A stretch of 35,756 nucleotides of DNA from Arenimonas caeni (GTDB lineage Bacteria; Pseudomonadota; Gammaproteobacteria; Xanthomonadales; Xanthomonadaceae): NCBI RefSeq assembly GCF_003024235.1, contig NZ_KZ679087.1, positions 192,007 to 227,762 on the forward strand, written 5' to 3'. This document shows positions 1 to 35,756 of the stretch, piece by piece (position 1 is the first letter of the stretch; the number at the start of each line of letters is the position of its first letter). The notes below the pieces were generated by a model. It saw only the letters and a list, made by a program, of their open reading frames with translations, made no database searches and was not told the origin of the DNA. Both the position numbers and the translations under genes were made by a program.

Positions 1-290
1 CACCAGTCACCCACAGTGCTGGCGAAGGCCTGGCTCTGCGTGGCCGGGCTGTAGCGCGTGTGGTCCACGCACGCGAAGGCCTCGGCGACGGTCGGCAGGC
101 GCCAGTCGGCGTGGCCGCCCACGCGCAGGTCGGCGCACATCTGCTTCGCCTTGTCGAAGGTCTGGAGCTTCTCGAACTCGACGTTCGGCAGCGCGATGAT
201 CAGGTTCTGCTGCGTGTCGAGCTCGGCGACGACTTCTTCGCCGTCCTGGACAGGCTGCAGCTGGGCGTTGAGCGGGGTGAATCGGGACAT
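1..290 (-). CDS. DUF1566-like phage protein, partial (C-terminus beyond left edge)
   Basis: The frame opens at an ATG at 290 and is still open at position 1, giving 96 visible codons. Residues 63-69 read ADWRLPT, the signature of DUF1566 / Lcl C-terminal-like domains. These are common in phage and surface proteins and have no settled biochemical role. The start lies 10 nt after the stop of the upstream gene, with a GAGGA-like ribosome site. It is the last visible member of the leftward early operon. Family assignment rests on the motif alone. Confidence 0.7.
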   Translation of the reverse strand, partial: MSRFTPLNAQLQPVQDGEEVVAELDTQQNLIIALPNVEFEKLQTFDKAKQMCADLRVGGHADWRLPTVAEAFACVDHTRYSPATQSQAFASTVGDW

Positions 291-300
291 GGTGGGATCC

Positions 301-522
301 TCAGTGGGTGTCCGCCGGCTGCAGAGCGCGGCGCGCGTTGTTGAGCTGGTGGTTGATGAAGGTCGCTTCGTCGGCGGCGCGCTGGGCGGCCGCCTGGTCG
401 TCGCGCCACTGGCGGGCGAGGCGACGGAACTGGGCGGCTTCGATATCGGCGCCCTCGCCGGCGAGGCGGTCGGCGAACGTGTCGAGGTAGTCGGGGCCGT
501 CGACGGCGGGTTCGGTGTTCAT
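301..522 (-). CDS. Small hypothetical phage protein, 73 aa
   Basis: It has 73 residues, begins MNTEPAVDGPDYLDTF, and is predicted to be mostly helical and rich in Ala, Arg, Asp and Gln. The mid part has the charged pattern of a short coiled coil (about residues 28-60). It begins 3 nt after the upstream gene's stop and ends 10 nt before the next start, as expected for an early operon. I do not recognise a family. High GC3 in this frame and tight packing are the main reasons to accept it. Confidence 0.6.
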   Translation of the reverse strand: MNTEPAVDGPDYLDTFADRLAGEGADIEAAQFRRLARQWRDDQAAAQRAADEATFINHQLNNARRALQPADTH

Positions 523-525
523 CGG

Positions 526-789
526 TCAGGCCTTCTGGGTCGGGGTGGAATGGGTGCGGCGCCAGTGAAGCTGGGCGGCGCGCTGGCGGCCGGCGCGAAT
601 CGCGCTGAACGTGTCGCCGGCCTGGCGCAGCGCCCAGTTGATGGCGGCGACGGTGTCGGAGGCGTTCGCGTGCAGGCCGGCGCAGTAGCGCTTCACCGCA
701 GCGGTGACTTCGCGTTCGTCGGTGCGCGCTGATGGCCGCTGGGCGAGCAGGGCACCGCTGGTGTCGTGGTGGTGCTGGATCGGCTGCAT
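526..789 (-). CDS. Small hypothetical phage protein, 87 aa
   Basis: This 87-residue protein begins MQPIQHHHDTSGALL. The ATG is preceded by a near-perfect AGGAGGA ribosome site (complement of 791-800), which fixes the start. A helical stretch around residues 26-70 contains the single Cys. The basic C-terminus (about residues 65-87) would suit nucleic-acid binding, but that is inference only. It lies 9 nt downstream of the membrane/zinc protein and 3 nt upstream of the next gene. No family was recognised. Confidence 0.6.
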   Translation of the reverse strand: MQPIQHHHDTSGALLAQRPSARTDEREVTAAVKRYCAGLHANASDTVAAINWALRQAGDTFSAIRAGRQRAAQLHWRRTHSTPTQKA

Positions 790-798
790 GACGTCCTC

Positions 799-1239
799 CT
801 AGGCCGAGAGGCGGGTGACATCGATCGGGTGGGTGATGCCGGCGTTCCACTGCGCCTGGGGCACCAGCTGGTGCGGGTCGCGGTCGGTGGTGATGCCGCA
901 CGGCGGGCACTCGAGGTGGTAGGCCGTGGTCGGCTTGTCGGCCAGGCGCTTCGGGTCCGGATTGCCGCGGGTCTCGATCAGGTGCGGCATGCGGCCGCAG
1001 CCGCAGGGGGAGGTGCCGGGGCCCGGCACCAGCTGGCGTTGGATCATGTCGGTGGTCTCCACGGGGATGGCATCGCGGAAGCGCCGGCGGCGCGGCGTGT
1101 CGGAGGTCAGAGGGAACTGGCGTCGCGCCTCACGCGCAGCGGCCTTGTCGGCCAGGAGCAGCAGCACCGTCATGAAGGCGATGCCCGTGCCGAGGCCGGC
1201 GAGGAAGAGGTAGAAGCAGGTGCCGTCCAGGGAGGTCAC
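799..1239 (-). CDS. Membrane-anchored protein with C-terminal zinc-ribbon-like cysteines
   Basis: The chosen GTG start at 1239 overlaps the upstream stop as GTGA, typical of translational coupling; an earlier ATG at 1383 would overlap the upstream gene by about 150 nt. The 146-aa product has one hydrophobic segment at about residues 8-27 (FYLFLAGLGTGIAFMTVLLL). Two cysteine clusters, CGC and CPPC, about 35 residues apart in the C-terminal half could bind zinc. An internal Met about 65 residues in could start a soluble zinc-ribbon form. The role is unknown. Confidence 0.6.
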   Translation of the reverse strand: MTSLDGTCFYLFLAGLGTGIAFMTVLLLLADKAAAREARRQFPLTSDTPRRRRFRDAIPVETTDMIQRQLVPGPGTSPCGCGRMPHLIETRGNPDPKRLADKPTTAYHLECPPCGITTDRDPHQLVPQAQWNAGITHPIDVTRLSA

Positions 1240-1571
1240 CGCGGGGTCCTCTCGCTGGCCTTGCGGGTCTCGCGGGCGGAGAGCCAGAGGCCGATGTGCA
1301 GCAGCCAGAACGCGGCCGTCACCACGGCGTCGTGCCAGACCAGGAACAGCAGCACGAGCACGTCGACCACCACGTTGAGCCACGTCGGCACTGGGTCCTG
1401 ATCGGCCTTCGCCTGGACGCGGTCGCTATGCGCGAAGAACGAAAGGACGATCAGGACCCAGCACACGAACAGGCCGATTCGAGCGGCGCCCTCGACGTCG
1501 TCGACGAAGCCGGTCCAGAGGGATGCCACCAGCACCCCGTGCACGAGGATCCAGCCGAGCCAGAGCTTCAT
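1236..1571 (-). CDS. Small polytopic membrane protein
   Basis: The 111-aa product has about four hydrophobic segments: residues 2-18, 30-46, 63-78 and 82-98. The ATG overlaps the stop of the preceding gene as ATGA and its own stop overlaps the next start as GTGA, so three consecutive genes are probably translationally coupled. It has no recognisable family, catalytic motif or signal peptide. Small inner-membrane proteins in leftward early operons are sometimes exclusion factors, but nothing in the sequence shows that here. Confidence 0.65.
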   Translation of the reverse strand: MKLWLGWILVHGVLVASLWTGFVDDVEGAARIGLFVCWVLIVLSFFAHSDRVQAKADQDPVPTWLNVVVDVLVLLFLVWHDAVVTAAFWLLHIGLWLSARETRKASERTPR

Positions 1572-1948
1572 GCCCGCACCCCCGGCTGCACGCAGTCAGG
1601 GCACAGGAAGCCCTCCGGGCGCTCGACCAGGTCGGCGCGCTCGGTGGCGGCCTCGCAGCCGTCGCAGCTGTAGCGGCCGTCGGGCAGCAGCAGGGCAGGG
1701 GGTACGTCGGCCGTCGGGTCCGCCACGTTCCAGCGGGCGTCGGTGTCGGGCGTGGCCAGGTCGCGGGCCAGGCGGGCGTAGCCCTCGAGGGTGCGCGCCA
1801 CCAGCGGGCGGCCCTGCGACAGCGCCTTGTCGGCCTGGGCGGCGAAGCGCCCGGCCAGCTGGTCGAAGTGGTTGGCCGGCCGCGCCGGCGGGCCCTGCAG
1901 CGCCTGGCGCTGCGGCTCGGACAGGTGGTCCAGGGTGAGGGTGGTCAT
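1568..1948 (-). CDS. Small zinc-ribbon protein, 126 aa
   Basis: The product begins MTTLTLDHLSEPQRQALQG. The ATG at 1948 overlaps the upstream stop as ATGA, preferred over an upstream start at 2056 that would overlap the P-loop gene. Residues about 30-75 are helical. The C-terminal 30 residues hold a CDGC and a CPDC pair 20 residues apart, a typical small zinc ribbon (CxxC-x20-CxxC). Such proteins often act as nucleic-acid or protein adaptors. No specific family was recognised. Confidence 0.7.
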   Translation of the reverse strand: MTTLTLDHLSEPQRQALQGPPARPANHFDQLAGRFAAQADKALSQGRPLVARTLEGYARLARDLATPDTDARWNVADPTADVPPALLLPDGRYSCDGCEAATERADLVERPEGFLCPDCVQPGVRA

Positions 1949-2328
1949 GCCCGGCTCCTGGCGGGAGCCGACTTGTCCATGTTGTGGGCCAGCTGCCGGA
2001 TGGACGCGTTGGTGAGTGCCAGGGCGCCGGGCGGGAGCGGCGATCGGCCATCCCATTCGTCCACGATCGACGTGCAGCCGAACATCTTCTTCAGGGCCGC
2101 CTGGTTGCGGGTCTTGCCCGCGCCCGCCGGCGCGATGATCACGACCGCCTCCGGCGGCTGCTTGGCCGGGTAGATCTTGTGGAAGAACTGGTCTTGCGTC
2201 AGGCAGGTCAGGGTGCCGGCCGCGCCCAGCGGCAGCTGGCTATCGCGCCACAGCCGGTACGTGGTGATCAGGTTGAGGATCAGCGCCAGGCTCGCGATGG
2301 CCAGGGCGGCAAGGATGGTGATCGACAT
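1945..2328 (-). CDS. Membrane-anchored P-loop protein, 127 aa
   Basis: The N-terminus is one strong hydrophobic segment (about residues 4-24, ILAALAIASLALILNLITTY). At about 60-73 a hydrophobic strand leads into PAGAGKT, a good Walker A motif (GxxxxGK[ST] pattern), followed by a helix and an acidic VDEW that may serve as a short Walker B. At 127 aa it is far shorter than normal AAA or kinase domains. It resembles a minimal nucleotide-kinase-like P-loop core tethered to the membrane. It is first in the leftward operon, with an ATGA overlap to the next gene. Function is unknown. Confidence 0.7.
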   Translation of the reverse strand: MSITILAALAIASLALILNLITTYRLWRDSQLPLGAAGTLTCLTQDQFFHKIYPAKQPPEAVVIIAPAGAGKTRNQAALKKMFGCTSIVDEWDGRSPLPPGALALTNASIRQLAHNMDKSAPARSRA

Positions 2329-2354
2329 GGTCGCGCCTCCGTGGTGGAGGGCGA

Positions 2355-2418
2355 CCCCGGCGCCGCAGGGGAGTTACAGCGCCGGGGAGGCCCTGCCGCC
2401 CGGGATGGGCGGCAGGGC
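2355..2418 (-). repeat. Two strong GC hairpins in the leader of the leftward operon
   Basis: A 12-bp perfect inverted repeat lies at 2390-2401 / 2407-2418 (GCCCTGCCGCCC, 5-nt loop). A 9-bp repeat lies at 2355-2363 / 2379-2387 (CCCCGGCGC). Neither is followed by a T tract. The first overlaps the expected start point of the leftward promoter, so it would form fully only in transcripts reading through from the repressor operon. The second would be in the 5' leader of the leftward operon. Confidence 0.6.
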
Positions 2419-2420
2419 AG

Positions 2421-2449
2421 ACACTATGCCTCTATCGCATATGTGTCAA
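2421..2449 (-). promoter_or_regulatory. Leftward early promoter (PL-like)
   Basis: On the minus strand TTGACA (2449-2444) is followed by 17 nt and TAGTGT (2426-2421), a strong sigma70-type match. Transcription would start near 2414 and read into the P-loop gene and the small-gene operon. GCATAT occurs twice here (2438-2443 and 2452-2457) and is a possible repressor-site element. That role is inference. Confidence 0.65.
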
Positions 2450-2457
2450 GAGCATAT

Positions 2458-3060
2458 TTAGCGAGCCACAGATTCGGCGATGTGGGCCTGTAGCGTGCGA
2501 ATGCCAGCCTGGTGGTATGGCTTAAGGTGGCCTTGAACGTACTGGGAGCGGCCGTTGAGCCTAACTTCCACGCTCTGGGCTCTTGCGAGCCGAGATACAA
2601 CGGGCTCTTCAACTGGAACGCGAAGTCCCTCTTGGACCTTACAGCCCGCTGGACTCCCGCAAGCCAATACCTCGCGCTGCGCTTCCGAGCTCGGCCCTTG
2701 GAGGATCACCCGCTCGGTGCCGTCGATCAGCAGAATCACTTCCCCTGTGAGGAAAAGCCAGCCGTAACCCTCATAAATGATTCGCACGTAGTAGCTCGTC
2801 GCACCTTTCTCGTCTCTAGCGAAGACAGTGTTCCAAGTTACGGTGGTGAACATCCCGGTGCCGCCGATTGGCTTGGCTTTGTTAGGACTTATTCTCTGCA
2901 ATCCCGTAAATCTATCGCCATTGAATACAAGATCGACATCCTGCCTTTCGACCTTCTTCTGGTCGATCTTCACTCGTTCAGATGCATCCGAGTTCATGCT
3001 GGTGGATGACATCATTAGCGCCATGAGAAGGAGCACTTCCCGCGAGGACCAAGTGGCCAT
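2458..3060 (-). CDS. Exported-looking protein in the lambda rex position
   Basis: The product has 200 aa. The N-terminus has a short hydrophobic core (VLLLMALMM, about residues 9-17) followed by a polar SSTSMNSDA, a plausible signal peptide or anchor. The rest is mixed and beta-rich, with two Cys (about residues 134 and 140). It starts 15 nt after the repressor stop behind a clear GGAGG site, so it is probably co-transcribed with the repressor and made in lysogens. GC content is clearly lower than in the structural genes. No family was recognised. Position suggests lysogenic conversion or exclusion, which is inference. Confidence 0.7.
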   Translation of the reverse strand: MATWSSREVLLLMALMMSSTSMNSDASERVKIDQKKVERQDVDLVFNGDRFTGLQRISPNKAKPIGGTGMFTTVTWNTVFARDEKGATSYYVRIIYEGYGWLFLTGEVILLIDGTERVILQGPSSEAQREVLACGSPAGCKVQEGLRVPVEEPVVSRLARAQSVEVRLNGRSQYVQGHLKPYHQAGIRTLQAHIAESVAR

Positions 3061-3075
3061 TGGCTTTGCCTCCGC

Positions 3076-3762
3076 TTAGTTCCGGTCGGTTACGCTTCGC
3101 TCTGCGATTGCGACCACTACGCCACATATCGTGGTTGCTTGGTCAATCTGCAGGGTGGGGTACTGAGGGTTGAGGGGAACCAGTAGCTTTCTTCCCCCGT
3201 CCTCTGCCAACTTCTTGAACGTTGCCTCAGCCTCGTCATCGATCTGTGCCACAACCAGGTCGCCGGAGGTCGCGCCCTTCGTAGGATCTACAATGATGGT
3301 CGTGCCTGGCGGGAAGGTGGGCCAGCCTCTAGGGTTGGTCATCGAGTCGCCTTTCACCTTCAGTGCGTATGACCGTCGGCCGACCTTGTTGACCGTGTAG
3401 ACGATGCCCTCGGCAACATCTGGATCAAAGGGATTCTCCACCTGGTTCCACTTTCCAGCTTGCACCCAGCCGATAAGGGGGACCGCTTGCAAGCCAGAAG
3501 GCATCGCAACTGCATAGTCGGCTCGCTGCTCTCTAATGGACTCTCCCGCGTTCTCGACTGCGGCGAGTATTTCTGACGGCCGCACACCCAGGCCAGCAGC
3601 CAGAGGCTCAAGTAGCGACTCGGGCGTAAGGTAGCGTCCATTCTCAACTCGTGAGATCGCGCCTTGGTCTACTCCAGATTGCTCGGCCAGCTGCTCTTGA
3701 GTGAGCCGTTTCTGCTTTCGCAGCTGCCTGATGACCTGCCCAAACGTTTTCTGCCTGTTCAT
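3076..3762 (-). CDS. CI/LexA-type prophage repressor with S24 autoprotease domain
   Basis: The 228-aa product starts at ATG 3762 (MNRQKTFGQVIRQLRK); longer upstream frames would run across the operator. Residues 8-60 form an HTH_XRE domain (LTQEQLAEQSGVDQGAISR). The C-terminal half is a peptidase S24 fold: Ala102-Gly103 in WVQAGKW is the expected cleavage bond, Ser140 in KGDSM the nucleophile and Lys183 in TFKK the general base. This architecture belongs to repressors that self-cleave when RecA is activated by DNA damage. It maintains lysogeny by binding the operator between itself and cro. It is divergent from cro and probably co-transcribed with the downstream exported gene. Confidence 0.95.
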   Translation of the reverse strand: MNRQKTFGQVIRQLRKQKRLTQEQLAEQSGVDQGAISRVENGRYLTPESLLEPLAAGLGVRPSEILAAVENAGESIREQRADYAVAMPSGLQAVPLIGWVQAGKWNQVENPFDPDVAEGIVYTVNKVGRRSYALKVKGDSMTNPRGWPTFPPGTTIIVDPTKGATSGDLVVAQIDDEAEATFKKLAEDGGRKLLVPLNPQYPTLQIDQATTICGVVVAIAERSVTDRN

Positions 3763-3780
3763 GGGCACATGTTCCGGGCG

Positions 3781-3803
3781 AATAAAGGCAGCCGGAAGCG
3801 GTG
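3781..3803 (-). promoter_or_regulatory. Candidate repressor maintenance promoter (PRM-like)
   Basis: On the minus strand TTTATT (3786-3781) is a 4/6 match to a -10 element with no good -35 at 17 nt, as expected for a promoter needing activation. Transcription would start near 3774, leaving only about 12 nt before the repressor ATG and no clear Shine-Dalgarno site. The sequence GGCACATGTTCC at 3764-3775 in this short leader resembles the operator half-sites. Confidence 0.4.
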
Positions 3804-3805
3804 CC

Positions 3806-3835
3806 AGAACATGTTGTTGACACATGCTATGTTCT
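3806..3835. promoter_or_regulatory. Immunity operator: AGAACAT inverted repeat over the cro promoter
   Basis: AGAACAT at 3806-3812 and ATGTTCT at 3829-3835 form a perfect 7-bp inverted repeat separated by 16 nt. The -35 of the rightward promoter (3817-3822) lies between the arms. Related ACATG/CATGT elements occur at 3810-3814, 3822-3826 and 3768-3772. Position between divergent repressor and cro genes makes this the best operator candidate. It would let bound repressor block cro transcription. Confidence 0.65.
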
Positions 3836-3846
3836 GAGCGCATATT
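3817..3846 (+). promoter_or_regulatory. Rightward early promoter (PR-like)
   Basis: TTGACA (3817-3822) is followed after 18 nt by CATATT (3841-3846), giving 6/6 and 4/6 matches. The predicted start point, near 3853, falls on or next to the ATG of cro at 3855, so the message would be nearly leaderless. The -35 sits inside the operator inverted repeat. Confidence 0.65.
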
Positions 3847-3854
3847 GCGTCCCC

Positions 3855-4079
3855 ATGGGCGCACACCTCAAGAAAGCACGGGAAGCCTTGGGCCTCACAC
3901 AGGCTGAGGTCGCCAAGGCAATTGGTCGGGACCAGCCGGCGATCTCTCGCTACGAACGTGGCGCGAGGCCTGATCTGGCGATTGTCCCTGCATATGCAAA
4001 GATTCTGGGCCTCACAGAGGTTGAAGTGCTTTTCGGCCCGAGGTGTGGCGGCCCGGCTGGTGACGTGGAGGCCGCCTGA
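3855..4079 (+). CDS. Cro-like HTH_XRE regulator
   Basis: The product has 74 aa with an HTH_XRE fold over residues 4-60; the recognition region reads LTQAEVAKAIGRDQPAISRY. ATG 3855 is chosen because the only upstream alternative (3801) would start inside the operator. There is no Shine-Dalgarno before it (GCGTCCCC), and the predicted transcription start nearly coincides with the ATG, so translation is probably leaderless. The gene is divergent from the repressor and is first in the rightward early operon, with the next start 1 nt after its stop. It likely competes for the same operator to favour lytic growth. Confidence 0.85.
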   Translation: MGAHLKKAREALGLTQAEVAKAIGRDQPAISRYERGARPDLAIVPAYAKILGLTEVEVLFGPRCGGPAGDVEAA

Positions 4080-4080
4080 C

Positions 4081-4401
4081 ATGAGCCTCCGCACCTGGTT
4101 CCGCGACTGGTTGAACGCACCGTCTGCCTCAGAGGTAGCGGACGCGAAGGCTCGTCGTGAGCGCGTTCTTGAATGGATTCGCGCCAACCCTTGGCCCAGG
4201 CTCGACCTTACTGGCGCCGACCCGCTGCCAGCATGGCCGGTCCCTCCGCGAGATTCCGCAGCATCGTTCGAGAAATCGCTTCGAGCCCAGGCGCAGAATC
4301 CGCGAAGCCCTGAAGCGCGGTGGAGAGTTCGGAAAGGTCGGCTCGTGACGCTGCTGCGAGGCTCAAAGTCAGTCCTCGCAAGACCTCTTGGACGACGGTG
4401 A
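4081..4401 (+). CDS. Hypothetical early protein, 106 aa
   Basis: The ATG follows the cro stop by 1 nt. The first ~60 residues (MSLRTWFRDWLNAPS...) have phage-like composition and good GC3. From about 4250 onward GC3 drops sharply in this frame, while a minus-strand gene (4208-4435) reads well there. The N-terminal half is therefore credible, and the C-terminal half may be an extension over an antisense gene or the result of a lost stop or frameshift. No domain was recognised. Confidence 0.45.
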   Translation: MSLRTWFRDWLNAPSASEVADAKARRERVLEWIRANPWPRLDLTGADPLPAWPVPPRDSAASFEKSLRAQAQNPRSPEARWRVRKGRLVTLLRGSKSVLARPLGRR

Positions 4402-4435
4402 GCGTCGCCATGTCCAAACTTTCTTGTCGCTTCAT
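4208..4435 (-). CDS. Small hypothetical protein, antisense within the early operon
   Basis: The 75-aa product begins MKRQESLDMATLTVVQEVLR and is mostly helical and amphipathic. A GGAG site lies 6 nt upstream of the ATG. Codon choice in this frame (GC-rich third positions) fits a real gene better than the opposing frame does from 4250 on. It runs against the rightward early operon and overlaps the previous gene by 194 nt in a tail-to-tail manner. No family was recognised. A leftward gene here could be made from lysogen-specific transcription, which is inference. Confidence 0.5.
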   Translation of the reverse strand: MKRQESLDMATLTVVQEVLRGLTLSLAAASRADLSELSTALQGFADSAPGLEAISRTMLRNLAEGPAMLAAGRRQ

Positions 4436-4621
4436 GTCGGTCTCCAGTGTGGTTGGTGGGTTGGCACTCCCAGCCTACACCGGAGGCCGGCGCCTCGAGC
4501 TCGAACAGGATGGCGACCACGCGCCCGGGGCCGGTGGTCCGGCACCAGGCGCGCAGCGGCGTAAATCGGGCGGCGGGAATCGACATGCCGCCAAGGCTCT
4601 CGCGAATCTGGAGGTGCGCGC
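4436..4621 (-). other. 186-bp interval; possible remnant of a minus-strand gene
   Basis: No clean gene is seen between 4436 and the CII-like gene. A minus-strand frame from an ATG at 4586 reads MSIPAARFTPLRAWCRTTGP and continues for about 50 residues with strong GC3 and protein-like composition. It then stays open without a stop through the 4208-4435 gene down to 3759. A normal small gene would be expected to stop near 4430, so this may be a gene that lost its stop by a frameshift, or a shadow. It has no good ribosome site. Confidence 0.25.
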
Positions 4622-5212
4622 ATGAAGCCCGCGCCTCATTTCTTGCGCCCGCGGTCGGCCGTGGTCTTCGATCACACACGCCGGATGCTGGACCAAACGG
4701 CCATGTGCACACGCAAGTTCGCGATGCACGTGGCCGAGCACTACGTGGCGCTGGTTGCGCCCGACCAGCGGCAAGTGCCGTTCCGCCTGGGTGTGACGGG
4801 CGATGATCTCATTAGGGCCGAGAAGCACAACGCCCAGCAGATCGGGCGCTACATGGACGGGACGATCAAGGCACTTCCGGCCGACCTCGAAGATGCCTGG
4901 GTGCTTGCTCTCCCGGAGCCGTACCGCGGCGACTGCGAGCGTGAGCTGGCCCAGCGCCGCGGACGCTACTCCGAGCGGAAGCTGGCGGCCGGCGAGGCGG
5001 GCGAGGTGGCCGGTATCGGTCAGATCCTTCTGGAGTTTGGCCAGCTGATGGAGGCCCTCGGGCCTGCCCTGGCCGACGGGAAGATCTGCGAGGCCGACCT
5101 CCCGCACGCCCGCCGCATCCTCAACGAATCCGACGACGTGATCGCTGCGCTGCTGTCCATTCGCCGCGCGGTCACGCAGATACTGCCGACGGGGAGCAAC
5201 GCCAGTGCCTGA
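4622..5212 (+). CDS. CII/YmfL-like phage regulatory protein
   Basis: The product has 196 aa, with a GGAGG site 7 nt before the ATG. The region AEKHNAQQIGRYMDGT (about residues 66-81), followed by a Pro-containing loop and DAWVLALP, resembles phage CII/YmfL family regulators, which combine an N-terminal HTH-like fold with a helical tail. The C-terminal 70 residues are amphipathic helices suited to oligomerisation. It is third in the rightward early operon, as cII is in lambda. It could control the lysis-lysogeny choice or replication timing. The family call is from pattern only. Confidence 0.5.
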   Translation: MKPAPHFLRPRSAVVFDHTRRMLDQTAMCTRKFAMHVAEHYVALVAPDQRQVPFRLGVTGDDLIRAEKHNAQQIGRYMDGTIKALPADLEDAWVLALPEPYRGDCERELAQRRGRYSERKLAAGEAGEVAGIGQILLEFGQLMEALGPALADGKICEADLPHARRILNESDDVIAALLSIRRAVTQILPTGSNASA

Positions 5213-5414
5213 TTTCATGGACCACGTCCAGGACCAGGTGCAGCGCGACCTCGATGACGCGCTGGCCAAGGCCACGCGACGCGGCATCGGCCTGCCGTTC
5301 TGCGAGGAGTGTGACGAGCCCATCTCATTGCTCCGCCAAGGCCTCGGCGCCCGGCTGTGCGTGGCGCATCAGTCGGCCAAGGAGGCCGGACAGGCAAGGG
5401 GAGGGCGTCGGTGA
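5205..5414 (+). CDS. TraR/DksA-like short zinc-finger protein
   Basis: The product has 69 aa. Residues 28-55 (IGLPFCEECDEPISLLRQGL...LCVAH) match the zinc-finger end of short TraR/DksA proteins, with Cys33, Cys36, Cys52 and His55 in place of the usual fourth Cys. Asp3 and Asp6 match the acidic tip by which TraR enters the RNA polymerase secondary channel, but the Ala at position 8 of TraR is Val here. A phage TraR-like protein could shift host transcription toward the phage. It overlaps the previous gene by 8 nt and ends directly at the next ATG. Confidence 0.75.
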   Translation: MPDFMDHVQDQVQRDLDDALAKATRRGIGLPFCEECDEPISLLRQGLGARLCVAHQSAKEAGQARGGRR

Positions 5415-5624
5415 ATGACTCGTCCACGCGCCAGCTTCGGCTTGCGCGACAGCCGGCTCCGCCGGTCCAAGGTGCAGGTCGCCGCGATCCTGCAGCAACT
5501 GGAGTCGCCGCCGGCGCCGCTGTCGGAGGCCGAGCAGCTGGAGATTCGTGCCCGCCTGAACGAGGTGCCAGTGGCGCCCCAGCTGCCGCTGTGCCTGCCG
5601 AAGAACGAGGCTGGGCAGTCTTGA
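5415..5624 (+). CDS. Small hypothetical protein, 69 aa
   Basis: The ATG directly follows the stop of the TraR-like gene. The N-terminus is strongly basic (MTRPRASFGLRDSRLRRSK) and is followed by a helical stretch (VQVAAILQQLES) and a second helix (SEAEQLEIRARLNEV). Composition would suit a small DNA-binding or adaptor protein, but no family was recognised. Its stop overlaps a possible TTG start of the next short frame. Confidence 0.55.
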   Translation: MTRPRASFGLRDSRLRRSKVQVAAILQQLESPPAPLSEAEQLEIRARLNEVPVAPQLPLCLPKNEAGQS

Positions 5625-5713
5625 GCGGCGAAGCCATCGAGCACGTCGAGCGGTGGTACCGCTTGGCGAAGGTCCCGGCCCCCTTGCCCCCAGCGGAGCG
5701 GCCGCGGCGATGA
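5621..5713 (+). CDS. Possible 30-aa peptide with TTG start
   Basis: A TTG at 5621 overlaps the upstream stop as TTGA, and the frame encodes about 30 residues (SGEAIEHVERWYRLAKVPAP...). Its stop overlaps the next ATG as ATGA. The chain of coupled starts argues for translation. Against it are the very short length, the rare start codon and the lack of a strong ribosome site. No function can be suggested. Confidence 0.35.
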   Translation: MSGEAIEHVERWYRLAKVPAPLPPAERPRR

Positions 5714-5919
5714 CGCGTCTCCTGCAGCCAGGCATACCCCTGCACGCCCCAGCTCCCCTGTTGTGGGGCTGGCAGCGCGGGCTCGCGACGTGCACAGCCT
5801 GCGGCGGGATCGCGGGGCGGCAAGGGCAGGGGGCCGGTCGCGGGTCCTCCCTGGGGGGTGCCTTCGGGGGTAATTCGGACCCCGTTGGTTGTGTAGTTAG
5901 CGGCCCCGGGGGTTACTGA
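5710..5919 (+). CDS. Small Gly-rich hypothetical protein, 69 aa
   Basis: The ATG overlaps the previous stop as ATGA and the frame ends 3 nt before the primase GTG. The first ~35 residues (MTRLLQPGIPLHAPAPLLWG...) include a TCTACGG that could be half of a zinc site. The second half is Gly-rich and less protein-like, and 5860-5920 may really be an untranslated leader for the primase gene. The call rests mainly on spacing. Confidence 0.35.
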   Translation: MTRLLQPGIPLHAPAPLLWGWQRGLATCTACGGIAGRQGQGAGRGSSLGGAFGGNSDPVGCVVSGPGGY

Positions 5920-5922
5920 AAA

Positions 5923-8319
5923 GTGGCGAGCAACTACGACGACGTGCTCTCCCAGCTGCAGGCCGCCGGCCTGCAGGTCACCTCCCTCGAGGTCGGGCGC
6001 ATGCGCCGCTGCCGTGTCGAGGGCGACCGCGAGAAGCGCGGCTGGTACATCCTGCACGAGCTGCCGCTTTCGGGTGGCGACCTGGTGCTGGTGGGCAGCT
6101 ACGGCGTGTGGCGCGGCGCCGACAACGGCGCGCAGAAGATCGACCTGCGCAAGCGCGACGCCGCGTTCAGCGCCGAGCAGCGCGATTCCCTGAAGCGGCG
6201 GCTGGCCGCCGATCGCCGGCGCGCCGACCAGGAGCGCAAGCAGCTGGCCGAGCGGGCCGCCCAGCGCGCCACTGCCGCGTGGGCAAAGCTCAGTGAAGAG
6301 GGTGACTCCGAGTACCTGGCGGCGAAGGGTGTTCAGGGCTTCGGCCTGCGCTACTCGGGCAAGGGCGCCGCCGTCGTGCCGATGCTCGATGCCCAGGGCC
6401 AGATCCACGGGCTGCAGCTGCTGCGCTCGGCGAAGCAGGCCTCGGCCGACCAGCGACCGGCCAAGGAGTACTGGCCTGCCGGCGCGGTCAAGCAAGGCCA
6501 CTTCCACCAGATCGGCGCGCCGCAGTGGATCGTTCTGATCGCCGAGGGTTATGCCACGGCGGCCAGCGCGCACATGGCGACCGGGTACCCGGTGGCTGTA
6601 GCGTTCGATGCCGGCAACGTGCCGGCCGTGGCGGCCGCGCTGCGCAAGCGCTACCGCACCGCCCGCATCCTGATCCTGGCGGACGACGACGAGCTGCAGA
6701 AGTGCCAGGCCTGCAAGGCACGCCTGGTGCTGGCCGAGCACCCGGAGACCTGCCCGAGCTGCGGACAGGAACACCGCGCGGCGAACGCCGGCGTCGCCGC
6801 GGCCAGCGCGGCGGCGCTCGAGTTCGGCGGCGCCTGGCTGACACCTGCGTTCCCCGATGAAGAGGCGCGCCGGCGGCGCTTCCTCGAGCGCGGCATCAAG
6901 GCCACCGACTTCAACGACCTGCACGCCGCCGCCGGCCTCCACCTGGTGCGTACGCAGATCGAGAACCGCATCGCCGAGCTGGGGTGGAAGGCGCCCAACC
7001 GCGCGCCGACATCACCACCAGACGGGGCGGGGGGCGGCAAGCTGTCGCCGTTCCTCACCACCGGCGAGCTGATCGAGCGGTTCCCGCTGATCTACGCCCA
7101 CGGCTCCTCGGTGTTCGATCGCGTCGAGCACGTGATCATGACCGTGAGCGACATGCGCGACGCGTGCGTGAACAAGTACATCCACCGTGCCTGGCAAGAA
7201 TCGCCCGATCGGCAGATCGTCCGGATTCGCGAAGTCGGCTTCGACCCGACCGGACGCGACCCGGAGATCACCTGCAACCTCTACGCCGGCTGGCCGACCA
7301 CGCCGAAGGCCGGCAAGTGCGATCGCCTGCTCGACCTGCTGCGCTTCATGTGCAGCCTGGACCGCGACCCGAATCGCCTTTACGAGTGGGTGCTGCGCTG
7401 GATCGCCTACCCGATCCAGCACCCCGGCGCGAAGATGAAGTCGACCGTCGTGGTACACGGCCCGCAGGGCACCGGCAAGAACCTGCTCTTCGAGACGGTG
7501 ATGCAGATCTACGGCGAGTACGGAGACGTGCTCGACCAGTCGGCCGTCGAAGACAAGTTCAACGACTGGGCCAGCCGCAAGCTCTTCATGATCGCCGACG
7601 AGGTGGTGGCGCGCTCCGACGTGTACCACATCAAGAACAAGCTCAAGTCGCTGATCACCGGCGACCGAATCCGCATCAACCCGAAGAACCTGCCGGCCCA
7701 CTGGGAACGCAACCACGTGAACCTCGTGTTCCTCTCGAACGAGGCCATGCCCGTAGTGCTCGAGGAGGACGACCGCCGCCACTGCGTGATCTGGACCCCC
7801 GAGAAGAAGTCCGCGGACTACTACGCCGAGGTGCTGGCCGAGATCCGCAATGGGGGCGTCGCGGCACTGCATGACTACCTCCTGCACCTGGACCTCGGTG
7901 ACTTCGGCCCGGGTACGCTCCCGCCGGAGACCGAGGCCAAGTCGCAGCTGATCAACCTCGGCCTCGACAGCCCGATCCGCTTCCACGACGACCTGGTCAC
8001 CGGGAACATCCACGGGCTCGAGGCCATGCCCGCCACCACGACCGGCTGGTACGAGGCCTACCGGCTCTGGTGCAGCCGCCACGGGTACCGCCCGGCCCCG
8101 GAGTCCAAGTTCGTCGTGGGCCTGATCCGCCAGCGCAACGTGGTCGGCGGGCCCAGGGTGCGAAAGCGCTACCAGCCCGGGTCGAAGGTCCTGGGCCCTC
8201 ACAGCTTCCTGATGCTCGGCAGCTACCAGGTGCCCGAGGGCACCTCCGAGGCGCTGTTCCTGGGCGAGTGCCACTCGAAGTTCCAGCAGCAGCTGGAAGA
8301 CTACCGGGAGGCGAAGTGA
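5923..8319 (+). CDS. Phage primase-helicase (Toprim plus SF3-type helicase)
   Basis: The product has 798 aa with a GTG start 3 nt after the preceding stop. Residues about 200-300 form a Toprim domain with EGYATA (208-213) and ADDDE (253-257), the metal-binding acidic motifs of DnaG-type primases. A CxxC-x12-CxxC zinc ribbon (Cys261, 264, 277, 280) is inserted directly after ADDDE. The C-terminal half carries a Walker A (GPQGTGKN, 513-520) and Walker B (FMIADE, about 560), with an arginine- and histidine-rich stretch after it, as in SF3/D5-type helicases. The protein would prime and unwind phage DNA at the replication fork. A block of repeats lies immediately downstream. Confidence 0.92.
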   Translation: MASNYDDVLSQLQAAGLQVTSLEVGRMRRCRVEGDREKRGWYILHELPLSGGDLVLVGSYGVWRGADNGAQKIDLRKRDAAFSAEQRDSLKRRLAADRRRADQERKQLAERAAQRATAAWAKLSEEGDSEYLAAKGVQGFGLRYSGKGAAVVPMLDAQGQIHGLQLLRSAKQASADQRPAKEYWPAGAVKQGHFHQIGAPQWIVLIAEGYATAASAHMATGYPVAVAFDAGNVPAVAAALRKRYRTARILILADDDELQKCQACKARLVLAEHPETCPSCGQEHRAANAGVAAASAAALEFGGAWLTPAFPDEEARRRRFLERGIKATDFNDLHAAAGLHLVRTQIENRIAELGWKAPNRAPTSPPDGAGGGKLSPFLTTGELIERFPLIYAHGSSVFDRVEHVIMTVSDMRDACVNKYIHRAWQESPDRQIVRIREVGFDPTGRDPEITCNLYAGWPTTPKAGKCDRLLDLLRFMCSLDRDPNRLYEWVLRWIAYPIQHPGAKMKSTVVVHGPQGTGKNLLFETVMQIYGEYGDVLDQSAVEDKFNDWASRKLFMIADEVVARSDVYHIKNKLKSLITGDRIRINPKNLPAHWERNHVNLVFLSNEAMPVVLEEDDRRHCVIWTPEKKSADYYAEVLAEIRNGGVAALHDYLLHLDLGDFGPGTLPPETEAKSQLINLGLDSPIRFHDDLVTGNIHGLEAMPATTTGWYEAYRLWCSRHGYRPAPESKFVVGLIRQRNVVGGPRVRKRYQPGSKVLGPHSFLMLGSYQVPEGTSEALFLGECHSKFQQQLEDYREAK

Positions 8320-8329
8320 TGGCCTGGCC

Positions 8330-8584
8330 TGTGCGCGGTGTGCGTGGGTTGTGCGTGGCGACGTGCGGGGCTGAAAGCCGCGACAGGAAAGGCTTGTGCG
8401 TGGTGTGCGGGGTTCGGCCTAACGCGGGCGCACGCGCACGAATCGGCCCGGGCTACCACTGCGCGAAACGCACTCGCGCACACGTGCCCGCCCCCGCACA
8501 CCACGCACACCCCGCACAAGGCAGGCGGGGCGCGGCTTTCAGGCGTGCGGGCACCTGTGCGGGGTGGCCGGCACCCCGCACAGG
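8330..8584. repeat. Phased TGTGCG repeat block (cos or origin candidate)
   Basis: TGTGCG occurs at 8330, 8339, 8350, 8395, 8404 and 8556; its complement CGCACA occurs at 8477, 8495, 8504, 8513 and 8577. Many neighbours are exactly 9 bp apart, giving a TGTGCGKGG unit. An 18-bp perfect inverted repeat (TGTGCGTGGTGTGCGGGG) joins 8395-8412 and 8492-8509. The block lies between the primase-helicase and the terminase small-subunit gene, the position of cos in lambda, where repeated R sites bind the small subunit. An iteron-type replication origin is the main alternative. Confidence 0.7.
8554..8584. repeat. 31-bp palindrome with 13-bp perfect arms
   Basis: CCTGTGCGGGGTG at 8554-8566 pairs perfectly with 8572-8584 around a GCCGG centre. 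Each arm contains one copy of the TGTGCGGGG unit in opposite orientation. There is no T tract, so it is not a standard intrinsic terminator. It could be the rotationally symmetric part of a cos nick site, or an origin element. Confidence 0.7.
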
Positions 8585-8652
8585 CACGGTCGCGCGCGGG
8601 CGCGGGCCTTCTCCCATCGCTCTCGTGGAAGAAAGAAGGGGAGGCGGTAGGC

Positions 8653-9246
8653 ATGGCTGGCGCTGAAGGCGGCGAAGTTTCCCGCAAGGCCTTCGCCCGG
8701 ATCCTGGGGGCGGCTCCCAGCTACATCACCCAACTGCAGGAAGAGGGGCGGCTCGTGCTCTCGGCCGACGGAAAGAAGGTGCGGGTCGAGGAGTCCCTGG
8801 CGCTGATCCGCGGGACGGCCGACCCGAGCAAGGCGGGCGTCGCCGAGCGCCATGCCGCGGCCCGTGGCGCGCCCACGGGGGCGGCTGCGGCCGACGACCA
8901 GGATGGGGACGACGCGATGCCTTCTGACCCGGCGCAGGGCGGCGACGCCCGGCGTCGGGCCAAGGCGCTGGCCGACAAGGCCGAGACCGACGCCAAGGCC
9001 GCCGAGCTCGACTACCGCCAGCGGGTGGGGGAGCTGCTCGAGGCGGCCGAAGTCGAGCACCTGATCAAGAGCGCGGTGACCACGTTCCGCGGCGGCCTGG
9101 AGAGCCTGCCTGACACCCTGGCGCCCGAGCTCTCGGCGCTGTCGGATGAAGGCCGGATCCGCGTGGTGCTCGGCGAGGCGATCGAGCACCGGCTCGAGGA
9201 ACTGTCCCGGGCGTTCGGCGCCATCGCCAGGCGGGAACAGGCATGA
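8653..9246 (+). CDS. Terminase small subunit (Nu1-like)
   Basis: The product has 197 aa, with ATG 8653 behind a GGAGG site; an earlier frame would run through the repeat block. Residues 9-50 (EVSRKAFARILGAAPSYITQLQEEGRL) form a winged-HTH of the Nu1/DUF1441 type. A Pro/Ala-rich linker follows, then a long charged helix (about 105-140) for dimerisation. It overlaps the large-subunit gene by 4 nt (ATGA). It would bind the packaging site, most likely the repeats just upstream, and hand DNA to the large subunit. Confidence 0.8.
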   Translation: MAGAEGGEVSRKAFARILGAAPSYITQLQEEGRLVLSADGKKVRVEESLALIRGTADPSKAGVAERHAAARGAPTGAAAADDQDGDDAMPSDPAQGGDARRRAKALADKAETDAKAAELDYRQRVGELLEAAEVEHLIKSAVTTFRGGLESLPDTLAPELSALSDEGRIRVVLGEAIEHRLEELSRAFGAIARREQA

Positions 9247-11141
9247 GCGCGCAGAGTCGCCTCGCCGCCACCATCTCCCGGGCCATCGCGCCGCGGCGCC
9301 CGATGCGCGTGAGCGACTGGGCCGCGGCCAACCGCGTGCTGTCGTCGAAGGCAAGCAACGAACCAGGCCGCTGGCGCAACGAGCGTAACCCGCTGCTGGT
9401 GGAGCCGATGGACTGCTTCAGCGCCCGCAGCCCCGTGCGCGAAGTCGTGTGCCGCCTGCCGATCCAGTTCGGGAAGTCGGAGCTCGAGTGCAACGTGCTC
9501 GGCTACAGCATCGACGAGGTGGGAGGCCCGATCATGGTCTGCCTGCCCGGCGAGGTGTCGCAGGGCAAGTGGATCGACCAGAAGCTCAACCCCCTGCTGG
9601 AAGAAACGCCGGCCGTGCGCCGCCGCCTGGCGAGCACCGCCAGCCGCGACGCGGCGAATCGCCGAACCTTCAAGGACTTCGAGGGCGGGCAGCTGTACGT
9701 CGAGCACGCCGGCAGCCCGGAGCGCCTGAAGTCGACCTCGGTGCGCACGCTGATCGTCGACGAATTCTCCAGCTTCGCTACAGCACTGCGAAGTGGCGAC
9801 GACCCGGACCTGATGCTCGACGGCCGCACGAGCGCATTCCCCGCCACGTACAAGCGGCTCAAGGTCGGCACACCTGGCATCAAGGGCATCTGCCGCATCG
9901 ACGCCCTCTACGCCAAGAGCGACCAGCGCCGCTGGTACATGCCGTGCCCTGACTGCGGACACAAGCAACCCTTCGAGTGGAGCGGCCTGCACTGGACGCC
10001 CGACGCCAGCGCCTGCTGGTACGTCTGCCGCGAGTGCGGCGTGGTGATCGAGGAGCACCAGAAAGACGCCATGATCGACGCCGGCAGCTGGGTGGCCGAG
10101 AACCCTGGCGCCGAGATCCGCGGCTACGCGGCGAACGGCCTGTACTACAAGATCGGCCGCGGCCCGCGCTGGCTGCAGCTGGTGCGAGAGTGGGTCGACG
10201 CGCAGAACGACCCGGCGAAGCTGAAGACCTTCATCAACGACCGCTTGGCCGAGGCCTGGGAAGACCCGGCCATGCGCGCCGTGAAGCACAACGTGATCGC
10301 CGATCGCGTGGAGCCCATGCCGCTCAAGCCGGTACCCAACTGGGTGCTGGCCGTCACCGCCGGTATCGACACCCAGGACGATCGCCTGCCCGTGCAGCTG
10401 GTCGGCTGGGGCCGCGGCCTGGTGTGCTGGCCCATCGACTACGTCGAGCTGCCCGGCGACCCCGCCGAGGACGACGTGTGGCTGGCCCTGACGGAGCTGA
10501 TCTCGCGGCCGATCGAGCGCGCCGATGGCCGGCTGCTGCGCGTGGAGGCCAGCGCCCAGGACGCCGGCGGCCACCGCACCGAGGCGGTGAAGGCCTTCGC
10601 CCGCCGTCGCCTGCTACGCCGGCACATCGCCATCTTCGGCGCGAAGGCGAACAACGCGCCGGTGCTGAGCAAGGGCACGCTGGTGGATATCAACTGGCGC
10701 GGCCAGCTCGACAAGCGCGGCATCAAGATCCACCACGTCGGCACAGTGGGCATCAAGCACATGCTCTATGGCCGCCTGAGCGCCGATGCCGACAAGCCGG
10801 CCGAGCAGCGCCAGGTGCGTTTCAGCGAGGAACTGCCGCCCGAGTACTTCGGCGGCCTGGTGAGCGAAACCTACAACCCGGCCAAGAACCGTTTCGACAA
10901 GCGCCGCGGCGCGCCGCGCAACGAGCCGCTCGACACCTGGGTGTACGCCTACGCGGCCACGCACCACCCGGAGCTGCGCCTGCACCGGCTCACGAAGGCC
11001 GACTGGGATCTGCGCGAGCAGCGGCTGGCGGCGGCCGAGAACGATGTTCCACGGGAACCGTCGCCGCCGGCGGTCGCCGCTCAGGGTTCCCGTGGAACAA
11101 CGGCGGCCCCCGCCAAGAAAGGCTGGAGGCGGAATTGGTGA
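9243..11141 (+). CDS. Terminase large subunit (GpA family)
   Basis: The product has 632 aa, near lambda gpA in length. A Walker A-like LPIQFGKSE is at about residues 72-80 and Walker B TLIVDEF at about 169-175. A zinc-binding CPDCG...CRECG pair follows at about 235 and 263, and the nuclease domain starts near AGIDTQDDRL (about 380). GpA proteins cut cos and translocate DNA into the prohead. The last 35 residues form a Pro/Ala/Gly linker whose DNA contains a 15-bp inverted repeat. The stop overlaps the GTG of the next gene. Confidence 0.95.
   Translation: MSAQSRLAATISRAIAPRRPMRVSDWAAANRVLSSKASNEPGRWRNERNPLLVEPMDCFSARSPVREVVCRLPIQFGKSELECNVLGYSIDEVGGPIMVCLPGEVSQGKWIDQKLNPLLEETPAVRRRLASTASRDAANRRTFKDFEGGQLYVEHAGSPERLKSTSVRTLIVDEFSSFATALRSGDDPDLMLDGRTSAFPATYKRLKVGTPGIKGICRIDALYAKSDQRRWYMPCPDCGHKQPFEWSGLHWTPDASACWYVCRECGVVIEEHQKDAMIDAGSWVAENPGAEIRGYAANGLYYKIGRGPRWLQLVREWVDAQNDPAKLKTFINDRLAEAWEDPAMRAVKHNVIADRVEPMPLKPVPNWVLAVTAGIDTQDDRLPVQLVGWGRGLVCWPIDYVELPGDPAEDDVWLALTELISRPIERADGRLLRVEASAQDAGGHRTEAVKAFARRRLLRRHIAIFGAKANNAPVLSKGTLVDINWRGQLDKRGIKIHHVGTVGIKHMLYGRLSADADKPAEQRQVRFSEELPPEYFGGLVSETYNPAKNRFDKRRGAPRNEPLDTWVYAYAATHHPELRLHRLTKADWDLREQRLAAAENDVPREPSPPAVAAQGSRGTTAAPAKKGWRRNW
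11045..11099. repeat. 15-bp perfect inverted repeat with parS-half-like octamers
   Basis: TGTTCCACGGGAACC at 11045-11059 pairs perfectly with GGTTCCCGTGGAACA at 11085-11099 (25-nt loop). Each arm is itself a small palindrome (GTTCC-ACG-GGAAC). The octamer TGTTCCAC is the half-site of the parS consensus TGTTCCACGTGGAACA, but each arm is one base short of a full site. A third copy (GTGGAACA) lies at 11516-11523. The repeat is within the linker codons of the terminase gene. Confidence 0.7.
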
Positions 11142-11461
11142 GCCGCAAGGTGCCTCGACGCAAGGCGCGGGTCGAAGAGCTCACCGAGGAGCTGGCAATC
11201 GGCGCAGCCATGCAGCTGCGCTGCGACAGCCGCGAGATCCACGACGTGGTGAAGGCGGTCGTGGACTACCTCGTGAAGGAATACCCGGCGCAGGACCTGT
11301 ACATTCCGGCAGGGTTCAATCTTCAGCAGTACCCAGTCGAAAGGATCGAGGCCGACTTGCGTGCCGGCCGGTCTGTGCGGTGGGTCTGCAAGAAGTACCG
11401 AATGAGCCGGCAGACCCTCTATAGGGTGCTCGGAAATCGGGTGGCGCAGGCAGCGAGCTAG
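11138..11461 (+). CDS. Mor-type transcription activator
   Basis: The product has 107 aa with a GTG start overlapping the terminase stop (GTGA) and a GGAGG site upstream. Residues 55-98 (DLYIPAGFNLQQYP...SVRWVCKKYRMSRQTLYRVL) match the Mor/C family of phage Mu: a strand with YIP, then an HTH. Mor proteins are dimers that bind inverted repeats and activate middle or late promoters with RNA polymerase. Here the gene sits inside the packaging operon between the terminase and gpW. The 105-bp gap after it is the natural place for a target promoter. Its role in late timing is inference. Confidence 0.85.
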   Translation: MSRKVPRRKARVEELTEELAIGAAMQLRCDSREIHDVVKAVVDYLVKEYPAQDLYIPAGFNLQQYPVERIEADLRAGRSVRWVCKKYRMSRQTLYRVLGNRVAQAAS

Positions 11462-11477
11462 CAACGGCGCGGGTTTG

Positions 11478-11523
11478 AGTGCGTTCCATTCCCCCGAGAT
11501 CGGGACGCACTTGGTGTGGAACA
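11478..11523. promoter_or_regulatory. Gap with nested inverted repeats after the Mor-type gene
   Basis: The 105-bp interval before gpW holds AGTGCGT (11478-11484) paired with ACGCACT (11505-11511), enclosing CCCGA-GA-TCGGG (11493-11504). GTTCCA (11483-11488) also pairs with TGGAAC (11517-11522). No clear -35/-10 pair is visible, as expected for an activator-dependent promoter. It may be a Mor-type target or an RNA hairpin. Confidence 0.4.
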
Positions 11524-11565
11524 TGGCATCCATGCGCTCGACCTTCTCCCGCTGGTGCCGCTGAG

Positions 11566-11787
11566 ATGGCCTACACCCAGGCCGATCTCGACCGCCTCGA
11601 TGCCGCCATCGCCTCCAGCTCCCTGGAGGTGCAGTACGGCGACCGGCGCGTGCGCTACCGCTCCATGGACGAGCTGATCGCGGCGCGCAACCACGTCGCC
11701 AGCCAGCTGGCGGCGGCGGCCTCCGCGGCAGCCGGCAACCGCAAGGCGACGCGGCGCTACACCTTCCAGACGATGCGGGGCGACTGA
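11566..11787 (+). CDS. Head-tail joining protein gpW
   Basis: The product has 73 aa (lambda gpW has 68) and begins MAYTQADLDRLDAAIASSSL. The order of helix, YGDRRVRYRS hairpin and second helix (DELIAARNHVASQL) is diagnostic of gpW. It binds beneath the portal after DNA packaging and closes the head for tail attachment. It lies directly upstream of the portal gene as in lambda, with 2 nt between. Confidence 0.9.
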   Translation: MAYTQADLDRLDAAIASSSLEVQYGDRRVRYRSMDELIAARNHVASQLAAAASAAAGNRKATRRYTFQTMRGD

Positions 11788-11789
11788 GC

Positions 11790-13277
11790 ATGAACTTCGT
11801 CGACCGCATGGTGGGGGTGTTCTTTCCGGAGGCCGGCCTGCGCCGTCGCCGCGCCCGCGCCCTGCTCGAGCGCGCCTACGAAGGCGCGGCGCGCACGGAC
11901 GGATGGCGCCCGCGCCGCGCCGGCGCCAGCGCGAACACCGACCACCGGGCCGACGCGCGCGAGCTGCGCATCCGGGCCCGATCGCTGGTCAAGAACGTCC
12001 CGTACATCACCCATGCCCTCCGCTCGCTCGTCAGCTGCACCGTGGGCACGGGCATCGAGCCCCGTTCGCTCGCCAAGCGCGGCGCCGAGGTGCTCGACAC
12101 GCTCTGGTCGCAGTGGGTTCCCCAGGCCGACGCCGACGGGATCTTCGACCTTTACGGCCTGCAGGCGGCCGCCTACCACGCCATGGAACAGGACGGCGAG
12201 GTTCTGATCCGACGGCGCGTTCGCCGTCCGGGCGACGCCCTCACGGTGCCGCTCCAGGTGCAACTGCTCGAGATCGATTGGCTCGACAGCGCGAAGCAGG
12301 GCAGCGCCAGCGACGGCGGCCAGATCATCAACGGCATCGAGTACGACCTGCTCGGCAAGCCGAGGGCCTACTGGCTCTTCAGCGCCCACCCCGGCGAGTA
12401 CCAGGGGCGCCCGCTGCGCATCGACAGCAAGCCCGTGCCGGCCGCCGACATCATCCACCTGTTCCGCCCGAGCCGGCCTGGCCAGGGGCGCGGCATCACG
12501 CGTCTGGCGCCGGTGATCGCCCGAGCCCGCGACCTGATGCTCTACGAGGACGCGGAGCTGCAGCGCAAGAACCTGGAGACCCGCCTCGGGCTGGTGGTCT
12601 CCGGCGATGCCACCCAGATGAGCAACCCACCCGACTCTTTCGGCCAGCCGGCAGAGGGTGGGGATGGGAAGCGCACCTACGGCGATCTGGGTGTGCTGCC
12701 CAGCGGCGGCATCACCGAGGTCGCGCCCGGCCTCAGCATGCAGCAGATCGAGCCGAAGACCAGCTCCGACTACGCCGCCTACGTGAAGCTGCAGCTGCAC
12801 CTCATCGCCGCTGGCATCGGCGTGCCCTATGAGTCGATGACGGGCGACATGAAGGAGGTCAACTTCTCCAGCGCCCGCATCCGGCACATCGACTTCCGGC
12901 GGGACTGCGAGCAGGTCCAGTGGCTGGTGCTGGTGCCGAAGCTCTGCATGGGCCTCTGGCGCTGGTTCGTCGACGCGGCCGTGCTCGGTGGCAAGGTCAC
13001 CCAGGCCGACTATGGCGTGGACTGGAGCACCCCGCGCTGGGACTACGTCAATCCGCACCAGGACGTGCGCGCCGAGGCGGACCAGATCAAGAGCGGGCTG
13101 CTGTCGCCGTCCGAATCGTTGCGCCGCCGCGGATACAAGCCGGATTTGGTGTTCGCCGAGATGGGGCGCGACCTCGAAAAGATGCGCAGCTCCGGCGCGC
13201 TGGAGCTGATGCGCCTGTTCATGTCCAGCGGCCAGGTGCCTGCCGCTGAGCCTGCCGATACCACCGAGGAAACCTGA
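11790..13277 (+). CDS. Portal protein (lambda gpB family)
   Basis: The product has 495 aa. The N-terminal region (MNFVDRMVGVFFPEAGLRRR), the THALRSLVSCTVGTGIEPRS stretch, and the SLAKRGAEVLD...DGIFDLYG and SFGQPAEGGDGK regions fit lambda-type portals. Portals form a dodecamer at one head vertex, through which the terminase pumps DNA. The gene starts 2 nt after gpW and ends 1 nt before the protease-capsid gene. No frameshift or truncation is seen. Confidence 0.93.
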   Translation: MNFVDRMVGVFFPEAGLRRRRARALLERAYEGAARTDGWRPRRAGASANTDHRADARELRIRARSLVKNVPYITHALRSLVSCTVGTGIEPRSLAKRGAEVLDTLWSQWVPQADADGIFDLYGLQAAAYHAMEQDGEVLIRRRVRRPGDALTVPLQVQLLEIDWLDSAKQGSASDGGQIINGIEYDLLGKPRAYWLFSAHPGEYQGRPLRIDSKPVPAADIIHLFRPSRPGQGRGITRLAPVIARARDLMLYEDAELQRKNLETRLGLVVSGDATQMSNPPDSFGQPAEGGDGKRTYGDLGVLPSGGITEVAPGLSMQQIEPKTSSDYAAYVKLQLHLIAAGIGVPYESMTGDMKEVNFSSARIRHIDFRRDCEQVQWLVLVPKLCMGLWRWFVDAAVLGGKVTQADYGVDWSTPRWDYVNPHQDVRAEADQIKSGLLSPSESLRRRGYKPDLVFAEMGRDLEKMRSSGALELMRLFMSSGQVPAAEPADTTEET

Positions 13278-13278
13278 C

Positions 13279-15249
13279 ATGCCCGACGTCACCCGATTGA
13301 TGCCCACGCAGCTGCGCCAGGCGCGGCTGATGCCCAACACGTTCGACGCCGAGGCCCGGACCATCGAGGTGGTCTGGACCACTGGCGCGTCCGTGCGCCG
13401 CTACGACTGGTGGAACGACGAGTACTACAACGAGGAGCTCTCGCTCGACGAGGGCGCCTGCGACCTGTCCCGTCTCGCCTCCGGCAACGCGGCGGTGCTC
13501 GACAGCCACAACCGCTGGGGCCTGAATGGCCAGATCGGCGTGGTCGAGCGCGCCTGGATCGAGAACGGCGAGGGCCGTGCGGTGCTGCGCCTGTCCGCGC
13601 GCGACGAGATCGCTGGCCTGGTCAAGGACATCGTCGACGGAATCATCCGCAACATCTCCGTCGGCTACACCGTGCAGCGCTACCTGGTCGATCGCAAGGA
13701 AGGCGAGGTCCCGACCTACCGCGCGGTCGAGTGGCAGCCCAGCGAGATCAGCTTCGTCACCGTGCCGGCCGACGCCGGCAGCAGCACCCGCCAGTCCCCC
13801 GATGCCGCGCAGGGCTTCCCCTGCGTGTTCACCCGTGCTTCCGCACCGACCAACACCCAGGAGATCGACATGCCGAACCCCGCTTCCACCCCGGCCAATG
13901 CCGCCCGTGCCGCGGATGCGGCGCCGGCCAACGACAACCCGACCCCGGTCGCACCGGCGGCCGCGCCGGCCAATGCCGTCGCCGACGCGAACGAGCGCGC
14001 CGCCCAGATCAACGAGCTCGCCCGCCGCCACGGCATGGACGACAACGCCCCGGCGTGGATCCGCGGCGACCTCTCGGTTGACCAGGTGCGCGCCCAGATC
14101 CTCGACCAGCTGGCCACGCGCGACCAGGCCGCCGGCGGCAACCTCAACCGCGTCGACACCGTCGTGGACGAGGCCGACAAGATGCGTGCCGCCGCGGCGG
14201 ACGTGATCCTCGCCCGCGGCATGGTGGTGGACCCGTCCACGCGTGAGCGCGTGCGCGCCGCCAACGACAACCCCTACCGCGGCATGACCCTGCTGGAGAT
14301 GGCTCGCTTCTCGCTCGAGCGCCTGGGCGTGCGCACGGCCGGCCTGAACAAGCTCGACCTGGTGGGCCGCGCGTTCACCCAGTCCGGCAGCGACTTCCCC
14401 GTGCTGCTCGAGAACGCCATGCACCGCACCCTGCAGGCGGCCTACGCGATCGCGCCGGACACCTGGTCGCGCTTCTGCGCCCGCGGCAGCGTCAGCGACT
14501 TCCGCGCCCACCCGCGCTACCGCACGGGCAGCCTGGGCAACCTCGACGCGCTCAACGAGCTCGGCGAGTTCAAGAACAAGGCGATCCCGGACGGCGAGAA
14601 GGCCAGCATCACCGCCGGCACCAAGGGCAACATCATCAACCTGTCGCGCCAGGCGATCATCAACGACGACCTGGGCGCGTTCATCGGCCTGGCTGCAATG
14701 CTGGCGCGTGCCGCCAAGCGGACGGTCGAGGCCGACGTCTATGCCTACCTGGCCTCGAACCCGGTGATGGGCGACGGCTTCGCGCTGTTCTCGAACGACC
14801 ACGGCAACCTCGAGTCGGCGGGCGCGCCCACCGTGGAGACGGTCGATGCGGCCCGCGTGAAGCTGGCGGCCCAGAAGGGCGTGGGCAACAACGACTTCCT
14901 CGACCTGCGCCCGGCCATCTGGCTCGGCCCGCTGTCGTACGGCGGCACCGCCCGCGTCATCAACTCGGCCGAGTACGACCCGGACACGGCCAACAAGCTG
15001 CACAAGCCGAACAAGGTGCGTGGCCTGTTCCGCGACGTGGTCGACTCGCCGCGCATCGCCGACTCGAAGTGGTACCTGTTCGCCGACCCGGCCGACGCCC
15101 CGGTGATCGAGGTGGCGTTCCTGGACGGCCAGGACGAGCCCTTCCTGGACATGGAAGAGGGCTTCAGCGTCGACGGCGCCCGCTGGAAGGTCCGCCTGGA
15201 CTTCGGCATCGCCGCCATCGACTACCGCGGCGCCGTGCGCAACGGCTGA
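13279..15249 (+). CDS. Prohead protease-major capsid fusion protein
   Basis: The product has 656 aa. Residues 1-170 form an HK97/S78-type prohead protease: His77 in LDSHNR and Ser127 in NISVGY are the expected catalytic residues. A low-complexity Ala/Pro/Asn linker spans about 180-240. From about 290 to the end is a capsid fold (NPYRGMTLLEMARFSLERLG...), ending in VRLDFGIAAIDYRGAVRNG. Such fusions are known in some siphoviruses. A strong ribosome site at 13859 before an in-frame ATG at 13870 suggests a second, capsid-only product of 459 aa. The protease would remove the linker and mature the head. Confidence 0.93.
   Translation: MPDVTRLMPTQLRQARLMPNTFDAEARTIEVVWTTGASVRRYDWWNDEYYNEELSLDEGACDLSRLASGNAAVLDSHNRWGLNGQIGVVERAWIENGEGRAVLRLSARDEIAGLVKDIVDGIIRNISVGYTVQRYLVDRKEGEVPTYRAVEWQPSEISFVTVPADAGSSTRQSPDAAQGFPCVFTRASAPTNTQEIDMPNPASTPANAARAADAAPANDNPTPVAPAAAPANAVADANERAAQINELARRHGMDDNAPAWIRGDLSVDQVRAQILDQLATRDQAAGGNLNRVDTVVDEADKMRAAAADVILARGMVVDPSTRERVRAANDNPYRGMTLLEMARFSLERLGVRTAGLNKLDLVGRAFTQSGSDFPVLLENAMHRTLQAAYAIAPDTWSRFCARGSVSDFRAHPRYRTGSLGNLDALNELGEFKNKAIPDGEKASITAGTKGNIINLSRQAIINDDLGAFIGLAAMLARAAKRTVEADVYAYLASNPVMGDGFALFSNDHGNLESAGAPTVETVDAARVKLAAQKGVGNNDFLDLRPAIWLGPLSYGGTARVINSAEYDPDTANKLHKPNKVRGLFRDVVDSPRIADSKWYLFADPADAPVIEVAFLDGQDEPFLDMEEGFSVDGARWKVRLDFGIAAIDYRGAVRNG
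13859..13872 (+). promoter_or_regulatory. Internal ribosome site and ATG for capsid-only product
   Basis: AGGAG (13859-13863) lies 6 nt before an in-frame ATG (13870-13872; 197 codons into the fusion gene). The start sits at the boundary between the protease domain and the Ala/Pro linker, where a nested scaffold-capsid product would begin, as lambda Nu3 is nested in C. Confidence 0.65.
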
Positions 15250-15255
15250 TCGACC

Positions 15256-15279
15256 GGCCGGAGGCTTCGGCCTCCGGCC
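15256..15279 (+). repeat. UUCG-tetraloop hairpin before the cement gene
   Basis: GGCCGGAGGC and GCCTCCGGCC form a perfect 10-bp stem closed by TTCG, an unusually stable C(UUCG)G-type loop. It lies between the capsid stop and the ribosome site of the DUF2190 gene. There is no T tract, so RNA processing or protection is more likely than termination. Confidence 0.75.
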
Positions 15280-15309
15280 AACCCCGACCCCTTTCCCAGG
15301 AGAAGCAAC

Positions 15310-15690
15310 ATGGCACGGAACTACGAATCGGATGGCAACGTCATCCAGTGGACCAACGGCACGGGCAGCGCGGTTGCCTCGGGCCAAGTGGTCAAGGTGG
15401 GCAACCTGATCGGCGTGGCGTTGGTGGCCCTGGCCATCGGCGAGACCGGCAGCGTGGCGGTCGAGGGCGTCTTCAGCGGCGTCCCGAAGGTCAGCGGCGC
15501 GGTGTTCGCCCAGGGCGAGAAGCTGGTCTTCGACGTGAGCGCCAACGGCGGTCTCGGCGCCTTCGACGACAGCGCGGCGGCGCCCGCCACCGGCGACGTG
15601 ACCGGCGGCGCGGTGGCCTGGGCGGCCGGCGCCGACGGCCAGACGACCTGCACGATCAAGCTGACCCCGGGCAACTCCGCGGTCGCCTGA
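15310..15690 (+). CDS. Capsid cement (decoration) protein, DUF2190 family
   Basis: The product has 126 aa and begins MARNYESDGNVIQWTNGTGS, with the repeated short beta strands typical of DUF2190 proteins. These trimerise on the head surface and stabilise it against internal DNA pressure. An AGGAG site lies upstream at 15298-15302. Strong hairpins lie on both sides of the gene (15256-15279 and 15714-15741), so its message could be processed as a unit, matching the high copy number needed. Confidence 0.85.
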   Translation: MARNYESDGNVIQWTNGTGSAVASGQVVKVGNLIGVALVALAIGETGSVAVEGVFSGVPKVSGAVFAQGEKLVFDVSANGGLGAFDDSAAAPATGDVTGGAVAWAAGADGQTTCTIKLTPGNSAVA

Positions 15691-15713
15691 CCCCTGGAGG
15701 ACTTCGCCCTCGT

Positions 15714-15741
15714 GGCGGCTCCGGATCGACCCGGAGCCGCC
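15714..15741 (+). repeat. 11-bp-stem hairpin after the cement gene
   Basis: GGCGGCTCCGG pairs perfectly with CCGGAGCCGCC across a 6-nt loop (ATCGAC). It lies between the cement stop and the first lysis gene. With no T tract it may pause or stabilise RNA rather than terminate. It matches the hairpin on the other side of the cement gene in function rather than sequence. Confidence 0.65.
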
Positions 15742-15757
15742 CCCGAACCCGGAGCCG

Positions 15758-16105
15758 ATGGTGCAAGACGACATGCACACCCACCGCCGCCGCGACGACA
15801 CCGACGACACCAAGGGCCACCGCCTGGAGGCCGCGGCCGAGTCGACGTTCGCGAAGCTGCTCAACCGCTTCGTGATGCCGATCCTGTTCGGCGTGGTCGC
15901 GTTCTTCGTCAGCGACACGCTCAAGGACATCCGGAGCGGGCAGGAGGCCCAGGGCCAGGCGATCAGCGAGCTCAAGACCGAGTTCCGCGTGCTCACCACG
16001 CGGCTCGATGAGGTGGTGATCCGGCAGGTGAACGCGAACTCCGGCCAGCTGGTGAACCACGAACAGCGCCTGCAGGCGCTCGAGCGAGAGGGGCGCAACC
16101 GATGA
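15758..16105 (+). CDS. Single-TM coiled-coil membrane protein, lysis module
   Basis: The product has 115 aa. A basic, His-rich N-terminus precedes one transmembrane segment (about residues 40-53, VMPILFGVVAFFV), followed by a charged coiled coil (about 54-112) with ISELKTEFRVLTTRL heptads. It is first in the lysis module and overlaps the next gene by 4 nt (ATGA). It could be a pinholin/antiholin or a holin partner. ATG 15773 is an alternative start 15 nt downstream. No family was recognised. Confidence 0.6.
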   Translation: MVQDDMHTHRRRDDTDDTKGHRLEAAAESTFAKLLNRFVMPILFGVVAFFVSDTLKDIRSGQEAQGQAISELKTEFRVLTTRLDEVVIRQVNANSGQLVNHEQRLQALEREGRNR

Positions 16106-16449
16106 CCACCCACTTCAAGGCCTTCGCCTTCTGGCTGCCGCTGATGGTCGTGCTGACCCTGCTGGGCTGGATCGTGCTGGGCGCCCTGCCGGGCATGCGC
16201 ATGACCGGTGACCTGGTGGCCTGGCTGGCCGAGCTGCCGGTCATCACCTGCTACGCGATCGCCGCCGGCGCCGCCACGTCGCTGACGATGCGCGCCACCG
16301 GCATGAACCTCGATAACGACTACCGCGCCGAGCTTATCCGGCGCGCCGCCGCCGGCGACCACGCCGCCCACCAAACCCTGTCCCAGGAGATCCGCGCATG
16401 GCTCGGCTTTCTCGTCATCTGGTCGCTGTTCTTCTTTCCGCACTGGTAA
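16102..16449 (+). CDS. Small multi-TM membrane protein, holin candidate
   Basis: The product has 115 aa with three hydrophobic segments, at about residues 10-31, 39-62 and 97-113, the last ending FFFPHW. Size, three segments and position directly before the lysozyme fit a class I holin, which would open the inner membrane at the programmed time. It starts in ATGA overlap with the preceding gene. Its last 52 nt overlap the lysozyme signal sequence in another frame. Family assignment is by features only. Confidence 0.6.
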   Translation: MTTHFKAFAFWLPLMVVLTLLGWIVLGALPGMRMTGDLVAWLAELPVITCYAIAAGAATSLTMRATGMNLDNDYRAELIRRAAAGDHAAHQTLSQEIRAWLGFLVIWSLFFFPHW

Positions 16450-17261
16450 TCGCCGGCTGCGGCGGCCCGGACGCGTCCGGCTCCCTGCAGGCCGCGATTG
16501 CGCCGGTGGTGGCCGACGCGCAGGCCGAGGTGACGGCCGTCGTCACCCCGGCCGCCGAGACCGCCCAGCTGCGCGCTGCCGAAGCGCTGGTGCCGGCGAC
16601 GCTGGCCGTGCAGGCGATGAGCCAGGAAGTGCTCTCCCCGTCGCCGGGGCCCCGTGAATGGACGTGGGGCGGGGCCCCGGTGGCGGCGGACCTGATCATC
16701 CGCTGGGAGATCGGCAGCCCGGCGCGCTACACGCGGCTCTACCAGGGCCTGATCTGCCCGCCCGGCGCCAGCGGCCCGACCGGCGGCGTCGGCTATGACT
16801 TCGGCCACCAAACCCCGGCGGCAATCCGCGCCGAGTGGCACGAGCACCCCGACGTCGAGCGCCTGGCCGCTGCGTCCGGCATCGTCGGCGAGGCCGCGTG
16901 CAACGCCTTCGTCGCCCAGCACCGCGACATCCGCATCGACTACGCCTACGCCGAGCGGGTTTTCCTGAGCTCCACGCTGCCGGCCTACCAGCTGGCCGCT
17001 GAGCGCGCCCTGGGCGAGGGCTGGCACCGGCTTACCCTGAACGCGCAGGCGGGCAACACCAGCCTCGGCTACAACCGCGGCTGGTCGATGCGCGGCGACC
17101 GCAACCGCGAGAAGCGGGCCATCCGCGACGTCTGCGCGCCCGCCGGCGACGTCCGCTGCAACGCTGCCGAGATCCGCGCCATGAAGCGGCTGTGGCCGCA
17201 CATCCCCGGCCTGCAGAACCGGCGCGAGGACGAGGCGCGGGTCGTGGAGTCGGCGTCGTGA
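16398..17261 (+). CDS. Lysozyme-like endolysin with lipoprotein signal
   Basis: The product has 287 aa. The N-terminus (MARLSRHLVAVLLSALVIAGC) is a clear lipoprotein signal with lipobox VIAGC, Cys21. The catalytic part has Glu104 in RWEIGS and the GVGYDFGH motif (about 120-127), a variant of the GH24 lysozyme E-...-G-x-G-x-D/T-x-G-H pattern. An AGGAG site lies 8 nt before ATG 16398, so the 52-nt overlap with the holin candidate is real. The enzyme would cut peptidoglycan from a membrane-tethered, periplasmic position, unlike the soluble lambda or SAR endolysins. Its exact family is uncertain. Confidence 0.8.
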   Translation: MARLSRHLVAVLLSALVIAGCGGPDASGSLQAAIAPVVADAQAEVTAVVTPAAETAQLRAAEALVPATLAVQAMSQEVLSPSPGPREWTWGGAPVAADLIIRWEIGSPARYTRLYQGLICPPGASGPTGGVGYDFGHQTPAAIRAEWHEHPDVERLAAASGIVGEAACNAFVAQHRDIRIDYAYAERVFLSSTLPAYQLAAERALGEGWHRLTLNAQAGNTSLGYNRGWSMRGDRNREKRAIRDVCAPAGDVRCNAAEIRAMKRLWPHIPGLQNRREDEARVVESAS

Positions 17262-17710
17262 TCGGGAAGCTTATCACCGCCAAGGCCGCGCCCTGGCTGC
17301 TGGGCGCCATCGTGGTGCTGCTCGGCGCCCTGGCGCTGCAGCACCTGGTGCTGTCGGCTGCTGTCACCGCAGCGCAGGGGGAGCGGGACACGGCACAGGC
17401 CGCGGCTGCGAGCCTGACCACGTCGCGGGATGCGTTCGAGCTGCGGGCCACGGAGTTGGCCACGGCCAACCGCGAGTGGGGCCGCACCGTCGAGACGCTG
17501 CAGGCCGAGCTCGAGCGCGCCCAGCGCGACGCCCGCGAGCTCGACGCCCAGGCCCGCGCGGCCATCGCGCGGGCGCAGGCCGAGGCCCGCGACGCCGATC
17601 GCACCCTTAAACGGTTCGTCGAGCAGTTCGCCGTCGAATCCAAGCGCCCGGATTGCGCCCGGGCCCTCGCCAACCTGGAGGCCCAATGTCCCGCCTTGTC
17701 TGGCTACTGA
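17258..17710 (+). CDS. Rz: Inner-membrane spanin (Rz-like)
   Basis: The product has 150 aa. GTG 17258 overlaps the lysozyme stop (GTGA) and is preferred over an ATG 66 nt upstream. One N-terminal transmembrane segment (about residues 10-30) is followed by a long Ala/Glu/Arg coiled coil. Two Cys near the C-terminus could form the disulfide typical of spanins. Its end encodes the start of the outer-membrane spanin in another frame. It would pair with Rz1 to fuse the two membranes in the last step of lysis. Confidence 0.85.
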   Translation: MIGKLITAKAAPWLLGAIVVLLGALALQHLVLSAAVTAAQGERDTAQAAAASLTTSRDAFELRATELATANREWGRTVETLQAELERAQRDARELDAQARAAIARAQAEARDADRTLKRFVEQFAVESKRPDCARALANLEAQCPALSGY

Positions 17711-17994
17711 TCGTCGGGCTGCTGGCCGGCTGCGCTTCGACCCCGTCCACCCGCCTGCCGGGCGCGGAGGGCGCCGTGCGCCCGGTCACCCAGGTGGTGA
17801 TCCGCTACGTCTACGTGCCGGTCGACAGCGTGCTCACCGGCCCCGAGTTCATCGCCGAGGGCCCGCTCTCGATGTGTCCGCATGTGGCCGCCGAGCGCAA
17901 GGCGGCGCTCCAGCGCTGCAACGCCAAGCTCGAGGCGATCGCGGCCAAGCAGGGCACGGTCGTGGAGCCCGAGGGGGAGGGTAAAGGCGAGTGA
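17686..17994 (+). CDS. Rz1: Outer-membrane lipoprotein spanin (Rz1-like)
   Basis: The product has 102 aa. ATG 17686 starts inside Rz, a 25-nt overlap that is the classic embedded arrangement. A short signal (MSRLVWLLIVGLLAGC) ends in lipobox LLAGC, with Cys16 expected to be lipidated. It is followed by a Pro/Thr-rich stretch and then charged helices. The mature part is longer and less proline-rich than lambda Rz1. It would sit in the outer membrane and contact the Rz coiled coil. Confidence 0.85.
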   Translation: MSRLVWLLIVGLLAGCASTPSTRLPGAEGAVRPVTQVVIRYVYVPVDSVLTGPEFIAEGPLSMCPHVAAERKAALQRCNAKLEAIAAKQGTVVEPEGEGKGE

Positions 17995-18779
17995 GCCAGT
18001 TGCTCTCCATCGCAGTGGACCCTGGCAACGTGCTCGGCCGGCAGCTCACCGACCTCGAGCGCAAGCAGCTGCCGTTCGCGATGCAGCGGGCGCTCAACGA
18101 CACCGCCTTCCAGACCCGTCAGGAATGGGCCGAAGTCATGACCCGGGTGTTCGATCGGCCGACGCCGCTCACCCAGCGGGCCGTGCTGTACCGAAAGGCG
18201 ACGCGCGAACGACTGACGGCGGAGGTCTTTCTGCGCGACGAGGCCTTCAAGGGCACGCCCCCGGCGAAGTACCTGCAGGCGCAGGTCATGGGCGGCACGC
18301 GCCGCCAGACCGGCAAGGAGCGCAAGCTCGTCGCTGCAGGCCTGCTGCCTGCCGGTCACTTCGTCGTGCCGGGTGCCGGTGCTCAGCTCGACGCTTATGG
18401 CAACATTTCGCTCGGCCAGGTCAATCGCATCCTTTCCCAGATCAGCGCCCAGGGCGACGCGACGGCCAACGAGTCCGCCGCCAGCCGCGGCCGGCGCAAT
18501 CGGCGCGAGGGGCGCAAGACGGGTTACACGACGCAGTTCTTCGCGCTCAAGCAGCGCCGAGGCCGCCTGGCGGCCGGCGTCTACCAGCGCATCCGGCTGG
18601 GCCGCCTGGGAAGCGCCGTGCGCAGCGTGCTCCGCTTCGTGAGCGGCGTCAGCTACCGCCCGCGTTACCGCATCTTCAATCTGGCCCAGCGGCTCTTCGA
18701 TCGCCGGTTCCCCGAGAACTTCGAACGATCCCTCTACTCGGCCGTGGCGTCCGCCTGGGCGCGGGAGTTCCGGCGATGA
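17991..18779 (+). CDS. Minor tail protein Z-like
   Basis: The product has 262 aa with GTG 17991 in GTGA overlap with the spanin stop. The N-terminal part (ERKQLPFAMQRALNDTAFQTRQEW) and Arg-rich C-terminus resemble phage minor tail protein Z-like proteins, which help join tail to head. It precedes two other connector-sized genes, matching the lambda order FII-Z-U with some rearrangement. Assignment is moderate. Confidence 0.65.
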   Translation: MSQLLSIAVDPGNVLGRQLTDLERKQLPFAMQRALNDTAFQTRQEWAEVMTRVFDRPTPLTQRAVLYRKATRERLTAEVFLRDEAFKGTPPAKYLQAQVMGGTRRQTGKERKLVAAGLLPAGHFVVPGAGAQLDAYGNISLGQVNRILSQISAQGDATANESAASRGRRNRREGRKTGYTTQFFALKQRRGRLAAGVYQRIRLGRLGSAVRSVLRFVSGVSYRPRYRIFNLAQRLFDRRFPENFERSLYSAVASAWAREFRR

Positions 18780-19099
18780 GCCAGCGCGACGCCTTGCGTG
18801 ACATGGACGACGCCTTGGTCGCCGCCTTCAAGGGCGCCGGCCTGGCCGACGATGCCATCTACACGCCACCCGGCGGAGACGCCGTCGCCTGCGAGGTGAT
18901 GGTCGACGAGGGCATCGCCGAGTTCGGTGAGGACCTCGCCACGGTGGTCGGTCGCCGCACGTTGGTGAGCCTGCTCCTGCGGCAGATCCCGAACCCGGTG
19001 CGTGGCGCCACGGTGCTCGTCGACGGAACGACCTACACCCTCGACATCCCTGAGTCGCGCGACCAGTCGATCTCGCGCTGGGTGGTGACCCATGACTGA
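18776..19099 (+). CDS. Head-tail connector protein
   Basis: The product has 107 aa and overlaps the preceding stop as ATGA. The YTPPGGDAVACEVMVDEGIAEF and LLLRQIPNPVRGATVLVDGTTYTL stretches have the short beta pattern of gpFII/HK97-type head-tail attachment proteins. Its stop lies inside the next gene start (8-nt overlap). It would form the ring beneath the portal. Called from size, pattern and position. Confidence 0.65.
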   Translation: MSQRDALRDMDDALVAAFKGAGLADDAIYTPPGGDAVACEVMVDEGIAEFGEDLATVVGRRTLVSLLLRQIPNPVRGATVLVDGTTYTLDIPESRDQSISRWVVTHD

Positions 19100-19526
19100 G
19101 CCCACCACCTGGCAGCTGCTCGGTGACGTCGAGGCCTGCCTGCAGCGCATCACGGTGGCCAACGGGTTCCGCACCGATGCGGGACTTGCGGTCACGCGCG
19201 AGCCGTCGCGGGTTCCCGAGTCAGAGTCCGCGGTGATCGGCCTGGCACTCGGCCGTCTGGAGCCGCCGGACCAGCCCGGGCTGGCGCGTACCCATCGCAA
19301 GGCAAGCATCGTGATCGTCGGAAAGATCGCCGTCGACAGCACCGATGATCAGGCACGGCTTCATGACCTGTTGGACGACATCACCCGGGCGATCGACGGC
19401 CAGGCAACCCGCTTCGGCGCTGGCCGCGCCTTGCCCACGTTCGTCTCCGCAAGCCCGATCGAGCCCGAGCCCGGCGTGAAGTGGCTTGGCCTGACGGTCA
19501 TCTACTCCGCGCACGTGCTGCGTTAA
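19092..19526 (+). CDS. Tail terminator protein (gpU-like)
   Basis: The product has 144 aa and begins MTEPTTWQLLGDVEACLQRI, with a mixed alpha/beta pattern and a C-terminal beta stretch (VKWLGLTVIYSAHV). Size and position just before the tail tube gene fit tail terminator/minor tail U-like proteins, which cap the tail at its final length. It overlaps the previous gene by 8 nt, and a 23-nt gap with a GAGG site leads to the tube gene. Confidence 0.65.
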   Translation: MTEPTTWQLLGDVEACLQRITVANGFRTDAGLAVTREPSRVPESESAVIGLALGRLEPPDQPGLARTHRKASIVIVGKIAVDSTDDQARLHDLLDDITRAIDGQATRFGAGRALPTFVSASPIEPEPGVKWLGLTVIYSAHVLR

Positions 19527-19549
19527 CCCACCACCCCGAGGACACCACC

Positions 19550-20296
19550 ATGGAAGATAAAAGCTACATCGGCTCCGGCAACATCCTGATCCGCGAAAAG
19601 GGCGCCGCCGCCCCGCTCGTGGAGGTGGGCAACTGCTCGGCCCTGACCCTCTCGCCGCAGGAGAACGTGCTCCAGCAGCAGGACTTCACGAAGCCCGGAG
19701 GCGGCCTGCGCAACCAGGTGCGCCGCGTCACCGGCGTGGACATCGCCTACACCTTCCACGACTTCGCCGCCGAGAACTTCGCCCGCGCCTTGCGTGCCGC
19801 CATCGAAACGGTCACGGCCGGCACGGCGACTGGCGAGGAAGTGGTGGCCTACAAGGGCGGCTACGCGCCCCTCGCCAAGATCGCCACGGCCATCACCTCG
19901 GTGGTGCCGGCCGGCGGCGGCACCGCGTTCGCCGCGGGAGACGACTACGAGCTGCGGGACGGACAGCTGTATGTCCCGAGCGACAGCGCCATCACGAACC
20001 CGGTCGCCGGCGCGGCGAACATCGAGGTCACCTACACCTACGCGGCCCAGAAGAAGGTCCAGGCGCTGGTCAACCCGAACAAGCAGTACGAGATCGTGTT
20101 CATGGGCCTGAACGAAGCCCAGTCCGGCAAGCGCACCCGCATCACCTGCCACAAGGTCTCCGGCGGCGTGTTGCAGGCGTTCGCGGCCCTCGGCGAGGAC
20201 TACGGCGCCGGCGAGGTCAACGGCGCGCTCCTGGCCGACACGGGGAAGACGGGCGTGGGCATCAGCCAGTACGCCACGATCGAGATGGAGGACTGA
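19550..20296 (+). CDS. Major tail tube protein
   Basis: The product has 248 aa, with ATG 19550 behind a GAGGA site. The beta-rich sequence begins MEDKSYIGSGNILIREKGAA and contains the tube-like YEIVFMGLNEAQSGKRTRIT region near residue 185. Tube proteins polymerise as stacked hexamers to form the tail. It lies just upstream of the G/GT chaperone pair, as V does in lambda. No Ig-like C-terminal domain is evident. Confidence 0.85.
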   Translation: MEDKSYIGSGNILIREKGAAAPLVEVGNCSALTLSPQENVLQQQDFTKPGGGLRNQVRRVTGVDIAYTFHDFAAENFARALRAAIETVTAGTATGEEVVAYKGGYAPLAKIATAITSVVPAGGGTAFAAGDDYELRDGQLYVPSDSAITNPVAGAANIEVTYTYAAQKKVQALVNPNKQYEIVFMGLNEAQSGKRTRITCHKVSGGVLQAFAALGEDYGAGEVNGALLADTGKTGVGISQYATIEMED

Positions 20297-20302
20297 TCGG
20301 CC

Positions 20303-20725
20303 ATGTCCGATGAACTCGAAGTGCTGGAGCCCGCGGGCTCCAGCGTCCAGTACCGCGGCGAGGCCATCGAGGTGCGGCCGCTGGAGATCGGCCAGGTGCC
20401 GCAGCTGGTGCGCAAGTGCCGGGGCGCCGTGAACGTAGTGCTGGCGATGGACTCGTTGCCGGACACGAATGAGCTGGGCTTTCTCGACCTGGTGATGGAC
20501 CTGGTCGGCTCGCATGGCGAGGAGCTGTACGAGGGCGTGGCCATCTGCGTGGGCAGGGAGCCCGGGTGGGTCGCCAAGGGCAATCTCGACGAGTTCGTGG
20601 TGCTGGCGACGGCAGTCTTCGAGGTCAATCGGGATTTTTTCGTCCAGAGGCTCGCGCCGCTCCTGGGCGCGGGCCGAAAGAGCCCGCCGGCCAGTGGGGA
20701 TGGGCCGACGCCATCCAGCTCCTGA
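20303..20725 (+). CDS. Tail assembly chaperone (gpG-like)
   Basis: The product has 140 aa and begins MSDELEVLEPAGSSVQY. Position between tail tube and tape measure, acidic helical composition and the nested downstream frame are diagnostic of the gpG class. These proteins coat the tape measure during assembly and are absent from the virion. Codons 112-113 (TTT TTC) form a -1 slippery site that fuses most of it to the T-like extension. Confidence 0.85.
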   Translation: MSDELEVLEPAGSSVQYRGEAIEVRPLEIGQVPQLVRKCRGAVNVVLAMDSLPDTNELGFLDLVMDLVGSHGEELYEGVAICVGREPGWVAKGNLDEFVVLATAVFEVNRDFFVQRLAPLLGAGRKSPPASGDGPTPSSS

Positions 20726-20907
20726 TCAGCCGCGGGCACCGCCTCGAGGACATCCGCCGCTACACCCTACGGCAGCTTCGTCTCTTCACCGAGGCTGCCG
20801 TGAGGGCCAGAAACCGAGATCGGGCCGAGGCACTGATGGATGTGCGCGTGGCAAGCAAGTACGAGAAGAACCAGTTCGAGTCCTACCTCCGAGCCCTGAG
20901 GCGCTGA
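20303..20907 (+). CDS. Tail assembly chaperone G-T fusion by -1 frameshift
   Basis: Translation of the first 113 codons followed by a -1 shift at the T TTT TTC heptamer (20635-20641) reads on from 20641 for 88 more residues, giving 201 aa. The T-like part contains the helical segment LLISRGHRLEDIRRYTLRQL and ends KYEKNQFESYLRALRR. The frame is open with no stop across the junction. In lambda, GT is made from G at a few per cent by the same kind of shift. It ends 1 nt before the tape measure start. Confidence 0.85.
20635..20641 (+). other. Programmed -1 frameshift slippery site
   Basis: TTTTTTC with zero-frame codons T TTT TTC is a canonical X XXY YYZ heptamer. It lies about 84 nt before the G stop and inside the -1 frame overlap. 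It is the longest T run in this gene and stands out against the GC-rich background. Confidence 0.85.
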
Positions 20908-20908
20908 C

Positions 20909-23782
20909 ATGGCCACCCCGCAAACCAACCTCCGCGTCCGCATCAGCGCCGACCTGGCCGACATCAAGAACGGCCTGCTCGCCCTTCGCAAGGATCTGGA
21001 GGGCGTCAAACGCGGCGCCCGCGAGGCGCTGAGCGCGGACAACAACCGTTTCGTCGCCGGGCTCAAGGCGGTGCGTGCCCAGGTGGTGGGGATTGTGGCG
21101 AGCTACGCCTCGCTGCAGGGGGTGCAGACGTTCGCTCGTCTCGCCGACGAAGCAAATCTTCTGCGTGGCCGGTTGAAGCTGGCCACCAAGGACCAGCAGG
21201 GATTCAACAAGGCCCAGCGCGACACCTTCGCGATCGCACAGCGGAACCAGGTGTCGCTGGCCACCACGGTGGACCTGTACGCGCGCCTGAGCCGGTCGAC
21301 GCAGCGCCTGGGCCTCGGCGGGCAGCAGCAGTCCGACCTGACGGAGGCCATCCTGCAGGCCGGCCGCCTTTCGTTCGCGTCAGAGGAGGGTCTGAACGCG
21401 GCCATCGTGCAGCTCGGCCAAGGCCTGGCGTCCGGTCAGCTGCGCGGTGAAGAGCTGAACTCGGTGCTCGAGCAGACGCCGCGGCTGGCGCAGGCAATCC
21501 AGGACGGTCTGCGGGAGCTTGGGATCAAGGGGGCGGAGGACCTGCGGAAGCTGGCCAAGGAAGGCCAGCTGACGCCGGAGCTGCTGGTGAACGCGATCCT
21601 GACGCAGCAGGATCGGCTCGCGGATGAGGCGAAGAACATCCCGCAGACCATCGCCGGCGCCTTCTCGCAGCTTTCAAACGCGGTGCTGCGCTTTATCCAG
21701 GACTCGAACGAGGCCAACACCGCCGCACAAGGCATCATCAGCTTCCTGCGTGCGATCGCGGAGAACCTGCCGCTGATCGTCAGTACGATGATCACAGCTA
21801 CGAAGGTGGCTGTCGCATACTTTCTGGTGTTCAAGGTCGCGCCCGCGACCATCGCCGCAGCGACCGCCGCTCTGGCCCTGTACAAGCAGCAGGTCATCGC
21901 GACGAGTCTTGCCCAGACCCTTGGGATCAAAACGGCAGTGACGTGGGCTTCGAGGCTGAAGGCCGCGGCTGGCGTGGCTTTCGCGGCTTTCGTGGGATGG
22001 GAAATCGGGACCTACCTCAAGAACCAGTTCATCGAGGTGGAGCTCGCCGGCATCGCGCTGGTGCACGGCCTGCTCGTCGGCTGGGAAAAGATCAAGAACG
22101 GCGCGAAGGTGGCCTGGGCGTTCATCGCCAGTGGCTTCAGTGCCACGGTCGACCTGATGCGTCGCCAGCTGGCCGGGTTCCTCGAGGGCTGGGCCAACGC
22201 GGCTGAGCAGGTGGACATCTTCGGTGCCGGCAGCGGTGCTATCGCCAAGGCGCGCCAGTGGGCCACCAACCTGCGGCCGGTGAACGAGGAAACCGAAACC
22301 CTCGCCGAGACGCTGGCGCGCATCAACGCGGAGACCGCGGGGAACATCGCCCAGATCGACCAGAACATGTACGCCCTCGCGGACGCCGCCGTCGCGGCGC
22401 GCCGGGCCGCGGAGGGTGCGGCCGGTGCCGGCGGCGACGGCGGCGATGGCACCGGAACGGGCAACGACGGCCCGCCCCGCGCAGCGGTCGACCAGCTCGA
22501 GCTGCTTCAGGACGCCACCCAGCGCGCCATGCGGGCGCTGGAACAGGCGTACGAAGACGGCGAGATCAGCATGCGGGACTTCTTCACCAAGAAGGCCGAG
22601 CTGGAGCGCCAGTCCATCGACCTGGCCCTGCAGGCGGCCCACGCGGACCTGCAGGCCGCAACCTCGGTCGAGGCCCAGGGCAAGGCCCTGACCAACATCA
22701 TCAAGCTCCAGCGCGATCGCGCCGAGATCGGCCCGCGCATTGCCCGGGAGCAGGCCGCGGCCGAGCGCGAGCTGGCCAACGAGCTCCAGAACCTCGGCAT
22801 CCGCATGCTGGAGCTGGAGGGGAACACCGAGGCGGCAGCCGCGATCCGCCTGAGCCAGCAGTTCGCCGAGCTCCGGGAGCGGCTCCTGCGCGAGGGCAAT
22901 GATCTCGGCGTGCAGCTGCTCGACCGGGTGTTCAACGCCGAGTTGGCCAACCAGCGGGCGGAGGCCCTGGCCAGCAAGGTGTCGGACGCGCTGGCGCACA
23001 TCCGCTCCGAGACCGAGTTCCTGAACAACCAGGCCGACCTCGGCGCCAAGTCGCCGTTCGAGGTTGAGAAGGAGCTGCAGCGCCTGCGCGAGGAGTCCCT
23101 GGCCCAGCTGCGGGAGCTGCGCCAGCAGGCGTGGGAGGCGTACAACCAGGCGCCGAGCCCGGCCACGCTCGCGCAGATCCGCGAGCTCGATACCGCCATC
23201 CTCCAGTTGGAGGAGTCCCAAAAGAAGTTCAAGCGCGCCGCCCAGGACAGCGGCTTCGAGGCGCTGCGCGGGTTCTTCACCGACTTGGCCACCGGCGCCA
23301 AGTCGTTCAAAGACGCGTTCCGGGATGCCGTGCTGAGCTTCGTCCAGGGCATCGCCGAGATGATCGCCCAGGAATGGGCGCTCTACGCGGTGCGAATGAT
23401 CACACGCGCTTTCGGCGGTGGCGGCTCGGTGCCGGTGGGGGTGAACCACGGCGGCGGCATGGCGGGGCAGGGCACCAAACGCATGATCCCTCAGGCGACC
23501 TTCGAGTCCCTGTGGGGCAATGCGCCCCGCTTCCACGAGGGCGTGGATCTCGCGGCGGGGGAGATGCCGGCGATCCTGCAGGAAGGCGAGCGGGTGCTCA
23601 GCCGGGCTGAGAACGCCCGCTACCGCGACGGGCAGGGCGCGCCTGGCCGGGTGACGACGCCGATCGTTGCCATCGGCGATCGCGCCGTCGCCGATGCGCT
23701 CGCCGGCGCCGCCGGCGAAGAGGTCGTGCTGACCCACGTACGGAACAACTGGGCGGGCCTCACGGGAGGTTCCGGTGCCTGA
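20909..23782 (+). CDS. Tail tape measure protein
   Basis: The product has 957 aa. Residues 1-270 hold the tape measure N-terminal domain (ALRKDLEGVKRGAREALS... LGLGGQQQSDLTEAILQAGR...), and two hydrophobic segments follow at about 285-330. A long central coiled coil (about 500-790) follows, with repeats of charged Ala/Gln/Glu heptads. The C-terminus is Gly-rich with EMIAQEWALYAVRMITRAFG. Length sets the tail length, here roughly 140 nm by the usual 1.5 angstrom per residue rule. It starts 1 nt after the GT stop and overlaps the next gene by 8 nt. Confidence 0.95.
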   Translation: MATPQTNLRVRISADLADIKNGLLALRKDLEGVKRGAREALSADNNRFVAGLKAVRAQVVGIVASYASLQGVQTFARLADEANLLRGRLKLATKDQQGFNKAQRDTFAIAQRNQVSLATTVDLYARLSRSTQRLGLGGQQQSDLTEAILQAGRLSFASEEGLNAAIVQLGQGLASGQLRGEELNSVLEQTPRLAQAIQDGLRELGIKGAEDLRKLAKEGQLTPELLVNAILTQQDRLADEAKNIPQTIAGAFSQLSNAVLRFIQDSNEANTAAQGIISFLRAIAENLPLIVSTMITATKVAVAYFLVFKVAPATIAAATAALALYKQQVIATSLAQTLGIKTAVTWASRLKAAAGVAFAAFVGWEIGTYLKNQFIEVELAGIALVHGLLVGWEKIKNGAKVAWAFIASGFSATVDLMRRQLAGFLEGWANAAEQVDIFGAGSGAIAKARQWATNLRPVNEETETLAETLARINAETAGNIAQIDQNMYALADAAVAARRAAEGAAGAGGDGGDGTGTGNDGPPRAAVDQLELLQDATQRAMRALEQAYEDGEISMRDFFTKKAELERQSIDLALQAAHADLQAATSVEAQGKALTNIIKLQRDRAEIGPRIAREQAAAERELANELQNLGIRMLELEGNTEAAAAIRLSQQFAELRERLLREGNDLGVQLLDRVFNAELANQRAEALASKVSDALAHIRSETEFLNNQADLGAKSPFEVEKELQRLREESLAQLRELRQQAWEAYNQAPSPATLAQIRELDTAILQLEESQKKFKRAAQDSGFEALRGFFTDLATGAKSFKDAFRDAVLSFVQGIAEMIAQEWALYAVRMITRAFGGGGSVPVGVNHGGGMAGQGTKRMIPQATFESLWGNAPRFHEGVDLAAGEMPAILQEGERVLSRAENARYRDGQGAPGRVTTPIVAIGDRAVADALAGAAGEEVVLTHVRNNWAGLTGGSGA

Positions 23783-24956
23783 CGCCGTTCCCTGGACCTT
23801 CTCGGCCGGCGGCGCGACCAGCGAGCGCCTGGAGTGGCTGACCGACGTGTTGCCAGCGCACACCGGGCCCGAGCAGCATCGGCGCCTGCGCGAGGCACCG
23901 CGTATGGTGATTTCGTTCGACACGGTCGAAAGCGGCGACAGCCGGCGGGCCATGGAGACGCTGCTGATCGCCAATGGTGCCGACGGCTGGCTGGCGCCGC
24001 TCTGGCCCGACGCCTCGCCGCTGACCAGCGACTGGATGGCGGGTAGCCCGGGCAACACGCTGGCGGTCGATACCACCCTGAGGCGTTTCGCTGTGGGGCG
24101 CTGGGTTCTGCTCCTGGGGGCCGACCATCGGACTTTCGACGTGGGCGAGGTCGTGTCCTTATCCGACGGCTCGCTCGAGCTCGCCGAGGGCCCGGCCAGC
24201 AGCTGGCCGGCCGGCACGCTGGTGGTTCCGCTGGTGCGCGCCCGGTTCGAGGCCATGCCTTCGCTGAGTCGGTTTACCGGCGACGACGCCCCTGTTCGCG
24301 TGGCCTTCCACAGCGATGAGCCTGTCGACTGGCCCGAGGACCCCGGCGCGGCCGAGTACCGCAGCCTGCCGGTGATCGAGCATCGGCCCTCGGGCATGGG
24401 CGACCCGAGCTGGACGCCAGAACGCCAGCTCAATCGTGTGGACGCCGGCTCCGGCCCGGTCACCGTTTACGACACGGTCGGTATCGCCCTGCCGGACTGG
24501 ACCGCTCCCTACGTGCTGATCGGCCTGCCGGAGATTGCAGCCTTCCGGTCCCTGCTTTACGCGCTGGCCGGCCGATGGGGTATGGCCTGGGTGCCGACGT
24601 GGGCGAACGATCTGCGCGTGACGGCAGCGCTGGCCAGCGCCAGCACGCTGCTGGATGTCGCCTGGACAGGCCTCTCCGAGTGGCCGCTGCAGGCGAACCG
24701 CAGGGACATCCGGATCGAGCTGCGCAACGGGGCCGTGCTCTATCGCCGGGTGACCGCCGCGGCCGCTCACGGCGCCGGGGAGCGCCTGAGCCTGGATGCT
24801 GCGCATGGCGTCGACGCCGCCTCAGAGGATGTCCTGCAGGTTTCCTTCCTTATGCTGGCCAGGCAGGACACCGACGTGAATCTGCTGCGGTACTGGCGCC
24901 ACGACGTCGTGGAGACGGAGCTGCGGTTCAAGGGAGTGCTCGACGATGGGGTTTGA
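23775..24956 (+). CDS. Distal tail / baseplate protein
   Basis: The product has 393 aa with GTG 23775 behind a GGGAGG site, overlapping the tape measure stop by 8 nt. The sequence (PDAVPWTFSAGGATSERLEW...) is beta-rich, with paired hydrophobic strands and no transmembrane segment. Its place after the tape measure and before the hub proteins suits a distal tail (Dit-like) role. It may correspond to the lambda gpM/L region, but I did not match it to a named family. Confidence 0.7.
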   Translation: MPDAVPWTFSAGGATSERLEWLTDVLPAHTGPEQHRRLREAPRMVISFDTVESGDSRRAMETLLIANGADGWLAPLWPDASPLTSDWMAGSPGNTLAVDTTLRRFAVGRWVLLLGADHRTFDVGEVVSLSDGSLELAEGPASSWPAGTLVVPLVRARFEAMPSLSRFTGDDAPVRVAFHSDEPVDWPEDPGAAEYRSLPVIEHRPSGMGDPSWTPERQLNRVDAGSGPVTVYDTVGIALPDWTAPYVLIGLPEIAAFRSLLYALAGRWGMAWVPTWANDLRVTAALASASTLLDVAWTGLSEWPLQANRRDIRIELRNGAVLYRRVTAAAAHGAGERLSLDAAHGVDAASEDVLQVSFLMLARQDTDVNLLRYWRHDVVETELRFKGVLDDGV

Positions 24957-25764
24957 TCTCCTCGAGCGCAGCCGGTACGCGGGCCGGCCCATCGGCCTCC
25001 TCCGCCTCAGCCGCGGCAACCTGCTCGAGCTCTACACCACAGCCGACCGCGAGGTGACCGTCGGCGCCGACACCTACCTGCCGCTGGCGGTGACCCGCAG
25101 CGCCATCCGCGACAGCGTGGAGCGCCAGAAGAGCGTGGTCACCCTGACCCTGCCCGTGGACGCGCCCTGCGCCGCCTGGTGGCGCCCGTACCCGCCCAGC
25201 ACCATCGTGGGCGTGTCGTGGCTGGCCAAGCACTGGGGCTCGAATGAGGTGGCGGTGGAGTGGAGCGGCCGGGTGGTGGGCCCGCGCTTCACCGACACCC
25301 AGCTGGTGCTGGCCTGCGAGCCGGCGCGCACCAACGCCCGCGCCCGCGGCCTGCCGCTGCGCTGGCAGCTGGGCTGCCCGCTGCCGCTCTACTCCCAGGG
25401 CGTGGGCATGTGCAACGTCAGCAAGGCGGCGCACGCGCTGCCGGCCACGCTCACCGACGTCGCCGGCGCCAACATCCGCGCCGCGGCCTTCGCCACGCTG
25501 CCCAGCGGCCGCCTCGCCGGCGGCTTCGTGGAGTGGACGCGCGCCGACGGCGAGCCCGAGATGCGCAGCATCATGGCCCACGACGGCGACCTGATCATCC
25601 TGAACTACGGCGCGCTCGACCTGGCCGAGGATCTCGAGCTCACGGCCTACCCGGGCTGCAAGCACAACTTCGCCGACTGCCGGGACTACTTCGAGAACGG
25701 GCCGAACTACGGCGGCGCGGTCTACAGCCCGGTGCGCACGCCCTTCGACGGAAACCCGGTATGA
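24946..25764 (+). CDS. Tail hub protein, DUF2163/BR0599 family
   Basis: The product has 272 aa. The N-terminal half fits DUF2163 and the C-terminus ends YPGCKHNFADCRDYFENGPN, then NYGG and YSPVRTPFDGNPV, the signature of phage BR0599-type proteins. Two Cys in the GCKHNFADC segment may hold metal or a cluster, as lambda gpL does. It would connect the distal tail and tip proteins. It overlaps the previous gene by 11 nt and the next start by ATGA. Confidence 0.85.
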   Translation: MGFDLLERSRYAGRPIGLLRLSRGNLLELYTTADREVTVGADTYLPLAVTRSAIRDSVERQKSVVTLTLPVDAPCAAWWRPYPPSTIVGVSWLAKHWGSNEVAVEWSGRVVGPRFTDTQLVLACEPARTNARARGLPLRWQLGCPLPLYSQGVGMCNVSKAAHALPATLTDVAGANIRAAAFATLPSGRLAGGFVEWTRADGEPEMRSIMAHDGDLIILNYGALDLAEDLELTAYPGCKHNFADCRDYFENGPNYGGAVYSPVRTPFDGNPV

Positions 25765-26216
25765 CCGCCCGCGCCCCCATCAAGGCCCGCCGCCCGCGCC
25801 TGCGCTGGTACCTGCAGGTGGCCCGCCTGCATCTGGCCCGGCTGCTGCTCCTGCCGCCGCGCGAGCGCCTTTCGCGGGCGTTCGCGCTGCTGGCGGCGGT
25901 GCTGCTGATCTCCGCCTCGGTGACCTTCGTGGCCATGGACACATCGCGCCCGCTCGAGGTCGACGGCCTCGGGGTGTCGCTGGCCTGGGTGAACTTCGTC
26001 TGGCAGCTGGTGGCGATGATCGTCTCGGCGCTCATCAGCTACGCGCTGCGTCCGAAGCCGAAAGAGCCCGAGGTGGCGAAGGCGAACATCCCGGTGGCCG
26101 AGGACGGCAAGGGGATCGAGCGGATCTACGGCGAGGTGTGGATCGACGACCCGTACGTGCTCGGGTTCAAACAGCTGGGGCAGACCCCGATCAAGGCCAA
26201 GGGAGGCAAGAAGTGA
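25761..26216 (+). CDS. Tail-region protein with two transmembrane segments
   Basis: The product has 151 aa, with ATG 25761 in ATGA overlap. A basic N-terminus precedes hydrophobic segments at about residues 41-56 and 71-92 (FVWQLVAMIVSALISYAL), then a soluble tail ending GFKQLGQTPIKAKGGKK. A gene of this type between the BR0599 and tip genes is common in such phages. It may be the tail-assembly protein that enters the host membrane (lambda gpI/K region), but its role is not established from sequence. Confidence 0.7.
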   Translation: MTARAPIKARRPRLRWYLQVARLHLARLLLLPPRERLSRAFALLAAVLLISASVTFVAMDTSRPLEVDGLGVSLAWVNFVWQLVAMIVSALISYALRPKPKEPEVAKANIPVAEDGKGIERIYGEVWIDDPYVLGFKQLGQTPIKAKGGKK

Positions 26217-26431
26217 AGGTGACCGTGGCCCATCTGCGCAGCGTGCCGGGGTTCAGCCCGAAGCCGGGCTTCTGCCTCTCGCAGAGCCGCGTGTGGTTCC
26301 AGCGGCACGGCCTGGACTGGCGCGACTTCGTGCGAAACGGCATCGACGCCGAGGCGCTCGAGGCGACGGGCGACGGCCTGGCGCTGGCGCTGGTGGCGCA
26401 TGCCCGCCGGGAGGTGGCCAATGGGCGGTAA
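26213..26431 (+). CDS. Small tail-region protein, 72 aa
   Basis: GTG 26213 overlaps the previous stop as GTGA, with GGGAGG 6 nt upstream. The product begins VKVTVAHLRSVPGFSPKPGF and contains one Cys. The segment GFCLSQSRVWFQRHGLDWRDFVRNGI is conserved in style across small genes before tail tip proteins. It ends inside the next gene start (11-nt overlap). The function is unknown. Confidence 0.7.
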   Translation: MKVTVAHLRSVPGFSPKPGFCLSQSRVWFQRHGLDWRDFVRNGIDAEALEATGDGLALALVAHARREVANGR

Positions 26432-29108
26432 GAGCAAGCCGACCATCGGCTACTGGTACCGGCTGCTGCTGCACTTCGGCCTGTGCCGCGGTCCGATCGA
26501 CGCGCTGCTCGAGTTCCGCGGCGGCGAGCGCGCCGCCTGGTCCGGCGTGGCCACCGGCGGCACCCTGGCCATCAACGCACGCGAGCTGTGGGGCGGCGAG
26601 AAGGCCGAGGGCGGCATCGAGGGCGAGCTCGACGTGATGCTCGGCGCCGCCGACCAGATGCCCAGCGCCCGCTTGGCCGGGATCCTCGGCGACCAGCAGA
26701 GCGCCTATCGCGGCAAGGCGACGGTGGCGTTCGAGGGGCGGTATGGGGCGTTCAACCCGTATCCGAAGCCGGCGTCTTTCAAGGTGCGGCGGATCTTCGA
26801 GGGGTGGGATGGCGATGTCTGCTGGTATCCCGAGAAGGCGGACATCTACTTGTCAGGTGATCCGTCCACCGGCGGCGAGACGTTGTACACCTGGAGCGTG
26901 GCTGCAGGTGTGGTGCCAGGCCTCTACACGTTCACCACCGGAGCAACTCCGACCCTCTCGTTGCCGAACACTTTCACGGCTTCACTTCGCCCCAGCGTGG
27001 TGGCATCGGATGCGCGGCTGCTCCGTAGGGCGCAGCTGAAGCATGAAGGCGTGGTTGTCTGGGACTCTGGCTGGGTCGGGGGCCTAGATTCGAGTGATCA
27101 GGCAGTACTTGATGGTGTGCTTACGACGGCTGGCCGCGAGGACCTGATTTCTCCGATTAGCTTTGAAGACGAGGCGAGCGGGGTCGTGGTGCTGAGCGAG
27201 CCCACGCCGCCAGGTCCCCGGCTGACCGTTTTTGTTGTCCCTGTGACAGCCATTTCCGGTGGTGACAGTGTGTCCGTGACGGTCGATGCGGTGGCGTCGG
27301 TTACTCCTTCAACCGAGTCATTCGGGATGAATCCGGCGCACATCGTGTACGACGCCCTCACTGCCCAGGAAATGCAGGGCGAGCCCACCGGATCGGTCGA
27401 CGAGGTCAGCTTTTCGGCGGCGGCAGACCTATTCCACTCCGAGGGGTTCGGTCTGTGTGCGAAGTTCAATCCGGCTACGCAAACGCCAGAAGAATTCAGC
27501 CAGCGAATCTGCAGCATTGTCGGCGCAACCTTGAGCAGGAGCCGCGTCGATGGGAAGTACTACCTGCTGCCGCGCCGGGGTGTGCACGACCTTGATTCTC
27601 TCCCGATCCTGGCCGATGACGACATCCTCGAATACGAAGAGGAGCCGAGCGATCCGCTCGAGGCGGTCAACCAGGTCACCATCGAGTGGTTCGATCCGGT
27701 CAAGAAGCAGAAGCGCACTACAGCCCCCATACAGGCGCTTGGCGCGATCCAGGCGCTGGGCGGCGTCGTGGCAGAAAGCCTGTCCTATCCAGAGATCCCG
27801 ACGGAGGACCTGGCGCTGCGAGTGGGTGCTCGCGACTTGGGGCAAAAGTCGACGCCGCTCAAGCGATTTCGACTCACGACCAACCGTGTCCCATACGCTT
27901 GGAGAGCCGGGGACTACTTTCGCCTGCAGGCGCCGCGGCGTGGCATTGCCGACATGGTGTGCGAAGTGGGCGAGATCGATGCAGGGGCGCCCCGCTCGGG
28001 CTCGATGCGGCTGGTGGCGATCCAGGACGTCTCGCAGATGCCGGCGACGGTCTACGTTAGCCCGGAGCCAGGCGTGGACACGGCGCCTTCGCAGGTGCCG
28101 GCTGTTCCGCCCCATCAGCGGCTGATCGAGGCCCCCTATGTCGAGCTCGCTGGGACTCTGCCGGCTGCAGAGCTGTCCGCACTGGCGGGCGACGCAGGCT
28201 TTGTGCTGGCCATGGCCAGCAGACCATCGGCCGGCGTCAACTTCACGCTCTACACGGCGGCATCTGGCGAAATCCTGGCTGACCAGGGATCCGGTGACTG
28301 GTGCCCCACCGCGCTTGTCGTGGAAGAAGCAGGGCAGGGTCCCGCCGACACGGAGTTCACACTCGACGAGGCCGAGAACCTTGACCTGGTGCAGGTAGGG
28401 TCGGCTGCGCTCTGGGGCGATGAGATCTGCCGGGTGGATGCGATCGATGTCGGCGCGGGCACCGTCACCCTCGGGCGAGGATGCGCGGATACCCCGCCCT
28501 TGCCGCATGCTGCCGGCGATCGAATCTGGTTCTACGATGCCTGGTCCGCAACGGACCGCCGTGAGTATGCCGGTGGTGAAGAGGTGTCAGCGAAGTTGAG
28601 GACCCGCACCGCCAGCCAGCTACTCGACGAGTCGCTGGCGCCGACGCTCCTGCTCGAACTGGACGAGCGGGCGGCGAGGCCCTACGCGCCGGGGCTGCTT
28701 CGCATCACGGACGATCTGGCCACTGCAGTCCCTTACCCCGAATCCGCAGTGGGCGAGCTGGTCGTGACCTGGGCGCATCGCGATCGCCTGCTGCAGGCTG
28801 ACCAGCTTATCGACGAGGGAGCCTCCAGCATCGGCCCGGAGGCCGGAACAACCTACACCGTCCGCTTCTATCTGGACGGAGTGCTGGACGAAACCGAAAC
28901 CGGCATCACCGGCACCAGCGCCACGCCCTACACCCTGAGCGGCAACGGCGTGGCGCGCGTGGAGGTGGAGGCGGTGCGCGACGGCCTCGCCAGCTGGCAG
29001 GTGGCCGCGGCCGAGTTCGCCTACCTGACCGCGCCGGCTGACGTTCGCGTGACCGACGCCGGAGACACCCGAATTACCGACAGCGGCGACCGCCGCACTA
29101 CGGACTGA
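26421..29108 (+). CDS. Tail tip / central tail fibre protein (gpJ-like)
   Basis: The product has 895 aa, with ATG 26421 behind GGGAGG 6 nt upstream. The first 140 residues (MGGKSKPTIGYWYRLLLHFG...) match the hub end of gpJ-like proteins. The middle is a beta-rich, Ig-like region. The C-terminus ends in short repeats (VTDAGDTRITDSGDRRTTD). GC content falls in the middle part (about 26800-28850) and rises again near the end, which suggests a mosaic exchange of the receptor-binding region. It would bind the host surface receptor and trigger DNA ejection. Confidence 0.9.
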   Translation: MGGKSKPTIGYWYRLLLHFGLCRGPIDALLEFRGGERAAWSGVATGGTLAINARELWGGEKAEGGIEGELDVMLGAADQMPSARLAGILGDQQSAYRGKATVAFEGRYGAFNPYPKPASFKVRRIFEGWDGDVCWYPEKADIYLSGDPSTGGETLYTWSVAAGVVPGLYTFTTGATPTLSLPNTFTASLRPSVVASDARLLRRAQLKHEGVVVWDSGWVGGLDSSDQAVLDGVLTTAGREDLISPISFEDEASGVVVLSEPTPPGPRLTVFVVPVTAISGGDSVSVTVDAVASVTPSTESFGMNPAHIVYDALTAQEMQGEPTGSVDEVSFSAAADLFHSEGFGLCAKFNPATQTPEEFSQRICSIVGATLSRSRVDGKYYLLPRRGVHDLDSLPILADDDILEYEEEPSDPLEAVNQVTIEWFDPVKKQKRTTAPIQALGAIQALGGVVAESLSYPEIPTEDLALRVGARDLGQKSTPLKRFRLTTNRVPYAWRAGDYFRLQAPRRGIADMVCEVGEIDAGAPRSGSMRLVAIQDVSQMPATVYVSPEPGVDTAPSQVPAVPPHQRLIEAPYVELAGTLPAAELSALAGDAGFVLAMASRPSAGVNFTLYTAASGEILADQGSGDWCPTALVVEEAGQGPADTEFTLDEAENLDLVQVGSAALWGDEICRVDAIDVGAGTVTLGRGCADTPPLPHAAGDRIWFYDAWSATDRREYAGGEEVSAKLRTRTASQLLDESLAPTLLLELDERAARPYAPGLLRITDDLATAVPYPESAVGELVVTWAHRDRLLQADQLIDEGASSIGPEAGTTYTVRFYLDGVLDETETGITGTSATPYTLSGNGVARVEVEAVRDGLASWQVAAAEFAYLTAPADVRVTDAGDTRITDSGDRRTTD

Positions 29109-29113
29109 ACGCC

Positions 29114-29569
29114 ATGGCTGACACCAAAATTTCTGGCCTCCCCGATGCCGCCGCGCTGACCGACGCCGACCTGGCCGAGCTCGAGCAGCCCGGCGAAGCC
29201 GCCGGCACCCGAAGCCGCAAGGTGACCCTCGCGCTGCTGCGCGCCTACGCGCTGCGCTCGCCCGAGAACGTGCAGACCGGCACCAGCTACACCCTGGTGC
29301 TGGCGGACGCCTTCAAGCTGGTGGCGATGGACAACGCCACGGCGAACACCGTGACGGTGCCGCCGAACAGCTCGGTGGCCTTCCCGCTGGGCACGCGCAT
29401 TGACCTGAGCCAGGACGGCGCCGGGCAGACCACCATTGTGGCCGACACCGGCGTGACCATCCGCACGCCGGAAACCCTGAAGCTGCGCAAACAGCGGGCG
29501 AAGGCCACGCTCATCAAGCGCGGCGCCGACACCTGGGACCTCGAGGGCAACCTGGAGGCGGCGCCGTGA
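29114..29569 (+). CDS. Small tail-fibre-associated protein, 151 aa
   Basis: The product begins MADTKISGLPDAAALTDADL, a typical start for short fibre-linked phage proteins, and continues with beta-rich sequence (SSVAFPLGTRIDLSQDGAGQ). It follows the tip protein by 5 nt and ends in GTGA overlap with the SPRY-like gene. It may decorate the tip or act as a fibre adaptor. No enzymatic motif is seen. Confidence 0.7.
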   Translation: MADTKISGLPDAAALTDADLAELEQPGEAAGTRSRKVTLALLRAYALRSPENVQTGTSYTLVLADAFKLVAMDNATANTVTVPPNSSVAFPLGTRIDLSQDGAGQTTIVADTGVTIRTPETLKLRKQRAKATLIKRGADTWDLEGNLEAAP

Positions 29570-30186
29570 TTCCGCTGGGCATACTGGGCGGGGCCACGCC
29601 ACGCGCCGCTGGCGGCGGGGGCGCCACCTACGCCACCCTGAACCCTTCCGACAAGTCGGCGAGCATCACGCTTTCCGGTGGCAATCTAATCGCCACTGGC
29701 GGCGTGAACAGCTCCGGCGTCGCACGGAGCGTTCAGGCCATAAGTGGCAAGCGATATTTTGAAGCGGTTATGATCACCATCAATACGGGTGTTGCGGTTG
29801 TGGCTGCTGGGGTCGCAACCTCCGCACACTCACTGACCGCATCCCTCGGGTATGCAAACCCGAACGGCTGGGCCTTTTGGGGGCGAAACACCGGCGCCAG
29901 GCATAACGGTGCCACCGCCATCGCTCGCACCAGCGCCAGCGGCGACGTGTTCGGATTTGCCGTGGACGAGCCGAACGGGAAGCTATGGATTAGGCAAAAC
30001 GGTAGCTGGATTCAGGGGGACCCGGAAACCGACACCAATCCGATTTGGAGCAATCTTTCGGGGACCTTGTACGCCGCGGCGTGCCCCTGGGGCTCTGGCA
30101 CAACTTCGGTCACGGTGGAAATGCGGTTCGACCCCGCCACTTTCAGTATTGCGGCGCCCGCCGGGTTTGACCCGATGACGGCGTGA
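29566..30186 (+). CDS. SPRY/concanavalin-like tail protein
   Basis: The product has 206 aa with a GTG start overlapping the previous stop. From about residue 25 the pattern of GKRYFEAVMITI, GWAFWGRNTGARHNG, GDVFGFAVDEPNGKLWIRQNG and WSNLSGTLYAAACPWGSGT resembles a SPRY/B30.2 jelly-roll. Such domains bind sugars or proteins and are found at the ends of some phage fibres. GC content is lower than in the upstream morphogenesis genes. It is the last gene of the late operon, with strong hairpins behind it. Confidence 0.7.
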   Translation: MIPLGILGGATPRAAGGGGATYATLNPSDKSASITLSGGNLIATGGVNSSGVARSVQAISGKRYFEAVMITINTGVAVVAAGVATSAHSLTASLGYANPNGWAFWGRNTGARHNGATAIARTSASGDVFGFAVDEPNGKLWIRQNGSWIQGDPETDTNPIWSNLSGTLYAAACPWGSGTTSVTVEMRFDPATFSIAAPAGFDPMTA

Positions 30187-30265
30187 CCGTGGGCCAATTT
30201 TGGGCCACGTGGGCTCCGGTGATGGCGGTTGCGGGCGAAAGATTCGCAGGTGACACCATCTCGAG

Positions 30266-30390
30266 GTTCTACGCCACTCCATAGAACAGGGCGGCCGCGT
30301 CGGCGCTGCAACGCCGACGCGGCCACCGAAACGCACGCGCTCAACCGCGTGATCCCAGCCAGGGCCCTGCCGCCTCCCGGGAGGCAGGGC
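30266..30390 (+). terminator. Multiple hairpins ending the late operon
   Basis: GGCCGCGTCGGCG (30293-30305) pairs perfectly over 13 bp with 30312-30324 across a 6-nt loop. A second hairpin centres on the palindrome GCCTCCCGGGAGGC (30372-30385), extended by GCCCT/AGGGC arms. A smaller GTTCTA/TAGAAC repeat lies at 30266-30271/30282-30287. None has a T tract, so a Rho-assisted or bidirectional barrier is possible. The rest of the 238-bp gap (30187-30424) holds no gene. Confidence 0.6.
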
Positions 30391-30424
30391 GAGGCTCCCC
30401 GATCTGGATCGCAAAGGTTGAGAC

Positions 30425-31216
30425 ATGCCAAACCCCATCATCCCCTGGCCCGGCGGAAAGCGTCGGCTGCTCAAGCACCTCTATCCCCACTTCCCGGCCC
30501 ACGAGTGCTACGTCGAGGCCTTCGCCGGCGGCGCGGCCGCGCTGCTGCTTCGGCCGGCGCCGGCGCCGGTGGAGGTGCTGAACGACATCAACGGCGACCT
30601 GGTGCGCCTGTACCGCTGCGTGAGGCACCATCTGGACGAGTTCGTGCGCCAGTTCCGGTGGTCCCTCGTCTCGCGCCAGATGTTCGAGTGGGCGCAGCTC
30701 GAGCACCCTGACACCCTCACCGACATCCAGCGGGCCGCCCGTTTCTACTACCTGCAGAAGCTGGCCTTCGGTGGCAAGGTCTCCGGCCAGAACTTCGGCT
30801 ACGTGGCCAGCGGCTCCGGGCCGCGGCTGAACCTGCTGCGGATCGAGGAGGAGCTCAGCGCCGTCCACGTTCGCCTGGCCAACGTGATCGTCGAAAACCT
30901 GCCTTGGCACGACTGCCTGCAGCGATACGACCGACCGGCCACCCTGCATTACCTGGACCCGCCCTACTGGCAGACCGAGGGCTACGGCGTCGACTTCCCC
31001 TTCAGCGAGTACGAGCGCATGGCCGAGCTCATGCGCAGCCTGCAGGGCAGGGCGGTGCTGTCGATCAACGACCACCCCGACATCCGGCGGGTCTTCGAGG
31101 GGTTTGCCATGGTGCCGCTGCAGATCCGCTACACGGTCGGGCGGGAAGGGCGGGACCAGGCGGCAGGGGAGTTGATCATCAAGAGCTGGGATGATCGGCA
31201 GGCGCAGTTGATCTGA
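30425..31216 (+). CDS. DNA adenine methylase (D12 class)
   Basis: The product has 263 aa, close to Dam in size. The motifs are PWPGGKRRL (residues 6-14), EAFAGGAA (motif I, about 33-40, binding S-adenosylmethionine) and LDPPYW (motif IV DPPY, about 177-182). This is an N6-adenine methyltransferase of the D12 group. No restriction endonuclease is adjacent, so it is probably an orphan methylase that protects phage DNA or changes host gene expression. The target sequence cannot be read from the protein. Confidence 0.93.
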   Translation: MPNPIIPWPGGKRRLLKHLYPHFPAHECYVEAFAGGAAALLLRPAPAPVEVLNDINGDLVRLYRCVRHHLDEFVRQFRWSLVSRQMFEWAQLEHPDTLTDIQRAARFYYLQKLAFGGKVSGQNFGYVASGSGPRLNLLRIEEELSAVHVRLANVIVENLPWHDCLQRYDRPATLHYLDPPYWQTEGYGVDFPFSEYERMAELMRSLQGRAVLSINDHPDIRRVFEGFAMVPLQIRYTVGREGRDQAAGELIIKSWDDRQAQLI

Positions 31217-31254
31217 GGCATGATCATCCGCGTTCACTTAGCGGAGCCGTTTCA

Positions 31255-31743
31255 ATGAATGACGTCTGGCCTTGTGTAGTTTCTTCGCAGCAAGACCCCG
31301 AGTTGCTACTGAGGTTCGGCCCGCTGATCGATGGAGCTTTTTGCCGAATCGCCGCCGATGCTTCTGAAAGGGTTGCATGCCAACTCCTGATCGACACAGG
31401 GGCGGATGGCTTTGTTATTGATCAAGACTTGGCAGTCGCTCTTTCTCTTCCACTGCATCGAGAGCAGGTTGCGTTTGGACTGCATGGGCAGTCTCTCGTG
31501 AAGAAGTACATGGTGGAGATTCTGATGCCGGCCATGACGGCCGGTGGCAAAGGCATTGCCTTTAGAATGCCAGCAGAGTGCACAGGGGCTCCCGGATTGG
31601 CTTCTTTCTACCAAGCTCATGGACTGCACGTGAAGGGAATAATTGGACGGAACTTCCTTCAGTTTTGCTCGTTGACCATCGATGGTGTCAGCGGCAGAAC
31701 CCATCTTTCGATCGGAGAGGGCGTTACCAAAAGTAAGGCCTAA
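31255..31743 (+). CDS. Retropepsin-like aspartic protease
   Basis: The product has 162 aa. Residues 44-52 read LLIDTGADG, with Asp47-Thr48-Gly49 as the aspartic-protease active site. The second hydrophobic motif KGIIGRNFLQ (about 127-136) matches the ILG motif of retropepsins. One DTG per chain means it must dimerise to be active. A GGAG site lies 8 nt upstream. There is no transmembrane segment or signal peptide. GC is lower than in the phage head genes, which suggests separate acquisition. Bacterial retropepsin-like proteins are known, but a role here is unknown. Confidence 0.8.
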   Translation: MNDVWPCVVSSQQDPELLLRFGPLIDGAFCRIAADASERVACQLLIDTGADGFVIDQDLAVALSLPLHREQVAFGLHGQSLVKKYMVEILMPAMTAGGKGIAFRMPAECTGAPGLASFYQAHGLHVKGIIGRNFLQFCSLTIDGVSGRTHLSIGEGVTKSKA

Positions 31744-31880
31744 GTGAGTCCGCGCAGCTCCGGGGCGAGGTAAGATGAATAGGCCAGCGGGGGGTCCCAC
31801 CCCGGGCAATCGTAGCCCGGTGGTCGTCTCCCGCTGGTCGGCCCAATGGCCGCTTCTGCCGGCCTCTGTCGTTCGTTCAC

Positions 31881-31908
31881 TTGACATTCCCCTGCAGGCG
31901 CCTACTCT
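31881..31908 (+). promoter_or_regulatory. Promoter of the HicB/HicA-like pair
   Basis: TTGACA (31881-31886), a 16-nt spacer and TACTCT (31903-31908) form a good sigma70-type promoter. Transcription would start near 31915, about 58 nt before the first ATG. Confidence 0.6.
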
Positions 31909-31946
31909 TGGCCTGCCTCTAGGGGAGGGGCCAGGGGAGAGGTGAT

Positions 31947-31965
31947 CCTCGAACACCATTCGAGG
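31947..31965. promoter_or_regulatory. CCTCGAA/TTCGAGG inverted repeat before the HicB-like gene
   Basis: A perfect 7-bp inverted repeat with a 5-nt spacer lies 7 nt before the start codon, inside the leader. It could be an operator for the antitoxin or an RNA hairpin controlling translation. Confidence 0.5.
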
Positions 31966-31972
31966 TCCAGCC

Positions 31973-32302
31973 ATGAGTAAGCGTCTACGAGCTTTTGCCT
32001 ATCAGATGCCCGACGGGATCTGGGTGGCTCACTGTGTTGACCTGTCGTTGGCTGCGCAGGGCGACTCCTACGGGGAGGTGCGCCGGAAGCTCCACGATCA
32101 GGTCGTCGACTATTGCAAGTACGTGAACTCGATCGATGATGCAGAGTTCCGTCGGCAGCTGATGCGTCGTCCCGCACCATTGGGCACCCGCGCCTTTTAC
32201 TGGGTAGCGTTGCTCGGGCATCACCTTGGCATGCGCGTGAAGCCGTCCGCGCCGGTTCCGCCTAAGAGCTGGATCGAAAAGTCCTTGCCCCAATCCTGTT
32301 AA
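31973..32302 (+). CDS. HicB-like antitoxin (partial-fold type)
   Basis: The product has 109 aa. Residues 8-46 (AYQMPDGIWVAHCVDLSLAAQGDS...KLHDQVVDY) follow the HicB N-terminal fold. The C-terminal half (LGTRAFYWVALLGHHLGMRV...) does not show the ribbon-helix-helix or HTH DNA-binding domain common in HicB. It could still bind and block the HicA-like protein next to it, but transcriptional autoregulation is uncertain. The order is antitoxin then toxin, with a 3-nt gap. The pair may be phage or host. Confidence 0.7.
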   Translation: MSKRLRAFAYQMPDGIWVAHCVDLSLAAQGDSYGEVRRKLHDQVVDYCKYVNSIDDAEFRRQLMRRPAPLGTRAFYWVALLGHHLGMRVKPSAPVPPKSWIEKSLPQSC

Positions 32303-32305
32303 GCC

Positions 32306-32539
32306 ATGGGGACAAGGGAGCGGCCGGTCGGCCACAAGGAAATGGTGGCGCTCCTGAAGAGGCTCGGGTTTGCCCAAGTCCGCTCGAACGGTTCCCATGA
32401 GCACTGGGAAGGGGTGTACGGCGGGAAGCGACGCCTGGTTACGCTCGACGAGCATCACAGCCCCTATCACCGGGGACTTCTTCGCGATATCCGCAACCAG
32501 ATTGGCATCTCGAGGTCGGACTTCTGGTCGTCGGTCTAG
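32306..32539 (+). CDS. HicA-family mRNA interferase toxin
   Basis: The product has 77 aa. The core VALLKRLGFAQVRSNGSHEHWE (residues 14-35) and the later HHSPYHRGLLRDIRNQIGIS match YcfA/HicA. His31 in GSHEHW is the expected catalytic residue. HicA toxins bind double-stranded RNA through a dsRBD-like fold and cleave mRNA. The gene follows the HicB-like ORF by 3 nt, as in a toxin-antitoxin operon. Activity is not shown by sequence alone. Confidence 0.85.
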   Translation: MGTRERPVGHKEMVALLKRLGFAQVRSNGSHEHWEGVYGGKRRLVTLDEHHSPYHRGLLRDIRNQIGISRSDFWSSV

Positions 32540-32582
32540 GTCTGTCTCAGGCTCTGAGCCGCCCCACAGTATCCTTCGGCCC

Positions 32583-32795
32583 ATGGCCAGCTCATCCTTT
32601 CGCGACCGCCTCATGCGCGGTTACGCCTGCACCCGAACCCTCGATCGTCAGGCCGACAGCCTGCGTAGCCGAATGGCCGACCTGGCCAGTGATCCGGCCG
32701 CCGCCGGCGACGTGCTGTCGGCCATACGGGCACTGAGGGAGACTCTTGATCGCGCCGAGAGGACGGCCCGGGAGCTGGCGGGGGAGCAAGGGTAG
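32583..32795 (+). CDS. Small hypothetical protein, 70 aa
   Basis: The product begins MASSSFRDRLMRGYACTRTL and is mostly helical and charged (SLRSRMADL...AIRALRETLDRAERTARELAG), as a short coiled coil would be. It may be the last host gene before the rimP promoter or the last phage gene. The stop lies 4 nt before the likely rimP -35. No family was recognised. Confidence 0.55.
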   Translation: MASSSFRDRLMRGYACTRTLDRQADSLRSRMADLASDPAAAGDVLSAIRALRETLDRAERTARELAGEQG

Positions 32796-32798
32796 CGC

Positions 32799-32827
32799 TT
32801 GCGGTGGGCCTCTCCGGCCCGTATCAT
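32799..32827 (+). promoter_or_regulatory. rimP-nusA-infB operon promoter
   Basis: TTGCGG (32799-32804), a 17-nt spacer and TATCAT (32822-32827) form a good sigma70-type promoter. Transcription would begin near 32834, giving a leader of about 220 nt before rimP. Confidence 0.6.
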
Positions 32828-32834
32828 ACGCGAC

Positions 32835-33057
32835 CTAGCTGGATGCGGACGGGCTCGGCGGCCAGATAAGCCCCGAATCCTGCCCCCGCTACCAGTTTCT
32901 GGCGTCGGATCCGAAGGGAACCAACGCTCAGGCTTTTTCCCCGGGTCGGCTGCCAGGCCGTCCCCGGGGAAGCCGGAACCTGGATGTACCGGAAAAGGGC
33001 CTTACGGCCCTTTTTTGTTTTTGGAATTTGCGACAACGACAAGGCGCGGAGCGAAGG
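32835..33057 (+). ncRNA. Structured rimP leader with attenuator
   Basis: The leader holds a 9-bp stem (TTCCCCGGG 32937-32945 with CCCGGGGAA 32963-32971), a CCGG-based pairing after it, and an intrinsic terminator at 32993-33022, only 35 nt before the rimP ATG. Operons that encode NusA can be controlled by termination in the leader, and rimP leader RNA families are described (from memory). Whether this belongs to such a family needs a covariance search. Confidence 0.55.
32993..33022 (+). terminator. Intrinsic terminator/attenuator upstream of rimP
   Basis: AAAAGGGCC (32993-33001) pairs with GGCCCTTTT (33006-33014) across TTAC, and a T-rich run follows (TTTTTTGTTTTT, 33011-33022). This is a textbook terminator. 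Placed downstream of a good promoter and upstream of rimP it would act as an attenuator; otherwise it ends the upstream gene. Confidence 0.85.
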
Positions 33058-33597
33058 ATGACCGGAAAGGCAACCGAAATCTGCGAACTGCTCGAACCCA
33101 CCGTCTCGGCCCTGGGCCTGGAGCTGCTGGGCGCGGAGTTCGCGCCCACGGGCAACAGCGCGCTGCTGCGGCTGTACATCGACGCCCCCGGCCGGCACGT
33201 GGCCATCGAGGACTGCGAGGCGGTGAGCCGCGAGGTCTCGGCCGTGCTCGACGTCGAGGATCCGATCACCTCGGCCTACACCCTCGAGGTGTCCTCGCCG
33301 GGCATCGACCGCCCGCTGTTCACGCCTGCCCAGTTCGCCCGCTTCACCGGCGAGCAGGCGAAGCTGGGCCTGCGCCTGCCGGTCGACGGCCGCCGCCGCT
33401 TCCAGGCGCGCATCGTGCGCGTGGAGGGCGACCGGATCGTGCTCGACTTCGACGGCCGCGAGATGGTTGTCGCCCACGAGAACATCGAAAAGGCGCGCCT
33501 GGTCCCCGACCTGGTCGCCCTGGGCCTGGCGGCCCAGCCCAAACCAACCGGTCCGCGCGGCAAGCGCAAGGCCAACGAAGAATCCGATAACCCCTGA
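33058..33597 (+). CDS. rimP: Ribosome maturation factor RimP
   Basis: The product has 179 aa, with ATG 33058 preceded by a GGAG-type site. The N-terminal domain (residues 1-75, ICELLEPTVSALGLELLGAEF) and the C-terminal SH3-like domain (about 85-150, VDGRRRFQARIVRVEGDRIVLDFDG) match RimP. It helps assemble the 30S subunit, acting with the S12/S19 region. The C-terminus is basic. It is first in the classic rimP-nusA-infB order, a host housekeeping operon. Confidence 0.97.
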   Translation: MTGKATEICELLEPTVSALGLELLGAEFAPTGNSALLRLYIDAPGRHVAIEDCEAVSREVSAVLDVEDPITSAYTLEVSSPGIDRPLFTPAQFARFTGEQAKLGLRLPVDGRRRFQARIVRVEGDRIVLDFDGREMVVAHENIEKARLVPDLVALGLAAQPKPTGPRGKRKANEESDNP

Positions 33598-33629
33598 GGC
33601 GCCCGACGCCTTTCACGGAGCTGGAAGAG

Positions 33630-35117
33630 ATGAGCAAGGAACTGTTGCTGGTGATGGAAGCGGTCGCCAATGAAAAAGGCGTACCGCGTGGCGTGATCAT
33701 CGAGGCCATGGAGGCCGCGCTGGCTTCGGCCGCGAAGAAGCGCTACCACGAGCAGGACGTCGCCATGCGCGTCTCGATCAACTCCCGTGACGGCAGCTAC
33801 GAGACCTTCCGCCGCTGGGAAGTCGTGGCCGACGACGTGGTGATGGAGTCGCCCGACCGCCAGATCCGCCTGATGGACGTGGTCGACGACAAGCCCGACG
33901 CGCAGATCGGCGATTTCGTCGAGGAGCAGGTCGAGAACGCCGAGTTCGGCCGCATCGCCGCCCAGGCCGCCAAGCAGGTGATCGTGCAGCGCGTGCGCGA
34001 GGCCGAGCGCGCCCAGGTGGTCGATGCCTGGAAGGACCGCGTCGGCGAGCTGGTCAACGGCATCGTCAAGCGCGTCGAGCGCGGCAACGTCTACGTCGAC
34101 CTGGGCGGCAACGCCGAGGCCCTGATCCCGAAGGACAAGGCCATCCCGCGCGACGTGCTGCGCCCGGGCGACCGCGTGCGCGGCTACCTGCTCGACGTGC
34201 GCTCCGAGACCCGCGGCCCGCAGCTGTTCATCAGCCGCACCGCCCCTGAATTCATGATCGAGCTGTTCAAACTCGAGGTGCCGGAAGTCGGCCAGGGCCT
34301 GGTCGAGATCAAGGCCGCCGCCCGCGACCCGGGCGACCGCGCCAAGATCGCCGTGCTGGCCCACGACCACCGCACCGATCCCATCGGCGCCTGCATCGGC
34401 ATGCGCGGCTCGCGCGTGCAGGCCGTGAGCAACGAGCTCAACGGCGAGCGCATCGACATCGTGCTGTGGTCCGACAACCCGGCCCAGTTCGTCATCAACG
34501 CGATGGCGCCGGCCGAGGTGCAGTCGATCATCGTCGACGAAGAGAAGCGCTCGATGGACCTCGCGGTCGCCGAGGACAAGCTGGCCCAGGCCATCGGCAA
34601 GGGCGGCCAGAACGTGCGCCTCGCCAGCCGCCTGACCGGCTGGCAGCTCAACGTCATGACCCAGGACCAGGTCACCGCCAAGTCCGAGGCCGAGCAGGCC
34701 GCCGCCCGCCAGCTGTTCATGGACAAGCTGGAGGTCGACGAGGAGATCGCGGGCATCCTGGTGTCCGAGGGCTTCAGCACGGTCGAGGAAATCGCCTACG
34801 TGCCCGCCGGCGAGCTGCTGGCGGTCGAGGGCTTCGACGAGGACATCGTCGAGGAACTGCGCGCCCGCGCCCGCGACGCGCTGCTCACCGAGGCCCTGCA
34901 GGTCGAGGAGGAGATCGAGGAGCACAAGCCGTCCGACGACCTGCTCTCGCTCGAAGGCATGGACGAGGCCACGGCCTACGCCCTGGCCGCGCGCGGCATC
35001 GTGAGCCGCGACGACCTGGCCGAGATGGCCACCGACGAGATCACCGACATCGAGGACATCGACGAGGAGCGGGCCGCGAAGCTGATCATGGCCGCGCGCG
35101 CGCACTGGTTCGAGTAA
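33630..35117 (+). CDS. nusA: Transcription termination/antitermination factor NusA
   Basis: The product has 495 aa, the full gammaproteobacterial size. The N-terminal RNA polymerase-binding domain (1-125) is followed by S1 (about 135-200, [20 protein letters not shown]), two KH domains ([15 protein letters not shown] about 254-268; [14 protein letters not shown] about 321-334) and two acidic repeats (about 360-490) that bind the polymerase alpha subunit. It starts 32 nt after rimP. NusA strengthens pausing and hairpin termination and supports phage antitermination, so it may act on its own operon's leader terminator. Confidence 0.98.
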
Positions 35118-35152
35118 GGCCGACGCACCCTGCAATCCCCGAGTGTCACCAT

Positions 35153-35170
35153 TGCGCGCCCCGGCGCGCA
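35153..35170 (+). repeat. Hairpin between nusA and infB
   Basis: TGCGCGCC pairs with GGCGCGCA across a 2-nt centre. It lies 24 nt before the infB ATG without a T tract. RNA structure or partial attenuation is possible. Confidence 0.4.
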
Positions 35171-35193
35171 GGAAACCAAGGAATCACCGCCAC

Positions 35194-35756
35194 ATGTCCG
35201 AAGTCACCGTAGGTTCGCTGGCCAAAGTGCTGGGAATGCCCGTCGAGAAGCTGCTCGAGCAGCTGGCCGGCGCAGGCATGTCCTTCAGCGGGCCGGATCA
35301 GGTGGTCAGCAGTACCGAGAAGATGAAGCTGCTCGGCTTCCTTCGCCGGACGCACGGCAAGGATGAAAAGGCCGCCGAAGCCGGCGCGCCGAAGAAGATC
35401 ACCCTCCAGCGCCGCAAGCAGGAGGAGCTGACCGTCAGCGCCGGCAAGTCCAAGTCCACGGTCACCGTCGAGGTGCGCCAGAAGCGCACCTACGTCAAGC
35501 GCGACGTGGTCGAGGAGCCCGTCACCGACGAGCGCGCCGAGGCCCTGCGCAAGCTCGAGGAGTCGAAGGCGCGCAACGAGGCCGAACTGGCCGCGATCGC
35601 CGAGTCCGACCGCAAGCGCCAGCTCGAGCGCGAGGCCGAGGAGGCCGCCCGCCGCAACGAGGAGGCCGCCCGTGCCGCCGCCGGCGACGCGCCGTCCGAG
35701 CCCGAGCCCGAGCCCGTCGCCACGCCGGCGCCGGCCCCGGCGTCCGCGCCCGAGGC
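35194..35756 (+). CDS. infB: Translation initiation factor IF-2, N-terminal part (cut at right edge)
   Basis: From ATG 35194, 187 codons are visible. The IF2 N-terminal module ([20 protein letters not shown]...QLAGAGM) and the [13 protein letters not shown] stretch match Xanthomonadaceae IF2. A charged Ala/Glu/Arg coiled region leads to a Pro/Ala/Glu-rich linker at the edge. The GTPase domain lies beyond the window. An AGGAAACCAAGG-type ribosome site precedes the start. Confidence 0.97.

Follow-up and report, generated by a model that had tools for sequence, protein, structure and literature searches.

A two-armed repeat array beside a phage primase-helicase gene, a probable replication origin of the P4-crr/PICI kind

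A 35,756-nucleotide stretch of the genome of Arenimonas caeni, referred to here as the window, carries a dense array of short repeat units, the first of which begins 11 nt past the end of the stop codon of a primase-helicase gene. We consider it highly probable from sequence comparison that this array is a replication origin of the P4-crr/PICI kind and that the primase-helicase encoded next to it reads its units. Position and sequence both link the array to that gene: across relatives, units in two facing and regularly spaced sets are attached to the helicase gene, and the unit changes jointly with the C-terminal winged helix of the encoded protein. The original prediction had offered a packaging site at the position of lambda cos with repeats bound by the terminase small subunit (TerS), an origin closer to plasmid iterons, or both; it is the origin that is supported.

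Repeat units and gene context in the window

The window holds 27 copies of TGTGCG/CGCACA, compared with 34 expected by chance over its whole length, and 11 of the 27 fall within 8330-8582 (Table 1). The predicted concentration of 11 copies in a short block is borne out, since none of 2000 dinucleotide shuffles of 8320-8599 reaches this number (mean 0.95, maximum 5). No 280-nt window (step 20) that starts outside 8000-8650 contains more than two copies, and there is no second TGTGCG cluster elsewhere in the window. In the host genome the repeat element was found once, a second, minus-strand match falling inside the element. A spacing of exactly 9 bp, which had been ascribed to many of the copies, holds for four of the ten successive distances (8330-8339, 8395-8404, 8495-8504 and 8504-8513) and fails for the other six. 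The 18-bp perfect inverted repeat that had been noted (8395-8412/8492-8509) is real, though not rare alone: inverted repeats of at least 18 bp arise in 4 of 500 shuffles, so that by itself it is not extreme in such GC-rich DNA. It is contained in a longer, imperfect dyad (8371-8413/8500-8542; 43 nt, 79%). A weight matrix recovers six units in the left arm and five in the right, namely all those of Table 1 except GTGCGGG at about 8544-8545, a sixth right-arm unit seen in exact 7-mer scans only.

Table 1. Features of the window discussed in the text (coordinates in the window)
Feature	Position	Strand	Remarks
Conserved block upstream of the primase, better cos candidate	5842-5922	+	GGGTCCT at 5842-5848; S1 ends near 5881/5882 (aligned by eye)
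Primase-helicase gene, presumed origin-binding initiator	5923-8319	+	Toprim primase, D5/DUF5906 SF3 helicase, C-terminal winged helix
Winged-helix domain (residues 683-770), presumed iteron reader	7969-8232	+	AF2 model secondary structure
Codon of R747	8161-8163	+	Closest correlate of unit position 5 (C or A)
TGTGCG/CGCACA copies	8330, 8339, 8350, 8395, 8404 (+); 8477, 8495, 8504, 8513 (-); 8556 (+); 8577 (-)		Exact scan
Left arm	8330-8412	+	Units 8330, 8339, 8350, 8362 (degenerate), 8395, 8404, all +
Central stretch between arms	8413-8491		GC-rich, about 80 bp; contains a further CGCACA (8477)
Right arm	8492-8582	-	Units about 8492, 8501, 8510, 8574 (-); two flipped, about 8544 and 8556 (+)
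CGCGCGC tract, then lower-GC purine-rich stretch	8590-8645		Between array and TerS
Terminase small subunit (TerS, Nu1-like)	8653-9246	+	PHROG 57, 1.4e-28
Terminase large subunit (TerL, gpA)	9243-11141	+	PF20454 5.6e-77, PF05876 1.7e-76

The position of the block between the primase-helicase gene and the Nu1-like gene was confirmed. The primase-helicase (798 aa) matches the Pfam families DUF5906 (4.7e-22) and Toprim_3 (4.9e-7), and scores 27.9 bits against TIGR01613, the P4-family primase domain, for which the cut-off is 108.7. TerL is followed by genes for portal, capsid-protease, major tail, tape-measure and tail proteins, and repressor and CII-like activator genes are found upstream. Because it has its own virion genes, the element in the window is a phage and not a satellite.

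The tract between the array and TerS may, judging from its composition, serve as a melting zone, as a ribosome-binding and translation-start region, or as both. A CGCGCGC/purine stretch after the array is also seen in several relatives, ahead of whichever gene comes next, and over 65 loci the GC content at +21 to +60 past the last unit is 0.08-0.10 under the locus mean.

Arrays beside the helicase gene in relatives

Searches of viral contigs yielded 44 loci with TerL, 6 with TerS and 78 with the primase; in named genomes, the primase alignment covered the best 80 of 557 loci. In the 600 nt past the helicase stop codon, the most frequent exact 7-mer occurs at least 7 times in 70 of 78 regions, some of them near-identical, versus 2 of 921 other 600-nt windows from the same loci. 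These 78 regions comprise 76 of the 78 primase loci (L105 and L119, cut before the stop codon, were left out) together with the window, Lodos and S1, less one that was too short. Genome loci with a helicase match, drawn from the best 80 of 557, reach 7 units in 26 of 37 measured cases, two more being too short to measure. L061, L157 and L159 were left out as too short.

Loci with an N-terminal primase match and no helicase match had been meant as a negative control, and 1 of 39 reaches 7 units. This set is no clean negative, because the three proteins scanned (L172, L205 and L213) carry VapE-type helicases and because, among 12 such loci, mostly from Pseudomonas, 6 have a GTCCCA array about 370 nt past the stop codon. 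Of the remaining loci of these 12 without a helicase match, one has its array directly 3' and five have none. In the VapE-type Pseudomonas locus L205 the GTCCCA array (6089-6360) comes after a small gene and not directly after the helicase. Two loci without a primase match, from genomes of the window host's family and genus, also have arrays (L218, 6675-6872, AGGTTGG; L219, 3335-3561, GTCCAAC) beside helicase genes that we call VapE-like from reading their translations, with a separate primase-like gene.

Weight matrices fitted to each locus give at least 8 units in 103 of 115 loci, the 12 with fewer being L010, L064, L090, L095, L096, L149, L155, L162, L164, L168, L171 and L176. The same fitting on control windows gives a median of 4 units, and since 17 of 260 such windows reach at least 8, the 8-unit cut alone is not proof of an array. 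After exclusion of loci with fewer than 8 units, with more than 85% identity to a kept locus or with poor domain coverage, 65 non-redundant arrays remained, with a median of 11 fitted units.

In these 65 arrays, the distance from the helicase stop codon to the first unit is nearly constant, with a median of 14 nt (5-95%: 1-29; range -13 to 64). In contrast, TerS begins anywhere between about 0 and 2.4 kb past the last unit: for the 50 loci with a TerS match, and with TerS starts that were estimated, the median distance is 246 nt (5-95%: 7-1969; maximum 2406), and in 18 of the 50 the last unit is more than 400 nt from the estimated start. The array is thus placed with respect to the helicase and not to TerS, which speaks against the lambda-like cos position that had been proposed for it.

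When arms are split at gaps of 45 nt or more, 64 of the 65 arrays have two, separated by a median start-to-start gap of 88.5, which leaves a centre of about 80 bp. The arms face each other, with 328 of 351 left units on the plus strand and 297 of 332 right units on the minus strand. Six units per arm is the commonest number (28 left and 24 right arms, n = 64), followed by five (25 left and 20 right), although the count of six varies with the detection threshold; the best-filled arrays, for example L069, L089 and L111, have six plus six. The 9-bp spacing, which the original prediction had proposed to check in related phages, is conserved there: within arms a distance of 9 is seen 192 times versus 32 under random placement. 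Distances of 12 (96 versus 33), 64-65 (112 versus 16) and 73-74 (82 versus 9) are likewise enriched, with further peaks at 18, 21, 32-33, 44 and 53. Counted from the innermost unit, the peaks lie at 0, 9, 41, 53, 65 and 74 in the left arm and at 0, 9, 18, 61, 73 and 82 in the right. The outer slots therefore mirror each other between the arms, but the arms are not exact mirrors, the right tending to one extra inner unit (0, 9, 18 versus 0, 9) and lacking the 41 slot. Some outer right units are flipped to the direction of the left arm in the window clade, Lodos, LPPA56 and H4907.

The centres have a mean GC content of 0.583 versus 0.616 for the locus and lie below their locus in 41 of 64 arrays; an AT-rich melting zone was not found as a feature of these 64 centres, though AT-rich centres were seen by eye in H4907 and Mcat3. 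GC skew, put forward earlier as an origin marker, does not switch clearly where the array lies.

Natural spellings of the unit, assigned to loci by hand from the fitted matrices, number well over a dozen among the relatives and include TGTGCG, TGTGCA, TGTGAA, TGTGAG, TGTGCC, TGTTCC, TGTGTT, TCAGACA, TTGCCGG, CACTACG, GATACG and CGCACG. Loci with an array beside the primase-helicase gene come from Lysobacteraceae, Comamonadaceae and others. Among named tailed phages, arrays were found in Stenotrophomonas phage S1, in Pseudomonas phages Lodos, LPPA56, PG1 and KT1, in Halomonas phage H4907 and in Moraxella phage Mcat3. In Lodos the array (TGTGTTGGG) directly follows the primase, with TerS 2.7 kb past the stop codon of that gene and 2.4 kb from the array. 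The five further named phages that were chosen all have the array directly after the helicase, with top exact 7-mer counts of 11 in LPPA56 (unit TGTGTTG, as in Lodos), 9 in H4907 (TCAGACA), 8 in Mcat3 (GTGCAGG) and 6 in both KT1 (TGGTTA) and PG1; the last two are under the cut of 7, and the control maximum in these five phages is 4. No terminase gene is present in the 2.2 kb examined downstream in H4907, and in PG1 a TerS annotated as P27-family lies 2 kb on. In a close relative of the window phage, L010, a much degenerated array is found past the primase stop codon (about 930-1300), and its sequence may show an origin in the course of changing its unit.

The winged helix and the proposed origin

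An AF2 model of the primase-helicase (mean pLDDT 87, pTM 0.53) contains, in residues 683-770, two helices (706-720 and 727-738) followed by wing strands (741-750 and 757-764), which we read as a winged helix. The nearest solved folds are the NrS-1 helicase, SaPI5 PriRep1 and hexameric D5/E5-type viral helicases, with Foldseek values of 1.8e-17 for the NrS-1 CTR (6k9c) and 1.4e-9 for SaPI5 PriRep1. Among solved structures, that of the NrS-1 phage primase-helicase is the closest to the helicase half, and hmmsearch also matches it (2.8e-25).

The unit sequence tracks residues 700-768 of this protein. Partial Mantel correlations over the 65 loci gave 0.454 between unit and winged helix given the helicase core (0 of 499 permutations), and 0.093 between unit and core given the winged helix (63 of 499). 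With core, TerS and TerL all allowed for, the correlation of unit and winged helix is still 0.354 (0 of 299; 43 loci). On the best core tree of 40 TGTG-type loci, the two variable letters of the unit account for 13 changes. In a column scan of these 40 loci, R747 is the best of 396 columns for unit base 5 (z 6.8), and in the model it sits in a wing strand; the residue is R in 32 of 35 loci with C at that base and in 0 of 5 with A. This link, which was first noticed by eye before the scan, is only suggestive because A at base 5 is confined to five loci, which fall in two parts of the core tree. The region 690-775, with 83 of the 396 columns, accounts for eight of the ten best columns when base 6 is scanned and for six of ten with base 5. 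A first scan for base 5, with the Pseudomonas TGTGTT clade included, had returned helicase-core columns only among its top 10; we put this down to the distance of that clade and repeated the scan without it.

We propose that the winged helix of the primase-helicase binds each 9-bp unit (TGTGCGGGG in the window), with one unit per helicase subunit. Two sets of about six facing units around a centre of ~80 bp would then seat two helicase hexamers head to head. Such a double hexamer would melt the DNA and start two forks, the direction of which would also be part of this model, and the fused primase would then prime. A recognition code between winged helix and unit would be part of the same proposal.

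Origins of this plan have been described for satellites. In Gram-negative PICIs, two iteron sets lie around an AT-rich region 3' of pri-rep, and a plasmid maintenance assay served to test the function of an E. coli PICI pri-rep-ori (PMC6092414); the authors of this 2018 paper state that no other replicon with such a plan is known to them. In SaPI and SCC helicases it is the C-terminal domain that recognises iterons downstream (PMC7581432). The arrays described here share with PICI and SaPI origins the position directly 3' of the primase-helicase or Rep gene, the two sets of short iterons around a centre, and a helicase C-terminal domain that is expected to read them (PMC6092414, PMC7581432). 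They differ in lying in phages that encode their own heads and tails, and in the composition of the centre, which is AT-rich in PICIs but GC-rich in the window and only slightly below the locus mean over the 64 arrays.

In P4, crr is likewise directly 3' of the alpha primase-helicase gene, and its type-1 repeats are 9 bp apart (4314/4323 and 4494/4503), then 43 bp, according to the record annotation. However, crr consists of two 120-bp direct repeats, and a separate ori with the same repeats lies 4.5 kb away, whereas the window has a single block with facing arms. In the SCCmec Cch2 system, similarly, a D5-type helicase uses its C-terminal domain to bind repeats that closely follow its own gene, but there are only three AAGTG iterons and the primase is separate (PMC7581432). 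Classical plasmid iterons are tandem direct repeats of ~20 bp, whereas the units found here are short and form two facing arms next to a helicase gene.

Searches of open-access full texts showed no report of such an array in phages with virion genes. More tentatively, and with somewhat less than even confidence, we suggest that such origins are widespread in temperate phages of Gram-negatives, in which case the 'satellite-only' origin would be a replicon shared by phages and satellites, with an origin specificity that could be predicted from protein sequence. The phage arrays, with their recurring slot distances and many unit spellings, offer a natural set in which to study the placement of two rings on an origin by self-loading SF3 helicases and the joint change of initiator and origin. 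Their position also provides a simple rule for locating phage origins in sequence.

The cos site and other readings of the array

A better candidate for cos is the conserved block upstream of the primase gene (in the window GGGTCCTCCCTGG...GGGGTAATTCGGACCCCG...GTAGTTAGCGG...GGTTACTGA), 2.4 kb from the array, which starts with GGGTCCT, the sequence of cosQ in lambda. The linear record of S1 begins and ends, as deposited, inside a block matching 5842-5922, and the Stenotrophomonas loci L136 and L137 continue across the junction of the S1 ends. Of 54 loci, 27 have GGGTCCT in the 250 nt before the primase, at a median distance of 80 nt, versus 11 of 1752 control windows; of the other 27 loci, several have GGGTCCT variants and others have no such block. 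The bare motif occurs 6 times in the window. From these sequence features the upstream block is probably cos, and with the S1 record ends and GGGTCCT both placed before the primase, the elements probably follow one another as cos, primase-helicase, origin, TerS, TerL.

In lambda, cosQ is a highly conserved 7-bp site and TerS binds cosB, which has three TerS sites and an IHF site (PMC4669245). The array shares with cosQ-cosN-cosB the vicinity of a Nu1/gpA terminase pair, but has about 12 units tied to the helicase and does not adjoin the S1 record ends or GGGTCCT.

Two alternatives give TerS a role at the array. The first, that the origin is also used by TerS or cos functions, is in our judgement unlikely. 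It would agree with the location of the array between helicase and TerS in most gpA-type relatives, with a residual association of the unit with the TerS C terminus, and with the CGCGCGC/purine stretch past the array, for which we have no explanation. The second, to which we assign a very small probability, is that the array is cosB or all of cos, so that TerS would bind the repeats and the genome would end here; in the window, as in many relatives, TerS does come directly after the array. With core and winged helix allowed for, the unit correlates with whole TerS (0.249, 0 of 499; 50 loci), an association that stands against dismissing cosB. It resides in the C-terminal part of TerS (0.379, or 0.191 with TerL allowed for, 1 of 299; 43 loci), while residues 1-60, the DNA-binding N-terminal part, give in this indirect test 0.044 (102 of 299; 43 loci) and zero once TerL is included, and TerL itself gives a higher value (0.439; 43 loci). 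We infer that the associations with TerS and TerL reflect co-inheritance of neighbours. PG1 and H4907 have no gpA/Nu1-type terminase gene in the stretch examined, yet carry the array. Together with the distance of up to 2.4 kb to TerS and the S1 ends and GGGTCCT in a separate conserved block, these results led us to reject the predicted cos or cosB at the array. The same points apply to the dual use, the more so as the upstream block already has the parts expected of cos.

A role in transcription control is about as improbable as cosB: the array would be an operator, for self-repression of the primase or for a KilA-N protein, or an RNA structure or terminator ending the early operon. Folding of the plus strand does surpass that of shuffles (z -4.16), but the dyad by itself accounts for this, and we therefore discarded an RNA element; units in one arm moreover share their spelling though they do not pair with each other. 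The operator version can draw on two extra genes between array and TerS, L010 2101-2937 and L221 7248-8135, whose products have a C-terminal domain like the winged helix of the primase, that of L010 also carrying a KilA-N domain. Going by their sequences, these proteins are possibly regulators, or rivals that read the same units.

Least probable is that the array, here read as an origin, encodes a small cysteine-rich protein (ORF 8319-8666, annotated as gp2 in S1, L135 2454-2804), its CxxC motifs giving rise to the 9-bp repeats. The frame, which overlaps the primase stop codon, contains no stop codon over 270 nt in 43 of 65 arrays (other frames 10 and 16; shuffles 13%), and this openness is unexplained. 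However, no more than 218 of the 941 gaps are divisible by three, the product has no family match in Pfam, PHROGs or NCBIfam, and the cysteines are lost in translations of other unit spellings. We rejected the zinc-finger ORF on differences per codon position: with 9874 out-of-frame aligned positions set aside, 130 overlapping pairs show no third-position excess (0.164/0.173/0.156), whereas the primase does (0.158/0.127/0.358).
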